Below, one piece after another: positions 1 through 64,000 of a stretch of 64,000 nt of DNA. The DNA comes from Bacteroidota bacterium. Its GTDB lineage: Bacteria > Bacteroidota > Ignavibacteria > Ignavibacteriales > Ignavibacteriaceae. Position 1 is the stretch's first letter, and each line of letters opens with the position of its first letter. Location of the stretch: contig JAKBMG010000175.1 in NCBI GenBank assembly GCA_021831685.1, forward strand, positions 1-64,000, written 5' to 3'. Both the position numbers and the translations under genes were made by a program. The notes under the pieces are model-generated. The model saw only the letters and a list, made by a program, of their open reading frames with translations, was not told the DNA's origin and searched no databases.

Positions 1-7
1 AATTTAT

Positions 8-1537
8 ATGAATATTAAATTGTTATTAACAATAGTACTTTTATCCACGACCATAGGCTTAAGCCAAAGTTGGATGCACAGTGGCAACCTTAATCCCGAT
101 TCTCTAAAGTCAATTACTGTTTCCGGGAAGGTTACTGCCGACTCTTCAATGATGAATGGTATGTATTATCTTGATGTTAACAATGACAACAAACCTGATT
201 ATATGTTGAACTTTGGTCCTTATTGGTATAAACCGGATAGTAGTTCCGCCGTTAGACCAAAAGTTGGCGATACTATTACAATAACCGGCGGGCTTTACAA
301 TGGTATGTTAAACTTTTTACCTATGGTTGTTGTGTATTCTATTAACGGAAATTTTTGGCGCTCTCCTTATGATGCTCTTTGGAATGAAATGGGTCATAAT
401 TCTATGATGGGCGGAAGCGGGCACATGGGAATGGGCTACGCTTTCGGATGGAATCATGATTCTCTTCAAAGTGTTACTCTTAACGGAACCGTTCGTGTCG
501 ACTCAACTTTTATGTACAACCATTATTACCTCGATACAAACAACGACGGCACGCCGGATTACTTTCTGAATTTCGGTCCGCCCTGGTACACATCTTCCTC
601 AGGCGCAAAGCTTCCGGTTAGCGGCGATAATATTACAGTCTCCGGCTGGAAAATGGGAACAAATTATATGAACATGGTTGTTGTTTATAAACTTAACGGA
701 CAAGTTTGGCGCGACTCTACTCAAATGGGCAGCAGCATGGGCGGCGGTTGGATTCATAAGAACATGAGCCAGGCTCAGCGTTTCTTTAATCCATTTGATT
801 CAACAGATTGGATGGAAGTTAATCCTGGATGGAACAACGGCGGTATGATGGGCGGCGGTGGCATGATGCCCGATTCACTGTATTGCCAAATTTTGGAAGT
901 CTTCCCACATGACGTTCCTAACGATTCAAATCAAAACGCAATGGCTGCTTTTGAAGTTGCAACGTTTTTACCAAACGGCATGAACGCCATGACTCAATCC
1001 GGTCAAATGGGCGGTCACATGAATTTCAATTCTATGGCAAAATTTCAATTTCATTATGATAGTATTCAAACTACCGGATTTAATATTAATGCGGGTAATA
1101 TGAAAGTTAAATATTGGGATGATCAAAGTAGTCAATGGGTTGAAGCTACTAATACAGTTGTAAATACTACAACTAATACTGTCTCAATTTCTCAAAGCGA
1201 AATAAGTAATTTTTATATCGTTACAGCAGATAAAGTAACGACAGGAATAACTGATTATAAGAATTCGGTACCTTATAATTTCAGTCTTAAACAAAATTAC
1301 CCTAATCCCTTCAATCCAAGTACTACCATTGGGTTTTCAATTAATGAAACTTCAATTGTAAAATTATCCATTTATAATCTTCTTGGCCAAAAAATAGCAA
1401 CATTAATTAATCAATCTATGAACGCCGGCTTTCACAGTGTTCAATTTAATGCCTCTAACTTACCTTCCGGTATTTATTTCTATAGATTGACAAGCGGCTC
1501 AAAAAACAGTGTTATGAAGATGGAATTGCTAAAGTAA
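8..1537 (+). CDS. Met-rich secreted protein with T9SS sorting domain
   Basis: Residues 1-19 form a signal peptide ending near SLS-QS. Two similar units follow (about residues 28-120 and 148-235), each with a D-S-L-x-S-(I/V)-T start, a YYLD(V/T)NND stretch that resembles a calcium- or metal-binding loop, and an LNFGPxWY end. Met/Gly/His-rich linkers (MMGGSGHMGMG, MMGGGGMM) lie between and after them. The last 80 residues are a type A T9SS sorting domain with NYPNPFNPSTTIGFSI, so the protein is probably delivered to the cell surface or released. The Met clusters and the adjoining copper genes suggest extracellular copper binding; this is inference. The ATG lies 7 bases from the window edge, so its ribosome site cannot be judged. 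The family is not one I can name. Confidence 0.8.
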   Translation: MNIKLLLTIVLLSTTIGLSQSWMHSGNLNPDSLKSITVSGKVTADSSMMNGMYYLDVNNDNKPDYMLNFGPYWYKPDSSSAVRPKVGDTITITGGLYNGMLNFLPMVVVYSINGNFWRSPYDALWNEMGHNSMMGGSGHMGMGYAFGWNHDSLQSVTLNGTVRVDSTFMYNHYYLDTNNDGTPDYFLNFGPPWYTSSSGAKLPVSGDNITVSGWKMGTNYMNMVVVYKLNGQVWRDSTQMGSSMGGGWIHKNMSQAQRFFNPFDSTDWMEVNPGWNNGGMMGGGGMMPDSLYCQILEVFPHDVPNDSNQNAMAAFEVATFLPNGMNAMTQSGQMGGHMNFNSMAKFQFHYDSIQTTGFNINAGNMKVKYWDDQSSQWVEATNTVVNTTTNTVSISQSEISNFYIVTADKVTTGITDYKNSVPYNFSLKQNYPNPFNPSTTIGFSINETSIVKLSIYNLLGQKIATLINQSMNAGFHSVQFNASNLPSGIYFYRLTSGSKNSVMKMELLK

Positions 1538-1587
1538 ATAAAACGCATTTTTAAGGAATGATTGTATTTATAATTATTTAAATAGGA

Positions 1588-1618
1588 AGCCTGCTAAAGT
1601 ATATATCTTTAGCAGGCT
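1588..1618. terminator. Hairpin terminator after the Met-rich secreted gene
   Basis: A perfect 12-bp stem (AGCCTGCTAAAG / CTTTAGCAGGCT) with a 7-base AT loop lies 50 bases after the stop codon at 1537. It is followed by CTTATT rather than a long T run. It probably ends the plus-strand transcript. The rest of the gap up to 1834 shows no gene. Confidence 0.6.
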
Positions 1619-1834
1619 CTTATTCAAACCAATAACGACTGAACCAATTATTATTGAATTTCATTCCCAAAATCATATTGCTAAGCTCCGCTTCGTAAGT
1701 CTTTCCATTACATCAAAAGTTATCTATAGAATATTACAAGCAAATTTAAAATAAGAAAGCCAGGTGATTGAGATGGCACCAAGTTTAACTTTGTTTCTTC
1801 ATTAATCTGATACTTCAATTTTGTGCACTAAAAT

Positions 1835-2212
1835 TTATTGAACAATTAATTTCCCTCTAATCATTCCCATGCCGCATCTAAATTCATATTCACCGGACTT
1901 GTCAATAGTTAATTCTAGCGGTATTGTTTTAAATGGAGTAAGTAAAGCTCTTTTATTAAAATCCGAAAAAATAACTTCTTCTGTGCAAGCTGCTGTTTCT
2001 TCGCGAAGGAAATTAAGCTTGATTGGTTTGCCTGCCTCGAAAATCAGGACATCCGGAGTGTAACCTCCTTTAACTTTAATAAAAGCTTCCTGAACACCGG
2101 AAGCTGCTTCTTGTATTTTAACTCCTTTTTTCTCAGAGAACCAAAAATACCATGCTACCAATGCCGATAAACCTAACCCTCCAATTATGACTAAAATTTG
2201 ATCGATTGTCAT
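1835..2212 (-). CDS. Membrane-anchored cupredoxin-domain protein
   Basis: A single N-terminal transmembrane helix (residues 5-24) is followed by an approximately 90-residue cupredoxin fold. The C-terminal strand reads FRCGMGMIRGKLIV, with the Cys and Met typical of a copper site, and ACTEEVIF carries a second Cys upstream. The protein would sit on the periplasmic face of the inner membrane and bind copper. AAAGGAG precedes the ATG on the minus strand. It lies 13 bases downstream of copA on the same strand, so it is very likely co-transcribed with the ATPase and may accept or deliver its copper. Small cupredoxins of this kind often adjoin copper P-type ATPases. No catalytic domain is visible. 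Confidence 0.75.
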   Translation of the reverse strand: MTIDQILVIIGGLGLSALVAWYFWFSEKKGVKIQEAASGVQEAFIKVKGGYTPDVLIFEAGKPIKLNFLREETAACTEEVIFSDFNKRALLTPFKTIPLELTIDKSGEYEFRCGMGMIRGKLIVQ

Positions 2213-2225
2213 TTTATAAACTCCT

Positions 2226-4967
2226 TTATTTTATTTTCGGTTTGAAATTTCTTAATCTATTTGCATTTGTTACAACTGTTACAGAACTGAATGCCATAGC
2301 GGCTGCGGCAATCAAAGGAGAGAGCAATATTCCGAAAAATGGAAATAACAACCCAGCAGCAATTGGCAAACCTAATCCATTATAAAAGAATGCACCGAAT
2401 AAATTCTCTTTAATATTTTTCATTGTAGCTTTAGAAAGTTGAATAGCAAGTACTACGCCTTTCAAGCTTCCCTTGATAAGCGTAATGTCGGAAGCTTCAA
2501 TTGCTACGTCTGTACCAGTGCCGATTGCAAGCCCTATATCTGCTTGCGCTAATGCAGGCGCATCGTTTATCCCATCGCCAACCATTGCTACTATTTTACC
2601 TTCGTTCTGAAGCTTCTGAACATTTAGCGCTTTATCTTCTGGAAGAACCTCCGATAATGTCCTTTCAATACCAACCTGCTTTGCAATTGCATTTGCTGTT
2701 CTTGCATTATCACCGGTAATCATTACAACTTCCAAACCTAATTTCTTTAGATGTGCAATTGCTTCTTTTGAATCCTGTTTGACAGTATCAGCAACCGCAA
2801 TTATTCCGGCAGACTTTCCATCCACTGCTACAAACATTGGAGTTTTACCTTCATCTGCTAATTGAGCGCTTTTTTCTTCTAAGCCATTAAGTGTAATATT
2901 AAATTTTATCATCATCTTTTTATTGCCGAGAAGTAGCTTCTTATTATTTACTATTGCTTCAACTCCAAGCCCCGGAATTGCATTAAAGTTTTTCGGCTCA
3001 AATAATTCGAGTGATCTTTCTTCCGCTCCTTTAACAATTGCTTCCGCTAAAGGATGCTCTGAAGATTTTTCAATGCTCGCGCTTAAAATTAAAATTGTTT
3101 TTTCATCAAAACCATTTATGACTATTAAATCAGTAAGTGAGGGTTTTCCTTCTGTTATTGTGCCGGTTTTATCTAATACAATTGTGTCAAGCTTTTGAGC
3201 TGTTTCAAGTGCCTCGCCGCTACGTATTAATATTCCGTTCTCCGCACCTTTGCCTATCCCAACCATTAGAGATATTGGGGTTGCTAAACCAAGCGCGCAT
3301 GGGCACGCAATTACAAGCACAGTTACCGATACAATTAATGCATAAATAAGCTGTGGAGCAGGTCCGAAAACATACCAGGTAATAAATGAAAGTATGGCAA
3401 TTATTATAACAGCAGGAACAAAGTAACCCGAAACTTTATCTACAATTTTTTGAATCGGCGCTTTGGAGCTTTGTGCCTGACCCACCATCTGAATAATTTG
3501 TGCAAGCGCAGTATCCTTTCCAACTTTTGTAGCTTTAAATTTAAATGAGCCTGTCTTATTTATAGCAGCGCCGATTACTTCATCGCCAATTCGCTTTTCA
3601 ACAGGAATAGACTCACCGGTAATCATTGATTCATCAACTGTTGAATCGCCGTCTACAACTTCTCCGTCTACCGGAATCTTTTCTCCCGGTCTTACAATTA
3701 TTAATTCGTCAAGAACAACTTCTTCTATAGGAATATCAATTTCTTTTCCATCTCTTAAAACGCGTGCAGTTTTAGCCTGCAATCCTATAAGCTTTTTTAT
3801 TGCTTCGGAGCTTTTCCCTTTTGCCCGGATTTCAAGCGCCATTCCGAACACTACTAAAGCCACAACAACAAAAACCACATCGTAAAAAACATCCGCTAAT
3901 GCTGCAGATGGAAAAATTCCGGGAAATAAAGCTGCAACTGTTGAATATAGCCAAGCCGCTGTTATACCGGTTGCAATTAATGTGTGCATATTTGCCGAGC
4001 GGTTCTTAAAGGCAGCCCAGGCTCCCGTATAAAACTGTGAACCCGACCAGAACATAACAGGCAATGCAAGCGCCCCCATTCCGAACCAAATGAAGCGAAG
4101 TAATTCTGTGCCTTTTTGAAATTCTGCAGGCAATCCCCATAGTTTTGGATAACTAAATAGAATAACAGGGAGCGAAAGAACCGCTGCGAAAATGAATTTG
4201 TGAAGTAGCGTCTTATACTCTTTCTCCCGTGCTAATTCATTTTCATCAACTGGCTCTTCTTCGCTTTTAGCCACTGTATGTCCCACTTGGACGAGTGTTT
4301 TTTCGCCAACTTTTACCTTCGAGTCAAAAGTCTTATAGCCGAGACTTTCGATTACACTTTTTATTTCTCCAATATTTATAGAACCCGGAATATAATCTAT
4401 AAATACAGACTCGGTTCCTAAATCAACGCTTGCAGATAAAATTCCCAGTAATTTTTTTAATTCATTTTCAATTTTTGTTACACAGCTTCCACAGTGCATA
4501 CCGCCTATGCCCAATTGTAAAGATGCTTTTTTTGCATCGTAGCCGACTTTATTAATTGATTCAATTATTTCTTTAGCATTAACCTTATCATTTTTGAATT
4601 CGACATGAGCGGTTGACGTTGTATAGTTTATATGTGCGGCTTTTACACCAGGTAAATTTTTAATTTCATTTTCAATTATGTTAATGCCGGCAGCATATTG
4701 AAGCCCTACAATCGGAATTGTTATTTTCTCAATCCCGTTTGAAGAGATCTTGTATGTCGGTGCTGTTTTTTTATGAGCGGAATCAGCGCCTTCCGGTAAA
4801 TGTGTTTCACCTGTCGTCGTCTGTACATCTTTATTATACTTGTCTGGTTCGGCAATAAATTTGTCCTTGCAGTCTTCAGAACAAAATTCATAATGTTTAC
4901 CTTCATAGTGTACAAAATATTTTGATGGAGATTTGACTTCCATTCTGCAAACAATATCCCTTGCCAT
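2226..4967 (-). CDS. copA: Copper-exporting P1B-type ATPase with N-terminal YHS domain
   Basis: This pumps Cu(I) out of the cytoplasm using ATP. Residues are counted from the ATG at 4967; the track's longer start at 5018 lacks a ribosome site, whereas TTGGAG lies 7 bases before this ATG. Order: a YHS/TRASH-like domain (about 3-45, with Cys at CRMEV and FCSEDC); a first HMA domain whose metal loop reads GLQYAAG and lacks both cysteines; an intact second HMA (GMHCGSC, about 155); eight expected membrane helices; TGES near 450; [10 protein letters not shown] near 555; DKTGT near 600; SEHP near 640; GDGINDAP near 800. CPC plus the HMA motif indicate Cu(I)/Ag(I) specificity. It sits in an operon with a Met/His-rich secreted protein upstream and a cupredoxin downstream. 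Confidence 0.95.
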
Positions 4968-5024
4968 TTTATTACTCCAATTCTTTTTGATATTAAAAAT
5001 GTGGCTAAGAAAGCCCAATTGAAT

Positions 5025-5345
5025 TTACTTATATTGCTTAATCGCGTTATCCTTTTGTCTTTTATATTGGAAATAGCCATAACTTCCTTTTTTAGTGCCT
5101 GGGTCTACTATGGAATTATCTCTCTTAACTTTACCTATTTTGTAGCACGTGCTCTGGCATTTCTGCATCATTGTCATCATTTCACCTTGATTCATCATAG
5201 TGGAATTGTCATGATTGTGATTGCTCATAGAAGAATCAGCGGACATATTTCTTGTATCTCTTTTAGCCGGTTGTGCATTTACAATATAAGATGCCGTAAA
5301 CAAAACAACAACAATTGTTGCCGCAAATATATTTTTAGTTTTCAT
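5025..5345 (-). CDS. Small secreted Met/His-rich protein, copA operon
   Basis: The predicted product is 106 residues: a signal peptide (about 1-24, ending NAQ), a Met/His/Asn-rich stretch with MSNHNHDN and MMNQGEMMTMMQKC, a CQSTC motif, and a basic tail. The ATG at 5345 has GGAGAT 4 bases upstream; the track's start is a TTG overlapping that site and is less likely. Met, His and the CxxxC pair suggest periplasmic copper binding. Its stop lies 57 bases before copA on the same strand. I do not recognise a named family, so a copper-chaperone role is inferred from composition and position. Confidence 0.65.
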   Translation of the reverse strand: MKTKNIFAATIVVVLFTASYIVNAQPAKRDTRNMSADSSMSNHNHDNSTMMNQGEMMTMMQKCQSTCYKIGKVKRDNSIVDPGTKKGSYGYFQYKRQKDNAIKQYK

Positions 5346-5365
5346 ATTTATCTCCAATCTTTTTA

Positions 5366-5380
5366 TAAGCCTTAGGCTTA
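5366..5380. repeat. Short palindrome between the CC-tail gene and the Met/His-rich gene
   Basis: TAAGCC-TTA-GGCTTA is a perfect 6-bp inverted repeat located 20 bases upstream of the Met/His-rich gene start on the minus strand. It could be an operator or an RNA hairpin between the two genes. Nothing in the sequence names a binding protein. Confidence 0.3.
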
Positions 5381-5396
5381 ATAATTATTTAATAAT

Positions 5397-5603
5397 TTAG
5401 CAGCAGCCGTGTCCTTTGTGCTGCTTTTGCGTGTTATGTGAAGTGTCAGGAATATGTGTATTGCCTGGCGTCGGCTGGTCTATTTGACCTGTCAAACGAG
5501 CCTGCCTACCGGTTAGGTTGGGTTGATTTGAATTCTTTTTAGTACCTAAAACAAAAGCAGCATACACTACGGCAAAACCAATAAGAATATATATTAACGT
5601 CAT
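5397..5603 (-). CDS. Small single-helix membrane protein with GHGCC tail
   Basis: A 68-residue protein with one N-terminal transmembrane helix (about 3-20), a polar linker, and a C-terminal tail KQHKGHGCC rich in His and Cys. The vicinal cysteines at the very end suggest soft-metal binding on one face of the inner membrane. It is the first gene of the minus-strand copA cluster and lies 51 bases before the Met/His-rich gene. The linker includes LTGRQARLTG, encoded by an imperfect palindrome (about 5484-5520) resembling repeats inserted elsewhere in this window. A similar but shorter protein follows cusA at 17791. No named family is assigned. Confidence 0.65.
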   Translation of the reverse strand: MTLIYILIGFAVVYAAFVLGTKKNSNQPNLTGRQARLTGQIDQPTPGNTHIPDTSHNTQKQHKGHGCC

Positions 5604-5696
5604 TTTAATTTCCCTTTCCTTTTTTTACCGTCTATTTTAATGATTAAATCATTATTTTATGTCGTACTTATTTTTTATTAATGGCTCAATTGATAT

Positions 5697-5740
5697 GCCA
5701 AGCAATTTGTTTGTTTACAATGGAAATTATAATGCTTGGC
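5697..5740. promoter_or_regulatory. Inverted repeat between the copA operon and the sensor kinase gene
   Basis: GCCAAGCA (5697-5704) and TGCTTGGC (5733-5740) form an 8-bp inverted repeat with a 28-base spacer, in the 236-bp divergent region between the minus-strand copper operon and the plus-strand two-component genes. The position fits an operator controlling either direction. The binding factor is unknown and the repeat could be chance. Confidence 0.3.
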
Positions 5741-5842
5741 TATTTTGTAGATTTAAAGAAATTAAAAATCTTTAACTTATTTAAAAAATAAATCGAATAA
5801 TCAAATCAAAATGAAGTAATTCTTATAGGTATAGAATTTGTG

Positions 5843-7597
5843 ATGAAATCAATTATGACATTAGATATTTTCCAAATGTTGTTTCTTATCGTTACCTTTT
5901 TAAGTGCGGTAGGTTTAATTCTCATAATTTATTCCAGATCGGGCAGGGATAAAAAGAGCCAGTTATTTATTCTAATTCTAATATTAATTATCGGATACTT
6001 AATCTCGCATAGCGTTCATTTTTTGTTAATGGCTTCCGAAGATGTTACTATTCTCGATATTTCATGTCATTCTTTTTTGCTGCTTATAATTGTAAGTATA
6101 ACATTCTTTACGTGGAATTTCCCTCATGCACAAAAGATGGGAATAATTAAAAGCCTCTCTATCTTAATTCCATCGATTATTCTTTTTATCCTTTTATGGA
6201 GCGATAAACTTATTCATCAATCCCACATTCACGGAAATATGTTTGAAGCTCATTTCGGTTCGCTTTATTCTTTGTATTTAATTTTTTATGTATTACTTAT
6301 CGCTCTAAATTTTTACTGGCTAATAAAAAAATACTATCATGAAAATGACGAGCTGCTTCGTAAGCAAATTTTAATGTTAACTCTTGGTTTAATTATTACT
6401 AATCTAATTTCATTTATCTTCGGTTTATTCTTACCCTGGTATTTAGGGTTTTATTTCCTTGTTGAAATGAGTCCGGTCGCATTCTTAATCGGCGTTATTC
6501 TTTTTACTACTTTGTCTGTCAGCAAATATGATATGTTCCCTTCGTTTGGCAGGTTGAATAATCTCAGCATAAAAAAGAAAATTATTTTAAGCTCGCTTAT
6601 TCTTGTGCCAATAATAATTCTACTAGTTCAAATCCCGCTTATAAAAATTATTTTCGATATAAGATCCAATACGGAACTTATGCGCTACTTTTTGCTTAGC
6701 GTTTTGGGCGGTTTGATTGTAAGCGTAAGTATTGCGTTTGTAATTATTAAGATGATATCGAACCCGCTTAACAAGCTGAAAACCAAAGCGCATGAGATTG
6801 AAAAGGGCAATTACGGCATTAAACTAGAAATAAGAACTAATGATGAAATCGGCGAGCTTACAGAAGCCTTTAATAATATGTCCGATACTTTAAAAAATAA
6901 TACTGCGGAATTGATTAAAAAAGAAAAACTTGCTGCGCTTGGTAAAATGGCAGCCGTTCTTGCACACGAAATTAAAACTCCGTTAACATCAATTAAAATG
7001 AATGCCGATATTATTGCCGAAACTTTGGACTCAAACGATGAGAATAAAGAAAATTTTGAGATTATGAAGACGGAAATAAATCGCTTAAACAATCTTGTGA
7101 AAGATGTTCTTCAATTTTCTCGTCAAATGGAATTGAATTATTCTGAAGTCAAATTAAAAGATCTGATTGAATTTATAAATATTCAATTAAATAAAAAGCT
7201 GGAAGAAAAGAATATTATTTTCTTAAATAATGTAGAATATGTTTCCTTGCAAATTGATGAAGATAAATTAAAACAGGTATTGATAAATCTCATTGACAAT
7301 TCAATCGAAGCTGTAAACCAAAACGGTCTTATTGAAATTTCTTCCCGGAGAAATAATGAAGATAATTCAATTTCCATTTTTGTAAAAGATAACGGAAGCG
7401 GCATCGATCCGGAGCTTAAAATATTCGATCCTTTCTTTACTACAAAAACATCCGGCACCGGTTTAGGGCTTTCCATATCGCAAAAAATTATTGAACAGCA
7501 TAACGGCGCTTTTAATCTTTTAGTGTCAAAAAAAGGTGAAACTATTTTTGAAATAAAACTGCCAATTGGGCAGAAGTATGAAAAAGAAAAAACGTAA
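5843..7597 (+). CDS. Sensor histidine kinase with N-terminal 7TM region, HAMP
   Basis: Seven hydrophobic helices fill residues 8-225, as in kinases with a 7TM N-terminal region, followed by two more helices (about 245-305) and a HAMP linker. HisKA follows, with the phospho-acceptor box AHEIKTPLTSIK near residue 375, then an HATPase domain with an N box (INLIDNSIEA), G1 (DNGSGID) and a GTGLGLSI motif. Several His residues in the N-terminal helices and loops (HSVHF, HQSHIHG) could sense metal; this is inference. The gene starts GTG-ATG; either may be used. It is followed 44 bases later by a sigma-54 response regulator and is flanked by copper genes, so it probably senses periplasmic copper or silver. 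Confidence 0.85.
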   Translation: MKSIMTLDIFQMLFLIVTFLSAVGLILIIYSRSGRDKKSQLFILILILIIGYLISHSVHFLLMASEDVTILDISCHSFLLLIIVSITFFTWNFPHAQKMGIIKSLSILIPSIILFILLWSDKLIHQSHIHGNMFEAHFGSLYSLYLIFYVLLIALNFYWLIKKYYHENDELLRKQILMLTLGLIITNLISFIFGLFLPWYLGFYFLVEMSPVAFLIGVILFTTLSVSKYDMFPSFGRLNNLSIKKKIILSSLILVPIIILLVQIPLIKIIFDIRSNTELMRYFLLSVLGGLIVSVSIAFVIIKMISNPLNKLKTKAHEIEKGNYGIKLEIRTNDEIGELTEAFNNMSDTLKNNTAELIKKEKLAALGKMAAVLAHEIKTPLTSIKMNADIIAETLDSNDENKENFEIMKTEINRLNNLVKDVLQFSRQMELNYSEVKLKDLIEFINIQLNKKLEEKNIIFLNNVEYVSLQIDEDKLKQVLINLIDNSIEAVNQNGLIEISSRRNNEDNSISIFVKDNGSGIDPELKIFDPFFTTKTSGTGLGLSISQKIIEQHNGAFNLLVSKKGETIFEIKLPIGQKYEKEKT

Positions 7598-7641
7598 GCT
7601 TGTGGCTTTTCAGCCTTTGGCTAACTAAAAAGAAAGTTAAA

Positions 7642-9021
7642 ATGGATAAAATATTAGTTATTGACGACGATCAATCAATACGTAAGACTTTAACAAGCTA
7701 TCTAAAGAAACAGAACTATGAAGTGCTGTCTGCTGAAAATGGTCTCAACGGAATTGAAATTATAAAAAATGAATTGCCGGATATTGTAATTACAGATATT
7801 AGAATGCCCGGTGCTGACGGTTTTGAAGTGCTTAAGAAAGTTAAAGAAATTGACCCGCACATACATGTAATAATTATTACTGCTTTCGATGACATGAATA
7901 GTACGGTTAAAGCAATGCAGCAAGGCGCTTATGATTATATTGAAAAACCTCTGGAAATTGATAATCTAAAAATTACAATTCAAAGAGCTCTTGAAAATAA
8001 AAAACTTAGTGATCAGCTTAATACCTATGTTAACGAAAAAAAAGAAGAGTATTTGCTCGAAAATACTTTGATAGGTAAAACGCCTCAGATGAGGCAGGTA
8101 TATAAAAAGATTGGTCAGGTATCATCGAGCCGTGTTACTGTGCTAATTGAAGGTGAAAGCGGAACAGGGAAAGAATTGGTTGCACGGGCAATTCATTACA
8201 GCGGCATTACTAAAGTTCATCCTTTTGTCGCTGTTAATTGTACTGCCCTTACCGAGTCACTTTTAGAAAGCGAGCTTTTCGGTCATGTGAAAGGAGCTTT
8301 CACCGGATCTATTAAAGATAAAAAAGGTAAATTTGAGCTTGCCGGCGAAGGAACTATTTTCTTGGATGAGATTTCGGAAATCTCTTCCAATCTGCAAGTA
8401 AAGCTTTTAAGAGTTCTTCAGCAAAAAGAATTTGAGAAGGTCGGAGGCGAGACTTTAATGCCGATGAAAGCACGAATAATCGCTGCCACAAATAAAAATT
8501 TAGTTGAGCTTGTAAAAACAGGCAAGTTTCGCGAGGATTTATTTTACAGATTGAAAGTTTTTTCAATCTTCATTTCTCCCCTTAGGGAAAGAAACGAAGA
8601 TATTCCTGTTTTGGTTAGTCACTTCTTAAATAAAATTAATTTAGAACTCCATAAAAACGTTAATAAAATTCCCGAAGATGTAATGGAAATGCTTAAAAAG
8701 CATTTTTGGGTTGGCAATGTAAGGGAATTGGAAAATACTCTAATGCAGGCGGTAGTTCTTTCATCCGATGATGTTTTGCTTAAAGAAAATATCCTTCTTA
8801 GAAATTCTGAACAGCTTTCTTTAATTGCCAAGGACACTGAACAATCTAAAGTTGAATTTATCTCTCTTGAAGAATTAGAAAAAAAACATATTAATAATAT
8901 TTTGAACGCATTAAAATGGGACAAAAATAAAGCGCATAAAATCCTTGGCATTTCTTTGCCAACTTTGTACAGTAAAATTCAGCACTATAAGCTTTCACCA
9001 TTTGAAGAGAAAATTAATTGA
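7642..9021 (+). CDS. NtrC-family sigma-54-dependent response regulator
   Basis: Residues 1-120 are a receiver domain (acidic pair IDDDQ, phospho-Asp in VITDIRMPG, Lys in IEKP). Residues about 140-370 are an AAA+ domain with Walker A GESGTGKE, Walker B GTIFLDEI and the sigma-54 contact loop reading GAFTGS rather than the usual GAFTGA. The C-terminus is a Fis-type helix-turn-helix (KAHKILGISLPTLYSKI). I chose ATG 7642 because the track's start is a TTG giving a non-homologous prefix. Paired with the kinase just upstream, it should activate sigma-54 promoters of the copper genes. I did not find a convincing -24/-12 promoter in the window. Confidence 0.9.
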   Translation: MDKILVIDDDQSIRKTLTSYLKKQNYEVLSAENGLNGIEIIKNELPDIVITDIRMPGADGFEVLKKVKEIDPHIHVIIITAFDDMNSTVKAMQQGAYDYIEKPLEIDNLKITIQRALENKKLSDQLNTYVNEKKEEYLLENTLIGKTPQMRQVYKKIGQVSSSRVTVLIEGESGTGKELVARAIHYSGITKVHPFVAVNCTALTESLLESELFGHVKGAFTGSIKDKKGKFELAGEGTIFLDEISEISSNLQVKLLRVLQQKEFEKVGGETLMPMKARIIAATNKNLVELVKTGKFREDLFYRLKVFSIFISPLRERNEDIPVLVSHFLNKINLELHKNVNKIPEDVMEMLKKHFWVGNVRELENTLMQAVVLSSDDVLLKENILLRNSEQLSLIAKDTEQSKVEFISLEELEKKHINNILNALKWDKNKAHKILGISLPTLYSKIQHYKLSPFEEKIN

Positions 9022-9131
9022 ATCCCTGCTGACTAATTGTTTCCGGATACTACCTCGTCACATCACCTTTATCAAATTTTATATAACTTTTTATTTAGGT
9101 TAAGACTTTCAAAAATCTTATAGGCAGTACA

Positions 9132-9236
9132 ATGAGACATTTAATTATTTCTGTAATATTAACTTGTTCTATTAATGCTTCGATAAGTGCGATGCCTAAT
9201 CATTTTGCATTTATTAAGACGAAAACTTTGAAATAA
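9132..9236 (+). CDS. Possible 34-residue leader peptide coupled to the multicopper oxidase
   Basis: An ATG at 9132 opens a 34-codon frame whose TAA stop overlaps the ATG of the multicopper oxidase (TAATG). The peptide begins with a hydrophobic stretch and one Cys (MRHLIISVILTCSINAS) and ends basic. The overlap is the classic geometry for translational coupling. It is too short for the ORF track. The ribosome site (AGGCAG) is weak, so the frame could be chance. Confidence 0.35.
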   Translation: MRHLIISVILTCSINASISAMPNHFAFIKTKTLK

Positions 9237-11434
9237 TGAATAGAATTTTATTCGTTTATCTTATCGTCGTTTCATATTCAATTTCATTTGCACAGCCGAC
9301 GTATAATGTAAAGAAATTATATACAACAATTGTAAATGATACAGCTGTTAATTCTTACGTTATCGATACTAACCCTAAAGCCGTCCGCTACGATTTATAC
9401 GTTAGAGATACCACTGTAAACTTTACGGGCGAAAAAGCGAAAGCCATCGACATAAATGGCTCTATTCCGGGACCTACTTTATATTTTACCGAAGGAGATA
9501 CTGCGGAAATATATGTCCACAATGAAATGGAAATCGAGACCTCTATTCATTGGCATGGTTTAATTATACCCAACCAATACGACGGCGTTCCTTACTTAAC
9601 TACGCCGCCCATCAAACCCGGACAAACTTATTTGTACAAGTTCCCTTTGGTTCAAAGCGGAACTTACTGGTATCATTCACACTCCGGACTGCAAGAGCAG
9701 AGCGGGTTGAATGGTGCATTGATTATTTATAAAAGACCAGAACCGCCGATGAAGGAATATACCTTGCTGCTCAGTGATTGGACAAATGAAAATCCTTATG
9801 AAATAGAGCGCTCTTTGCACATGGCATCCGATTGGTATGCTATTCAGAAAGGCAGCGTACAAAGCTACGGCGAAGCCCTCACACAAGGATATTTTATGAC
9901 CAAGCTAACCAATGAGTGGAAGCGAATGCTCGCTATGGATGTAAGTGATGTTTACTATAACGCTTTCCTTACTAATGGAAAAATACAACAAGCTTTGCCC
10001 GGTCTCAAACCGGGTGATAAAATAAAACTTCGTGTCATTAACGGATCTTCATCAACTTATTTTTGGCTGCAATTTGCCGGGGGTAAGCTTACGGTAATAG
10101 CAAGTGACGGCAGTGATGTTGTTCCTGTAGATGTTGACAGAATGATTGTTGGAGTTGCCGAAACTTATGATATAATTGTAACAATTCCCGATAATAAAAG
10201 TTATGAATTCCGCGCAACTTCTGAAGACAGAACTCACCACACTTCGCTATGGCTCGGAAACGGCGCAAAAGTTTCTGCGCCAACTCTTCCAACCTTAGAA
10301 TATTTTGAGGGGATGAAGATGATGAATGATATGATGAATATGGACGGTACTATGAAAAATATGGGCATGCAGATGAGCTTGCAGCAAATGGATATGAATA
10401 CTGTTATGTATCCTGAAAATACGGACACTATTACTACTCTCAATTATGCGATGCTTAAGGCCCCTTTCAAAACTACTTTGCCTAAAGGACCAACTAAAGT
10501 TCTTCATTTCAATCTTACCGGCAATATGAATCGTTATGTCTGGAGTATAAATAACAAAACTCTTTCTGAATCCGATAAAATATTAATTAAAAAAGGTGAG
10601 AACGTAAAAATTATTTTATACAACGGTACGATGATGCGGCATCCAATGCATCTTCATGGACATTATTTTAGAGTGTTGAACGGACATGGAGATTATGACC
10701 CCTTGAAAAATGTGATTGACATAATGCCAATGGAAATCGATACCATCGAGTTTGCGGCGCGATATTACGGCGATTGGTTTTTTCATTGCCACATTCTCTA
10801 TCACATGATGAGCGGTATGGGAAGAATCTTTAGCTATGAAGATTCTCCACAAAATCCCGAAATACCTGACCCAAAAGAAGCATTACAACATTTCTATTCT
10901 GACGATAGGATGTTTCACCCGATGGTTAGAGTAGGTCTGGAAAGCAGCGGCAGCGACGGCGAAGCTATGCTTGCTAATACGCGTTTTCAATTCCAGACCG
11001 AATGGCATGTCGGCATAAATAAAATGAAAGGATATGAGGATGAAACTGAATTTGGTAAATACTTAGACCCTATGCAATGGTGGTTTCCCTACATTGGCTG
11101 GGATGTCCGTAATTGGAATACATCAGGACATGATAAAAATTTGTTCGGACAATCTAACACTGCCGATAAGCGAAAAGTATTGGTTGCAGGTGTTCAATAT
11201 ACTTTACCTATGCTCGTTATAGCCGATGGAAGAATTGACACGCAGGGGAAATTAAGATTTCAATTAATGAGAGATGATATACCCATTACTGCACGTCTGC
11301 GGTTAAACTTAATGGTCAATACCGATAGAGAAAGTATGGTTGGATTCAGATATATCATTACTAAATACTTTGGCATCTCAACTCATTACGACAGCGATAT
11401 GGGATACGGCGCTGGAATAACTTTGAATTATTGA
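9236..11434 (+). CDS. Multicopper oxidase with C-terminal beta-rich extension
   Basis: A signal peptide (1-19) is followed by three cupredoxin domains. All four copper-binding motifs are present: HWHG near residue 104, HSHSG near 147, HPMHLHGH near 468, and HCHILYHMMSGM near 517, where the last Met fits the type 1 axial ligand. A Met-rich segment (about 360-395, MKMMNDMMNMDG, MGMQM) resembles substrate-binding inserts of Cu(I) oxidases. Residues about 550-732 are not oxidase; they alternate beta strands and end in Tyr (GITLNY), like an outer-membrane barrel end. Likely role: periplasmic Cu(I) oxidation in copper resistance, in the CopA/PcoA family sense. It follows the two-component genes and precedes cusCBA. 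Confidence 0.9.
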   Translation: MNRILFVYLIVVSYSISFAQPTYNVKKLYTTIVNDTAVNSYVIDTNPKAVRYDLYVRDTTVNFTGEKAKAIDINGSIPGPTLYFTEGDTAEIYVHNEMEIETSIHWHGLIIPNQYDGVPYLTTPPIKPGQTYLYKFPLVQSGTYWYHSHSGLQEQSGLNGALIIYKRPEPPMKEYTLLLSDWTNENPYEIERSLHMASDWYAIQKGSVQSYGEALTQGYFMTKLTNEWKRMLAMDVSDVYYNAFLTNGKIQQALPGLKPGDKIKLRVINGSSSTYFWLQFAGGKLTVIASDGSDVVPVDVDRMIVGVAETYDIIVTIPDNKSYEFRATSEDRTHHTSLWLGNGAKVSAPTLPTLEYFEGMKMMNDMMNMDGTMKNMGMQMSLQQMDMNTVMYPENTDTITTLNYAMLKAPFKTTLPKGPTKVLHFNLTGNMNRYVWSINNKTLSESDKILIKKGENVKIILYNGTMMRHPMHLHGHYFRVLNGHGDYDPLKNVIDIMPMEIDTIEFAARYYGDWFFHCHILYHMMSGMGRIFSYEDSPQNPEIPDPKEALQHFYSDDRMFHPMVRVGLESSGSDGEAMLANTRFQFQTEWHVGINKMKGYEDETEFGKYLDPMQWWFPYIGWDVRNWNTSGHDKNLFGQSNTADKRKVLVAGVQYTLPMLVIADGRIDTQGKLRFQLMRDDIPITARLRLNLMVNTDRESMVGFRYIITKYFGISTHYDSDMGYGAGITLNY

Positions 11435-11483
11435 ACATATTCCCAAGCTTCCGTATATGTTGTCCTTTCTAAGCTAATTTAGT

Positions 11484-11508
11484 TTTAAATATCTTAAAAA
11501 TATTTAAA
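11484..11508. terminator. AT-rich hairpin after the multicopper oxidase
   Basis: TTTAAATAT and ATATTTAAA form a 9-bp stem with a 7-base loop, followed by CTTTTTT. It lies 50 bases after the oxidase stop. The stem has no GC pairs, so termination would be weak. The 299-bp gap shows no convincing gene. Confidence 0.35.
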
Positions 11509-11733
11509 CTTTTTTAATTAGCCCAACTACTTTCCACCAAAAAATTCCATATATAAGCCGTAATTAAACTTTTCTCACTGGCATAAATTTTTCTATAGTA
11601 CTGCTGTCTGTCCGCAATGGAGGAATATCTCCTTTGCTTTTTTCTTGGACTTGAACCCCAAAGTAAGTAAATTATTGTTATTAAGGATATAGACATAATA
11701 GCAATTCTAAAAATTTCATAGGAAATTAAACTA

Positions 11734-13017
11734 ATGATTAAAATAACAGCATTAATTCTTTTTTTATATTTATTTTTGCCGGTTTCAATTTATTCACAAA
11801 CCCCGAACGGTAATGATAGCTTAAATAATCTGGTCAATGTAGCAATTCAAAACAATCCCCAACTTAAAGCAGCCAGAGATCAGACGCTTGCTGAAAAAAC
11901 AAAAGTAAACCAGGTAACAGCTTGGGATCCGCCGCAAGTCGGAATTTCCTTCTATCAGACACCAATTCAATCCTTTCCGAACCCCCTGAGAAATAACATG
12001 GAGACCGACTACTACGTTCAACAGACGTTCCCATTTCCCGGTAAACTTGGAAATATGGGAGACGCAGCTTCGAGCAGCGCACTAATGTACAAGGAACAAT
12101 ACAGCGCTTTGAAGAATAAAATCATATCAGATTTGAAATCTTCTTACTACGAACTTTATTTTGTAGAAAAGAAAATTCAGATTAATAAAGAAAACCAGGA
12201 ACTTTTAAAACAACTCAATGCTATTGCATTAAAACAGTATGAGGTCGGCATCGGTAAACAGGCAGATGTTCTAAGAGCACAAACTGAATTATCAACATTG
12301 ATCAACGACAGTGTTAATCTTCTCAAAGAAAAAAGAGACGTCGAAACAATGATTAATACAATCCTAAGCAGACCTGTGAATGCGCCCCTGCCGGAGATTG
12401 AAAATATTCAAGATACAATTCCGGAATGGACTTACGAACAGCTTGCGGAACTGGCTTATCAAAACAGACCCGAAGTAAAAGCTATGCAATATAATATTGA
12501 GATGAACAAATCGGAGTTAAAAGCCTCGAAGCTTCAATACTACCCTGATTTTATGGTTCAACTGATGTACAAAAATATGTCTAACACTGCAAATGATTTT
12601 TGGTCTGCAATGGTCGGTGTAAATGTTCCGCTGGCTTTCTGGTCAAAAGATAAGTTTACCGGAAAAGTTCAGGAAAATGAAATTAATGTAAGCACAGCTC
12701 AAGAACAGTTAAATGCAGTAAAAAATATGGTTGCAAGCGATGTGCAAAGTGCAATAATAAAAATTGAGACCAATAAAAATTTAATAGATCTTTATAAAAA
12801 CACTGTGATTCCACAGTCAGAACAAACGCTTCAATCTACCCTATCTGCTTACCAAACCGGAAAGACAGAATTCCTGATGTTTATTGACGCATATAAAATG
12901 GTATTATCTTCTAAATTGAACTACTACATGGCAGAAATGAATTACATGCAAAGCCAGGCGCTGCTTGAACAGGCTGTAGGCTTGAACATCAATAAAATAG
13001 AAGAAAGAATTAAATAA
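11734..13017 (+). CDS. cusC: Outer-membrane efflux protein, TolC/CusC type
   Basis: A signal peptide (1-22, ending YSQ) precedes two outer-membrane efflux protein repeats made of long helices; the first has NLVNVAIQNNPQLKAARDQ and the second LAYQNRPEVKAMQ, the usual paired signatures. Length (427 residues) is normal for the family. It forms the outer-membrane channel of a tripartite metal efflux pump. It is the first gene of a tight operon with the adaptor (20 bases) and the RND pump. The cusC name rests on the CusB and CusA neighbours; sequence alone says only TolC family. Confidence 0.88.
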   Translation: MIKITALILFLYLFLPVSIYSQTPNGNDSLNNLVNVAIQNNPQLKAARDQTLAEKTKVNQVTAWDPPQVGISFYQTPIQSFPNPLRNNMETDYYVQQTFPFPGKLGNMGDAASSSALMYKEQYSALKNKIISDLKSSYYELYFVEKKIQINKENQELLKQLNAIALKQYEVGIGKQADVLRAQTELSTLINDSVNLLKEKRDVETMINTILSRPVNAPLPEIENIQDTIPEWTYEQLAELAYQNRPEVKAMQYNIEMNKSELKASKLQYYPDFMVQLMYKNMSNTANDFWSAMVGVNVPLAFWSKDKFTGKVQENEINVSTAQEQLNAVKNMVASDVQSAIIKIETNKNLIDLYKNTVIPQSEQTLQSTLSAYQTGKTEFLMFIDAYKMVLSSKLNYYMAEMNYMQSQALLEQAVGLNINKIEERIK

Positions 13018-13037
13018 AAGTTTAAGGAAAATTAGAA

Positions 13038-14513
13038 ATGAAAAAAATAATCATAACCGGCATTATAAGTTTAATTATCGGAGTTGGCGGAGGATGGCTG
13101 ATATTTCACAATCATACTTCCTCAAATTCTCCGGGAACAACAAGCGAAAGAAAAATTCTTTATTACAGATCGCCGATGAATCCTACCGTAACTTCCAAAG
13201 TCCCGATGAAAGATGAAATGGGAATGGATTACGTTCCTGTTTATGCAGATCAAAGCAGTTCAAGAGGGGAAAGAAAAATTGCATATTATAAATCCCCTAT
13301 GGATTCAACTTTAACCTCGCCAGTTCCGAAGAAAGATGAAATGGGAATGGATTATGTGCCGGTTTACACAGATAACGTCGGGTCTAATGAAATACATATT
13401 GATCCGGCAACCCAACAGAATACCGGAGTAACAACCGAAACAGTTGAAAAGATGAGATTATCCCGAACGATTAGAACGACTGCTAATATCACTTACGACG
13501 AAACGAAGCTCTATACAATCTCAACAAAAATTATGGGTTATATTGAAAAACTTTATGTTGATTACACCGGTCAGCTAGTTAGAAAAGGTCAACCGCTTCT
13601 GGAAATCTACAGCCCTGATCTTGTAAGCACACAAGAAGAATATTTGCAAGCAATAAAATATAGAAATGAAATCTCTAAGAACGGTTCTTTAATTAGCCAA
13701 AAAGGAGCTGATCAATTAGTTGAAAGCGCAAAGCGAAGACTTCTTTACTGGGACATCCCGCTAAGCGGGATTCAAGCCCTTGAGAAAAGAGGCACACCGC
13801 AAAAGACTATGACGATCTATTCTCCGGCAAATGGAATTGTTACAGACAAGATGATTATTAACGGGCAGAATATCGAGCCGGGAATGGCGCTTTATAAAAT
13901 TGCCGACCTTTCAACTGTTTGGGGGCTTGCCCAAATTTATCAATATGAACTGCCGTGGATTAAAGTTGGCGATAAAGTTGATTTGCAGTTATCTTATATG
14001 CCCGGGAAAACTTTTCAAGGACGAATAACATACATTTATCCTTATCTTGATTCGGATTCTAAAACAGTTCAGGTAAGGATTGAAATTCATAACACAAACA
14101 ATTATGAATTTAAGCCCGGAATGTTTGCAGACGCCGCTATAAAGTCGCCTCTCATTCTTGAAACAGTGGCTGTACCAAATCAAGCAATAATTCATACCGG
14201 GACAAGAGACGTTGCTATAATTGCATTGGGCAACGGCTACTTTAGACCTGTAAACGTTATACTCGGAGCGCGAGGAGACGGAGGTTATGTCCAAATCCTT
14301 AAAGGCATTCATGAAGGAGAAAATATTGTTACATCTTCAGAGTTCTTAATTGATTCGGAAAGCAACTTGAATGCAGCGCTAAATAATATGCAGCAGCCGG
14401 GCAGCGTGGGTAACTCCGATACAACAAGTCAAAATAACTCCATACAAAATCAGCCTTCGAATAACGATATGAAAGGTATGGATATGTCTAAAGATAACAG
14501 CAAGAAAAAATAA
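13038..14513 (+). CDS. cusB: RND periplasmic adaptor with two heavy-metal-binding domains, CusB type
   Basis: An N-terminal membrane helix (5-25) is followed by two tandem copies of the short heavy-metal-binding domain (about 45-75 and 87-117). Both carry YY-(R/K)-SPM and KDEMGMDYVPVY, whose Met residues bind Cu(I)/Ag(I). The core is a membrane fusion protein with a lipoyl-like half (IEKLYVDYTGQLVRKGQPL), helical hairpin and beta barrel. The C-terminal tail is Asn/Gln-rich with Met (DMKGMDMSKD). It joins the RND pump to the outer-membrane channel and passes metal to the pump. A good ribosome site (AAGGAAAAT) precedes the ATG. The duplicated metal domain is less usual than a single one. Confidence 0.9.
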   Translation: MKKIIITGIISLIIGVGGGWLIFHNHTSSNSPGTTSERKILYYRSPMNPTVTSKVPMKDEMGMDYVPVYADQSSSRGERKIAYYKSPMDSTLTSPVPKKDEMGMDYVPVYTDNVGSNEIHIDPATQQNTGVTTETVEKMRLSRTIRTTANITYDETKLYTISTKIMGYIEKLYVDYTGQLVRKGQPLLEIYSPDLVSTQEEYLQAIKYRNEISKNGSLISQKGADQLVESAKRRLLYWDIPLSGIQALEKRGTPQKTMTIYSPANGIVTDKMIINGQNIEPGMALYKIADLSTVWGLAQIYQYELPWIKVGDKVDLQLSYMPGKTFQGRITYIYPYLDSDSKTVQVRIEIHNTNNYEFKPGMFADAAIKSPLILETVAVPNQAIIHTGTRDVAIIALGNGYFRPVNVILGARGDGGYVQILKGIHEGENIVTSSEFLIDSESNLNAALNNMQQPGSVGNSDTTSQNNSIQNQPSNNDMKGMDMSKDNSKKK

Positions 14514-14555
14514 AAAATCAGAAAACAGAATTAAGAATTTTTATCGGAGTTTTAG

Positions 14556-17500
14556 ATGTTAGAAAAAATAATAGAGTATTCAGTTAAGAACAGATTTCTT
14601 GTAATACTTGCAGTAGTTTTCTTGATGGGCTGGGGAATTTATTCCTTGTACAATATACCCGTGGATGCAATACCGGATTTAAGTGATGTTCAAGTAATTA
14701 TCTACACAAAATATGAAGGGCAATCACCGCAAATAGTTGAAGACCAGGTAACTTATCCGCTTACAACAGCTCTGGTATCGGTACCGGGGGCAAAGGTAGT
14801 AAGAGGATATTCCTTCTTCGGGTATTCACTAGTTTATGTAATATTCAAAGACGGTACAGATATTTATTGGGCACGAAGCAGAGTGTTAGAATATCTTAAC
14901 TACGCAGCAAAAAGATTACCTAATAATGTCGTACCTACATTAGGGCCCGATGCAACCGGCGTGGGTTGGGTGTTTGAATATTCTCTTTCCTCAAAAAAAC
15001 GGTCGCTTGCTGATCTTCGTACAATACAAGATTGGTACTTAAAATATCAGCTTAGTTCCGTTCCCGGTGTTGCCGAAGTTGCAAGCATAGGCGGGTTTGT
15101 AAAGCAATATCAAGTTACAGTCGATCCTGCAAAATTATTAGCTTATAATATCCCTCTAAGCGATGTTGAAATGGCAATAAAGAAATCCAACAATGATGTC
15201 GGCGGCGAAACTATTGAAATGGGCGAATCGGAATTTATGATAAGAGGATTGGGATATATAAAATCAATTCAAGATGTGGAAAATATCCCTGTAAAGATTG
15301 ATAAGAAAACGAACACACCCGTTTACATAAAAGATATTGCTAACGTAGCCTACGGACCTGAAATGCGACGGGGTATTGCAGAATCTGACGGTAAGGGAGA
15401 GACCGTAGGCGGAATAATCGTAATGCGATACGGAGAAAATGCACTTTCGGTAATTGAAGGAGTTAAAAAGAAACTCGCCGAATTAAAGCAAGGGCTTCCT
15501 CCGGATGTAAAGATTACACCGGTTTATGACCGTTCCGGCTTAATTGAAAGAGCAATTGATACATTAAAAGATAAACTAATTGAAGAAATATTAATCGTTG
15601 CGCTTGTTTGTATTTTGTTTTTAATGCATTTCCGCAGTGCTTTTGTAGCAATTTTTACGCTGCCTACGGCTATTTTAATGGCTTTTATTGTAATGAGATT
15701 GCAAGGAATAAATGCAAACATAATGTCTCTTGGCGGAATTGCAATTGCCATTGGGGCTATGGTTGACGCTGCAATAATAATGATAGAAAATGCTCACAAG
15801 CATATTGAACACGATATGCTTCAACCTCCGGAGCATAGGCGGGACCGGTGGCAGTTAATTATTGAAGCTTCAAAGGAAGTTGGTCCGTCTTTATTCTATT
15901 CGCTTTTAGTAATAACGGTTTCTTTCATTCCGATATTCACTATGCAAGCACAGGAAGGAAAATTATTCAAGCCGCTTGCTTTTACAAAGACATATTCAAT
16001 GGCGGCCGCCGCAATCTTATCAATCACTCTTGTACCTGTGCTGATGGGTTATTGGATTCGCGGAAATATTAAGCCGGAAGAAAAAAACCCTATCAATAAA
16101 TTCTTAATTAAGATTTATCATCCTGTAGTAAACTTCGTAATAAAGCATTGGAAGTATGTCATCCTAACCTCGCTAGTTTTGATGGCACTAACATATATTC
16201 CGTATTCACAACTCGGCAGCGAGTTCATGCCGCCGCTATACGAAGGCGATTTGCTTTATATGCCGACAACATTACCGGGAATATCTATCACTAAAGCAAA
16301 AGAATTGCTACAGCAGACAGATAAGATAATAGCTTCCTTCCCGGAAGTGCATCATGTCTTTGGTAAAATCGGCAGAGCTGAAACTGCAACCGACCCGGCT
16401 GGTCTCGATATGATGGAGACAACTATTATGCTTAAGCCGGAAAATCAGTGGCCTAAAGGAATGACTGTAAAAAAGCTTATCGATCAAATGAACCAGGCAA
16501 TAAATTTCCCAGGGGTGACAAATGCATGGACTATGCCGATTAAAACAAGAACAGATATGCTAAGCACCGGGATTAAAACACCGGTCGGAATTAAAATCTC
16601 AGGTCCTAACCTAGATTCTTTGCAGGCAATCGGAGAGCGCGTTGAAGCTGTTATGAGAACTGTTCCCGGCACTCTTAGCGCTTTTGCGGAAAGAACAGTC
16701 GGTGGAAATTACGTCGATATAAATATTAACCGCCAGGAAGCAGCAAGATACGGTCTTACAATACAAGATGTTGAAGATGTAATTCAATCAGCAATGGGCG
16801 GAATGAACATAACCACCACTGTAGAAGGTCTGGAAAGATTTCCGGTTAATTTAAGATACGGACGCGAACAAAGAGATAATATTGAGGACTTGAAAAGAGT
16901 ACTTGTTCCAACTCCAACGGGAGCGCAAGTTCCGATGGGACAGCTTGCAGATTTCACAGTACACAAAGGACCTATGGTTATTAAAACTGAAGGTACAATA
17001 CCGAATGCATGGGTTTATGTGGATCTCAAAACTTCAGATATTGGTACTTATGTAAAAAATGCTCAAAGAATTATAGCACAAAAGATAAAACTACCTACCG
17101 GTTACAACCTTGTTTGGAGCGGCGAGTTTGAATATATGCAGCATGCCGATAAACGTTTGATGGTCGTAATCCCGATGACTTTATTTATCATTTTTCTTAT
17201 TATTTATCTAAATACAAAATCGTTAAAGAAGGTCGCTATCATTTTCCTGGCAGTTCCGTTTTCTCTTGTCGGCACTTTCTGGCTGCTATTTATATTGGGA
17301 TACAACCTAAGTATTGCTGTATGGGTTGGTATTATCGCACTTGCCGGGCTTGATGCCGAGACCGGTGTGGTTATGCTTCTCTATCTTGATGTTGCCTACA
17401 AAGAATGGCACGACAAAGGGATGATGAGAGGTATTAAAGACTTGATTGAGGCGATTCATCACGGAGCGGTAAAAAGAGTTAGACCGAAGATAATGACTGC

Positions 17501-17708
17501 TTCCGTAATAATTGCGGGCTTAATTCCTATTATGTGGAGCAATGGTGCGGGCGCGGATGTAATGAAAAGAATCGCAGCGCCTATGCTTGGCGGTGTTGTT
17601 ACTTCGGTGTTGATGGAACTTGCGGTTTACCCGGTTATCTATTACCTGTGGAAATCTTATGAACTTAAAAAAGAAGCTAAACAAAAAGGATTAGTTTTAG
17701 AAAATTAA
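14556..17708 (+). CDS. cusA: Copper/silver RND efflux pump, CusA type
   Basis: The 1050-residue length and the RND layout (two sets of membrane helices with large periplasmic loops) are typical of heavy-metal RND pumps. The helix-4 motif IGAMVDAAIIMIENAHKH matches the monovalent-metal CusA subgroup and contains the proton-relay Asp. The protein uses the proton gradient to move Cu(I)/Ag(I) from the periplasm or cytoplasm to the CusBC channel. It follows the CusB-type adaptor by 42 bases in the same operon. CGGAG lies 7 bases before the ATG. I see no frame breaks. Confidence 0.94.
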   Translation: MLEKIIEYSVKNRFLVILAVVFLMGWGIYSLYNIPVDAIPDLSDVQVIIYTKYEGQSPQIVEDQVTYPLTTALVSVPGAKVVRGYSFFGYSLVYVIFKDGTDIYWARSRVLEYLNYAAKRLPNNVVPTLGPDATGVGWVFEYSLSSKKRSLADLRTIQDWYLKYQLSSVPGVAEVASIGGFVKQYQVTVDPAKLLAYNIPLSDVEMAIKKSNNDVGGETIEMGESEFMIRGLGYIKSIQDVENIPVKIDKKTNTPVYIKDIANVAYGPEMRRGIAESDGKGETVGGIIVMRYGENALSVIEGVKKKLAELKQGLPPDVKITPVYDRSGLIERAIDTLKDKLIEEILIVALVCILFLMHFRSAFVAIFTLPTAILMAFIVMRLQGINANIMSLGGIAIAIGAMVDAAIIMIENAHKHIEHDMLQPPEHRRDRWQLIIEASKEVGPSLFYSLLVITVSFIPIFTMQAQEGKLFKPLAFTKTYSMAAAAILSITLVPVLMGYWIRGNIKPEEKNPINKFLIKIYHPVVNFVIKHWKYVILTSLVLMALTYIPYSQLGSEFMPPLYEGDLLYMPTTLPGISITKAKELLQQTDKIIASFPEVHHVFGKIGRAETATDPAGLDMMETTIMLKPENQWPKGMTVKKLIDQMNQAINFPGVTNAWTMPIKTRTDMLSTGIKTPVGIKISGPNLDSLQAIGERVEAVMRTVPGTLSAFAERTVGGNYVDININRQEAARYGLTIQDVEDVIQSAMGGMNITTTVEGLERFPVNLRYGREQRDNIEDLKRVLVPTPTGAQVPMGQLADFTVHKGPMVIKTEGTIPNAWVYVDLKTSDIGTYVKNAQRIIAQKIKLPTGYNLVWSGEFEYMQHADKRLMVVIPMTLFIIFLIIYLNTKSLKKVAIIFLAVPFSLVGTFWLLFILGYNLSIAVWVGIIALAGLDAETGVVMLLYLDVAYKEWHDKGMMRGIKDLIEAIHHGAVKRVRPKIMTASVIIAGLIPIMWSNGAGADVMKRIAAPMLGGVVTSVLMELAVYPVIYYLWKSYELKKEAKQKGLVLEN

Positions 17709-17716
17709 TTTCCCGT

Positions 17717-17749
17717 AGCACAGTTCGCCGTGGCGAATCAGTCTGTGCT
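17717..17749. repeat. Compound palindrome after cusA
   Basis: AGCACAG and CTGTGCT flank an inner perfect stem TTCGCC-GT-GGCGAA. No T run follows on either side, so it looks more like a repetitive extragenic palindrome than a terminator. It lies between cusA and the small CC-tail gene. Confidence 0.5.
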
Positions 17750-17790
17750 GCCATAATTAAAAAAGTTTCAAAAATATTGAGGTTATAAAT

Positions 17791-17889
17791 ATGAAATACA
17801 TAGTCCTAATAGCTGCTGTAGCATTATTTGTTTTTTTCCTATGGAGAAAATTTAAGAAAGCTTCCAATGGAAAAGACTGCTGTAGATAA
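17791..17889 (+). CDS. 32-residue membrane protein with CC near the C-terminus
   Basis: This frame is too short for the ORF track. It encodes one transmembrane helix (about 3-18) followed by a basic stretch and a GKDCCR end. TTGAGG lies 7 bases before the ATG, and the gene sits between cusA and the heavy-metal-binding secreted protein on the same strand. Small helix-plus-Cys proteins of this kind accompany metal transporters, for example the Cys-rich membrane proteins next to FeoB. It resembles the GHGCC-tailed protein at 5397-5603 in layout. Metal handling is inferred. Confidence 0.6.
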   Translation: MKYIVLIAAVALFVFFLWRKFKKASNGKDCCR

Positions 17890-17944
17890 AAAATAAGATT
17901 ACTTTAATCAACAACTAATAAAAAATATATAAGGAGTACTTAAA

Positions 17945-18376
17945 ATGTCAAACAAAATGCAATCGCGTTTTACGGTGAAAACCAATACAGTAAAAATCCT
18001 GTTTCTTTCTTTTATCGTGTTTTTCACTGCGGCTTCTTTGTCGTATGCACAGGATGCTGCAAAAGGCAAAACCACACAACACGAAATGAAAATGGATAAG
18101 AGTATGAAGATGGACACCAGTATGAAGATGGGTAAGAAAGGAAATATCAAAGAAATGATGAAAGGAAATCATTCCTCCCCTATAGCATACAAAGGAGTGA
18201 TTAATCTGAAGTCCATTGACGATAATAAAGACGGTAAGATATACCAATGCCCGATGGATTTTAATGTTTTATCCGATAAGCCTGGAGTCGATCCAAAATG
18301 CGGTATGAAGCTAAAAGAAGTTACGCTGAAACAAGCAAAAAATAATCTTACTAAATACGGATTTAAAGTCAAGTAA
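17945..18376 (+). CDS. Secreted Met-rich protein with heavy-metal-binding domain
   Basis: An N-terminal hydrophobic signal (about 15-37, ending SYAQ) is followed by a Met/Lys-rich linker with repeated MKMDKSMKMDTSMKMGKK units and a C-terminal heavy-metal-binding-like domain: YQCPMDFNVLSDKPG, then DPKCGMKL. The CPM and CGM pairs are typical copper-binding signatures, also seen in CusB-type adaptors. AAGGAG precedes the ATG. It closes the copper efflux cluster and probably acts as a periplasmic Cu(I)/Ag(I) sponge or carrier to CusB. The frame is complete at 143 residues. Confidence 0.78.
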   Translation: MSNKMQSRFTVKTNTVKILFLSFIVFFTAASLSYAQDAAKGKTTQHEMKMDKSMKMDTSMKMGKKGNIKEMMKGNHSSPIAYKGVINLKSIDDNKDGKIYQCPMDFNVLSDKPGVDPKCGMKLKEVTLKQAKNNLTKYGFKVK

Positions 18377-18417
18377 GCTCGCCAATTACTAAAGAAGATC
18401 GGAATAAAGAATTTCTG

Positions 18418-18536
18418 AGTCCACTCTAAAAAGGTCATTCTCATGGAAATGGGAATCCAAAAACCGTTAGGTATAGAATAGATTCCCGCTTTCGCGGGAA
18501 TGGTATTTAGAGTGTTTCGGCTTTTTAGAGTGGACT
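18418..18536. mobile_element. MITE-like inverted-repeat element, copy A
   Basis: A perfect 16-bp terminal inverted repeat, AGTCCACTCTAAAAAG and CTTTTTAGAGTGGACT, bounds 119 bp with no coding capacity. Inside are the palindrome ATTCCCGCTTTCGCGGGAAT and a second copy of TTTAGAGTGTTTCGG near the right end. A related copy lies at 43124-43276 in the opposite orientation. No clear target-site duplication is visible, though similarity may extend a few bases past the right end. Confidence 0.7.
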
Positions 18537-18575
18537 TATTTATATAAAGTCTTTAAAAATAATTGAGGTAAGTTC

Positions 18576-19100
18576 ATGAAATACTTAATAGGCGCGGGTT
18601 CCGTTATAGTGGCATTTATTATTGGGTATCTTGTTTTTATTTATTCCGGCGTTTATAATATAAGCGCGTTGGTTCCTCACGAGAAACTAACTTTATGGAT
18701 GATGAATACAGTACGAGATAATTCAATTATGCATAATGCGGATAATAATATTAAAACTCCCAACCTTAACGATTCATCTCTTGTAAAAATGGGATTTGTC
18801 CACTACCGTGAAATGTGCGTAGGGTGCCATGGCGCTCCGGGTATTGAGCGTAGTGAAATTGGGCAAGGTCTTTATCCAAAGGCTCCGACGCTTGCGCGAG
18901 TTGCAAATGATTGGACTCCACAGCAGCTTTTTTGGATAACCAAAAACGGTTTAAAGATGACGGGTATGCCGGCATTCGGTCCAACGCACTCTGACGAGAT
19001 GATTTGGGCTATCGTTGCTTTTACTAAAAAGCTTCCAACATTGACTAAAGAACAATATCAAACTCTTGATAATGAAACTAAAGGCGAAAGCGATGAATAA
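18576..19100 (+). CDS. Membrane-anchored c-type cytochrome
   Basis: An uncleaved N-terminal helix (about 4-24) anchors a periplasmic class I cytochrome c domain. The heme-binding motif is CVGCH near residue 85 and the distal Met is in MTGMPAFGP near residue 130. One heme, 174 residues. GAGGTAAG lies just before the ATG. It follows the copper genes and an inverted-repeat element, so it need not belong to the copper operon; it could pass electrons to or from the multicopper oxidase or the quinone-reducing enzymes downstream. The electron partner cannot be told from sequence. Confidence 0.85.
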   Translation: MKYLIGAGSVIVAFIIGYLVFIYSGVYNISALVPHEKLTLWMMNTVRDNSIMHNADNNIKTPNLNDSSLVKMGFVHYREMCVGCHGAPGIERSEIGQGLYPKAPTLARVANDWTPQQLFWITKNGLKMTGMPAFGPTHSDEMIWAIVAFTKKLPTLTKEQYQTLDNETKGESDE

Positions 19101-19131
19101 CCTTGAAGTTGGCTCTAAATAATAAGTAGCT

Positions 19132-19281
19132 TTAATATAAACAAACTAATAACAATTCTATATCTTCTTTCAATTGCTGTTTTATTATTCCTTCCAATAC
19201 TCTGAAATGATATTTGGGTGTCCATACTATGTGATAATCATATCTATATATTACATGGCTTAATTTCTTAAATTTATTCAT
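19132..19281 (-). pseudogene. IS200/IS605 tnpA remnant (N-terminal fragment)
   Basis: Read on the minus strand from ATG 19281, the frame gives about 43 residues typical of the start of an IS200-type Y1 transposase (HVIYRYDYHIVWTPKYHFRV), then diverges and stops. The HUH motif and catalytic Tyr region are absent. A CCTTC-GAA-GAAGG hairpin at about 19328-19340, upstream of the fragment, may be the subterminal hairpin of the old left end. The rest of the 478-bp gap (19101-19578) holds no gene. Confidence 0.75.
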
Positions 19282-19540
19282 AACTTAATTTTAGTATTTT
19301 CACGGCATAGCCAAAAGAACATCACATCCTTCGAAGAAGGTGGATTTCTGAGTTACATTAAAGAAACTTCATACGTAAAAAGTAATTGATCAGTGGTAAA
19401 TCAATATTCTTACTTGATATAAATACCTGCCGCCCTTAATTTCATTTCAAATTAGAGAACTATGCTTTTCATTATAGAGAATAATCTAAATAAAATGCTT
19501 AGAATTATTTAGTAATCAGATAGTTATTCTTGGCAAGAAA

Positions 19541-19586
19541 GTTGACAGTGACTACTATGAACTTTAATAAAGTATATAATGTCAAC
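19541..19586 (+). promoter_or_regulatory. Inverted repeats upstream of the MerR-type gene
   Basis: GTTGACA (19541-19547) and TGTCAAC (19580-19586, overlapping the start codon) form a 7-bp inverted repeat. Inside it lies the small palindrome ACTTT-AAT-AAAGT (19561-19573). The position directly over the start suggests autoregulation by the MerR protein. The spacing is larger than a usual MerR dyad, so this is tentative. Confidence 0.3.
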
Positions 19587-20019
19587 ATTAGATAAGTCAA
19601 ATACACCGCTTTATACAATAAGCATGGCAGCCAAATTAGTAGGCATCTCTGTTCATACTATGAGAATGTATGAAAACGAAGGATTAATAATTCCCTTTAA
19701 GAAAGAAAGCAAACAAAGGCTTTATTCAGAACTGGATGTTGAGAGATTGAGATGCCTTCGAAAAGTAATAAATGAAGAACGAATTGGAATTGAAGGCATC
19801 CGCAGACTCCTTGCTCTAATTCCCTGCTGGGGCATTATAAAGTGTTCTTTAAAGGACAGGAAAAAATGCGAAGCATACAACATTGCTACAAAACCATGCT
19901 GGATGATAAATCATAAAAACAATTATTGTACCGGAAGAGATTGTAGAGTATGCGAGGTGTATCAAAGTTTTAGTAATTGTGAAAGCATAAAAAACAAGTT
20001 AAAAGAATTAATAGCATAG
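19579..20019 (+). CDS. MerR-family regulator with Cys-rich C-terminus
   Basis: Residues 10-78 are a MerR helix-turn-helix (YTISMAAKLVGISVHTMRMYENEGLI). The effector half is unusual: instead of a long coiled coil it has seven cysteines in PCWGIIKC, KKCEAY, PCWMI, and CTGRDCRVCEVYQ, plus a late C. This could bind a metal, an Fe-S cluster or react with persulfide; the choice is inference. It lies 32 bases upstream of a sulfide:quinone oxidoreductase-like gene on the same strand, so it probably controls the sulfur cluster 20052-22827. There is no clear ribosome site before the ATG at 19579, so a leaderless or weakly initiated message is possible. Confidence 0.82.
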   Translation: MSTLDKSNTPLYTISMAAKLVGISVHTMRMYENEGLIIPFKKESKQRLYSELDVERLRCLRKVINEERIGIEGIRRLLALIPCWGIIKCSLKDRKKCEAYNIATKPCWMINHKNNYCTGRDCRVCEVYQSFSNCESIKNKLKELIA

Positions 20020-20051
20020 AAAAACTAATAGTTAAAGGAAGAGTTAATAAA

Positions 20052-21281
20052 ATGAAAAAACTTCTTATTCTTGGTGCGGGAACCGCCGGGACAATGATGT
20101 TAAATAAATTATATAATGCGCTTGATAAAAATGAGTGGCAGATTACGATAGTTGATCAACACGAAACTCATTATTATCAGCCTGGATTTTTATTCATACC
20201 TTTCGGGATTTATTCAAGAAATGACGTTATTAAACCCAAGCGTGATTTTTTCCCTTCAGGCGTAAATGCAATAATTGCTCAAATCGATAAGGTTGAACCT
20301 GAAAATAACCGTGTATTATTAAATAATAATCAGGTACTTTCCTACGATTTGTTATTGATTGCTACGGGTTCAAGAATAAGTCCAGAAGAAACAGAAGGGA
20401 TGAAAGATAAATTATGGCATAAAAACATTTTTGATTTTTATACAATCGAGGGTGCGTGTGCACTTAAAAACTTTTTTAAGCATTGGGAAGGAGGCAAGCT
20501 GGTTCTGAATATAACTGAAATGCCTATTAAATGCCCGGTGGCTCCGTTAGAATTTGTATTCCTGGCGGATTCATATTTTACAGGAAAAGGAATACGCGAT
20601 AAAGTCGACATTCACTTTGTTACCCCGCTTCCGGGCGCTTTTACAAAGCCTAAAGCATCGGCTATACTTGGTGATTTTCTGGACAAAAAAAATATTAAAT
20701 TGACAACAGACTTTAGTATAGGAAAAGTTGATAACGACGCTAAGAAAATTATTTCGTGGGATGAACAAGAAGTTCCCTTTGATGTATTAGTAACAATCCC
20801 TACAAATAAGGGAGACGACTATATAAAAAGAAGCGGCATGGGAGATGAATTAAATTTTATTCCCACCGATAAGCATTCGCTTAGATCCGAAAAATATGAA
20901 AATATATTTGTTATAGGAGATACGACAAATCTCCCAAGTTCAAAAGCCGGTTCAGTGGCTCATTTTCAATCGGAGATTTTATTTGAAAACATGCTAAGCT
21001 TCATGGAAGGCAGAGAACCGAAAGAAAAATTTGATGGACACGCTAACTGCTTTATTGAATCAGGTTTTGGTAAAGGTATTCTAATCGATTTCAATTACGA
21101 GACGGAACCATTGCCGGGTAAATTTCCGCTTCCGGGTATTGGACCCTTTTCTCTGCTTGAAGAAACAAAAATGAATCACTACGGCAAAGTAATGTTTAGA
21201 TGGATGTACTGGAATTTTCTTGTAAAAGGTTTGGAATTACCGATTGAATCGAATATGTCAATGGCTGGAAAGCGAGTGTGA
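20052..21281 (+). CDS. Sulfide:quinone oxidoreductase-like flavoprotein
   Basis: An FAD-binding Rossmann motif (LGAGTAGTMM) opens the protein; a second conserved stretch ends ATGSR, and GDTTNLPSSKAG near the end binds the flavin tail. Cysteines include the one in IKCPVAPLEF (about residue 160), matching the redox Cys of the family, and one in GHANCFIESG (about 335). The enzyme would oxidise sulfide, or a related thiol, and pass electrons to the quinone pool at the inner membrane. Length 409 is normal. AAGGAAGAG precedes the ATG. Neighbours (DUF1641, DsrC/TusE, DsrE-like) support a sulfur role. Substrate type within the SQR group cannot be fixed here. Confidence 0.83.
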   Translation: MKKLLILGAGTAGTMMLNKLYNALDKNEWQITIVDQHETHYYQPGFLFIPFGIYSRNDVIKPKRDFFPSGVNAIIAQIDKVEPENNRVLLNNNQVLSYDLLLIATGSRISPEETEGMKDKLWHKNIFDFYTIEGACALKNFFKHWEGGKLVLNITEMPIKCPVAPLEFVFLADSYFTGKGIRDKVDIHFVTPLPGAFTKPKASAILGDFLDKKNIKLTTDFSIGKVDNDAKKIISWDEQEVPFDVLVTIPTNKGDDYIKRSGMGDELNFIPTDKHSLRSEKYENIFVIGDTTNLPSSKAGSVAHFQSEILFENMLSFMEGREPKEKFDGHANCFIESGFGKGILIDFNYETEPLPGKFPLPGIGPFSLLEETKMNHYGKVMFRWMYWNFLVKGLELPIESNMSMAGKRV

Positions 21282-21282
21282 A

Positions 21283-21987
21283 ATGGAATCTAACAATATT
21301 CAAGAACAGATGGATAAAATTAACAACAAACTCGATGTAATTCTTGAAGAGATTGAACTTCAGAAAAAGCACAGACGAGAAATAGAAGACTTGAAAGATG
21401 ATTTAATGAGAGTCGGAAACGACCTTTACCGTTCTACTGTAATTGAACTAGATCAAGTGCACGATTATCTAAATACCGGTGATATTTTCCACCTTGGGAA
21501 AAAACTGCTTCGAAACGTAAATATAATCACCAAAAGCATTGAACAGATGGAAAGCATTAAAGATTTTCTTAAGGATGTTTCTCCGCTTTCCCGCGAATCA
21601 TTTATTGATCTGATGAACAAACTTGATGAATTTGACCGCAAAGGATATTTCCAGTTTATCAAAGAACTCGGGAAAGTTGCAGATAAAATTGTTACTTCAT
21701 TCGGTCCTGATGATGTAAATAATCTCGGTGAAAACATTGTTACAATAATTAATACGGTAAAAAATCTTACTCAACCGGATATGCTGCATAGTATCAACAA
21801 TGCGATATCTGTTTACAAAAAATTAGATATTGAAGTTTCAGACAAAATTTCTTTTATATCATTAATTAAAGAATTAAATACTCCTGAAACGAAAAGAGGA
21901 TTAGCCTTTGCAATTCAATTCTTAAAGAATTTGGCTGCAAATGGCTCTAAAGATTTAACAAACGTAAAATCATTACAAACAAATTAA
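21283..21987 (+). CDS. DUF1641-type helical protein next to the SQR-like gene
   Basis: The ATG at 21283 starts one base after the upstream stop, which implies translational coupling; the track's start at 21244 lies inside the previous gene. The 234-residue product is almost all helix: an N-terminal coiled coil (QMDKINNKLDVILEEIELQKKHRREIEDL) and a C-terminal segment (ETKRGLAFAIQFLKNLA) that matches the DUF1641 signature. DUF1641 proteins are commonly encoded beside SQR-type flavoproteins, but their biochemical role is not known. It probably binds or organises the flavoprotein at the membrane; this is inference. Confidence 0.75.
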   Translation: MESNNIQEQMDKINNKLDVILEEIELQKKHRREIEDLKDDLMRVGNDLYRSTVIELDQVHDYLNTGDIFHLGKKLLRNVNIITKSIEQMESIKDFLKDVSPLSRESFIDLMNKLDEFDRKGYFQFIKELGKVADKIVTSFGPDDVNNLGENIVTIINTVKNLTQPDMLHSINNAISVYKKLDIEVSDKISFISLIKELNTPETKRGLAFAIQFLKNLAANGSKDLTNVKSLQTN

Positions 21988-22000
21988 TAAAGGAAAAACA

Positions 22001-22318
22001 ATGGAAACGGTAGAACAAAAGAGCATAATTTTGGAGCGGGATGCCGACAGTAATCTTAAAAATTTATCCGATTGGAATAAAGAAGTTGCTGTTGAGCTTG
22101 CAAAAGAAGAAGATATTACTGAGCTAACCGAAAGGCATTGGCTGGTAATAAATTTTATGAGAAAAGAATTTAAGGAAAAAGGAGACGCTCCTTCAATTCG
22201 CAGATTAACAAAAGAAAGCGGAGTGGAAACTAAAGAATTATATAATTTATTTCCCAAAGGTCCGGCAAAGAAAGCCGCTAAAATCGCCGGTTTACCTAAA
22301 CCAAAAGGCTGCATTTAA
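22001..22318 (+). CDS. DsrC/TusE-family sulfur carrier with a single C-terminal Cys
   Basis: The C-terminal arm KIAGLPKPKGCI carries the conserved penultimate Cys that holds persulfide sulfur. The second Cys found 10-11 residues earlier in true DsrC is Ala here (KKAAKIAG), which is the TusE-like condition. The fold signature LTERHWLVINFMRKEF is present. The protein accepts sulfur from a DsrE-type donor and hands it on. It lies 13 bases after the DUF1641 gene and 17 bases before the DsrE-like gene, all in one operon. Because one Cys is missing it should not form the DsrC trisulfide used by dissimilatory sulfite reductase. Confidence 0.88.
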   Translation: METVEQKSIILERDADSNLKNLSDWNKEVAVELAKEEDITELTERHWLVINFMRKEFKEKGDAPSIRRLTKESGVETKELYNLFPKGPAKKAAKIAGLPKPKGCI

Positions 22319-22335
22319 TTAAAGGAAAATAAAAA

Positions 22336-22827
22336 ATGGAAGAGTCAATTAAAAAAATTTCGATCGTAGTTTCGAGAGGTTCTTTAGAGGGAGTTTATCC
22401 GGGATTGATAATGGCTAACGGTGCAAGAATGGAAGGTATAGAAGCAACATTGTTTTTTACTTTCTTCGGACTGCACGCAGTCATCGAAAAAAAGATGGAT
22501 AAGCTGAAAGTTGCTACTGTTGGTAACCCTGCAATGTGTGTTCCATCTGCTATGGGACCGGGTTTACCAACATGGCTGGGCACGTTACCGGGAATGTCTT
22601 GGTTTGCTACCGGAATGATGAAAAAAGAAATCGAGAAATTAGACATCCCCCCGGTACGTGAATTTATTGAGATGATTCACGATACCGGCTGCGAAATTTA
22701 CGGCTGTAAAGCTACTGTGGAAATGTTTCATCTAACAAAAAAAGATTTCTGTCCTCAAGTAGATGATATTATTTCTGTAGGGCAATTTTACGAAAAGTCC
22801 GCCGGCGCTCAGATAATTTTTACTTAG
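22336..22827 (+). CDS. DsrE/DsrF-like sulfur-transfer protein (DsrE2 type)
   Basis: A 163-residue protein of the DsrE/DsrF-like superfamily. N-terminal strand KISIVVSRGSLEGVYPGLIMANGA and a C-terminal CEIYGCKATVEMF motif, with two cysteines, match the membrane-associated DsrE2 group; a further Cys sits in NPAMCVPSAMG. Hydrophobic stretches around 30-50 and 75-100 suggest contact with the membrane. It would pass sulfur as persulfide to the DsrC/TusE protein encoded just upstream. AAAGGAAAAT precedes the ATG. It is the last gene of the MerR-SQR-DUF1641-TusE-DsrE cluster. Confidence 0.82.
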   Translation: MEESIKKISIVVSRGSLEGVYPGLIMANGARMEGIEATLFFTFFGLHAVIEKKMDKLKVATVGNPAMCVPSAMGPGLPTWLGTLPGMSWFATGMMKKEIEKLDIPPVREFIEMIHDTGCEIYGCKATVEMFHLTKKDFCPQVDDIISVGQFYEKSAGAQIIFT

Positions 22828-22917
22828 AAATGCATACTTGATTCTTTTGAAATTAAAATCTAAGTGCTTTACCCGATTCGATTATAATACTTAATTATAA
22901 AAGATTCATTTTTTCAG

Positions 22918-22955
22918 AGCGTACTAATCTCGATTATTATCGGGAAGAGCACGCT
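22918..22955. terminator. Imperfect hairpin terminator after sulfur cluster A
   Basis: AGCGT and ACGCT close a stem that contains CTCGAT pairing with ATCGGG and a few mismatches, followed by TTTAATTTTC. It lies 90 bases after the DsrE-like stop and probably ends that transcript. Between it and 23106 I see no gene, only a strong minus-strand ribosome site followed by an 11-codon frame (about 22990-23022). Confidence 0.45.
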
Positions 22956-23106
22956 TTAATTTTCTTTCCCTTCCTCAAAAATCCCTCTCTCAAATTTCAT
23001 TTCTTAAATAAACTTTCTTCATGAATAACCTCCTTGTCTTTTTCCTCTTTTCACTAAACTCATCATTTGAGACGCTATCTTTATTCATGTTATTCTAACT
23101 AAATAA

Positions 23107-23250
23107 AATTTATTACGAGCCTTCCCATCAAATCGCATTAGGAATAACAAAGTTGGAGAGAATCTAATTCTAAACGGAATAAGCGCGGCAGGCTTAAGCA
23201 AGTTTTCTCCGGCGTATAATTTTTCTGCGGGTATTAAGTTTGGAATTTAG
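23107..23250 (+). pseudogene. C-terminal fragment of an outer-membrane-like protein
   Basis: An open frame with no start codon ends at TAG 23248 and reads GLSKFSPAYNFSAGIKFGI at its end, the alternating pattern of a final beta-barrel strand. It overlaps the 3' end of the convergent receiver gene. It is probably the tail of a lost gene; the assignment rests on pattern only. Confidence 0.3.
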
Positions 23251-23605
23251 TAATTATATCTATCAAAATATTTCTTGATACAGGTTTTACTAAATACACA
23301 TCGGCTCCGGCATTTAAAACATTGGCTCTTTGATCAAGTGAATCGTATGAAGTAATACAAGCAATGGGTATCTTTAAAAAATCTTTATTAGCCTTTAGCT
23401 CTTTAATTAAAGATAAACCGTCTTTTGAACCCGGCAGCCCAATATCCATAATTATTAATTGAAAATTATTATTTGATAATTTATCGTACATTGATTTTTC
23501 CGAATCGCATAATGAAATATTATAATTCTTCAACCATAACCGGTATAAATTCCGGCTGATTTCTTCATCTTCAACTATTAAAATCTTGAGACTTTTTTCT
23601 TCCAT
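23234..23605 (-). CDS. Stand-alone response-regulator receiver domain
   Basis: A complete 123-residue receiver with no output domain. The acidic pair is in VEDEE, the phospho-Asp in IIMDIGLPGS, the Ser/Thr switch in CITSY and the Lys in LVKPV. It should take phosphate from a histidine kinase, as CheY- or Spo0F-like proteins do, but no kinase adjoins it. On the minus strand it lies 43 bases downstream of the intrinsic terminator of a structured RNA, so its expression may depend on read-through. Its downstream end overlaps a beta-barrel-like gene fragment on the other strand. Confidence 0.85.
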   Translation of the reverse strand: MEEKSLKILIVEDEEISRNLYRLWLKNYNISLCDSEKSMYDKLSNNNFQLIIMDIGLPGSKDGLSLIKELKANKDFLKIPIACITSYDSLDQRANVLNAGADVYLVKPVSRNILIDIITKFQT

Positions 23606-23647
23606 TATAAATTACATGTAAATCTCTAATGTCCCTCTCGTATAAAA

Positions 23648-23790
23648 TAAAAAAGGACGCAACTTCCATTACATCCTTACACAGGGCACTGGTATGCCCA
23701 CACACAAAGACATAAGAAAGCGCGTCCATTTCTGGACGCAGCCTCTTTGCATGTTCTTGTGTGTTTAAAATTACCAGTTTTAGTGTAAGA
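23648..23790 (-). ncRNA. Rod-like structured RNA with intrinsic terminator (6S-like candidate)
   Basis: Read on the minus strand, four nested pairings form one long rod: CTTACAC (23789-23783) with GTGTAAG (23682-23676), ACTGGT with ACCAGT, ACACACAA with TTGTGTGT, and a tip GCGTCC-AGAAAT-GGACGC with AAAG/CTTT and ACAT/ATGT pairs below it. Large internal loops separate them. A 10-bp terminator stem (AAGGATGTAA / TTGCGTCCTT, two G-U pairs) with a 6-base loop and a T run follows at 23648-23678 and overlaps the outer stem. The single rod with internal bubbles is reminiscent of 6S RNA. It could instead be an attenuating leader of the receiver gene 23605. Confidence 0.6.
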
Positions 23791-23981
23791 ACATAGCAAA
23801 CGCTACGTTAATATTTTAAATTCAAAATTATACTGCTAAAAAATCCTTTAACTTTTTTGTTAGTGTAAACTATAAAGAAAAATAATCTTATACAACTTTT
23901 GTACTTCGATTGATTATTTGAAATAAATGAAGAATGAAACGAAAATATTTTCTTGCTATAATTCTTTTTCTACTCCCATGA

Positions 23982-26186
23982 TTAGTAATTCTTGGAGCTT
24001 CCGGATATATTTAATGATATACCTGCATAAATCATTCTCCCTATTGAAGGTATGATCCCGGGTCCCGGATATTCATCCGTTCTCATTGTGAAATACTTTT
24101 TATCCGTAAGATTATTAACTCCAAGCCTAAACTCATAATTTGAAATTCTATAAGCTGCCGATATATCAATTACGCTGTAAGACGGTATAACTCCAACCAA
24201 TCCATCAGGTGAAAATTTCGTATTTGCAGGGTCGCCGTAAGAAGAAGCAATGTATGAATGCTGTATGTTCGTCGAAAATGCACCGAAGCAATAGTCAATT
24301 CCGAAACGGTTTGTATACTTTGGAGCATAAGGGACATAATTTCCATTGTATTCGCCGGAGGCGTAGCGTGCATCTGTATAACCAAATGAATTATAAATGC
24401 CAAGCCTGCCAAACTTATTATCCGGTATCAAGCCTCCGAGAAGATTTAGCTCAGCATACATCTCTATTCCCTTATGTTCATCAGCGCCGGTATTTGTCTC
24501 GAACTGGTAGGTAAGCGTACCGGAAGTTTGCTCGATGATGCCGACATCATTCTTCACGTGCATGTAGAAGAAACTTACATCAAAGTTAAGGAAGCTTCCG
24601 ACCATACCTCTAAAACCTAAATCAATATCGTATGCGGAAACATCCTTAAGGTTTTGATCTATCTTTGCGATAGAGCCAAACGGAGTTAAATCGCTGTACG
24701 TTATAGGTCGGTATGACTGACTGAGATTTAAGTAAAAGTTGGCTTTATCAGACGTTTTAAACTCTGTGCCGATTGTGCCCAACAAAAAAGTTCGTGTGCT
24801 CTTTTTATTATTTGCATAAACATATTCATGGTCACTGTCGTCAGCTTCATTCGGTGCATAACCATCGGCGTTAGTACTCAAGTATTCTAAACGAAGCCCT
24901 GGTGTTATGCTCAAAGCATCGGTGACCCGGAAAATATTCTCGATATAAGGTGCAATGTTTGTCGTGTAAAAATTCATATCCTGTTCCCATGGCGAAAGCT
25001 GCGTTAGATCGAAGTCTGAGCCTGTCGTACCGTCAGCTCCTTCTTGTCTTTTAAGATGTGAATAAGCATATCGCAATCCAAAAGAGAATGACTGATTTTG
25101 CCCAAGAAGATTGTAGTTAGATAAAAACCTAAGCTCGTTTGTAAAAGTATTAAAATATTCACGTTCCAGCTCGCGAGGCGTGTAAGTTAAACTTGAAGTA
25201 ATAGCATCCGAAACTTCCGGCGGAATATCTTCATTTCGCCAAATCAAGTTACGTTGACTGAAAAGGTATGATGACACAAAACTAAAAGAAGTATTGTCAT
25301 TCATTTTATAGTTGATGTGCAAAGCTGTTATGTTCCATGGACTGTCGAGCCAATTTCTGCTTCGCAGCGATTGCTGAGGATCTTTGTAAAATAGTGAGTC
25401 ATTCAATCCGCCAGGCATTCGAATGAGGTTGCGAAGCATAGTGTACTCAATCCCGATCTGAAGTTTATCGGTTGGATTATAATTTAAGCTTGCAAAACCC
25501 GACCATTGAGTTTGCTGTGAATTTGCGCGCCACCCTTCGAGGCGCCTGTACTGAAGAAAACCGTAATACTTGAAATTTTTAATCGTCCCTCCAATCGAAT
25601 TGAAACTGTTAAAGAGTCCGTAGCTTCCGCCTGTTTGTGAAGATGTAATCGAAATCGGTTGCTGGCTGCCGTCTTTAAGTTTGTAATTCACCATGCCTCC
25701 TATTTGTGGTCCGAAGGCTAATGCAGCGCCGTCACGAAGAATGGTTATATCTTTCACTGCCTCCATAGGCGGCAGGTAGTAAGATTCATTATATCCATAA
25801 AGGTCTGCTGAAATATTGTAACCGTTTTGACGAGTGTTGGTCTCGATGCTCTGATATGGATTAAATCCGCGAAAGCCGATTCCGTTTGCAGTAAAGCCTC
25901 CCATTTCATTTTCTGTAATGTTGACTCCGGGTATTCTGCCAATAATCTGTCTCGTATTGTTTATTGCCTTATTGGCGTCAAGACTATCTATCTCAAGAAC
26001 TTCGTTCTTCATGCCGGAGTAAATCGTCTGACCCGAATAATCATTCAGCCATCCTATACCGTTCATATGATTGCCTGTAACAATAACTTCCTTTAATACA
26101 AAAGTTGAATCTGACGCTTGTGCCAGCAACAAATTGTTGAAGACAGAAACTATTAAACATAGACACGAAACAAAAAACAACTTCAA
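23982..26186 (-). CDS. TonB-dependent outer-membrane receptor, FecA-like
   Basis: A signal peptide (1-22, ending LLAQ) leads to a plug domain (about 45-170) with VIVTGNH, IPGVNITENE, IGFRGFNPYQSIETNTRQNG and LRDGAALAFGPQIGGMVNY, a pattern shared with FecA-type ferric-chelate receptors. The remaining 560 residues are a 22-strand barrel ending in a hydrophobic strand. It imports a chelate across the outer membrane using TonB energy. The start is TTG at 26186, with GAGG 5 bases upstream and no in-frame ATG nearby. A LuxR-type regulator lies 145 bases upstream on the same strand. The ligand is not evident; iron or another metal chelate is likely. Confidence 0.85.
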   Translation of the reverse strand: MKLFFVSCLCLIVSVFNNLLLAQASDSTFVLKEVIVTGNHMNGIGWLNDYSGQTIYSGMKNEVLEIDSLDANKAINNTRQIIGRIPGVNITENEMGGFTANGIGFRGFNPYQSIETNTRQNGYNISADLYGYNESYYLPPMEAVKDITILRDGAALAFGPQIGGMVNYKLKDGSQQPISITSSQTGGSYGLFNSFNSIGGTIKNFKYYGFLQYRRLEGWRANSQQTQWSGFASLNYNPTDKLQIGIEYTMLRNLIRMPGGLNDSLFYKDPQQSLRSRNWLDSPWNITALHINYKMNDNTSFSFVSSYLFSQRNLIWRNEDIPPEVSDAITSSLTYTPRELEREYFNTFTNELRFLSNYNLLGQNQSFSFGLRYAYSHLKRQEGADGTTGSDFDLTQLSPWEQDMNFYTTNIAPYIENIFRVTDALSITPGLRLEYLSTNADGYAPNEADDSDHEYVYANNKKSTRTFLLGTIGTEFKTSDKANFYLNLSQSYRPITYSDLTPFGSIAKIDQNLKDVSAYDIDLGFRGMVGSFLNFDVSFFYMHVKNDVGIIEQTSGTLTYQFETNTGADEHKGIEMYAELNLLGGLIPDNKFGRLGIYNSFGYTDARYASGEYNGNYVPYAPKYTNRFGIDYCFGAFSTNIQHSYIASSYGDPANTKFSPDGLVGVIPSYSVIDISAAYRISNYEFRLGVNNLTDKKYFTMRTDEYPGPGIIPSIGRMIYAGISLNISGSSKNY

Positions 26187-26330
26187 GGTTACCTCACATC
26201 TAATTATTATTTTTATTACTTGTTATACTTATTAAGACTGAATCTTAATAGTAAAACTACCGTGTTTGTTTCTTCAACACAATACTCTGTTTTAGGTAAT
26301 CTTTTTAATGATCTTAGGTAGCCTCTATAC

Positions 26331-26969
26331 CTAATTTTGGTAAGGCAGAATTAGGCTCTTATCTATAGCATATAGAATTAATTCTACGGGCGATTTCAGT
26401 TTGAGTTTTTTCATTATGTTTTTGCGGTGAGTATATACGGTATGAATGCTAATGAATAATTTTTCGGCAATCTCCTGGTTTGAATATCTTTCGGCAATTA
26501 GTTTTATTACTTCAATCTCTCTATCGGTTAAATCGTTCTCAATGCTTATCTCATCATGTTTTTTTTCAAGGATAACATCGAGAATTTTATTACATATAAA
26601 TTTCTCTCCCCTTACAATTGATTCTAAAGTAGTCAGTATTTCATTTTTACCGCATTCTTTAGTCAAATACCCGAGTACGCCGCCATTTAAAAGCTTTTGG
26701 ACATTTTCTTTTTTAAGGAAATCTGAGATAACTAAAATTTTTGTTCCGGCAGACAGCTTGTTGAGTTCGCTTAATTCATCAGTGTCGATAAAATCTTTCG
26801 AATCATTATACACAACTAATATGCCCGGTTTGAGGGATTTAAGTTTTGTCCGGAATTCCGCCTTATTTATTATTTCTCCTATTAATGAAAAGCTTTCATT
26901 ATTCCCTAAGATTGTTTTAACTCCCTCTCGCACTAAATATATAGAGCATGCTATTACAACGCTTGTCAT
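26331..26969 (-). CDS. NarL/LuxR-type regulator with degenerate receiver
   Basis: The C-terminal 65 residues are a standard LuxR helix-turn-helix (LTDREIEVIKLIAERYSNQEIAEKLFISIHTVYTHRKNIMKKL). The N-terminal 120 residues align with receiver domains, but the acidic pair reads ACS instead of ADD and the phospho-Asp position reads LVVYND, with Tyr where Asp is expected. The conserved Lys (YLTKE) remains. It is therefore unlikely to be controlled by phosphorylation and may bind a ligand or act constitutively. It lies upstream of the FecA-like receptor on the same strand and may control it. The ATG is preceded by no strong ribosome site. Confidence 0.82.
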   Translation of the reverse strand: MTSVVIACSIYLVREGVKTILGNNESFSLIGEIINKAEFRTKLKSLKPGILVVYNDSKDFIDTDELSELNKLSAGTKILVISDFLKKENVQKLLNGGVLGYLTKECGKNEILTTLESIVRGEKFICNKILDVILEKKHDEISIENDLTDREIEVIKLIAERYSNQEIAEKLFISIHTVYTHRKNIMKKLKLKSPVELILYAIDKSLILPYQN

Positions 26970-27188
26970 TTTTACTTATCATTTTCTCAATTATTATTAA
27001 GATTAAATATAAATAAGGAGGGCTTTAATAGCAAGAATTTTCTAAATGTTTAGGCACAACACGCAAGAATTGAAGAAGAGATTATTAAAACGGCTTTCAC
27101 ACTTGCAGAACCAAAACATGTCTGTTGTTAAAATTGATACAATTCTCAATCCTTTACCATCATCCTCAAAGGTCTTTTATCTTTCACC

Positions 27189-27222
27189 TTGACTCCGTAC
27201 TATACTCCGTTGTTTATATTTG
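27189..27222 (+). promoter_or_regulatory. Promoter/operator region of the mer-like operon
   Basis: TTGACTCCGTAC begins at 27189 and resembles the left part of classical mer operators. A -7 element TATATTTG (TAnnTTTG type) lies at 27215-27222, 23 bases after the TTG. The stretched spacing would suit a MerR-activated promoter; that reading is inference. The rest of the gap 26970-27188 shows nothing. Confidence 0.5.
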
Positions 27223-27243
27223 TATTACTGATTAGGAGGCTTT

Positions 27244-27645
27244 ATGAATTCTTTCACGGTCGGCGCTTTGGCAGCTAAAGCGGGCATCAATTTAGAAACT
27301 GTCCGGTATTATGAAAAGATTGGTTTGATGCCTAAACCTAAAAGGAGAGAATCGCATTATAGAATTTATGATTAAAATGATTTTGTAAGACTTAAATTTA
27401 TCATCCGTGCTAAAGAGCTCGGATTTACTTTAAGAGAAATTAAAGAGCTTCTTGATTTAAGAATTGAATCGAAAGCGACATGCGGCGATATAAAGAAAAT
27501 TGCCGGGCATAAAATAGAAGATATTGAACAAAAAATTAAAGATTTACAAAATATCAAGAAAGTTTTGACAAAATTAATTCACCAATGTGTAAACGAAGAG
27601 TTATCTTCCGAAGAGTGCCCTATTCTTGAGGCGATTGAACATTAA
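27244..27645 (+). pseudogene. merR: Mercury-type MerR regulator interrupted by an in-frame stop
   Basis: ATG 27244, preceded by AGGAGG, opens a MerR protein: helix-turn-helix GALAAKAGINLETVRYYEKIGLMP, then HYRIYD, then a TAA at 27373-27375. The same frame continues without shift as NDFVRLKFIIRAKELGFTLREI to a stop at 27643-27645. The downstream half has three cysteines (ATCGDI, HQCVNEELSSEECPIL) arranged like the Hg(II) ligands of MerR. The full-length 133-residue protein would be normal apart from the single stop codon, which probably replaced a Gln, Glu or Lys codon. Either the gene is dead, the stop is read through, or the base is a sequencing error. The ORF track misses it for this reason. 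Confidence 0.85.
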
Positions 27646-27671
27646 TCTTAAATTTATAATGAGCTGTAACT

Positions 27672-28247
27672 ATGAAAAATAAATTTTTAACAAGCGGTTC
27701 CATTATTGCTGCTGTATTTGCTTCGTTATGTTGTATTGGGCCTCTTGTCCTTGTCGGTTTTGGTATTGGCAGCGTTGCATTCTTTTCAAGATTTGATGCC
27801 TTCAGACCTTATCTTATCTTAGCGTCTGTACTGCTGCTCGTGCCGGCATCTTATCTTGCCTACAGAAAGCGGGAAGTAAAATGCGAAGATGGCTCATGCA
27901 AAATTGAAAGCGCAGGTAAATGGAACAAGATCTCAGTTTGGTTTGCAATTTTAATAGTTGCCGGTTTTATAGCCGTTCCATATTTAGGCTTTGCTAAGTC
28001 CGGTCAGAATCAATTAACTGATAGTCATAAATTTCAAACAGTAAAGCTAAAGATTAATAATATGGATTGTGAAGCTTCCGCATTAGGTTTGCAAAGTCAA
28101 TTAAAAAAAGAAAAGGGAGTCAAAGCTGCATCAATCTTATATAAGGGAAGAAAAGGCATAGTCGAATACGATTCTAAAAAGATAACTTCTCAAAATATTG
28201 TAAATATTTTGAAAGATGAAGGATATCCTTCAAAAATTATTAAATAG
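27672..28247 (+). CDS. merT: Mercuric transporter MerT fused to a MerP-like domain
   Basis: Residues 1-115 are MerT: three hydrophobic helices, with the vicinal cysteines LCCIGPL in the first and a second Cys pair in KCEDGSCKI in the loop. Residues 125-191 are a heavy-metal-associated domain like MerP, but its loop reads NMDCEAS, so only one of the two metal cysteines remains. The protein would carry Hg(II) into the cytoplasm or handle another soft metal. It follows the interrupted merR by 26 bases and precedes a thioredoxin-like pseudogene by 8 bases. No mercuric reductase (merA) is present in the window. Confidence 0.85.
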   Translation: MKNKFLTSGSIIAAVFASLCCIGPLVLVGFGIGSVAFFSRFDAFRPYLILASVLLLVPASYLAYRKREVKCEDGSCKIESAGKWNKISVWFAILIVAGFIAVPYLGFAKSGQNQLTDSHKFQTVKLKINNMDCEASALGLQSQLKKEKGVKAASILYKGRKGIVEYDSKKITSQNIVNILKDEGYPSKIIK

Positions 28248-28255
28248 GAATAATT

Positions 28256-28570
28256 ATGAAAAAGGAAAAACTTGTAATTGAAATTCAGCATTTTCACGGC
28301 TGCCCGAATTCCCCCAAGATGATTGAGGCCTTAAAGAAGCGATAAAAGAATTTAACGGACAAATTATTTATCAAGAAGTTCTTGTCGAATCAAACGAACA
28401 AGCAGCTAAAATAAATTTCCGCGGTTCACCTACTTTGCTTATCAACGGGAATGATTTTGAAAATTTGCCAGCTCCTGAAAAACCCGGCTTTAACATGCCG
28501 TTATTATCCCAAAGGATTACCTACAACCGAACAGATTAAGAATGCGTTGGTTGCTTTAAGTATTAAATAA
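28256..28570 (+). pseudogene. Thioredoxin-like mer-operon protein with two frameshifts
   Basis: From ATG 28256 the frame reads EIQHFHGCPNSPKMIEAL, then hits TAA after a missing base near 28340. A second frame continues KEFNGQIIYQEVLVESNEQAA and GSPTLLINGNDFENL. A one-base gain near 28492 returns to the first frame for CRYYPKGLPTTEQIKNALV and TAA 28568. Together they make one thioredoxin-fold protein of the small family often found with merT and merR (HGCPN motif, SPT/P loop, CRxY). Two compensating single-base changes suggest either recent decay or sequencing errors in A/G runs. Confidence 0.8.
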
Positions 28571-28597
28571 ATTATTTCCCTCTCAAAACACAATCTG

Positions 28598-28649
28598 ATT
28601 TGCAATTATCACTGCAAATTGTTATTATTCAATTAATCAATTGAATAAT
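28598..28649 (+). promoter_or_regulatory. Two operator palindromes upstream of the ArsR-rhodanese gene
   Basis: ATTTGCA (28598-28604) and TGCAAAT (28613-28619) form a 7-bp dyad. Directly after it, ATTATTCAATT-AATC-AATTGAATAAT (28624-28649) is a perfect 11-bp dyad typical of ArsR/SmtB operators. It ends 16 bases before the start codon, so the ArsR protein probably represses its own operon here. The second site would cover the promoter or ribosome site. Confidence 0.72.
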
Positions 28650-28665
28650 TTATTGAGATGATTTT

Positions 28666-29328
28666 ATGACTGGCAGAGAATTTAAGGATTTTACTTTCCA
28701 GCAATTGGCTAACATAGCCACTGCTTTTGCAAGTCCAAAACGACTTGAAATATTAGACCTCCTTTCACAAGGTGAAAAAGACGTTGACTCTTTAACTAAA
28801 GAGACAAATATGAATTTTGCAAACACATCGCGACATCTGCAAATCCTAAAGAATGCAAAGATTGTTCAGAGCAGGAAAGAAGGAATTCGCGTTATCTATT
28901 TCCTTGCATCAGATGAAGTAATAAAATACTGGAAAAGCTTACAGACCCTTGCTGAACAAAGCGCTGCTGAATTACGGGAAGTTATAAAGTCATTTCTTGA
29001 AGAAAGAAGCGTATTAGAACCCATTTCTATGAAAGAATTACAGTCAAAAATTAAGAAAGATGAAATTACAATAATTGATGTAAGACCAAAAGAAGAATAC
29101 ATCAATGGTCATTTGCCCGGCGCAGTCTCTGTCCCAATGTCCGAGCTAAAAAGTAAAATAAAAAACTTGCCAGCCGGTAAAGAGATTATAGCTTACTGCC
29201 GTGGTAAATATTGTGTAATGGCTCCCGAAGCAGCAAAGATTTTAACCGGGAAAGGATTTAAGACAACAATCATGCAAGATGATGTTAACTCTTGGCGCTT
29301 TGCCGGATTAAAAATTGAAACTAATTAG
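28666..29328 (+). CDS. ArsR-family repressor fused to rhodanese domain
   Basis: Residues 10-95 are an ArsR winged helix (ASPKRLEILDLLSQGEKDVDSL, NTSRHLQILKNAKIV). Residues 115-215 are a rhodanese domain (IIDVRPKEEYINGHLPGA) with the active-site loop YCRGKYC containing the sulfur-carrying Cys. Such fusions are known from sulfur-responsive clusters; sensing of persulfide through the rhodanese Cys is the likely mode. Strong dyads lie just upstream. The gene heads a cluster with a flavoprotein, OsmC, a methyltransferase and DsrE. All key residues are intact at 220 residues. Confidence 0.9.
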   Translation: MTGREFKDFTFQQLANIATAFASPKRLEILDLLSQGEKDVDSLTKETNMNFANTSRHLQILKNAKIVQSRKEGIRVIYFLASDEVIKYWKSLQTLAEQSAAELREVIKSFLEERSVLEPISMKELQSKIKKDEITIIDVRPKEEYINGHLPGAVSVPMSELKSKIKNLPAGKEIIAYCRGKYCVMAPEAAKILTGKGFKTTIMQDDVNSWRFAGLKIETN

Positions 29329-29336
29329 AGTTAAAC

Positions 29337-30620
29337 ATGCAAAACAAAAAGATAGTTATTCTTGGCGGAGGAATAGGAGGTATAGTAATTGCAAATCGTC
29401 TTGCAAAATTACTTCCGCAGGAAATAGAACTTGTCTTGATTGAAAAAAATAAACTGCATTCCTTTCCGGCATCTTATTTATGGTTAATGGTAAATAAAAG
29501 AAAGCCTCAGCAGATTACTTCGCAAGTGAGCGAACTCGTTAATAAACGGGTAAATATTTTATATGAAAAAGTAACTGAAATTAATGCAGCAAATAAAATT
29601 GTTGTTACTGAAAGCAATAAAATTGATTTCGATTACCTGGTTATTGCTCTTGGCGCCGAACTGGATAAAACGCATTTCGATAAACAACAATTCGGCATCC
29701 ATAATTTTTTTACAATGGAAGGCGCTGAAAAATTAAAAGATGCACTGAAAAATTTTGAAGGCGGAAATGTTTCAATTGTTGTTTCTTCACTTCCGTACAA
29801 ATGTCCGGGAGCTCCTTATGAAGGCGCGATGCTGATAGCTGATTTTCTAAACAAGCGTAAATTAAAAAAAACGGTAACAATAAATCTTTACACGCCTGAA
29901 CCGCAGCCGCTGCCCGTTGCCGGTCCCGAACTTGGAAATTCTGTTAAAGAGATTTTAGATATGAAAGGAGTTGGCTTCCATCCCCAAAATCAATTGGTCT
30001 CTATTAACTATAATGAAAGAAGGATTGAATTCAGTTCAGGCAACCCGGTTGATTATGATTTATTGGTTTTAATTCCATCGCATAAAGCGCCGGAAGTAAT
30101 TACTAAATCGGATCTTGTTGATGAATCAAGCTTGCCTGCTGGTCAGGTAGGCTTGCCTGCCGGACAAGCAGGCTGGATACCTGTTGATAAAGATACGCTT
30201 CAAACAAAGTTTCCTGACATATATGCAATTGGAGATGTTACTTCAATTGCAATTCCCGGCAGATGGCATCCCGACAAGCCAATGAAACTTCCGAAAGCCG
30301 GTGTGTTTGCACATTCACAAGCATTAACTGTCGCTGAAATCATTTCTTCAAAAATTATTGGTAGAGAAACAAAGGAATATTTCTGCGGCGATGGCTTTTG
30401 TATGCTCGAAGTGGGCGAAGATTTAGCCGGCTTTGCTTATGGTGATTTTTACGCTTCACCTCATCCTGATGTTAAGTTAAAACGCCTTGGTAAAATTTGG
30501 CATTGGGGCAAAGTTCTTTTTGAAAAGTGGTGGCTTTCTCCTTATGGTTTGAGAAAATCATTTTACAAAACTATGATAGAATTAGGCGCTAAAATTTTAA
30601 GAATACCTTTAAGTTTATGA
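29337..30620 (+). CDS. SQR-like FAD-dependent oxidoreductase with repeat insertion
   Basis: A Rossmann motif (LGGGIGGIVIANRL) and GDVTSI near the end mark an FAD-dependent pyridine-nucleotide-disulfide-type enzyme of the SQR/flavocytochrome group. KCPGAPYEGAM near residue 160 holds a conserved Cys, and FCGDGFCMLEVGED (about 348) a Cys pair. It would oxidise sulfide or polysulfide-related thiols. Residues about 265-279 (LPAGQVGLPAGQAG) are encoded by two 21-bp tandem units with palindromic character and look like an in-frame repeat insertion in a surface loop. The gene starts 8 bases after the ArsR-rhodanese stop and overlaps a truncated methyltransferase at its end (ATGA). Confidence 0.82.
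   Translation: MQNKKIVILGGGIGGIVIANRLAKLLPQEIELVLIEKNKLHSFPASYLWLMVNKRKPQQITSQVSELVNKRVNILYEKVTEINAANKIVVTESNKIDFDYLVIALGAELDKTHFDKQQFGIHNFFTMEGAEKLKDALKNFEGGNVSIVVSSLPYKCPGAPYEGAMLIADFLNKRKLKKTVTINLYTPEPQPLPVAGPELGNSVKEILDMKGVGFHPQNQLVSINYNERRIEFSSGNPVDYDLLVLIPSHKAPEVITKSDLVDESSLPAGQVGLPAGQAGWIPVDKDTLQTKFPDIYAIGDVTSIAIPGRWHPDKPMKLPKAGVFAHSQALTVAEIISSKIIGRETKEYFCGDGFCMLEVGEDLAGFAYGDFYASPHPDVKLKRLGKIWHWGKVLFEKWWLSPYGLRKSFYKTMIELGAKILRIPLSL
30130..30171 (+). repeat. Tandem 21-bp palindromic repeat inside the SQR-like gene
   Basis: Two 21-bp units beginning GCTTGCCTGC are joined head to tail. They differ at four positions and each contains a GCCTGC(C/T)GG(A/T)CA palindrome-like core. Because 42 is divisible by 3, the reading frame survives and 14 residues are added. 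Confidence 0.7.
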
Positions 30621-30748
30621 AGACTGCTGCTTTCAATAAATTTGCTTCGGAGTATGATAGTTGGTTTGACACGTATACTTTTGCATATCAATCAGTATTA
30701 TCCGCCTTGGCTCGCCAAGGGCGAGACAGGTCAGCAATTAAACAATAA
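30617..30748 (+). pseudogene. Truncated class I methyltransferase N-terminus
   Basis: ATG 30617 overlaps the previous stop (ATGA). The first 30 residues (FNKFASEYDSWFDTYTFAYQSVLSAL) match the start of SAM-dependent methyltransferases, but after a palindromic insertion (30705-30720) the frame ends at 43 residues, before any SAM-binding motif. A complete, different methyltransferase follows at 31308. This is a gene remnant, possibly cut by the repeat. Confidence 0.65.
30705..30720. repeat. Palindrome CCTTGG-CTCG-CCAAGG
   Basis: A 6-bp inverted repeat with a CTCG loop, within a 29-bp GC-rich patch (CCGCCTTGG to GACAGG) that contrasts with the AT-rich neighbours. It lies exactly where the truncated methyltransferase loses similarity to its family, so it is probably an inserted repeat. 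Confidence 0.5.
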
Positions 30749-30767
30749 TAATTAAGGAGATATAAAT

Positions 30768-31301
30768 ATGAGCAAAATAAATAACGTAAATATAGAAGGC
30801 GTTCAATCATTCGAAACCCAACTTAAGAGCAATCCTTCTGAGGCAAGAAGGACCCAGGGAATCGAGGGAGAATGGATCCTTGAAGAAGGCAGCGCCCAAT
30901 TCGTTTCTAAAATAAAATTTGAAAATGGAGAAACAGAATTCATTGTTGACAACCCAACATTTATGGGTGGAAGCGGTTCACATCCGGGACCAATGCACTA
31001 CTGCTTTTACGGATTAGCATCATGCTATACCGGAACATTTGCAACTATGGCTGCTATGCTCGGTATAAAATTAAAAAAGCTAACCACGAAGGTTGAAGCC
31101 GATCTGAATTTTTCAAAAGTATTCGGCATTGGTGAAGAGCCAATTATGGAAGAAGTTCGTGTTAAGTTGACTGTTGTAAGCGATGATCCTATCGAAAAAA
31201 TAAAGCAGGTTGAAGAACTTGCTTTGCAGCGATGCCCGGTGGTATTTACACTTAAGAATCCGGTTAAGTTGGTTCCGTCTTTAGAAGTAAATAATGAGTA
31301 G
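30768..31301 (+). CDS. OsmC-family protein
   Basis: A 177-residue OsmC/Ohr fold protein. The two redox cysteines are in GLASCYTGTFA (about residue 87) and in ALQRCPVVFTL (about 154), the usual spacing. Family members reduce organic peroxides or act on thiol/persulfide compounds. An AAGGAGAT ribosome site lies 6 bases before the ATG. Its place between sulfur-related genes under an ArsR-rhodanese regulator favours a role in persulfide or reactive-sulfur detoxification over general peroxide resistance; that is inference. Confidence 0.87.
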   Translation: MSKINNVNIEGVQSFETQLKSNPSEARRTQGIEGEWILEEGSAQFVSKIKFENGETEFIVDNPTFMGGSGSHPGPMHYCFYGLASCYTGTFATMAAMLGIKLKKLTTKVEADLNFSKVFGIGEEPIMEEVRVKLTVVSDDPIEKIKQVEELALQRCPVVFTLKNPVKLVPSLEVNNE

Positions 31302-31307
31302 CATAGA

Positions 31308-31877
31308 ATGAAAGTTAGAGACAGCGGAATGCCGGAAGAATCTTACTGGGAAATTTTTTTTAATCCACCGTACATTCTTTCACAGCTTCAATTTGATGAG
31401 ACAATTAAAGATGCCGTTGAGTTCGGATCAGGCTATGGCACATTTACAATCCCTGCTGCTAAAATCATCAATGGAAATTTGCATGCTTTTGATATTGAAC
31501 CGGAGATGATTTCTATTCTTAAAGAAAAAGTTCTTAAAGGAAAAATATCCAACATAAAAATACATCAAATTGATTTTGTAAAAGAAGGAACAAAGTTTAA
31601 TGATGAGTCGGTTGATTACACAATGCTCTTCAACATTCTTCATGCAGAAGATCCCATTTCATTATTGAAAGAAACTCATCGCATTCTAAAACATGACGGC
31701 AAAGTTGGGGTAATTCATTGGATTTATTCTTCATCAACTCCAAGAGGTCCTTCTTTAGACATTAGACCAAAGCCAGACCAGTGTATTGCCTGGCTCAAAG
31801 AAGCCGGCTTCGCTTTGGGAAGCGGTGTTATATCTTTACCGCCGTATCATTACGGCATTATTGGAATTAAAAAATAA
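31308..31877 (+). CDS. Class I SAM-dependent methyltransferase
   Basis: Motif I is VEFGSGYGTFTIP (about residue 40), followed by FDIEPEMI as the acidic loop binding SAM ribose and a VDYTMLFNILHAEDP motif. The 189-residue length is complete. It starts 6 bases after the OsmC stop, so it is co-transcribed and probably coupled. Thiol or metalloid methylation is plausible in this sulfur/metal context, but the substrate cannot be read from the sequence. It is distinct from the truncated methyltransferase at 30617. Confidence 0.82.
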   Translation: MKVRDSGMPEESYWEIFFNPPYILSQLQFDETIKDAVEFGSGYGTFTIPAAKIINGNLHAFDIEPEMISILKEKVLKGKISNIKIHQIDFVKEGTKFNDESVDYTMLFNILHAEDPISLLKETHRILKHDGKVGVIHWIYSSSTPRGPSLDIRPKPDQCIAWLKEAGFALGSGVISLPPYHYGIIGIKK

Positions 31878-31918
31878 ATACTTAAACAAAAATAATAAAT
31901 CAAAAACAGAGAACATTT

Positions 31919-32272
31919 ATGAAATATCTTATCATCATTAATGACGCGCCTTACGGAACAGAAAAAGCATATAACGCATTAAGGCTTGCTATGCAACTCA
32001 AAAGGGATAATGGAAACAACGAAATAAGAATTTTCCTTATGGCTGATGCTGCATTCTCTGCTTTACCAAATCAAAATACACCTACCGGATATTACAACAT
32101 AGAACGAATGTTGAAGTCAATATTAAACAAAGGCGGACACATAAGAATTTGCGGTACTTGCGCAGATGCACGCGGTATAAAAAATCTTGCTCTTATTGAA
32201 GGCGCTGAAATCAGTACTATGGCAGAGTTAGCTGTGTGGACGATGGATGCGGATAAGATTATAACATTTTGA
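31919..32272 (+). CDS. DsrE-family sulfur-relay protein
   Basis: A 117-residue DsrE/TusD-like protein: N-terminal strand KYLIIINDAPYGTEKAYNALRLA, then a cysteine loop HIRICGTCADARGI with two cysteines three apart, and a C-terminal strand. Proteins of this type carry sulfur as persulfide between partners. It is the last gene of cluster B, 41 bases after the methyltransferase. It is unlike the DsrE2-type protein of cluster A (22336), so the two clusters use different DsrE branches. The 201-bp gap before the convergent helicase shows no strong terminator. Confidence 0.85.
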   Translation: MKYLIIINDAPYGTEKAYNALRLAMQLKRDNGNNEIRIFLMADAAFSALPNQNTPTGYYNIERMLKSILNKGGHIRICGTCADARGIKNLALIEGAEISTMAELAVWTMDADKIITF

Positions 32273-32473
32273 AGAATTTCAATGTGGGTTGAAAATAAAT
32301 TTATAAAACAAATGAAAACAGCATTATAGGAAATCCATTTACTTAATGTTAAAAGATGAGCTTACCCATTTTTTTTATCAGATTAAAAATCTTTGATTCT
32401 AAAATCATTCCCGTCATATTGCATCAATTTAATTTTAATACTCTAAGGTATTTATTATGGTTTTTCTTATTGT

Positions 32474-35446
32474 TCACATATCAATACTTTTCAAAAGTTC
32501 ATTCGCAATATTGGAGCTCTCAAGCCGCATTATGCTTTCTTCAGCGCTTCCGAAGCTTAAAAGATTAATACTACCATACCAAACAATCTTTTGATCAATC
32601 ACTGCAAATTTCTGGTGAATATTTGATTTGAATAATAAGTTGATACCTTCCTTTTTTAATATATCAAGAGCATGCTTCAAAAGTAATCTATCCTTTTCTC
32701 TGTAATCTTCTAGTGGTCTCGTTAAAATAATTACCTTAACATTATTACTTACCGTTATTCTTAAATGTTGAAGTAATTGTTCAGACCGTCTTTTTGAAAC
32801 AAAAGGGCTGACAATGAAAATTTCTTTCTGTGCGCTCACAATATCGATGCTATAAACCGGCAAGAAGCTATCCTTGTTGAAAATAAAATTAATCAATTCC
32901 GCTGTCCCGCCTTGCAGAATTTCTCCTTTCGCTTTATAACCAAACGAAGCGTAACTGTTGAGCCGTTTGTTGTACATCTTCTCAAGCATTCTAACATAAA
33001 TATCGACATAATCATAAACTTGAACTTCATTTTTACTTTCATATAACCTATTAAGCCTGCCGGCATATTGCTGCAAAGTGCCTCTCCACGAAATAGGCAT
33101 CGTCAGAAATAAAGTATCAAGCCGCGGCTCGTCAAAACCTTCACCAATATATTTACCGGTTGCAACCAACGTTAACGGCTTTCCCGGCGGTGTCTCAGAA
33201 ATTCTTTTTAATGTTTCTCTTGTTTCTTTAACCCCGGTTTTCCCGGTGAGAGTTATTACATCCGGAATTTTCTCATTCAACATTTTTGAAAGAAGTTCAA
33301 CATGAGCGGTTCTTTCTGTTAAGACAAGAGAGCTTCTGCCTCTTTCATAATTTTTTATTACATCACCGGCAATAAGCTGGTTGCGCATTTCATTCACCGT
33401 TAATTCAGAATACAGTTCTTGTATTGTTGGTGTTTTCTCATCTTTATCTACCGGCACTCTGTAGCTTGTAAATCTTGGAATAACAAAGTGTTCAAAGGGT
33501 CTTTGTCCGGCTTGCGCTTTTGCCTCAACTTTGAATCTTACAGGTCCGCAATGCATAAAAATAATTGGATGATGCCCGTCCAATCTTACCGGTGTTGCGG
33601 TTAATCCATAAACATATTTTGCGTGGGCATTTTTTAGAATCAGTTCAAAGCTAAAAGCCGGAACATGATGGCACTCATCGACAATCACCATTCCGTAATT
33701 TTTAATAAAATCTTTTATTTCATTTCCTCTGTATAATGACTGTATTATAGCAACATCAATAATACCGGTTAAATTTTCTTTCCCGCCGCCGAGTTGTCCG
33801 ATTAAAGACTGCCGCTTCTGCCTTCCCCGCTTTTTCTCAAGCGCCGGTAATTCTTCCTTAATATTTAGAAACTCAGATAGCCTTGTAATCCATTGCGTCA
33901 GCAACTGCTGCCTGTGGACCAGCACAAGTGTATTGGTTTTCCTTTCTGCAATTAGATTAGCTGCTACTACCGTTTTCCCGAATGCTGTGGCAGCGGCTAA
34001 TACTCCGTTATCATATTTTATTAGCTCATTTATTGCTGTAAGCTGATCGTTCCTTAACTTCCCGTTAAACTCAACATTAATATTTCTACCATGATTAGTT
34101 TTATCCGTGATTTCTATATCCATATCAAATTCAGTAAATAAATTCTTTACATCTGCTTCGCAGCCTCTCGGCAGACAAAGATATTCTTCTGTCTCATCAG
34201 AGCAAGAAATAATTCTCGGCTTGTTATAAGTAGTCATTCGCAACGCTTGAGCTTTGTAAAACTCCGGGTTCTTAAATGCAGCTAACCGTTTCAAAACATT
34301 AAGCGCCTTTTGAGAAACGCCATTCTTCAATACATAAATCATATTTGCTTTTACAAGATTTATTTTATCCGGGAAGTCGTTTTTTGTCAAATGAACTGTC
34401 TGAGATTTCTCCCAAGGCTTAGGTGTTTCTTCATCGTCTTTTCTCAACGCTCCTAATTCGTTTCCATAACAGTCTGAGGAAAGTTTTGTTGTTAATGTTT
34501 CAATTGAATCTTTCGGTAATTTTTTTATTGAGCTTAAGAATTCCCACTGGTCTGTATACGGTATGAAATTCTCATCGATAAAAACGCTGTTGCCTTTTTT
34601 TCTTGCCGTCATTTGAAGCGGAAGCGCAATCAAATTTCCAAAGCCGCCTTTGGGCATTGTATCTTGATTAGGGAAAAATCTGTCGTAAGATTTGAATTTG
34701 ATTTCATGTCTTTTGTTCATTGAATAGGTAAGTAAAGAGGTCCCAAATTTCCTTGCTAAAGCGGCAGATATTGGCTCATCAAAGAAGAACCAAGCATGAG
34801 CACCGTTCCCGGAGCGGGAGCGTTCAACCGCAAAAGGAATATCAAACTCCTTGCATACATTTCTCAATAAGGAAATATCTTTTTCCCAACCATCATCATC
34901 AAAATCAATAGCTAAGAAGTAACAAGTTTCATCAAGCTGCATCGGATAAATGCCTGCAATTATGTTTCCCCTTAAATGTTCGTTAACAACTTTTTCATTT
35001 AGAATTTGAAATGATTTATTAGCGCATTCCGAGCATTTTATTTTCGGCTTGCTGCATATCCCGGGTTTCCATTCGTTAAGACAAACAGGCGAATAACCTG
35101 AAGCACCATTTTTATTTTGCCATCTTTTAGCGAAGACATCTTCTCTTCCCTTAAAGAGCGACATAAATAATCTTATCTTAGAATCGGGACTGCTGTTTTG
35201 ATTAATTGAAGAAATATTTTCATGATGTGTTTCTGCCTCTGATGAATTTATAAATCGATACGAAGCAGTTGGTGTCTCAGTTGCAATTATTGTTTCATCA
35301 AGATGAGAGGGGATTTGCCTATCCAGCAGGAAGCTGTCAAGCTGCTCTTTCAGCTTTTTATTTTCCGCTTCTAGTCTTTCGTTTTCGATAAGCAGAGACT
35401 GAATCTTATCAAGCAGAGACATATTCTTATTTTTGTCGTCAGTCAT
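32474..35446 (-). CDS. TOTE-type primase-helicase-PLD nuclease
   Basis: One polypeptide of 990 residues. An N-terminal coiled coil (about 10-45, ENERLEAENKKLKEQL) precedes an archaeo-eukaryotic primase domain (about 90-330): FKGREDVFAKRWQNK, Cys-rich CSKPKIKCSECANK, catalytic AIDFDDDGW near 180, ERSRSGNGAHAWFFF and FFPNQDTMPKGGFGNLIALP. This matches the primase domain called TOTE in conflict systems. A superfamily 2 helicase follows (AFGKT near 490, DECHH near 587, motif VI QQYAGRLNR). The C-terminus is a phospholipase-D-type nuclease (HQKFAVIDQKIVWYGSIN). The combination suggests defence or mobile-DNA conflict. I prefer ATG 35446; the track's start is a TTG. Confidence 0.85.
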   Translation of the reverse strand: MTDDKNKNMSLLDKIQSLLIENERLEAENKKLKEQLDSFLLDRQIPSHLDETIIATETPTASYRFINSSEAETHHENISSINQNSSPDSKIRLFMSLFKGREDVFAKRWQNKNGASGYSPVCLNEWKPGICSKPKIKCSECANKSFQILNEKVVNEHLRGNIIAGIYPMQLDETCYFLAIDFDDDGWEKDISLLRNVCKEFDIPFAVERSRSGNGAHAWFFFDEPISAALARKFGTSLLTYSMNKRHEIKFKSYDRFFPNQDTMPKGGFGNLIALPLQMTARKKGNSVFIDENFIPYTDQWEFLSSIKKLPKDSIETLTTKLSSDCYGNELGALRKDDEETPKPWEKSQTVHLTKNDFPDKINLVKANMIYVLKNGVSQKALNVLKRLAAFKNPEFYKAQALRMTTYNKPRIISCSDETEEYLCLPRGCEADVKNLFTEFDMDIEITDKTNHGRNINVEFNGKLRNDQLTAINELIKYDNGVLAAATAFGKTVVAANLIAERKTNTLVLVHRQQLLTQWITRLSEFLNIKEELPALEKKRGRQKRQSLIGQLGGGKENLTGIIDVAIIQSLYRGNEIKDFIKNYGMVIVDECHHVPAFSFELILKNAHAKYVYGLTATPVRLDGHHPIIFMHCGPVRFKVEAKAQAGQRPFEHFVIPRFTSYRVPVDKDEKTPTIQELYSELTVNEMRNQLIAGDVIKNYERGRSSLVLTERTAHVELLSKMLNEKIPDVITLTGKTGVKETRETLKRISETPPGKPLTLVATGKYIGEGFDEPRLDTLFLTMPISWRGTLQQYAGRLNRLYESKNEVQVYDYVDIYVRMLEKMYNKRLNSYASFGYKAKGEILQGGTAELINFIFNKDSFLPVYSIDIVSAQKEIFIVSPFVSKRRSEQLLQHLRITVSNNVKVIILTRPLEDYREKDRLLLKHALDILKKEGINLLFKSNIHQKFAVIDQKIVWYGSINLLSFGSAEESIMRLESSNIANELLKSIDM

Positions 35447-35672
35447 TGTTGTGCTTTTCAATTCAATATGAAAATAGAAAGAAATAGGGTAAGAAGAAAT
35501 ATTAGGGGGTAAGGATTTTGTATTTTAAGTTATTGCGCCTTTCAACTCTTTTCGGTAAGTTAAATATTGAAAGTGCTAAGTTATTGTAAAAGAATATTGC
35601 TATTAAGGTGTCACTTAATCACGAAATTGATTGTTAGAGAAAGTGATAGTAATTAGGAAAGTAAGTGGTAAA

Positions 35673-35906
35673 ATGAAAAATTTGTTAAGCCGAATAACCA
35701 TTGACCCCGAAATATGTCATGGTAAACCTACTATCCGGGGACTAAGATATCCAGTTGAAAACATGCTTGAATTAATGGCATCGGGAATGAGTGTGGATGA
35801 ACTGCTTAAAGACTACCCGGATCTGGAAAAGGAAGATTTTTTAGCTTGTTTAGAATACGCAGCTAAACTTTCACATGTAAAAAGCATTTATAAAACAGCC
35901 TCGTGA
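35673..35906 (+). CDS. DUF433 antitoxin-like protein
   Basis: A 77-residue DUF433 domain: RITIDPEICHGKPTIRGLRYPVENMLELMASGMSVDELLKDYPDL is the complete family signature, a winged-helix DNA-binding fold used by antitoxins. The stop overlaps or abuts the next gene start by 4 bases (35903-35906), the usual antitoxin-toxin arrangement. ATG 35673 is preferred to the upstream TTG. It probably binds its own promoter and neutralises the PIN-like partner. Confidence 0.85.
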   Translation: MKNLLSRITIDPEICHGKPTIRGLRYPVENMLELMASGMSVDELLKDYPDLEKEDFLACLEYAAKLSHVKSIYKTAS

Positions 35907-36115
35907 AATTTTTAATTGATGCGCAACTACCAAAATCATTATCAGAGTTTTTGAAGCACAAAGGCTTCAATTCAATCCACACTTTAGAACTTCCCGGTAA
36001 AAATAGAACTAAAGATATTCAAATTATCCAAGAAGCAATAAAAGAAAACCGAGTTGTCATTAGTAAGGACATAGAAGAGACATTGCTGAGCGAGATTAAA
36101 ATAAGTTTGTATTAG
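35903..36115 (+). CDS. DUF5615 PIN-like toxin, C-terminally short
   Basis: The start KFLIDAQLPKSLSEFLKHKGFNSIHTLEL with its Asp, and VVISKDIE, match the DUF5615 PIN-like RNase fold paired with DUF433 proteins. Family members usually run to 110 residues or more and continue with a DFxxS motif after the SKD. Here the sequence becomes ETLLSEIKISLY and stops at 70 residues, so the last acidic residue and the C-terminal strands are missing. It may be an inactive toxin or a minimal variant. It overlaps the DUF433 gene by 4 bases. Confidence 0.7.
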   Translation: MKFLIDAQLPKSLSEFLKHKGFNSIHTLELPGKNRTKDIQIIQEAIKENRVVISKDIEETLLSEIKISLY

Positions 36116-36123
36116 GAAGACCA

Positions 36124-36330
36124 ATGAAACAAAAACGAAAACCAAAAATCCGGAAGGATCATAAAGGAGAATATATTCTCCGGATATATTTTGTAAGAGG
36201 GAAAATGAAAAAGGGAAAGATATATGTAATCGACGGAATTCCAGTGGAAGAATTCTACCTTCAAAACGCCGGCCCGATTACGCTTTTACAAAATGGAGAT
36301 TATGATGTATTAAATGAACAGGGGTATTGA
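36124..36330 (+). CDS. Small basic hypothetical protein
   Basis: A 68-residue, Lys-rich protein starting MKQKRKPKIRKDHKGEYILRIY and ending in a more acidic part (NGDYDVLNEQGY). It starts 8 bases after the PIN-like gene with AGGAAG before the ATG, so it is probably co-transcribed. No family is recognised. It could be a third component of the toxin-antitoxin unit or a DNA-binding leftover. Confidence 0.45.
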   Translation: MKQKRKPKIRKDHKGEYILRIYFVRGKMKKGKIYVIDGIPVEEFYLQNAGPITLLQNGDYDVLNEQGY

Positions 36331-36488
36331 ATTTGCGTTATAATTTTTCAAGGTCATCTAAGTCTTTATAGCGCCCGGAAGCAGCTTTATTTTTTTAATT
36401 TAGCAAATCACTACTAACCGACAAAAGGGATAAAAAAAGGAGCTGCATAAAACAGCCCCCGATGTTGTAAATTTGGATTAGCAACAAT

Positions 36489-36719
36489 TCAAAGGATACG
36501 ACATGAGTATAGATACGGAAATAAATTAATTGAAATTTGGCATTTGACATTTATCCCGAATGAAGACCTTTGCAAAACTGTTTTAAACTCATGCCGGTTG
36601 GCCGTGCCTGTCTTCTGATAAATATTCCGGGTATGTGTCTTTATCGTGTTGAGCGAGACGAACAGCATGTCGCATATCTGCATGTTGCTGTATCCATCAA
36701 GCAAAAGAGCAGCGACTTA
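36489..36719 (-). pseudogene. LuxR helix-turn-helix fragment
   Basis: On the minus strand the frame reads ALLLDGYSNMQICDMLFVSLNTIKTHTRNIYQKTG, a clear LuxR-type DNA-binding helix-turn-helix. There is no receiver or other N-terminal domain and an in-frame stop lies just upstream. It abuts the broken LamG/GLUG gene that begins at 36712, suggesting a deletion joined the two remnants. The stretch 36331-36488 holds no gene. Confidence 0.65.
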
Positions 36720-38998
36720 CTACAAGATGAATGAAGGAAAGGGAGCGGCACAACCACTGATGACGGCAGCCCCAATTCTTATACAGGCACGCTAAATAAC
36801 TCCCCCACCTGGGTCAGCGGAGCCTTCATACCTGGCGGCGAAAGCTATGTCGGTGGTCTTGTTGGGTCAAGTCGTGGGATTGTAAACAACTGCTACAGCA
36901 CAGGAAATGTCAGTGGTGTTGGTGCCGCCGGACTTATGGGAGAAAATGCTGCGTGGACAGTAAGTAACTGCTATAGCACAGGAAGTGTAAGCGGCAGCAG
37001 TGTGGGAGGACTTTTAGCATTTACTATGCTACAGCCAGCAACTGCTTTTGGGATACACAAACTTCCGGTCAATCGAGAAGCGCAGCAGGCACAGGCGTGA
37101 GTGACTCTGCCATGAAGGCACAAGCTACTTTTACAAACGCCGGCTAGGACTTCACAAATGTTTGGTTCATGGCAGTTACTCACAACAGCGGCTATCCTGC
37201 TCTAATAGGTATGACACAATCCAACGCTTACGCCACCGTTTCTTCCCCAACAAACATCACCGGCATATCGGCAACATTGAGCGGGAGTGTGAGCCCGAGT
37301 AATGTAAGCACAACTGTGCGGTTCTTGTATGGAACAACTTCAGGTGTCTATACCAACAGTGTAAAAGCATCTCTAGCAACAGTGAGCGGAAGTAATACCA
37401 GCTCTGTCTCGGCTACGTTAACGGGTCTTGCCCAGACTACGACGTATTACTATTGCATATCAGGAGCGAGCGCTTCGGCAGGGTATTTTGTCAGCAATGA
37501 GAAGAGCTTTACGACTCCGTATGCCAATGCAGGAAACACGCTGAAGCTTAATCCTACAAATTCCACTTATCTTAGGACATCTCTCGTAACGACTGCAACT
37601 TCGAACTACACGATTGAAGGTTGGGTAAAATGGAATGGAGCAACCCCCGGCTCAAGTCAGCAGTTGTTTTACAATGGGAACTCAGCGTCATCCGGATATG
37701 GAGTAATTCTTCCTTACAATCACTCATACAAAGTCTCGTTCATCGCTGGCGGCAAGGGATATGATTACTCTAATTTCATATTGCCGCCCGGGCAGTGGAC
37801 TCATGTTGCACTAACATGTGACGCCAGCAATAATTTTAAAGTCTACGTAAACGGTGATAGCGTTGTGGGCGGAACAATCGCTGTTAACACGCCTGCCGGA
37901 AATTTCCATGTCGGAGGTTACGGTGGTGAATACTTTAACGGCTCAATGGAAGCGATGGATGGATTACTTCGACAGCTCCCGTTGGTGAGGCATCGTCTGC
38001 CGACACGATGAACTTTACAAGCGGAACAGCAAACTTAGGAACGGTATCGCTGACGATGGGCACACCGTTCAGCTTACCGCTACCGAGATCGAAGCTGAGC
38101 CGAATTCATCGCCTACCGGGGCTGGAGTTTTGCTGAGCAGTTGTTACTGGCAGATTACTCCCTTTGGCACACCGGGAACATTTTCGGCGAATCTGACATT
38201 TACCATTCCATCATGGTTCACCGACGCCGCAGCAGGAACGTACACTCTCTACCATAGGGAAGGCAATTCCGACGGAAGCTGGACGGCAACGGTTTCGGGT
38301 GCAGCTAACATTACCTCGACAACAATCACTTTCAACGGCGTTACGTCATTCAGCCAGTTTACGATTGGCTCGTCGGACAATGCGCTGCCTGTGGAGCTTG
38401 CATCATTCACGGCAACGGCAGAAAGGAATTCGGTGCAGTTGCAATGGAAGACAGCGACGGAGGTGAATTGCTACGGATTCGAGGTGAAGCGGTCAGCGAT
38501 CAGCAGTCAGCTTTCAGCCAATGCATCGGCTGACAGCCGAACGCTGATAGCTGGACAAAGATTAGATTTGTGAAGGGAAGCGGGAACAGCAACACACCGA
38601 AGAATTATTCCTTTGTTGATAACAATCCTTCAAGCGGCACAGTTGAATATAGACTAAAGCAGATTGACAATGATGGAAACTTTAAATACTCGCAGATAGT
38701 CACCGTGCACTCACTTCCAACAAAGTTTGAGTTGTACCAGAACTATCCCAATCCGTTTAATCCGGGTACCACGATACGGTTCGATTTGAAGGAGGCATCG
38801 AACGTAACGCTGGAGATTTACAATGTGCTTGGGCAAAGGGTGGAATATTGGAATTATGGGATGATGACTGGAGGAAGATACAACGAAATGTTTGACATGA
38901 GCAGGTTTGCGAGTGGAGTATACTTTTACCGGTTGACCACCGCCGGGAAAGACGGCGAGAAGTATGTTTCGATAAAGAAGCTGCTTTTTATGAAATAA
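36712..38998 (+). pseudogene. Broken secreted protein: LamG, GLUG, FN3-like, LamG, T9SS tail
   Basis: Recognisable pieces follow in order but in different frames: TYYKMNEG (LamG end), SYTGTLNNSPTWVSG, GLUG-type repeats (NNCYSTGNVSG, SNCYSTGSVSG), NCFWDTQTSGQS, an FN3-like part (37200-37510), LamG (37560-37960), a second beta region, and a T9SS type A sorting domain with NYPNPFNPGTTIRF ending at 38998. I count at least four frameshifts (near 36770, 37020, 37960 and 38555) plus an amber codon where Trp is expected (37146). There is no signal peptide or start. The ORF-track lines 37169, 38130 and 38570 are pieces of it. It was a cell-surface adhesin-like or carbohydrate-binding protein. Confidence 0.85.
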
Positions 38999-39010
38999 GA
39001 CAAAGAATAA

Positions 39011-39221
39011 ATATTAATCCCGAAATAATGGATGAACTCCAGTTTTCACGGGAACCCGTGTGCCTATCCAGGCATTATTTGATTATATCGAAACAGGTGA
39101 AACATTGGACGAGTTTTTAGAGAATTTTCTAACTGTAGAAAGACACCAGGTTGTTGAAGTCCTTGAGATGTCTCGTAAGACAGTCTCAACAGAAAAGTTT
39201 TTGAATGAAAATCCTGCTTGA
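39011..39221 (+). pseudogene. Frameshifted DUF433 antitoxin remnant
   Basis: INPEIM in one frame is followed, after a small indel near 39031, by TPVFTGTRVPIQALFDYIETGETLDEFLENFLTVERHQVVEVLE in another, together the DUF433 signature. The frame runs to TGA 39219 and overlaps the start of the next remnant by 17 bases. The gene has no intact start and is probably dead. Confidence 0.75.
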
Positions 39222-39324
39222 TGAAAATATTCCTACAAAAGTAACTATTCAACCTTATCTTGACAAAGTGAAGGAATTAATAATTGGTAAGACTTATGAG
39301 CAATTCAACGACGTATATTTATAA
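39205..39324 (+). pseudogene. PIN-like toxin remnant with internal deletion
   Basis: MKILLDENIPTK is the typical start of a DUF5615/Mut7-C-like toxin, but it jumps directly to a C-terminal-like end (PYLDKVKELIIGKTYEQF). Only 39 residues remain, so roughly two thirds of the domain has been lost. It overlaps the DUF433 remnant as a true pair would. Confidence 0.6.
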
Positions 39325-39330
39325 CCATCT

Positions 39331-42093
39331 TCAAAATCCCGGCAGCTTAAACTTCATAGTTACTTCGCCGGTTTCTTTATTTACTGTTATTCCTTTTCCT
39401 TCCGTAATTAATTCTTTGCCTGTAGCCATTTTAAATATGCCGCTTAAGAATTGCATCCCTTGATTTAAAGTCACTTCAATTTCCTGCGGTTCCGGTGTAT
39501 GCTGTTTTTCTGAATCATCTTTAGTCGAAATTATTTTCGAAGTAGCTGCGCCCTCATTGCCTGATTCAATTTTTTCATCAAGCAGTACAGTCTCCTCAAT
39601 CAACTCACCGGCATTCTCAGCTTCATTTACTATTTCTTCTTTTGTTTCTTCAAAGGACTCATCCTGCACAATTTCAGAAGCTTCGACAGGCTGAATCATT
39701 TTTTGAACTTGCTCAATAAATGTCGATCTTCCCTTAGCTGCAAAATCAACTTCCTCCGTTAAGTTTGCATTATTTAATACTGCATTGAACAAGGCTTCTT
39801 TAACAACAATACCGTTTGCGATATTATGTTCTATGCTGTTTTGTGCAACCATATTTATAGCGGTTAATTTTGGACTTACTTGCCCGATGCGGTTTATACG
39901 CCCGATCCTTTGGTTCTTTTTTGCGGGATTCCACGGCAAATCAAAATTGATAACCGTATCGGCGAACTGCAAATTTAATCCCGTGCCGCCTGCTTCGGTC
40001 GAAAGAAATACAAGCGTGTCCGGGTTATTTGCAAATTCGTCTATCAAAAAGCTTCTTTTATTTACCGGCACATCTCCCGATAGAGTAACGTATTGAATGC
40101 CGTTTGTCTTCAGCATCTTACCGATTAAATGAAGCATCGTTTTCCATTCGGAAAAGATTATTACTTTCCTTTTTCGATTTTTAATATTCAGCTTTTCTAA
40201 AAGTATAGTTTCCAATTCATCTAATTTGGGAGAGTAATTTGTTTCCTTGTCAATAAGAAAAGTTGAGTCGCATACCATCCTCATGCTGGTAAGGATTTGC
40301 TGGATACGCTGCATGTCGTAAAAGGTTTTGTGTTTCTTGTGCAGAATAGGAGCAAGTGATCTTGCAAGTCCGGCATGAATTTCTGCCTGCGCTGGATGAA
40401 GTACAACCGGTACCATCATTTCTTGAACGGCGGGCAGTTCTTTCAAAACATCTGCCTTCTCCCGCCTGATAACATAACCGGCTAATTTATTTTTTAGTTC
40501 TTGTAAATTAAAATAGCCGGTTACCATGTTCCTCTTGTCCTTATCGAAATAACAATGGTTCATTGAAAATTCCCACTGCGGCGCTAACACTTCGGGATCA
40601 ACAAAATTCATTATCGAATACAAGTCCAGCAAATTGTTTTCAAGCGGAGTTCCGGTAATTACTAAAGAATGTTTTTTGGGAATTGATTTTACAGCATGTG
40701 AAGTTTTCGTATCGTAGTTCTTTATTTTCTGCGCCTCATCAAGAATAATCATGTCTGGCGGATACTGATGAATGACGGTAATGTCCCTCATAACTGCTTC
40801 ATAATTTGCAATGATAAAAAACTCAGCGGCGCTTTTATAAATCTTCTGACGGTAGCTGCGGACGCCTTCAACTATAACTGCTTTTTCACCTGTAAACTTT
40901 TCTATTTCTTTTTTCCATTGATACTTTAATGATGCCGGACAAATTATCAACGCCTTGTTTAAGCCATAAATATCTTTTTTCAATAAAGCGACAGCAATTG
41001 CTTGAAGCGTTTTTCCAAGACCCATTTCATCTGCAATAATATTTCCTTTCTTAAATAAAGAAAACAAAATACTCTCCTTCTGGTAATCGAACAGCTTAGC
41101 TTTTATTTTTGAAAAGTCCGGTGTTATCTTTTCGCTAAGTTGTTTGAGCGATTGCGTATCAAAATATTTATCTATTTTTTCATTTACTTCCGGGCGGATT
41201 AAAATTGATTTAATCTCTCTCGCTTCATTTATAAACTTCAAGAATTCAGAATATCTTTCAGGCATGACGTACTGGCTGCCGTTTGGGAATCCTCCGAAGG
41301 AGTCCTTTGTGACATCCCGACTTTGTCGGGGAAAATATTTGTGAATTAAAGTGTCTACTTCCGGCTGAGGATTTCGTTCGTAAAAATATGTAATGTTATA
41401 ATCGTAATGAGGATCGCAATAGATTTCGACGAAAGGATAAACTTGATTAGTTAATGCTTTTGAGTTTTTATATTTCTTGTTCAAATAGTCCGACGCAAAA
41501 ATCAAATGCTTGCAGGTTCCAAGCTTGTTGGTCCTAAAATCGGGGCACGAGCAGTAGCCGCTGCCTTCTGCGAAATCTCTGATTGTAATTTCATAAGTTC
41601 TTCCTTCCTCTGTTTTGATTTTATGAAAGCCGTGAATATTTTCCGCAAGATGAATTTCAAATTTTTCCTTGGCGGCTTTTTCCTGTCTTTCTTTCAATAC
41701 CCGTTTTATCATTTCTTTTTTTGTGTACTTACTGCTTACAGATGACACTTTATTTTTTCCGTCGTCAAATTTAATTCTAAGCATAATAAGCGCAGCAGCA
41801 GAGTGCGGGCAGCAATCAAAATGTGAATCGCAATTACATTGAATTGACAGCTCGCCTCGCTTGAAATTAGATCTTTCGTTCGGCGAAGAAGTCTTCTTTT
41901 CAGACGGCGAAATTGTTACATGAAAATCATCAAACCGGTCTTCAACAATAAAATTAAATTTATTGCCTGACTCGCTTGTTAGAGTACACATTTCATTATC
42001 GATCAAACTTTGTCCTCTGCGAAAAACCGGTTCGGATTTAACATAATTTTCTTTGATTTCAAGTATATCTGGTACGGGAAAATCGAATTTCAT
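39331..42093 (-). CDS. SNF2-family helicase with SWIM zinc finger
   Basis: A 920-residue protein. An N-terminal Cys/His cluster CNCDSHFDCCPHSAAAL and a second SWIM finger CSCPDFRTNKLGTCKHLIFA bind zinc and probably nucleic acid. The SNF2 motor follows: DEMGLGKTLQ near residue 361, ILDEAQKIKN near 449, TGTPLENNL, and QRIGRINRIGQ near 729. The tail (about 780-880) is very acidic. Such SWIM/SNF2 proteins are widespread in bacteria and are thought to remodel nucleoprotein complexes. ATG 42093 is preferred because AAGG precedes it. A palindrome-bearing insertion (about 41289-41330) encodes PRQSRDVTKDSFGG without breaking the frame. Confidence 0.88.
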   Translation of the reverse strand: MKFDFPVPDILEIKENYVKSEPVFRRGQSLIDNEMCTLTSESGNKFNFIVEDRFDDFHVTISPSEKKTSSPNERSNFKRGELSIQCNCDSHFDCCPHSAAALIMLRIKFDDGKNKVSSVSSKYTKKEMIKRVLKERQEKAAKEKFEIHLAENIHGFHKIKTEEGRTYEITIRDFAEGSGYCSCPDFRTNKLGTCKHLIFASDYLNKKYKNSKALTNQVYPFVEIYCDPHYDYNITYFYERNPQPEVDTLIHKYFPRQSRDVTKDSFGGFPNGSQYVMPERYSEFLKFINEAREIKSILIRPEVNEKIDKYFDTQSLKQLSEKITPDFSKIKAKLFDYQKESILFSLFKKGNIIADEMGLGKTLQAIAVALLKKDIYGLNKALIICPASLKYQWKKEIEKFTGEKAVIVEGVRSYRQKIYKSAAEFFIIANYEAVMRDITVIHQYPPDMIILDEAQKIKNYDTKTSHAVKSIPKKHSLVITGTPLENNLLDLYSIMNFVDPEVLAPQWEFSMNHCYFDKDKRNMVTGYFNLQELKNKLAGYVIRREKADVLKELPAVQEMMVPVVLHPAQAEIHAGLARSLAPILHKKHKTFYDMQRIQQILTSMRMVCDSTFLIDKETNYSPKLDELETILLEKLNIKNRKRKVIIFSEWKTMLHLIGKMLKTNGIQYVTLSGDVPVNKRSFLIDEFANNPDTLVFLSTEAGGTGLNLQFADTVINFDLPWNPAKKNQRIGRINRIGQVSPKLTAINMVAQNSIEHNIANGIVVKEALFNAVLNNANLTEEVDFAAKGRSTFIEQVQKMIQPVEASEIVQDESFEETKEEIVNEAENAGELIEETVLLDEKIESGNEGAATSKIISTKDDSEKQHTPEPQEIEVTLNQGMQFLSGIFKMATGKELITEGKGITVNKETGEVTMKFKLPGF
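41316..41330. repeat. Palindrome CCCGAC-TTT-GTCGGG inside the SNF2 gene
   Basis: A perfect 6-bp inverted repeat next to a second small hairpin TCCT-CCGA-AGGA (41290-41301). Together they look like an in-frame repeat insertion, comparable to the one in the SQR-like gene. Confidence 0.5.
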
Positions 42094-42246
42094 ATTTGCG
42101 CCTTTGTTGAAAATAACTGATGTCTGCTTTCTGAAAGGCAAAATTAAGTCTTCAGTAATAAGTAATCAATAACGGTTGATAGAAATAATAATTACTGTTC
42201 CTCTCAAGAAATAAGGAATCATTATGAAAACTCTAATTACAGATGA

Positions 42247-42643
42247 TCATTCTGTTGCTATGGTTCCCTCGTCACCATATTTACTTACTGTATTCACGAA
42301 ATATCCATCACTCCAAGATTCTCCTCCCCACAATTGCTTCTTTACTTCTGGATGCTTTCTGAATATCTCTCTGGCTGTTATACTTTTCAATATTGTTACA
42401 TATTTGTGTCGGACTATATTTGGGAACTGAGTACAATAGAAAATGAACATGTGCTGTATCTGTACCTATTTCTAAAAAATATATCGGATAACGTTTTGTG
42501 ATTTCTAAACAAATTGCTTCTAATGTCTCATCTACTTCTTGACTAAATACTATCCTTCTATATTTTGCCGGTAGTACTATATGATATATCAAGACTGACA
42601 CATTATGTGATTTATGTATGTATTCACTTTTTGACATACACAA
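42247..42643 (-). pseudogene. IS200/IS605 tnpA with frameshift and lost C-terminus
   Basis: On the minus strand, ATG 42643 starts an IS200-type transposase (YIHKSHNVSVLIYHIVLPAKYRR) with the HUH motif HVHFLL. After SPTQI a one-base gain near 42388 shifts the frame; the continuation is ITAREIFRKHPEVKKQLWGGE and WSDGYFVNTVSKYGDEGTI. It stops before the segment that carries the catalytic Tyr, so it is inactive. CGCCGC-AA-GCGGCG (42654-42667), followed by GGGGAATT, is the kind of subterminal hairpin found at IS200/IS605 left ends. Confidence 0.85.
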
Positions 42644-42653
42644 ATATACATCT

Positions 42654-42667
42654 TCGCCGCAAGCGGC
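42654..42667. repeat. IS200/IS605-type left-end hairpin
   Basis: CGCCGC-AA-GCGGCG is a perfect 6-bp stem with a 2-base loop, 10 bases upstream of the tnpA start and followed by GGGGAATTTACCC. TnpA recognises such hairpins as single-stranded DNA. Confidence 0.65.
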
Positions 42668-42689
42668 GGGGAATTTACCCTAAGAGATT

Positions 42690-43029
42690 AAAGCCGTTAA
42701 ACATCGAGCAGGTGGTAAAGGCTCAAGATGAAATTAGAAAAACACTCGCTTCGTTTGTTGGAGTTAGTTCAGGAGTAAATACTTTCTTAACCGAGCGAAT
42801 GGAAGAAACACTTTCCGGTAATTGTGTCTGCCAGGTTTCAAAAGATATGGACGACAGACCCTTATCAGTTCCTAAAAATTTAAAGCTGGTGGATTATTAC
42901 TTCTTTCATACTACTATAACTTTTCCCGCCGATCTTTTTTCAAAGCATTTATCTCCATCAAATTTAAGATCATCAACCGAAGATTACATTTTCTTAAAAG
43001 CGGCAAATTCAACGGTGTTGCTTGTTTAA
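42690..43029 (+). pseudogene. Unrecognised protein fragment
   Basis: An open frame reads KPLNIEQVVKAQDEIRKTLASFVGVSSGVNTFLTERMEETL and ends LKAANSTVLLV at TAA 43027. Its composition is protein-like, but no plausible start lies before it; the first part of the track's ORF (42565-42689) is antisense to tnpA and the IS hairpin. It is probably the remainder of a gene cut by the IS insertion. I cannot name a family. The stretch 43030-43120 holds only repeat-like sequence (TAATCCCGTTAGGAATGATAT). Confidence 0.35.
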
Positions 43030-43123
43030 AAATATTTTCTATAAATAATTAATTCCGATAGCCATAGGGATTATGAAATCCTAATCCCGTTAGGAATGAT
43101 ATATAAAATTCTTTTTATAAATG

Positions 43124-43276
43124 AGTCCACTTCTAAAAAGCCGAAATACTCTAAATGTCATTCCCTCTGCAGAGGCAGAAAAGCGGGAATCTATTCCATA
43201 TTAAAAGGTTTTTGGATCCCCATTCCCCACTTTCGTGAGGACAAGTTTCATGGAAATTATTTTTTTAGAGTGGACT
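43124..43276. mobile_element. MITE-like inverted-repeat element, copy B
   Basis: AGTCCACTTCTAAAAAG on the left and TTTTTTAGAGTGGACT on the right bound 153 bp. The inverted repeat extends outward as TATAAATG and CATTTATA. Compared with copy A at 18418-18536 it is inverted, about 34 bp longer, and has an extra internal palindrome (CCTCTGCAGAGG). No open reading frame of useful size lies within. Confidence 0.72.
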
Positions 43277-43339
43277 CATTTATAGTATTTAGATTAATTA
43301 GCAAACAGTCATTTTGGCAAAGCAAATAATTTTAGCAGC

Positions 43340-43372
43340 TTGTCTTAGTTTACTTAATTTTTTATAAATTTG
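43340..43372 (+). promoter_or_regulatory. Promoter of the M1 peptidase gene
   Basis: A TTG at 43340 and a -7 element TAAATTTG (43365-43372) match the Bacteroidota-type TTG/TAnnTTTG promoter. The start codon lies 33 bases downstream. The spacing of 22 bases is a little long but acceptable. Confidence 0.45.
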
Positions 43373-43404
43373 TTTTATATTAAATAAAGCATAAAAGTAA
43401 AGTT

Positions 43405-45402
43405 ATGAATAAAAAGACTTGCATTAATTTTCTCGTTATTTTTTTCCTATCAGGATTAGCTTCGGCTTTCGCTCAAGAGAAAGGTGGTTATGACCCCAGG
43501 AAAGTTTTCGATCCTTTATTCGACAGTTCTCCCGGGACTGTTTATAGAAGCGGAAGCGGTATACCGGGTCCAATGTATTGGCAAAATAGAGCGGATTACA
43601 AAATTCATGCACAACTTGATGAAAAGAATAATTCGCTATCCGGTAATGAAGAAATTATTTATACAAATAACAGCCCGGACAATTTGGATTTTCTTTGGTT
43701 GCAGCTCGATCAAAATCAATTAATAAAAAATTCACGCGGAGAATTGACTTCATCACCTCCCTCAAATATTCCCGACAGATTTTTCGGCGGCTACAATATT
43801 ACGTCTGTAGAAGTTCAATTACACGGGAAAAAATTCAAAGCCATTTATTTAATTACAGACACAAGGATGCAAATAAGATTACCGGATGCTGTTAAACCGC
43901 ACGGTGATAAAATCTTAATTTACATAGATTATTCATTCCCAATTCCCCCGCCTAATTATGGACGCTGCGGTTATTTAGAAACCAAAAATGGAAAAATATT
44001 TGAGCTTGCTCAGTGGTATCCCCGGATGGCTGTCTATGATGACATAAAAGGATGGAATAATCTTCCCTTTTTGGGATCTGGCGAGTTCTATCTTGATTAC
44101 GGAAATTATGATGTTTACCTAAATGTTCCCTGGAATGAAATAGTTGTTGCCCCCGGTGAACTTCAAAATCCGGATGATGTCTTGACTAAAGAAGAAATCA
44201 TGCGGTTAAAAGAAGCCAGGAATAGTAATAAAACTGTATTTGTTAGAACAGCAAATGAGATTACCAATCCTCGTACGCGCCCTGTCGATAAAGGCAGGTT
44301 AACATGGCACTTTAAGATGAATAATACTCGTGACTTTTCATGGGCTTCATCCAGAGCTTTTATATGGGATGCAGCAAGGATAAATCTTCCGAGCGGTAAA
44401 AAAATATTAGCTATGTCTGTGTATCCAATAGAAAGCAGTGGAATAGATGCATGGAGCCGTTCAACTGAATTTGCTAAAAACAGTATTGAAATTTTTTCAA
44501 AGGATTGGTTTGAATATCCATATCCTACCGCAATAAACGTTGCCGGACCTGTCGGGGGGATGGAATATCCCGGAATTGTTTTTTGTCATTGGAAGGCTAC
44601 CGGGAAAACTCTTTGGATCGTTACCAATCATGAACTTGGACACAATTGGTTTCCGATGATTGTCGGCTCAAATGAAAGAGAAAATGCTTGGATGGATGAA
44701 GGCTTTAATACGTTCATAGATATTTATGCTTCGAACGAATTTAACAATGGAGAATTTGCGCCAAAGCGCGACGGAGAATATGCCCCTAAAGGCGGAAACC
44801 CTGCCCGAGAGATTGTTCCTTATCTTTTAAGTAAAGATTCCCAACCAATCTTAACTTTTGCAGACGCAATTCCGGGAAGATTTGTTCATACGCTTGAATA
44901 TTATAAAACCGCACTTGGTCTTGTAATGCTAAGAGAATTTGTTTTAGGGAAGGAAAGATTTGACTATGCTTTTAGAAATTATATTAAAAACTGGGCATAC
45001 AAACATCCTTCGCCATTAGACTTTTTTAGAGCAATGAATAACGGTGCTGGTGAAAATTTAAATTGGTTTTGGAAAGAATGGTTCGTAAAGAAATGGACTC
45101 TTGACCAAACCGTAGACAGCGTTAAATATGTTGATAATGACCCTTCAAAAGGCAGTTTAATTACAATTGAGAATAAGAACGAAATGGTAATGCCTGTAGA
45201 AGTTGAAGTAAAAGAATCAAACGGAAACTCTGGCATGATGAAATTGCCCGTTGAGATTTGGGAACGTACAGGATTATCAACTTTCAAATATAATTCAACA
45301 AGTAAAATTGATTCCGTAATAATTGATCCGGATCAAAAGTTACCGGATGTAAACCCAGGAAATAATTTTTGGCCTTCAAAATCTAACGATGGTGGGAAAT
45401 AA
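43405..45402 (+). CDS. Secreted M1-family zinc metallopeptidase
   Basis: A signal peptide (1-23, ending AFAQ) leads to an M1 aminopeptidase-like fold. The exopeptidase-type motif [10 protein letters not shown] is near residue 388, and the zinc site HELGHNWF near 408 with the third ligand in [11 protein letters not shown] near 430. Length is 665 residues, and no T9SS sorting tail is present, so the enzyme is probably periplasmic or lipid-free secreted. It would trim peptides. It is transcribed alone and its 3' end faces polB across a 20-base gap. The C-terminal domain (about 540-640) is beta-rich, as in related M1 enzymes. Confidence 0.9.
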
Positions 45403-45422
45403 GAAAACTATTGGATTAGTAT

Positions 45423-47732
45423 TCAATCAAAAAAATTAAGTTGAGTTGAGTTTACAATTTGGTCAAAGGATTGTCCTAGTAAAGTTAGTATTGAATCAGC
45501 AATTGGCTTTAATTGCTTTTCAATATAATGTTGATAATCTATGTCACTGACATCGAGTTCTATAGGAACCGGTCCGCGCTTTGTAATTATATATTCAATA
45601 TATCCGCTGCTAGTACCAATTAGCTTTGCTGCCTTTACTTGCGGCGGAATATTTTTCACATATTGTTCAACATCCTTTCTTAACCTTTTCCGGTAAACAA
45701 GTTTGTCATTGTAGAGACCTTCTAAAAGTTGATTAACAAATTTTCTTACCCATTCTATAATTTCCTCGTTGTTAAATATTTTTTTATAAAGTTCTACCTG
45801 AAAATCTTTTGCAAGACGGGTCCAATCCGAGCGGACAAACTCCATTCCAACAAATTCTAACTTTTCATTTCCATTTTCGGAAAGGAGACCAGCATATCTC
45901 TTTTTAGCGCCGCTGTCACCCCCCCGGGCTTGGGTCAAAATAAATTTGCGATAATATTTTTCATACTCAACTTCAAGATAAGATTTGACCTTGAAATCTT
46001 TCTGTAAAGTTGCAAACCAATACTTATTAAGATCGAGTGCCAAGCTTTTACCCAATGATTCAATATTTATTCCTTCGCTATGATTCAGTTTAACGAACAA
46101 AGAATCCGTGTCACCATAAAGGACTTCATAGCCAATACTTTCAATAAAACTTTTGCTACCAAGCAAAAGCCATTGACCCGTGCCTGTAATAGCTGAAGGT
46201 AAATCCGGATGATAAAATCTACACCCGTAAGAACCCATTACCCCATAAAAACTATTCATTAATATTTTTATTGCCTGAGATAGATGAACATCTTTATTTT
46301 TTTTTGCTTCAGCGCGCTTTGTCATAAGCGTTTCTATAAAGCCGGGAAGGAAATTTTTTGTAGAAGAAAATTTTAACCCTGTTGGAGTAATGATAGTGTC
46401 AGTATCTGATAATAATCGTGATAGCGGATCAATTCTAAAAGTTTGAATAATTGATGGGTACAAACTCTTAAAATCAAGGACAATAACATTATCATATAGA
46501 CCGGGTTTTGGTTCGATAACATAACCGCCTGCGGCGTGTTGTGCTTCTTCAATGTCTTCAACATTAGGAGCTACAAAACCGGCACGATGCATATTTGGAA
46601 GAAAAAAATGATCAAATGCTGCCGTCATCATTCCAAGATGGTCAATTAAAAGACCGGATAACTTAGCACGCTTTACAGAAAGGTCTATCAATCCTGTCTT
46701 TTGGAAAATATCAGTAACAAGCACAGTGTCTTGCAAATTATATTCGGCAAGCTTTTTCTTATCCTCTTTAAAAAGTCGCTCAATTTCTTTAATCTTATTT
46801 TGCTCCGGTTTTATAGTTTTGCCTATACCAAGCAATTCCTTAGCTACAGTATCGAGTTTGAAATCCTCAAAAGAATAGAAAGCGGAGCGTAACGCCGGAG
46901 GCCCATCTATAACAATTCGTCCTGGCAGATATGCAAAATATCCTCCAGAATTTCTTTTCCTTAAAGTTACTTTTGTCTTACCTCTTCCAAGATTAAAAGG
47001 AATTTCGTTTTCCTGAAATTTCTTTTCAAGGAACATTAAATCGAAACCAATTACATGCCAACCAATGATAATATCCGGATCGCATTCTTTGAACCATTCA
47101 AGAAAATTTTGGATAAGATCTTTTTCAGTAGGAAAAAGCTTAAGATAAGCTGGCCTTTTTTTTGTAGTATCACCTATCATGAATACAATTTTCTCATCAT
47201 CCTTACGCGAGGTAACGTGGCAAGCAATTGAATAGAGCGAATTATTTTGCGATCCGGTTTCTATATCTAAAGAAACAATTTTGAACTGAGGATTAGTTTC
47301 GGCTGGTTTAACTTTGGGATTAAGAAAAGAAATAATTTTCCCTCTAGTAATTGTTTCACCGCTCAGATTCACCTGAGCGTTTATAAAGCGTTCCATCAAA
47401 AATCTTCTAGCGGGATCAACATCCGTTTCAAAAGTTAAAATGTTTCTTGATTTGCAAAATTCAGCTGCATTTTTCAATTCTCTCATTGTATTAAAATAAA
47501 GGACATCCGCATCAACGCCGGAAAAGGATTTTAACTTGAGGTTTTTTCTGAAATATCGAACTGTGAGCTCTTCCAGAGATGCTTTGCGGTCGATAAAGAA
47601 AACCGGTTTAACAGTACTAATAATGAATTCCACCGGAATAGAATCATCAGAAATTCCATAGAATTGCAATATGTTTTTCCCCCGTACATCCTGCCATTCA
47701 CTAGTCAAAATAAAAACATTTATGCTTCCCAT
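45423..47732 (-). CDS. polB: Family B DNA polymerase (DNA polymerase II)
   Basis: The exonuclease domain has SLDIETGS near residue 152 and a second acidic motif in IGWHVIGFDL. Polymerase motifs are DFKSLYPSII near 420, KILMNSFYGVMG near 490 and YGDTDSLFV near 539. Size (769 residues) and order match E. coli polymerase II, an SOS-linked repair polymerase with proofreading. I start at ATG 47732, which begins MGSINVFILTSEW as in the family and avoids the 29-base overlap of the track's start with the upstream gene. It lies downstream of a membrane protein on the same strand. Confidence 0.92.
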   Translation of the reverse strand: MGSINVFILTSEWQDVRGKNILQFYGISDDSIPVEFIISTVKPVFFIDRKASLEELTVRYFRKNLKLKSFSGVDADVLYFNTMRELKNAAEFCKSRNILTFETDVDPARRFLMERFINAQVNLSGETITRGKIISFLNPKVKPAETNPQFKIVSLDIETGSQNNSLYSIACHVTSRKDDEKIVFMIGDTTKKRPAYLKLFPTEKDLIQNFLEWFKECDPDIIIGWHVIGFDLMFLEKKFQENEIPFNLGRGKTKVTLRKRNSGGYFAYLPGRIVIDGPPALRSAFYSFEDFKLDTVAKELLGIGKTIKPEQNKIKEIERLFKEDKKKLAEYNLQDTVLVTDIFQKTGLIDLSVKRAKLSGLLIDHLGMMTAAFDHFFLPNMHRAGFVAPNVEDIEEAQHAAGGYVIEPKPGLYDNVIVLDFKSLYPSIIQTFRIDPLSRLLSDTDTIITPTGLKFSSTKNFLPGFIETLMTKRAEAKKNKDVHLSQAIKILMNSFYGVMGSYGCRFYHPDLPSAITGTGQWLLLGSKSFIESIGYEVLYGDTDSLFVKLNHSEGINIESLGKSLALDLNKYWFATLQKDFKVKSYLEVEYEKYYRKFILTQARGGDSGAKKRYAGLLSENGNEKLEFVGMEFVRSDWTRLAKDFQVELYKKIFNNEEIIEWVRKFVNQLLEGLYNDKLVYRKRLRKDVEQYVKNIPPQVKAAKLIGTSSGYIEYIITKRGPVPIELDVSDIDYQHYIEKQLKPIADSILTLLGQSFDQIVNSTQLNFFD

Positions 47733-47736
47733 ATCA

Positions 47737-48606
47737 TTATTTATCTTTGACCATTTTTGTGCCATTAAAGTTTATCAGTTGCTCATTGGTTTTTAGTATT
47801 GAGCCGTTTATTAAATTATAAATTGCAAATAATTCTAATGAAAAAGGAAAGTACCCAAGGTATCCCAAGATAGGCATCTCAAAAATATGGATGATATTCA
47901 CACCCGGTAAAAAATAAATCCACTTAGGGTAGGAAAAATAATTCCACATTTCCCAAAAGAAGGCACAAATCAGTACGCCTATGATTAATGATAGCAACGG
48001 TTTCCAATTACCTGCAGATAAGTAATTAAACAAATTTTTGTTCCCGAGAAGTATGTTTACCGGTTCGATAATTAAATACAAGGAGACCCATATTAAGAAA
48101 TAGAAATAATGAGGCAGCAAAATAATTAAAGACAGCATAACCAAACCGAGTATTAAAAGTGAGTATGAATATTTTTTATCCGGCTTTATTTGTTTAGTAA
48201 TTTTAATTTTGTCAACCCAATCAAAAGTTGCAACTAATTCTGCCGATTCAAAAACAGCAGGCATTACCGTTGAGAAACATAAGGAGGCCAACAAAACAAA
48301 TTGGAAGTCTGAGAAATATTGTCTTCCTTCATAATACCAATTTTGGGTAAAATAATTGAGGGCTTCAAAGAGCCACCAAACAGGGATAGAAATAATAAAT
48401 AGTACAATAAATTTATTCTTATTTCTACTCAAAATTGAGCTTCCTTTGGCAGAATACACTAGAGCATCGACCAGAAGAATAAATCCAAGCCAAAGCGGGA
48501 AGAAAGCCCATTGCGTTCTTAAGCCCGGTACTGACCAGTTCAAAGTCCAAAACAATATCACTAAAAAGGCACCGGCAAAACCTCTGACAGGTAAAATCCT
48601 TTTCAT
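47737..48606 (-). CDS. Integral membrane protein with duplicated WWLFE motif
   Basis: About eight hydrophobic helices in 289 residues. Two halves share a motif: PVWWLFEALNYFTQNWYY near residue 75 and AFFWEMWNYFSYPKW near 210, each with aromatic-(F/W)-E-x-x-N at the helix end. This suggests an internal duplication and a conserved Glu/Asn pair in the membrane, as in small transporters or membrane cyclases. I do not recognise the family with confidence. It lies immediately upstream of polB (4 bases), probably co-transcribed. A start at ATG 48606 is supported by the hydrophobic N-terminus. Confidence 0.7.
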   Translation of the reverse strand: MKRILPVRGFAGAFLVILFWTLNWSVPGLRTQWAFFPLWLGFILLVDALVYSAKGSSILSRNKNKFIVLFIISIPVWWLFEALNYFTQNWYYEGRQYFSDFQFVLLASLCFSTVMPAVFESAELVATFDWVDKIKITKQIKPDKKYSYSLLILGLVMLSLIILLPHYFYFLIWVSLYLIIEPVNILLGNKNLFNYLSAGNWKPLLSLIIGVLICAFFWEMWNYFSYPKWIYFLPGVNIIHIFEMPILGYLGYFPFSLELFAIYNLINGSILKTNEQLINFNGTKMVKDK

Positions 48607-48746
48607 AATTTTTCTCTTAACAAAAAATATAATTTCTTTTGAAAAGATAATTAAAAATCAAAATAATAAAACTTCCATTTCTGTTCTAATAAAATCTTAT
48701 AAAATAAGGGGAGATAAAAGTTAAAAGCGGCAAAGCGATCTGATTG

Positions 48747-49298
48747 CTAATCCCCAAGTTTTTCTTTGAATGCTTTTTCAAATTTTTCAACTTTCGGAGC
48801 AATTACAAAAGCACAATAACCTTGGGAAGGATTTTTTTCAAAGTAATGGCGGTGATATTCTTCTGCAGGATAAAATTTATTGAAAGGAGTAATTTCCGTT
48901 ATAATGGGAGAATTGAACGCACCTGATTTAACAAGTTCATTTTTATAATGTTCTGCTAAATGTTTCTGTTCTTCATTGTGATAAAAAATTACCGAACGAT
49001 ATTGAGTCCCCACATCGGCGCCCTGCCTGTTTAACGTTGTTGGGTCATGAGTTTTCCAAAAAACTTTTAACAACTCAGCATAGGAAATCACATTCGGGTC
49101 GAAAATAATTTGGGATACTTCCGCATGCCCTGTTTTACCAGAGCAAACCTCTTCATAAGATGGATTTGGTACTGAGCCTCCCGAATACCCACTAATCACT
49201 GATTTGACGCCTTTTAATCTTTCATAAATTGCTTCTGAGCACCAAAAACAACCGCTACCAAGAGTAGCAGTTTCTAATTGGATATTTTTCTCGTTCAT
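48747..49298 (-). CDS. msrA: Peptide methionine sulfoxide reductase A
   Basis: The catalytic motif GSGCFWCSEAIY (about residue 15) holds the active-site Cys; GYSGGSVPNPSYEEVCSGKTGHAE and QYRSVIFY are conserved. The 183-residue length is standard. It reduces methionine-S-sulfoxide in proteins using thioredoxin. It lacks a signal peptide, so it acts in the cytoplasm. No MsrB domain or gene is adjacent. Confidence 0.95.
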   Translation of the reverse strand: MNEKNIQLETATLGSGCFWCSEAIYERLKGVKSVISGYSGGSVPNPSYEEVCSGKTGHAEVSQIIFDPNVISYAELLKVFWKTHDPTTLNRQGADVGTQYRSVIFYHNEEQKHLAEHYKNELVKSGAFNSPIITEITPFNKFYPAEEYHRHYFEKNPSQGYCAFVIAPKVEKFEKAFKEKLGD

Positions 49299-49385
49299 AT
49301 AGACTTAAAAAATGTTTAATAAACAATAAAATTCACTCTTAAACAAAATTAAATAAATTTATTTTTGCGTCTAATTCTATTACTT

Positions 49386-50837
49386 TTATTCTTCTTTAAC
49401 AAAGTACCATAGAGTAGCGGAAATAGCAAGAGAGATTGTGCTTACTATAAATATTAAACTTTTATTTGAAGCATTACCAACAGCTTGTCCAACTCCAAAA
49501 CTTGCAACTAACTGAGGCAGAACAACAGCAAGATTAAATAAGCCCATATAAAGTCCCATTTTTGCTTGATCAACCTTTTGTGACATTATAGCAAAAGGCA
49601 GACTAATAGTTGATGCCCAGCCAATGCCAAGAAATGCCATTAACAGATAAATAATAATAGGACTAAATCCAAAGAACAATAATCCTAAATAACCAATCGC
49701 CATGGTTGATATACAAATTGCGTGTGTTTTCGTCCTTCCGATTTTTCTTGTTAAGGGTTCAAGAACAAATGCTGGAAGTATAGCGCCGACAGCATTCAAA
49801 ATTAGAAAACTTATCGAAACTACACGTCCCATTTCTAATTGAAGAGAAGCTGTAGGTGTGACTCCTACTGGAATATTATAGACTTTAAATTGAACATAAG
49901 CGAACATGTAAATGAACATAGTTTGAATTCCGATCCAGGTAAAAGAGTGCGCTGCAAGAATCTTTTTGAACCCAATTGTTCCTGATTCCTTTTCAGACTT
50001 TCCTTTTGAATTTTTCAACAAAACTTTTACAGTAAAGAAAATCGTAATTACAAAGCAGAAGATTTCTACGTAATAATTATTAAATTCAACATGCATTAAC
50101 CGGATAGTTATCGTGTAAACTGCATAAAGCAGAAACCCCCATAACGGTTGAATATTATTTAATATTTCTAAGAAAGAAGTATGGGAATTTTTCACTTCCG
50201 TTTTTTGTAAGTCCTGGCTTTTCAACTCGCGCGGTTCTTCAATAAAAAAAGTTGGGATTATCGACAAAGCAAGTACTAACACTACTCCGGCATAAATCAG
50301 AATATAATTATCCCAAACAGCACCGATAACATAAGCTAAAACGCCAAACGTGCCGGAAATGGTTTGCATCCAGGCATAACCTTTTGTGCGTTCAACACCT
50401 TCGGGAGTAACGTCTGCAATTATAGATCTTGTGGGGTTAAAACTTACATTTATTGCTAGGTCAAGAGTTAAAGCAATGGCAATAGCAACACCTAATATTC
50501 CGTCAAAGCCAAGTGTTTTTGTAATTATATCAATGTTTGGTAGTGCAAGAAGCATTACTGCAGCAAGAAAACCTCCGATTAAAATAAAGGGTCTTCTTCT
50601 GCCATTCCAGAGCCATACTTTATCACTGACTATCCCAATTATAACTTGCCCTAAAATTCCAGCTATCGGACCAGAAGCCCAAACAAGTCCAACGTCTTCA
50701 ATTTGCAAATGATATTTTGTTGTTAGTATCCAGCTTAATGCAGAAATTTGAATAGATAATGCAAAACCCATCGCAGTGGCAGGCAAGCTTAACAAAGAAT
50801 AAAAAGAATTTGTTAATTTTTTTTGAATATTAATCAT
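49386..50837 (-). CDS. MFS sugar transporter (SLC45/GPH-like)
   Basis: Twelve membrane helices in 483 residues. Loop 2-3 carries GIVSDKVWLWNGRRRPFILIGG, the extended DxxxxRxGRRRPF signature of the SLC45-like sucrose/maltose transporter group. A middle cytoplasmic loop separates helices 6 and 7. GAGGAGCT lies just before the ATG. It adjoins a secreted GH13 amylase, so it probably imports maltose or maltodextrins released outside or in the periplasm. Energy is likely the proton gradient. Confidence 0.83.
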   Translation of the reverse strand: MINIQKKLTNSFYSLLSLPATAMGFALSIQISALSWILTTKYHLQIEDVGLVWASGPIAGILGQVIIGIVSDKVWLWNGRRRPFILIGGFLAAVMLLALPNIDIITKTLGFDGILGVAIAIALTLDLAINVSFNPTRSIIADVTPEGVERTKGYAWMQTISGTFGVLAYVIGAVWDNYILIYAGVVLVLALSIIPTFFIEEPRELKSQDLQKTEVKNSHTSFLEILNNIQPLWGFLLYAVYTITIRLMHVEFNNYYVEIFCFVITIFFTVKVLLKNSKGKSEKESGTIGFKKILAAHSFTWIGIQTMFIYMFAYVQFKVYNIPVGVTPTASLQLEMGRVVSISFLILNAVGAILPAFVLEPLTRKIGRTKTHAICISTMAIGYLGLLFFGFSPIIIYLLMAFLGIGWASTISLPFAIMSQKVDQAKMGLYMGLFNLAVVLPQLVASFGVGQAVGNASNKSLIFIVSTISLAISATLWYFVKEE

Positions 50838-50891
50838 AGCTCCTCTTTGTCTAATTATTTGAGTAAGAGAAAAAAATAGCAGCGTTTAAAA

Positions 50892-52736
50892 TCATTTTAT
50901 TAATTGATATATGCCTTCGGAAACGCTTTTGATATTTAATTCATTATATTTCTTCAACTCTAAAGTTTCTCCTGTCAACAAGTTTTTCAAAGTTTTAATA
51001 TTTTTTAATTGATCATTGTACATGGAGAGATTTATTATTTTATCTTTGGCATTATTATTTACTACCACCATTATTTTATCGTCATTAAAATATTTGAAAT
51101 AGACGAAAATATCATTGACAGGCGGAAATTGGGTCAGCTTTCCAAATGATAAAGCTTTATGCTCTGAGCGTAATAAAAGTAATTTATGGACAAAATTATA
51201 AATATCATTTTCATCTTTAGTCCTGCCTTCAGAAGTAAAAGCATCTCGTTTATCAGCAGGAAAACCGCCGGGGAAATCGGCGCGAGCCAAATCATTACTA
51301 TTCCCTCCTTCGATACCTATTTCTGTGCCGTACAATAGTGAAGGTATTCCTCTAGAAGTAAGAAGCAGTGTCAACGCCAATTTAACTTTATTTATATTGC
51401 CATTAGCCTGCAATAAAGCCCTGAGTAAATCGTGGTTATCGATAAATGTAACGAGATTGTCAGGGTTAGGGTAGATAAAATCCTTGGCAAAGTCTTCATA
51501 AACAGCAGAAAGCGAAGATTTACCCCGGAGAAAACTTGAATAAACATCATACGTAGCAAAATCAGTAATCGAGGGCAAATTAGTATCAAATTTTTTGGGA
51601 TAATAGTTGTGACGCTGAAAGGTTGATAGAAAAACGGCATCGCCGGTCCAGATTTCTCCCACAATATTCAACTTTGGATATTGGTCAAGAATTTCTTTAG
51701 CCCAGTTCGCGAGATATCTTTGATCACAATATGCATATGTATCCTCGCGAATTCCATCAACGCCGGAAGATTCAATCCACCAAATTGTATTTTCAATTAA
51801 ATAGTTCGCAAGATAAGGATTGGCTTGATTTAAGTCCGGTAAATAATTTGTAAACCATCCTTCGGTATTAATTTTTATAGTTGAAGAATCACTATGAATA
51901 TCTGAGAAAGCCAATTTATCGTTATTAGTCATCAAGTGATTTTTTACTGAGCCATTGATCCAATCCGGGAAAGGTAAATTTTCAATCCAGGGATGGCTTA
52001 TGCTGATGTGGTTGCTGACATGGTCTAAAATAATTTTCAACCCAAGTTGATGAGCTTCCGCAACAAGTTTAAAATAAAGATTATTTGTTCCGAAACGAGG
52101 ATCAATTTTATATAAATCAGTAGCTGAGTACCCGGCATATCCATAAAAATGTTTAGGCGAATTGTTTTCTATAAGTGGAGTAATCCAAAGAGTAGTAACT
52201 CCTAAATCTTTTAGATATTTAAGATGATTTAGTATACCTTGAATATCCCCACCATGACGGTCAATTGGATTTTTTATATTACATTCGTCACTCATTCCGG
52301 CAATATCATTGTTTAAAGTATCGCCGTCAGAAAACCGGTCCGGCATTATTAGATAAATTACGTCTCCCTGATTAAAGCCTTGATATTTTCCTATTGAAGA
52401 GTTTCTTTTAAGAAATGGATATTCAACGGTCTGAGTGGAATTGTTTTTCGTGAATTTTAATCTATAATTTCCTGGCGTAAGATTCTTTGGAATTTCAATA
52501 TCGACAAAACAATAGAAAGAGCTTTTTGCTTGATGTACTTTAAGGACTTTTACTAAACTATTCTCAAATTTAACGGAAACATCACTTAAATTTTCACCAT
52601 AAACCATCAATTGGATTTTATTTAATTTCATTCCTACCCACCAATTAGGCGGCTCAATTTTATTTATCTTAAGATTTTGTGCGCTAAGTGATCCAAAGCT
52701 AATTAGTAAGATAAAAAACAGTAAATATTTTTTCAT
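50892..52736 (-). CDS. Secreted GH13 alpha-amylase/neopullulanase-like enzyme
   Basis: A signal peptide (1-19, ending LSAQ) is followed by an N-terminal cyclomaltodextrinase-type domain (about 20-115), a GH13 barrel and a small C-terminal domain. Catalytic positions are the nucleophile Asp in DGIREDTYAY near 329, the acid Glu in VGEIWTGD near 360 and the stabilising Asp in FIDNHD near 432; the first conserved region is LDHVSNH. It cleaves alpha-1,4 links in maltodextrins or pullulan. I start at ATG 52736 rather than the preceding TTG. It is upstream of the MFS sugar transporter, 54 bases apart, in one operon. Confidence 0.88.
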   Translation of the reverse strand: MKKYLLFFILLISFGSLSAQNLKINKIEPPNWWVGMKLNKIQLMVYGENLSDVSVKFENSLVKVLKVHQAKSSFYCFVDIEIPKNLTPGNYRLKFTKNNSTQTVEYPFLKRNSSIGKYQGFNQGDVIYLIMPDRFSDGDTLNNDIAGMSDECNIKNPIDRHGGDIQGILNHLKYLKDLGVTTLWITPLIENNSPKHFYGYAGYSATDLYKIDPRFGTNNLYFKLVAEAHQLGLKIILDHVSNHISISHPWIENLPFPDWINGSVKNHLMTNNDKLAFSDIHSDSSTIKINTEGWFTNYLPDLNQANPYLANYLIENTIWWIESSGVDGIREDTYAYCDQRYLANWAKEILDQYPKLNIVGEIWTGDAVFLSTFQRHNYYPKKFDTNLPSITDFATYDVYSSFLRGKSSLSAVYEDFAKDFIYPNPDNLVTFIDNHDLLRALLQANGNINKVKLALTLLLTSRGIPSLLYGTEIGIEGGNSNDLARADFPGGFPADKRDAFTSEGRTKDENDIYNFVHKLLLLRSEHKALSFGKLTQFPPVNDIFVYFKYFNDDKIMVVVNNNAKDKIINLSMYNDQLKNIKTLKNLLTGETLELKKYNELNIKSVSEGIYQLIK

Positions 52737-52805
52737 CAAGGTTTTTTCTCCATTGAAAAGCTCATTTATTTAATTATCTTTTCACCTTTTTTAAGGAACA
52801 TAATT

Positions 52806-52886
52806 ATGAAACTCACCCAAGAACAAAAACCACTCTATATGAGTAGGTCACGTACCCTAGAAATAAGCTTGACTGATGCACAATAA
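52806..52886 (+). CDS. Possible 26-residue peptide
   Basis: AAGGA lies 8 bases before an ATG opening a 26-codon frame (MKLTQEQKPLYMSRSRTLEISL). Nothing supports conservation. It is listed because it has a good ribosome site and is the only signal in the first part of the 458-bp gap between the amylase and smpB; the frame could be chance. Confidence 0.2.
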   Translation: MKLTQEQKPLYMSRSRTLEISLTDAQ

Positions 52887-53123
52887 TTTTATCAATCGAG
52901 TTAAAGAGCGCTTCAAATCAATTTAGAGCCTATTTAGGATATCCTCAAAATGGTATAGATTATTTATATTTACTGAGAAATAATATTAGTTTTTCATTAA
53001 ATTTAATTGAAAGAGGTTTTACAAGATACTACCCTAATAGAGTGATTTTTACCTTTTTCATTGCTCAAATAGATTGATTTTAAGAAAATAGAAAAAACTT
53101 TTTCATCAATAAAATAAAAAATG

Positions 53124-53131
53124 TAACTTTG
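53124..53131 (+). promoter_or_regulatory. -7 promoter element upstream of smpB
   Basis: TAACTTTG matches the Bacteroidota TAnnTTTG element and lies 63 bases before the smpB start. No clear TTTG -33 box is at the right distance, so the call is tentative. Confidence 0.35.
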
Positions 53132-53194
53132 TAGGAGCTTTCCTTGATTTTATTCGACAATAAAAATAATTTTTAGCCCTATTTTTTAGTTCTT

Positions 53195-53650
53195 ATGGAA
53201 AAAGATGAAGAGAAAAATATTACTGTAAATCGAAAGGCAAGATTTGAATACAGTATAATTGAAACGTATGAAGCAGGAATTGTTCTTACGGGCACCGAGG
53301 TTAAATCACTTCGTCAAGGGAAAGCTAATTTAGTTGATAGCTATGGCAATTTGAAAAATGGTGAGGCTTGGTTGGTTAGCGCTCATATAAGTGTATATGA
53401 GCAAGGTAACATAAACAACCACGAACCGACAAGAAGCAGAAAGTTATTATTAAATAGAAAAGAAATTAGAAAGCTTAGCGGTAAAATAAAGGAAAAGGGT
53501 TATACTTTAGTTCCGCTTAGGTTATATTTTAAGAACGGAAAAGTAAAAGTTGAAATGGCGCTTGCCAAAGGGAAAAAAGTTTACGATAAACGCGAAACAA
53601 TTGCGAAAAGAGATTATGAACGAGATAAAGCAAGAAATTTTAAAAATTAA
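53195..53650 (+). CDS. smpB: SsrA-binding protein
   Basis: A 151-residue Smp[30 protein letters not shown] at the start, the central beta barrel, and a Lys/Arg-rich C-terminal tail ([20 protein letters not shown]) that enters the ribosome's mRNA channel. It binds tmRNA and directs it to stalled ribosomes. No tmRNA gene is visible in the window. It is followed 53 bases later by tyrS. Confidence 0.95.
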
Positions 53651-53703
53651 AAGTAATTCATCAATTTACTTTTTTATAAATAATCATTGGAGATAAGTAC
53701 GAA

Positions 53704-54921
53704 TTGAAATTCCTCCCTCTCAACGAACAAATGGACCTCATAAAAAGGGGCGCACACGAAATCATACCCGAAGATGAGTTAGTAAAAAAAATAGAAAAAT
53801 CCATAAAAGAAGAAAAACCACTAAAAATTAAACTTGGGTGTGATCCAAGCAGGCCTGATTTACACCTGGGACACTCTGTTGTGCTTAGAAAATTAGGACA
53901 GTTCCAACAACTCGGTCATCAAGCCATATTAATTATCGGAGATTTTACGGGAATGATTGGAGATCCCTCCGGAAGAAATGTAACACGCCCTTCCCTTTCT
54001 CTTGAAGAAACAAGAAAAAACGGAGAATCGTATTTGGAACAAGCTTCTAAAATTTTGAACAAGGAAAAAACTAAGATTGTTTATAACTCAGAATGGCTTA
54101 GTAAAATGAGCTTTGAAGATGTTATAAAACTTTCGTCAAAATATACCGTTGCACGAATGATTGAACGTGATGATTTTACAAAAAGATTTAAGGCGGGAGA
54201 ACCAATTTCTCTTCACGAATTTTTATATCCGCTTGCTCAAGCGATGGATTCTGTTGCGATTTCAAGCGATGTTGAACTTGGGGGAACTGATCAAAAATTT
54301 AATCTTTTGGTCGGTAGAGATATTCAGCGAGAATTTGGAATGGAGCCGCAAGTAATCTTAACGATGCCTCTCATTGTCGGCACAGATGGAATTGAGAAAA
54401 TGAGTAAATCTTATAATAATTATATCGGTATTTCGGATTCTCCACAAGAAATTTTTGGCAAGACACTTTCAATTCCCGATTCTTTAATTTATAATTATTA
54501 TGAGCTTGCCACAGATATTTCGAACGAAGAACTTTTTGATCTCAGAAAGCAATTAAACGATCAGCAAGTTAATCCAAGAGACTTAAAAAGAAAGTTGGCA
54601 AAAACCATAGTTAAAATGTATCACAACGAAAATGCCGCAGTTGAAGCGGAAGCAGAGTTTGATAAAATTTTTATAAGAAAAGAAGTACCCGATGAAATAC
54701 CGGAGATAATCTTAGATAAAGGCGAAACGGAAATCGGAATTTTAGAATTATTAGTGAAAGTAAATTTTGCTTCGTCTAAAGGCGAAGCTCGGAGATTAGT
54801 GGTTCAAGGCGGCGTTACGATTGATGGCAATAAGGTTGACGATATATCGGCAAACATAACCTTGGACAAAGAGCTAATACTAAAAGTAGGGAAAAGAAAA
54901 TTCATTAAATTAAAAAAATAA
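53704..54921 (+). CDS. tyrS: Tyrosyl-tRNA synthetase
   Basis: A class I synthetase with the HIGH-like motif DLHLGHSVVL near residue 57, the tyrosine site GDFTGMIGDPSG, LGGTDQKFN, and KMSKS (EKMSKSYNN) near 232. An S4 RNA-binding domain forms the last 65 residues (FASSKGEARRLVVQGGV). The start is TTG at 53704: GGAG lies 12 bases upstream, no in-frame ATG precedes the conserved KFLPLNEQMDLIKRG stretch, and the next ATG would remove part of it. It charges tRNA-Tyr in the cytoplasm. The arginine decarboxylase gene follows by 20 bases. Confidence 0.94.
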   Translation: MKFLPLNEQMDLIKRGAHEIIPEDELVKKIEKSIKEEKPLKIKLGCDPSRPDLHLGHSVVLRKLGQFQQLGHQAILIIGDFTGMIGDPSGRNVTRPSLSLEETRKNGESYLEQASKILNKEKTKIVYNSEWLSKMSFEDVIKLSSKYTVARMIERDDFTKRFKAGEPISLHEFLYPLAQAMDSVAISSDVELGGTDQKFNLLVGRDIQREFGMEPQVILTMPLIVGTDGIEKMSKSYNNYIGISDSPQEIFGKTLSIPDSLIYNYYELATDISNEELFDLRKQLNDQQVNPRDLKRKLAKTIVKMYHNENAAVEAEAEFDKIFIRKEVPDEIPEIILDKGETEIGILELLVKVNFASSKGEARRLVVQGGVTIDGNKVDDISANITLDKELILKVGKRKFIKLKK

Positions 54922-54941
54922 CTTAGAAAGGAGATGAGAAT

Positions 54942-55487
54942 TTGTATGTTCCATCAAAAATATTTTTTACAAAAGGGGTAGGCAGGCATAAAGAGTATTT
55001 AACCTCTTTTGAACTTGCGCTGAGAAGTGCGGGAATAGAGATCTGCAACCTCGTAACTGTTAGCAGTATATTCCCGACAAATTGCAAGCGCATAACTAAG
55101 GAAGACGGGTTAAAAGAGCTAACTCCCGGACAAATTACTTTCGCGGTAATGGCAAGAAACTCTACAAACGAACCAAATCGCTTAATTGCAGCATCCATCG
55201 GTGTTGCGATTCCGGGAGACAATAATCAATATGGTTATTTATCTGAGCACCATCCGTTCGGAGAGACAGAAAAAGTTGCGGGCGAATATGCAGAAGATTT
55301 AGCTGCCACAATGCTTGCAACCACTCTGGGAGTAGAATTTAATCCCGATACTGATTGGAGCGAAAGAGAAAACATCTATAAAATGTCCGGCAAGATTGTC
55401 CGTTCATTTAATATTACTCAATCCGCGGAAGGCGATAAAAACGGCTTATGGACAACTGTAATAGCCGTTGGTATTTTACTTCCTTAA
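54942..55487 (+). CDS. Pyruvoyl-dependent arginine decarboxylase
   Basis: A 181-residue proenzyme. Self-cleavage at the Ser-Ser bond in VTVSSIFP (about residues 41-42) yields the pyruvoyl group. Other conserved parts are [30 protein letters not shown]-like sequence ([11 protein letters not shown]) and the C-terminal WTTVIAVGI. It makes agmatine for polyamine synthesis. The start is TTG, with AAGGAG 8 bases upstream, which fixes it well. It follows tyrS by 20 bases and precedes the TerC gene by 13 bases. Confidence 0.92.
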
Positions 55488-55500
55488 AAAGGAAATTAGA

Positions 55501-56427
55501 ATGGTCGATAATTTTTTTGCTTGGATTGTTTTTACAATCGTAATTTTAATTCTATTGTTTATCGACCTTTATTTTACAGATAAGCGGAAAGAGAGAATTT
55601 CTCTTAAAGGTAGTTTGATATGGAGCGGTGTTTGGATAAGCACTGCTCTTTTATTTTGTCTTTTTATTTATTTCTTTATTGAAGCGGGTCATACAAAGGC
55701 AATTGAATTTCTTACCGGTTTTTTAATCGAAAAATCTCTTTCTATTGACAACCTCTTTATCTTTCTGATGATTTTTAGGGTCATGAATGTTTCAAGTGCA
55801 AACCAGCCTCACGTTCTTAAATGGGGAATAATAAGCGCTATTATTTTTAGAATAATTTTTATTCTCATAGGTGTAGGTTTAATAGGATTATTTCAACCGG
55901 TAATTTATATTTTCGGAATAATTCTTCTTTATGCAGCATATAAAATGGCTTTCGCACCTGAATACAAAATTGACCTTGAAAAGAATTCAATTATCAGGTT
56001 TATTAAAAGATATTTTAACCTGAATTCAGAGTATCATGGCAGGAAGTTCTTCCTAAAAGAAAAGAAAAAAGTTTTTGTAACATCATTGTTTCTAACTTTT
56101 ATTTTGATAGAATCTTCCGATATTATTTTTGCAGTTGACTCTATTCCCGCCGTTATAGCAATTACGCGTGATTCATTTATAATTATCACATCAAACATTT
56201 TTGCTGTTCTTGGGTTGCGCGCTTTGTATTTTGCTATTGCTGGCATAGTAGACCTTTTTATTTATCTGAAATACGGTGTGGCACTAATCCTTTTTTACGT
56301 CGGAATAAAAATGATGATAAGTGAATTTTACAAAATTCCGACCCCGGTTTCTCTCGGAATCATTTTAATTCTTTTAAGTGGCTCCATAATTATTTCACTT
56401 TTGCATAAGAAAAAAATTTCTCATTGA
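55501..56427 (+). CDS. TerC-family integral membrane protein
   Basis: Nine hydrophobic helices in 308 residues; the conserved TerC residues appear in FLIEKSLSIDNLFIFLMIF and ESSDIIFAVDSIPAVIAITRD, with the paired acidic residues inside the membrane. Members such as Alx and YceF-type proteins export manganese or load exported enzymes with it. ATG 55501 is preferred because AAGGAAAT lies before it; the track's start overlaps the previous gene. Its 3' end overlaps the convergent symporter gene by 38 bases. No manganese riboswitch is visible. Confidence 0.88.
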   Translation: MVDNFFAWIVFTIVILILLFIDLYFTDKRKERISLKGSLIWSGVWISTALLFCLFIYFFIEAGHTKAIEFLTGFLIEKSLSIDNLFIFLMIFRVMNVSSANQPHVLKWGIISAIIFRIIFILIGVGLIGLFQPVIYIFGIILLYAAYKMAFAPEYKIDLEKNSIIRFIKRYFNLNSEYHGRKFFLKEKKKVFVTSLFLTFILIESSDIIFAVDSIPAVIAITRDSFIIITSNIFAVLGLRALYFAIAGIVDLFIYLKYGVALILFYVGIKMMISEFYKIPTPVSLGIILILLSGSIIISLLHKKKISH

Positions 56428-57799
56428 CCATTCCGGCGGAATGAATTAAAATAGCTACAAACAAACCTGCGAGCATCGGTTCAATCTCACTTAAAATTTT
56501 ATTAGTCAAAAATTCATTTCTTATAAAATACCAAGCTAGGCTTGCAGCAGAAGCTGAAATCATTTCGGCGAATAATATTTTTTGATTTATCTTTATCTTC
56601 AAATAATATGAACTAATTACCGGCAGAATCATTCCCGGAATACAAATTGAGCCGACAATATACCAGATTTGAATCACCGAGGGGATATAATAAGCTAAAA
56701 CAACCGAAAGGATGCCGGAGATAATCAAACCATAAACCGTAAAATATTTTAATTTATTTTCATCTTTAACTTTTTTTAGTTTGAAGATAAAATCACGACC
56801 TATAGTAGTTCCGCTTAAAAAATAAAAGCTATTCAGGGTAGACATAATCGTAGCAAACATTGCAGCATAAAAAAAACCTTTCCAGCCTGGAGGCAAAATC
56901 TTTTCAGCTAATAATGGATAAGATAAAGTTGGCTGAGCAAGATTAGGCAAAATAGCTCTCGCATATAACCCTGTTGAGGTTGTTAAAAAATCAAAAAGTG
57001 CAAAAAAGAAAACCGAAATTATTATACCGTACATTGCCGTATTGCCTGTTTTAGCAGCGTATGCTCGCTGATGAAAACCCGGATCAGCAAAAGTCCAAAG
57101 CGCAATTAGATACCACACAATTATAAAAGCAGGAGAAGCTCCACCCGTAAATTTAAGATGGTTTGGCGGTAAAGTGTCTTTTAGATAAGTCATCCCTCCA
57201 TAAGAATGGTATGCAAATAAAAGTGCAATTATAAATCCTCCGAACATAACGAAGAACTGAATAACATCAGAGTAAATATTCGCCTTAAATCCCCCGTTAA
57301 TCAAATAAGAAATTGAAAGCACCAAACCTAAGATTAGGCTTACAATAGCTCCAGTTCCAAAAATTAAAGAAATAATATTTGCAGTCATTAATAGATAAGG
57401 CGCCGGAGATACAAGGATAAAAACAAAAAATGCGGAAAGTAGTCCGACATTTTTTCCGTATATCAACGTTAACTTATCCGGGATTGTATAGAGAGAAGCA
57501 GACCTAACTTTTTTTGATAAAAAGACTGCAAACAGCAAAGCAAAAATGTAATAAGGTATTCCTTGAGTGAACCAGCTTAACAAACCATATCGATAAGTGA
57601 ATTCCCCTACCCCAAGAATGCCGCCGTACCAGCTTGAGACAGTAGTAAGAACAAAAAGGAACAATCCGACTTTTCTTCCCGATAAAAGATAATCAGTTGC
57701 GTCCTTCGTGGTTCTTCTTCCAAAGTAAAATCCGAAGCTAAGTACTGCTATAAAGAAAACAATAATTACAAGATAATCGACCGTTTTAAAGGAGACCAT
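56390..57799 (-). CDS. Sodium:solute symporter, candidate thiamine transporter
   Basis: About 13 membrane helices in 469 residues with SSS-family signatures: FYFGRRTTKDATDYLLSGRKVG near the start, SSWYGGILGVGEFTYRYGL, and the helix with DVIQFFVMFGG. It overlaps thiamine pyrophosphokinase by 14 bases and lies in the operon behind the TPP riboswitch, so thiamine or a precursor is the likely substrate; SSS-type transporters have been proposed for thiamine in other bacteria. The sodium coupling is inferred from the family. Its 3' end overlaps the TerC gene on the other strand. Confidence 0.85.
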   Translation of the reverse strand: MVSFKTVDYLVIIVFFIAVLSFGFYFGRRTTKDATDYLLSGRKVGLFLFVLTTVSSWYGGILGVGEFTYRYGLLSWFTQGIPYYIFALLFAVFLSKKVRSASLYTIPDKLTLIYGKNVGLLSAFFVFILVSPAPYLLMTANIISLIFGTGAIVSLILGLVLSISYLINGGFKANIYSDVIQFFVMFGGFIIALLFAYHSYGGMTYLKDTLPPNHLKFTGGASPAFIIVWYLIALWTFADPGFHQRAYAAKTGNTAMYGIIISVFFFALFDFLTTSTGLYARAILPNLAQPTLSYPLLAEKILPPGWKGFFYAAMFATIMSTLNSFYFLSGTTIGRDFIFKLKKVKDENKLKYFTVYGLIISGILSVVLAYYIPSVIQIWYIVGSICIPGMILPVISSYYLKIKINQKILFAEMISASAASLAWYFIRNEFLTNKILSEIEPMLAGLFVAILIHSAGMVNEKFFSYAKVK

Positions 57800-58439
57800 T
57801 TTTCTTCATTAAATTATAATCACGAATTATAAAAATTATCCCCCCTTTAACAGTTAATTTTATTTCTTTTGATAAAGCTACGTTACTTGTGCTCTCCTTT
57901 TTGCCGAAAGGCAGAGAAATATTTTGAAGAGGATATTTCAAACCTTCCGATTTAATTTTTGTCTTTGAATCAAATCCATAAATAGAAATTGTTTCACGGG
58001 GGACAGTTTCTAGTACTACCTTCCCGGTATAGGCTTTTAAGTAGGAATTTTCTGCTATAATATTCAAGTTGATTTTTGTAAAATACTTCAGAACTATACC
58101 AAGATTGCAGAATGTATGATCCAGTCTATTCCCGGTAACTCCCGTTAAGGTAACCTCCTTATAATTATTTTTAATTAAGAAGTTTAAACATTTTTCAACA
58201 TCAGTACTGTTTTGATCTTTGAGACGGATTATCTTTGCTTTATTTTTATAAAACTTCAAAGTTGAGGGAAGCGCCGAATCAAAATCTCCTATAATATAAT
58301 CCGGCACAATTCCGATTTGTTTAGCACTATTTGCTCCGCCGTCTGCACATATCAAAGTAGAGTAACCATTATTTCTGAGATAATTAATTACACTTTTCCT
58401 TGGCGCTTTTCCGTTAGCAAGTATTATACTTTTTTTCAT
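57786..58439 (-). CDS. thiN: Thiamine pyrophosphokinase
   Basis: A 217-residue enzyme with the family motifs CADGGANSA near residue 32, IIGDFDSA near 50, DQNSTDVEKCL near 75 and TGVTGNRLDHT near 100; the Asp residues bind magnesium-ATP. The last part is the beta-sandwich that binds thiamine. It converts thiamine to thiamine diphosphate in the cytoplasm. It lies 6 bases after the TonB receptor and overlaps the symporter by 14 bases, all under a TPP riboswitch, so it traps imported thiamine. Confidence 0.92.
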   Translation of the reverse strand: MKKSIILANGKAPRKSVINYLRNNGYSTLICADGGANSAKQIGIVPDYIIGDFDSALPSTLKFYKNKAKIIRLKDQNSTDVEKCLNFLIKNNYKEVTLTGVTGNRLDHTFCNLGIVLKYFTKINLNIIAENSYLKAYTGKVVLETVPRETISIYGFDSKTKIKSEGLKYPLQNISLPFGKKESTSNVALSKEIKLTVKGGIIFIIRDYNLMKKNGLL

Positions 58440-58445
58440 TTCTTG

Positions 58446-60914
58446 TTACATTCCGATTTCTATTCCGGTCAAAAAATTTCTTTCTGCACCAGGGAAAAAT
58501 TCAGCACCGATAGCATTGGCAGAATAAAGATCGTTAAAGATATTATTCACTTGAATAAATATTTTCGCCGGTGTTAACGAATTTAATATATTTATAGTAT
58601 AGCTTCCAAAAAAGTCTGCCGTAAAATAGGCATCGTTTTGATTGTCCTGGTATCCCACAAATCCAGGATGTTCATACAAATATTGAATAAGATTATTACC
58701 AAAATTATCGGAATAAAATGCACCGACATACTTGCCATTTAATTGCAAAAATATGCCGTCTTTTTTATAAGTCACTCCAATGTTAGCAAGAAAATCTGGA
58801 AATCCGCCGATCTTATTTCCCGAAAGATCAATAGCATTGGATGCATCAATAAAATAAATCCCACTTTGAATGACATTACTGCTATATGTTGCGTTCGCAT
58901 GTATATCGAAATTTTTGTTAAACTTGTAGATTCCGGAAAATTCAATCCCTCTGTGCAATGTATTTTTCATATTTCCTGTTATTGGCTGTCCGAATAAATC
59001 TAGTTTACCATTGTTAACAATTTCATCGTTAAAGATCATGTAATAAACATCGAGTGAAAGCAAAAAATTATTTTTGATGAAAGAAGTCCCTAACTCAAGA
59101 TCGTTCATAGTTTCAGGGAGTACATAAGGCTGACTAAAATTATAAGTTCCGTCTGGGTTTTGTTGAAATTGGGGAACGGCACCGAAGCTTGAACTTTCCC
59201 CGTCGTAGTATGCGGAAAGTATTGGTTCGCTTGAAACCCGTGCAAATGAAAAATATAAATTTTGAGAATGATTGAATTTATAGTTCACTCCAAACTTAGG
59301 ATTTAAAAAGGTGTTGCTGATGGAAAAATCGTTATGTAAAAATTTCTCGTTGGAAACACTGTATTTATGATAGGCTACCTGGATTTCGCCAAGAACATTT
59401 ATTTTATCTGTTACATCAAAAGTACCGTGAACGTATCCGTTGATAATATCCTTACCGCCGTTAAAATAATAGAATCGATAATCTTTTGTTAAGCCAACCG
59501 GCAATTCTTCTCCGAAAGCTATACTACCCCAATGGGTAGAGCGATGCTTCCTAAATTCTGCACCAAAAATTATTTCCGCATCCGGATATTTTAAGCTCAA
59601 TCTTGGAATCCACCCAAACTGGGTATTATCTACTTCAGCCTTGATCAATGTGTTTACGGGATTTTGTGTGGGGTAGAACCCGTATTGCGACGTTAAGCGA
59701 AGCATAGTTGTGTCCGCCCAAGAACCATCGTAATTAAAAAAACCATTTCCTATAACAAGAAATGCGGCAGAATTAAAGACAGTATTTTTATTTATCCTGT
59801 ATTCATTTAATAGTTCAAAATGAGGTTGGGAAAAATTTTCAATCTCAGACGGTCTTCTTAAGACAGTGTATGTGTAGGCATTACCACTTTCTCCCCAATC
59901 AGAATAATTTGCCTTTCGAAGGTTCACATCTTTAATAGCAAACTTTGGCAGACCGTTGTATGCTAAACCGTCGGCAATAGGACCTCCGTAAAAATTAATT
60001 TGAGTTGTTAAATTTTTATCATACCTAACCGCTGAAAGGTAATAAGCAGTTAAGTTTGTCCATGAACCGTTTCTATAACCGCTGCTTAAAATTTGGGAGA
60101 GCTTTGCGTAAATGGAATATTTTCTATCGATTAAACCACTTGAAAAAGATGCGCTGTACTTTCTCGTATTATAGCTTCCGGCAGCGGCAGAAAGGCTTAT
60201 TTGTGGCATATTGGAAAAAGTCGAAGTAATAATATTTATCGTTCCTCCGATTGCAGGATAGCCTACAATACCGGAGCCAGCGCCGCGCTGAACTTGGATC
60301 ACTTCCGTGCTTGAAAGCAAATCGGGAAAATCTAACCAATAAACATTATGATCTTCCGGATCGTTTTGAGGAATTCCGTTTACAGAAACGGAAATTCTCC
60401 GCTGGTCAAATCCTCTTATACTTAAATAATTATAGCCGATACCGTTTCCATTTTCCGAGTAAAATGTAGTCGACGGAAGCGAGCCCAAATATTCCGGAAT
60501 GTCCTGGATTGTATAATTTTCATTGATCTGCTTACGAGTTATTTTTTCGAAAGCCAATGGTGAAGTCCCCTGCTTTCCCAAACTTCCCTCTACAAGAATT
60601 GTCTGCGAAGGAATAATTTCCGGTATTAAATTGATGAAAAATTCTTTTTTAATATTCCCGGTGGTTAGTAAAATTTTTTGAGTCTCATAACCAACATAAC
60701 TTATAACCAAAAAGTCTTTTGGATATATATCACCCCTTATAAGAAATGCCCCGTCTGTCTGGGTCGTAGTGCCAAGTGATTTGCCTAAAACAATAACATT
60801 TGCATCAGGTAAAGGTTGTTGAGTTTGCGAATCATATACCTTCCCTTTTAGCGTAATCTGCTGCGCCAGTATGCAAGAATTAAATAAAATAAAAAGAGCA
60901 ACTAAGTATTTCAT
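58446..60914 (-). CDS. TonB-dependent receptor of the TPP-regulated operon (thiamine uptake)
   Basis: A signal peptide (1-17) is followed by a carboxypeptidase-regulatory-like domain (about 20-105, KGKVYDSQTQQPLPDANVIV), a plug (IPEYLGSLPSTTFYSENGNG, SIRGFDQRRISVSVNGIPQND, RGAGSGIVGYPAIGGTINI) and a barrel ending in ERNFLTGIEIGM. It imports a ligand across the outer membrane. The TPP riboswitch and terminator directly upstream, and thiN plus a symporter downstream, make thiamine or a phosphate ester the likely ligand. CTAGGAGG precedes the ATG, right behind the terminator. Confidence 0.9.
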   Translation of the reverse strand: MKYLVALFILFNSCILAQQITLKGKVYDSQTQQPLPDANVIVLGKSLGTTTQTDGAFLIRGDIYPKDFLVISYVGYETQKILLTTGNIKKEFFINLIPEIIPSQTILVEGSLGKQGTSPLAFEKITRKQINENYTIQDIPEYLGSLPSTTFYSENGNGIGYNYLSIRGFDQRRISVSVNGIPQNDPEDHNVYWLDFPDLLSSTEVIQVQRGAGSGIVGYPAIGGTINIITSTFSNMPQISLSAAAGSYNTRKYSASFSSGLIDRKYSIYAKLSQILSSGYRNGSWTNLTAYYLSAVRYDKNLTTQINFYGGPIADGLAYNGLPKFAIKDVNLRKANYSDWGESGNAYTYTVLRRPSEIENFSQPHFELLNEYRINKNTVFNSAAFLVIGNGFFNYDGSWADTTMLRLTSQYGFYPTQNPVNTLIKAEVDNTQFGWIPRLSLKYPDAEIIFGAEFRKHRSTHWGSIAFGEELPVGLTKDYRFYYFNGGKDIINGYVHGTFDVTDKINVLGEIQVAYHKYSVSNEKFLHNDFSISNTFLNPKFGVNYKFNHSQNLYFSFARVSSEPILSAYYDGESSSFGAVPQFQQNPDGTYNFSQPYVLPETMNDLELGTSFIKNNFLLSLDVYYMIFNDEIVNNGKLDLFGQPITGNMKNTLHRGIEFSGIYKFNKNFDIHANATYSSNVIQSGIYFIDASNAIDLSGNKIGGFPDFLANIGVTYKKDGIFLQLNGKYVGAFYSDNFGNNLIQYLYEHPGFVGYQDNQNDAYFTADFFGSYTINILNSLTPAKIFIQVNNIFNDLYSANAIGAEFFPGAERNFLTGIEIGM

Positions 60915-60926
60915 ATTTCCTCCTAG

Positions 60927-60953
60927 AAAAAAATAGCCGTTTAGAAACGGCTA
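60927..60953 (-). terminator. Riboswitch-controlled terminator
   Basis: On the minus strand TAGCCGTTT-CT-AAACGGCTA is a perfect 9-bp stem followed by seven T. It lies between the TPP aptamer and the ribosome site of the receptor, so ligand binding should favour it and stop transcription. Confidence 0.9.
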
Positions 60954-60971
60954 AGTACTTAATCACTCTCT

Positions 60972-61057
60972 AGCCCGTTTCCCTACGCTGGTATTATCCA
61001 GATCAGGTTCTAGGGTTTGTTCTCAGTCATCACGATTAACTCGGGACAACACCCCTA
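60972..61057 (-). ncRNA. TPP riboswitch (THI element)
   Basis: Read on the minus strand the conserved core appears in order: GGGGTG, CTGAGA, ACCCT, GAACCTGATCTGGATAATACC and AGCGTAGGGAA. These are the invariant parts of the thiamine-diphosphate aptamer, including the CUGAGA pyrimidine-binding loop. It precedes an intrinsic terminator and the thiamine uptake operon 60914-56390, so high thiamine diphosphate should reduce uptake and kinase production. It sits in the 219-bp gap between the receptor and the lytic transglycosylase gene. Confidence 0.97.
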
Positions 61058-61133
61058 ACAGCTTATGGTTTATAATTGATTTGTTATTTAAATTTATCGG
61101 GTTTCAAACTCCGTTAATATTCGTTAATTAATG

Positions 61134-64000
61134 CTATTCAAGTCTTATTTTTTGTCCGATTCTTATTTCATTACCTGCAATTTTATTTAGCGATTTTAAT
61201 TCATTAACCGAAAGATCATAACTTTTCGCAATTGAATAAAGTGACTCACCGCGGGTTACTTTATGAAATTTCGGAGCTCTTTTTGAAACCTCCTTACGAT
61301 GGCTAAGTTCTCTCTTTGATGAAACTTTCGCAATTTTTAATGTTTCTCCGGCTGTGATGTCACTTCCTCTGATTCCATTCATTTTCTTAAGGTTTTTAAC
61401 AGGAACATGATACTTTTCCGCAATCCTTCCAATTGTATCGCCTTTTCTAATCTTATAACTTTCAATATTAGAAGTAACTCCGCTGTTATCTGATATATCA
61501 TTTACATCAGCATCAGAATAAATTTTCAATCGTTTGCCTGCGACAATTTTATTGCTTCTTAATCCGTTCCACTTTCTGATATTTGAAACCGGTACTTTAA
61601 ATTTATCAGCAATTTCACCGATAGCATCACCACGTTTTACAGTATAGTAGTTAATATTTGCTGAAGTTTTATATGTGTTATCACCAAGAGAAGAGACGTG
61701 GTTATTTGTATATATTTTAACGAATTGGCCAGCAGTCAATCTATTACCCACGATATGGTTCCATCTTTTTATAGCAACTGAAGGTACTCCAAATTTGACT
61801 GAAAGCTCACCTAAACTTTCGCCTCTTTTTACTTTGTATCGGAAAACTGAAGTTTTGTTAAAGGCAGCTTCTTCACTTTCCGCAACATAATTTAGTGAGT
61901 GGTCTGTGTAAATTTTTAATTTCTTACCGGCAACAATCTTATTGCCGGGAATATTATTCCAATCACGCAACGCATTAACGTCAACACCGAATCTTGCTGC
62001 GATTGAATTTAGACTTTCGCCTCTTCTAACTTTGTGATAAATCCATTCTTTATCAGCTTTAACAACCGCTGATTTCAGAGAAGATTTTTCAAGTGATGTT
62101 TGGTTATCTATACTTGCATAAAAATCTTTTTTATCTGAAGGTACATAGATTACTAAATTTTGCCCAACAACAATACTTTTTGTATAAGAGATGTTATTCC
62201 AGTTTCTTATATCGCTCACTCTTGTATTGAAAAGATCGGCAATACCAAGAAGATTATCGTTTTTCTTTACCTTATAATTCACGGGAGATAATCCCTCTGT
62301 CGTTACCGGTGCATTTTTAGCTACTTCAGTTTCGCTTGTGTTGTCAGTAGTATTTTCATCTTTTCCTGGTTGCGCAACCATAGTAGAGGCAACATTTTCA
62401 GAAGACGAATCAATTTTTTCGCTCTTATTCAAAGCAATATATGGAGAGACATATTCATCGCTTGAATTATCTTGCGCAGCTTCCACTGAATTATCGCTGC
62501 CGCTATTATTTGCAGCAACTTCAGTTGCACTATTAGAAGAATTGTCTTCTGCGTTTTGCGTGTTTGTATTATATGCAACGTCAGAATTTGAAAGACTTGT
62601 AATAGGAATTCTTAGTTTTACACCGCGATATAACCTCGTTCTTACAGAAATATTATTAGCATCCGCAAGTTCAAATTTAGAAACTCCGTAACGAACTGCT
62701 ATTCTTGCTAAAGTTTCACCTCTTCCAACAACATGTACAAGATAATTTCTCTTTGCGCTTTCAGGAATGCTAGTCATATTTGAAGCGAAAGATTCGGCAG
62801 AAAGTTTTGGAATGTTTAACGGATAACCACCCGGAAAATTCGCCGGTGTTGCCATCTGAGTTAGTTCAGGATTCATTTCCTGCAGTGTTTCCAAATCCAC
62901 ACCGGCAGATTTTGCAAGATAATTTAGATCAATAGCTCCCTTTACATTATAAGTAGTGCAATCAAAAGGTTTATCAAGCGAAATATTCGTGAATCCGTAT
63001 TTAGCAGGATTCATTGCAATTAGGCTTACAGCAATAAATTGGGGGACATAGCTTCTTGTTTCTTTCGGAAGATACTCTCTTGCCATCCAAAAATCATTTG
63101 CTCCAGCCCGGCTAACTGCTCTGGTTATTCTGCCTTCACCAGCATTATAAGCAGCTAAGACTAAATACCAGTCACCAAGATCATTATATAAATCTTTCAA
63201 ATGTTTCGCTGCAGCGATTGTTTCTTTTTGAGGGTCTCTTCTTTCGTCATAATAGAAGTCCGATTGAAGCCCGTATAAATGACCGGTAGATTTAATGAAC
63301 TGCCATAGTCCAACAGCATTTGCCCAGGAACGTGCCGTCGGGTTAAGACCGCTTTCAACCATACTTAAATAAATTAGTTCCTTTGGAAGACCTTCCTTTT
63401 GGAAAATTTCTTTCATCATCGGGAAATATCTGCCTGATCTTTCAAGCCATAGCTGCATGTGGTCTCTACCACGTCCGGTAAAATAGTCTATCCATTGTTC
63501 AACATAAGAATTCATAACTAATGGAAAATCTGATTTTACTTCAACTTTTTTTGTCTCTCCGGATTTTGCAACGGGGGTACCCTTTATTTCGGGTAAAGAT
63601 TTTCCCATCCATTCTTCCAAAGCAGCGAAGGATACATTGCTAGGAAGTTCCGGTAGGCTATCTACATATTTTTTATAGTCATCAATTATTGAGTTTTGAA
63701 GTTCAAGATAAGCTTCATTTTGTTCAATCCCAGGATAATAACTGAGGTTATTTATGATTCTTAGAGCCGACTCATAATTTGCAACAGTCTCTTTTGTACT
63801 GTTTTTTTCCTCTTTTGCCAAAGCAACCACGTAGTATTGGCGCGCTTGCTCTAACATTTCAGACACTATTCCAACTTTTTGAAGACTATTATTTTCAGTT
63901 TTTGACTTTTCATCTTTTGCTATTTCTTTATTCGCAGTGCATGAGAAAAAGAGCATTGAAAATAAAGAGATAGCAAGAAACGCTAGAAATTTTTGTTTCA
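61134..64000 (-). CDS. Lytic transglycosylase lipoprotein with seven LysM domains (MltD-like)
   Basis: The reading frame continues past the track's start: upstream codons read [20 protein letters not shown], a signal peptide with lipobox LFFSC, and the ATG would begin at 64001, one base outside the window. So the protein is about 955 residues and lipid-anchored. The transglycosylase domain (about 165-330) has the catalytic Glu in [23 protein letters not shown] and the [10 protein letters not shown] motif. Seven LysM domains follow (first [16 protein letters not shown], last [15 protein letters not shown]), separated by a Ser/Asn/Glu-rich linker. It cuts peptidoglycan strands. Seven LysM copies exceed the two or so of E. 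coli MltD. Confidence 0.93.

Follow-up and report, generated by a model that had tools for sequence, protein, structure and literature searches.

The minus strand of a 64,000-nucleotide window (the whole stretch of DNA that was analysed, from contig JAKBMG010000175.1 of assembly GCA_021831685.1) carries a conserved RNA element of 163 bases which is probably a cis-acting, bistable transcription attenuator leader of a riboswitch-like kind. Four of its segments can form either of two sets of pairings that exclude each other, and one set places a long hairpin directly before a U-run. Both sets of pairings coevolve among the copies of the element, and most copies precede genes on the same strand.

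Extent and anatomy of the element

The minimum free energy of the minus strand between 23800 and 23640 is −58.7 kcal/mol, compared with −35.9 ± 4.0 kcal/mol for 200 dinucleotide shuffles, none of which is equally stable (z −5.75). The predicted fold is a single interrupted rod with a hairpin and a U-run behind it, in agreement with a sequence-only reading of this DNA that had described a rod with its own terminator on this strand. The same reading held that no listed gene explains the region, and indeed no ORF of at least 60 aa is present on either strand between 23606 and 23981. Two of its details are revised here. The RNA had been placed at 23790–23648, but the conserved unit is 23811–23649 and includes the 5′ hairpin P0 and a single-stranded segment (Table 1). 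In addition, the motif TAgcgTTTG, regarded as loosely promoter-like, is located inside P0; relatives have CAGCTATTG in its place, by which the hairpin is kept and the promoter match is lost, and the motif was rejected as a promoter.

Table 1. Features of the element and its surroundings (window coordinates; all on the minus strand).
Feature	Position	Strand	Observation
Candidate promoter, TTG, 20 bases, TAGTTTAC (Bacteroidota-like −33/−7)	23865..23895	-	candidate, read directly
Whole conserved RNA element	23649..23811	-	covariance-model family, Rfam-negative; R2 match 23649–23809
P0, 5′ hairpin, contains TAgcgTTTG	23792..23807	-	91% paired; 2 pairs changed on both sides
Segment 1, TTTGCTATGTTCTT	23787..23800	-	complement of the 5′ part of segment 2; 1:2 coevolution
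Outer stem P1, 5′ side	23782..23788	-	6/7 pairs changed on both sides
Conserved core 1, AAAACTGGTAATTTT	23767..23781	-	includes P2 5′ side, 23777–23772
P3, 5′ side	23756..23764	-	P3 coevolution z
Segment 2, rod 5′ side, AAGAACATGCAAAGAGGCTGCGTCC	23734..23758	-	partner is segment 1 or segment 3
Segment 3, rod 3′ side, GGACGCGCTTTCTTATGTC	23709..23727	-	partner is segment 2 or segment 4
P3, 3′ side	23700..23709	-	P3 coevolution z
Core 2 hairpin, GGGCA-TACCAG-TGCCC	23684..23699	-	98.7% paired
Outer stem P1, 3′ side	23677..23683	-	covariation with P1 5′ side
Segment 4, GATGTAATGGAAGTTGCGTCC	23655..23675	-	near copy of the rod's inner 5′ strand; pairs with segment 3
Terminator U-run	23649..23654	-	T-run at fixed place in copies
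Stand-alone response-regulator receiver, 123 aa	23234..23605	-	Pfam Response_reg 2.1e-21; start ~43 bases past the U-run

Within core 1 the sequence GAAAAC..TTT is near-invariant among the copies, and helix P2, in part formed by this core, covaries in the alignment of copies. The core 2 hairpin changes from GGCA/TGCC to GGTA/TACC in 4 of 19 copies. P2 has its 3′ side in the loop of this hairpin, and the two therefore exclude each other unless they form a pseudoknot. Segment 4 nearly repeats the strand on the inner 5′ side of the rod, so that segment 3 is able to pair with either segment 2 or segment 4. By itself segment 4 also forms a weak local hairpin.

Elsewhere in the window a TPP riboswitch (RF00059) is found at 60963–61066 on the minus strand, with 65.7 bits. 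From their translations, we take the genes at 19579–22827 to resemble a MerR-type regulator, a pyridine-nucleotide disulphide oxidoreductase and small DsrE-like proteins, a gene run that suggests sulfur chemistry.

Coevolution of two exclusive folds

For the analysis of pairing 164 copies were pooled (52 + 92 + 20), of which 138 were used for the coevolution, T-run and energy tests; those left out were without a recognisable core, without a flank, or duplicates. Two sets were distinguished, one with the copies of this order (n=43) and one with copies of other Bacteroidota and of Fibrobacter, Lentisphaerae and the viral collection (n=95), and values are given below in this order. In an alignment-free test the duplex energy of cognate strands was compared with that of strands swapped between copies. 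Segments 2 and 3 coevolve with z values of −7.6 and −13.6, which lean high because the loop was located per copy, a choice favouring cognate pairs. Coevolution is also found for segments 3 and 4 (z −8.0 and −14.7), where no per-copy fit to segment 4 was involved, for segments 1 and 2 (z −7.3 and −15.9), for the outer stem P1 (z −18.7 and −24.0) and for P3 (z −15.1 and −22.8). The control pair of the look-alike segments 2 and 4 shows no coevolution in the swap test (z −1.3 and +0.2); all of these permutation z values may include an effect of kinship between copies, which the controls only bound.

The aligned copies reveal the same helices. In an alignment of 44 sequences the two 3:4 helices are 95.7% and 95.5% paired and show two-sided changes in 6 of 10 pairs; the 1:2 helix, which is 90.1% paired, shows them in 4 of 6. 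Covariation, the check that had been proposed from the sequence, is strong and present in two separate alignments, including the rod helices, and the hairpin GGYA-TRCCAG-TRCC covaries as well. On the sense strand G-U outnumbers A-C in each of three counts (57:12, 118:46 and 99:12), as expected for a folded RNA of that strand, although the count is biased in this direction because the structures were drawn allowing G-U pairs.

These pairings point to two states. In state A, segments 2 and 3 would form the rod, closed by P1, P2 and P3, with P0 as a separate hairpin. In state B, segment 1 would pair with segment 2 and segment 3 with segment 4, giving a long terminator hairpin with the GGYA/TRCC hairpin as its cap and the U-run behind it. 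With the 2:3 rod in place the long 3:4 terminator is blocked, and once 1:2 and 3:4 have formed transcription should stop at the U-run. The competitor of the terminator is the inner part of the rod, and not the outer stem as had been supposed from the sequence. The two states differ in computed energy by at most 8 kcal/mol in 35/43 and 78/95 copies, with the local 3′ hairpin excluded, and a T-run of at least 4 is present at the fixed place in 43/43 and 90/95 copies, compared with 28–29% in shuffles. Nearly all copies have complementary apical loops in state B, CUGGYA and URCCAG.

The element thereby has a terminator and an antiterminator that are mutually exclusive; in the clade of the window copy a third, local hairpin complicates this arrangement. 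There, the self-hairpin of segment 4 reaches −6 kcal/mol or lower in 32/43 copies, compared with 13/95 elsewhere, and the minimum free energy fold of the window copy is state A together with the local segment 4 hairpin (−67.3 vs −59.1 for state B). As a result of this self-folding, state A may terminate too in the clade of the window copy, though less strongly.

An early model with fixed pseudoknots for 1:2 and core 2 was dropped in favour of two exclusive nested folds, as segment 4 copies the 5′ strand of the rod. A related explanation is a single pseudoknotted fold, in which 1:2 and core 2 are pseudoknots added to P1–P3 and which would dock a processive antitermination or RNA-binding protein and never switch. 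It would account for the covariation of all helices, which could in part coexist as pseudoknots, and for the lack of a shared function among the genes behind the element. Segment 3, however, has two partners that it cannot bind together, and the two folds are nearly equal in energy, which makes such a single fold very unlikely.

Two related copies (L050:5004-5134 and L114:4017-4148, minus strands) have lost everything between the look-alike strands, i.e., the end of segment 2 and segment 4, while the 5′ half and a T-run are retained. With that stretch the terminator is gone, and these copies are natural terminator-less leaders. In Flavobacteriia an additional long-range pairing beyond the U-run is possible. 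In copies such as L194, L127, L187, L138 and L184 the sequence TTCTAAGC or TTCAAAGC is located ~150–169 bases downstream of the core and tracks the changes of the P0 3′ strand (GCTTAGAA/GCTTTGAA). In Flavobacteriia the longest downstream match complementary to the P0 3′ strand has a mean length of 5.8, compared with 4.5–4.6 in controls.

Copies of the element and the genes behind them

A BLAST search reveals four copies in the genome of the window, the other three being 85–88% identical to the window copy, and further copies in 59 relatives, with unrelated flanks. A first covariance model (R1) was built from 19 copies and served for searching only, as its apical helix is one base off register (helix 6, 38% paired). 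R1 detects 52 copies, spread over 28 of the 164 genomes of the order, with 1–9 copies per genome and the full 162 positions matched in all; five are in the genome of the window, the fifth being weak (E 6.4e-5). Matching repeats elsewhere in the genome had been considered a sign against an RNA. Such repeats do exist, but they carry compensatory changes, which identifies them as paralogous RNAs and removes the objection.

Scanning a species-level genome collection with the core pattern yields at least 119 stretches, the majority in records named Bacteroidota. The genera among the matches listed include Chryseobacterium, Flavobacterium, Bacteroides, Parabacteroides and Mucilaginibacter, among others, and further listed matches are from Ignavibacteria and from Fibrobacter and Lentisphaerae MAGs; the pattern is also present in 10 contigs of a viral collection. 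Applied to 90 loci, R1 marks 92 sites, the three weakest with E values of 0.01–0.5. For a second model (R2), in which the apical helix is in register, 44 Flavobacteriia-type copies were used and none from this order. R2 gives matches in 54 of the 395 phylum genomes and finds the window copy independently (56.4 bits, E 3.4e-10). One Lentisphaerae MAG contains ten hits, so that a stray contaminant contig is unlikely there.

None of the 4227 families of Rfam 15 fits the window element or 18 further loci (of the 90) at the gathering score, and permissive Rfam scans of the window, one Flavobacterium copy and one Bacteroides copy give weak, unrelated matches only. A limited literature search, which did not cover preprints, found no description of this RNA. 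The family appears to be undescribed, without a name or an Rfam entry, which together with the strong covariation bears out the earlier proposal of an undescribed structured RNA. An abiF RNA is located at L176:143-181. Two of the 18 scanned loci, in a Bacteroidales integrative-element setting, have an rteR sRNA (RF04181) at a distance of 0.6 kb behind the element (L120:4934-5014; L162:2633-2712; both on the minus strand); it is a separate RNA on the other strand.

Several copies reside on integrative-element or plasmid backbones. Together with the patchy spread, the unrelated flanks and the viral-collection contigs, this would fit a non-autonomous, MITE-like or attC-like mobile DNA element, of which the folded strand is used in transposition or integration. 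Yet the orientation of the copies towards the next gene is fixed, and two coevolving alternative folds, a U-run and upstream promoters are not features of mobile ends. No target duplication was seen by eye at the flanks of the copies, and we consider a mobile element highly improbable.

The nearest downstream gene is on the strand of the element in 45/48 and 86/94 copies (131/142 in total). The next downstream ORF is on the opposite strand in 2/48 and 8/94, and in 1/48 none is called; the upstream gene shows no same-strand bias (30/48 and 40/99). The motif TAnnTTTG, which we take to be the Bacteroidota −7 element, occurs in Bacteroidota 100 times in the 240–30 bases before the core of 87 copies, where 16.4 are expected. 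Behind the element it is depleted in Bacteroidota, with 7 occurrences in 84 copies and 15.8 expected. Upstream of the copies of this order it is not enriched (9 vs 7.6 expected). A published account describes the promoters of Bacteroidota as atypical (PMC9723704). The candidate promoter upstream of the window copy (Table 1) is common to five receiver-type copies (G000_C53, G000_C171, G012_C13, G012_C82 and G008_C11), and in G008_C11 the start codon is located 8 bases past the called element end. The element is thus the 5′ leader of a same-strand gene without a promoter in between, the promoter part of this statement being derived from Bacteroidota.

The gene behind the window copy encodes a stand-alone receiver. 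Seven homologues with at least 63% identity, itself included, are present in 80 genomes of the host family, and all seven are preceded by the element; none of the other receiver matches listed exceeds 45% identity. One of the seven receiver genes, in genome G007, contains an in-frame TAA, and in its element (L037:1325-1484) P1, P2 and the terminator strand are broken, a joint damage as expected if gene and element lose their use together.

This linkage bears on the possibility of a free small RNA, with its own promoter and terminator, that acts in trans (6S-like or by base pairing) and for which the neighbouring gene is incidental. The compact unit of ~160 bases with its strongly terminator-like 3′ end agrees with such an RNA, as does the copy number, which is like that of multicopy sRNA families, and the local hairpin in the clade of the window copy could always end transcription. 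On the other hand, the predominance of same-strand genes behind the element, the 7/7 linkage to one receiver family and the two exclusive pairings of the same strands are not explained in this way. Moreover, in Bacteroidota no promoter motif is enriched between the element and the gene, with sometimes as little as 8 bases of room, and Rfam 6S families are unmatched. A free small RNA is therefore regarded as unlikely, and the attenuator leader before the receiver gene at 23605, which the sequence-only reading had offered beside a 6S-like RNA, is supported by the coevolution of two exclusive folds and by the same-strand gene behind.

Trp operon-like attenuation, with a ribosome stalling on a leader peptide, would have an identical layout of 1:2 and 3:4 versus 2:3. 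However, ORFs starting with ATG over segment 1 occur in only 0/43 and 4/90 copies, compared with 5.9 and 20.1 for shuffled upstream sequences. In the window no ORF covers segment 1 even with three start codons allowed, and the copies are below the shuffle expectation, for which reason a leader peptide was rejected. In the absence of a leader peptide over segment 1 ribosome stalling is unlikely as the trigger, and this form of attenuation is extremely improbable.

In this order a Pfam analysis was carried out for 40 of 49 downstream ORFs (the 9 omitted being close receiver homologues or others). Behind the element it identifies receivers, histidine kinases, CheB-CheR, CheW and CsgG. Secreted proteins that carry a Por_Secre_tail, BACON or CarboxypepD_reg domain are also present, whereas dynamin, EcsC, Mrr and MUG113-type proteins make up a minority. 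Of the 40 ORFs scanned, 11 have no Pfam family. In Bacteroidota TonB/SusC, SusD and S9 peptidase genes follow the element, named by Pfam in one operon; in five genomes with 20 copies, 11 copies are followed by ORFs that match this operon in size and order. Other Bacteroidota genes behind the element encode ECF sigma factors, receivers, LytTR and thioredoxin-like proteins, and on Bacteroidales plasmids a RibD_C or 'dihydrofolate reductase family' gene follows it, beside RteC-type genes. The downstream genes belong to no single pathway and are mostly concerned with signalling and the cell surface. At L191, L172, L123, L185 and L144 the apparent end of a conserved short peptide is located ~150–250 bases behind the element; by eye its tail is KKPKNPI-like in Maribacter, Allomuricauda, Arenibacter and Niabella, and it is possibly a small protein or a precursor peptide.

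Known systems and a proposed mechanism

The trp-type transcription attenuators are four-segment leaders. As in the element, 1:2 and 3:4 (the terminator) exclude 2:3, and a gene follows directly. Unlike these attenuators, the element has no leader peptide over segment 1, contains a conserved core between the segments and precedes unrelated genes. In its four-segment anatomy the element follows the trp-like logic of a transcription attenuator. Riboswitches that control a terminator are 5′ leaders with the core in one of two exclusive folds and an intrinsic terminator in the other. Their use by multiple genes, the several copies per genome and the two exclusive folds are also seen for the element, which shares its conserved core between unrelated genes across species. 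The genes behind the element do not form a ligand-related set, though, and pairing in both folds accounts for part of its core.

With 6S RNA, including 6S-Flavo (RF01685), the element has in common a rod-like fold of 110–190 bases, but unlike 6S RNA it is multicopy and patchy, precedes genes on the same strand, adopts alternative folds and is unmatched in Rfam, although RF00013 and RF01685 are both in the library. The entire genome gives no match to RF00013, for which 5 of 14 controls are positive, nor to RF01685, a result of little weight as the control genomes gave none either. A 6S RNA, as a conserved low-copy housekeeping RNA, was rejected in view of the occurrence in only a minority of the genomes of the order and the 1–9 copies, and the 6S-like option of the sequence-only reading is abandoned here. 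The nearest multicopy Bacteroidota RNA found in print is the FopS sRNA family of Bacteroides, which is likewise tied to SusC-type genes (PMC11697453). Its design is different: FopS is a trans-acting RNA with one terminator hairpin and a single-stranded 5′ seed (PMC11697453), whereas the element is a ~160-base two-state leader in cis.

In the proposed mechanism of the attenuator leader, state A would let RNA polymerase pass into the gene behind, and state B would halt it. A signal, i.e., a small molecule, a protein or a partner RNA, would act on the conserved core and in this way set the balance between the two states. Many bases of the core pair in both folds, and its conservation may thus not require a ligand. 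The complementary apical loops of state B mean that leaders could kiss within or between transcripts.

More tentatively, and with somewhat less than an even chance, the element could represent an unrecognised riboswitch-like class across Bacteroidota, Lentisphaerae and Fibrobacter MAGs that reads one common signal and sets the expression of signalling proteins, SusC/SusD-peptidase operons, secreted proteins and integrative-element genes, with kissing of leaders possibly joining them into one cell-wide network. The element is a putative RNA switch of ~160 bases with clean two-state coevolution, in a phylum in which gene control is unlike the textbook models. If the proposed function is correct, it would add a layer of RNA control to SusC/SusD-peptidase operons, stand-alone response regulators and integrative-element genes, and it would provide a defined RNA that can be used for finding a new signal.
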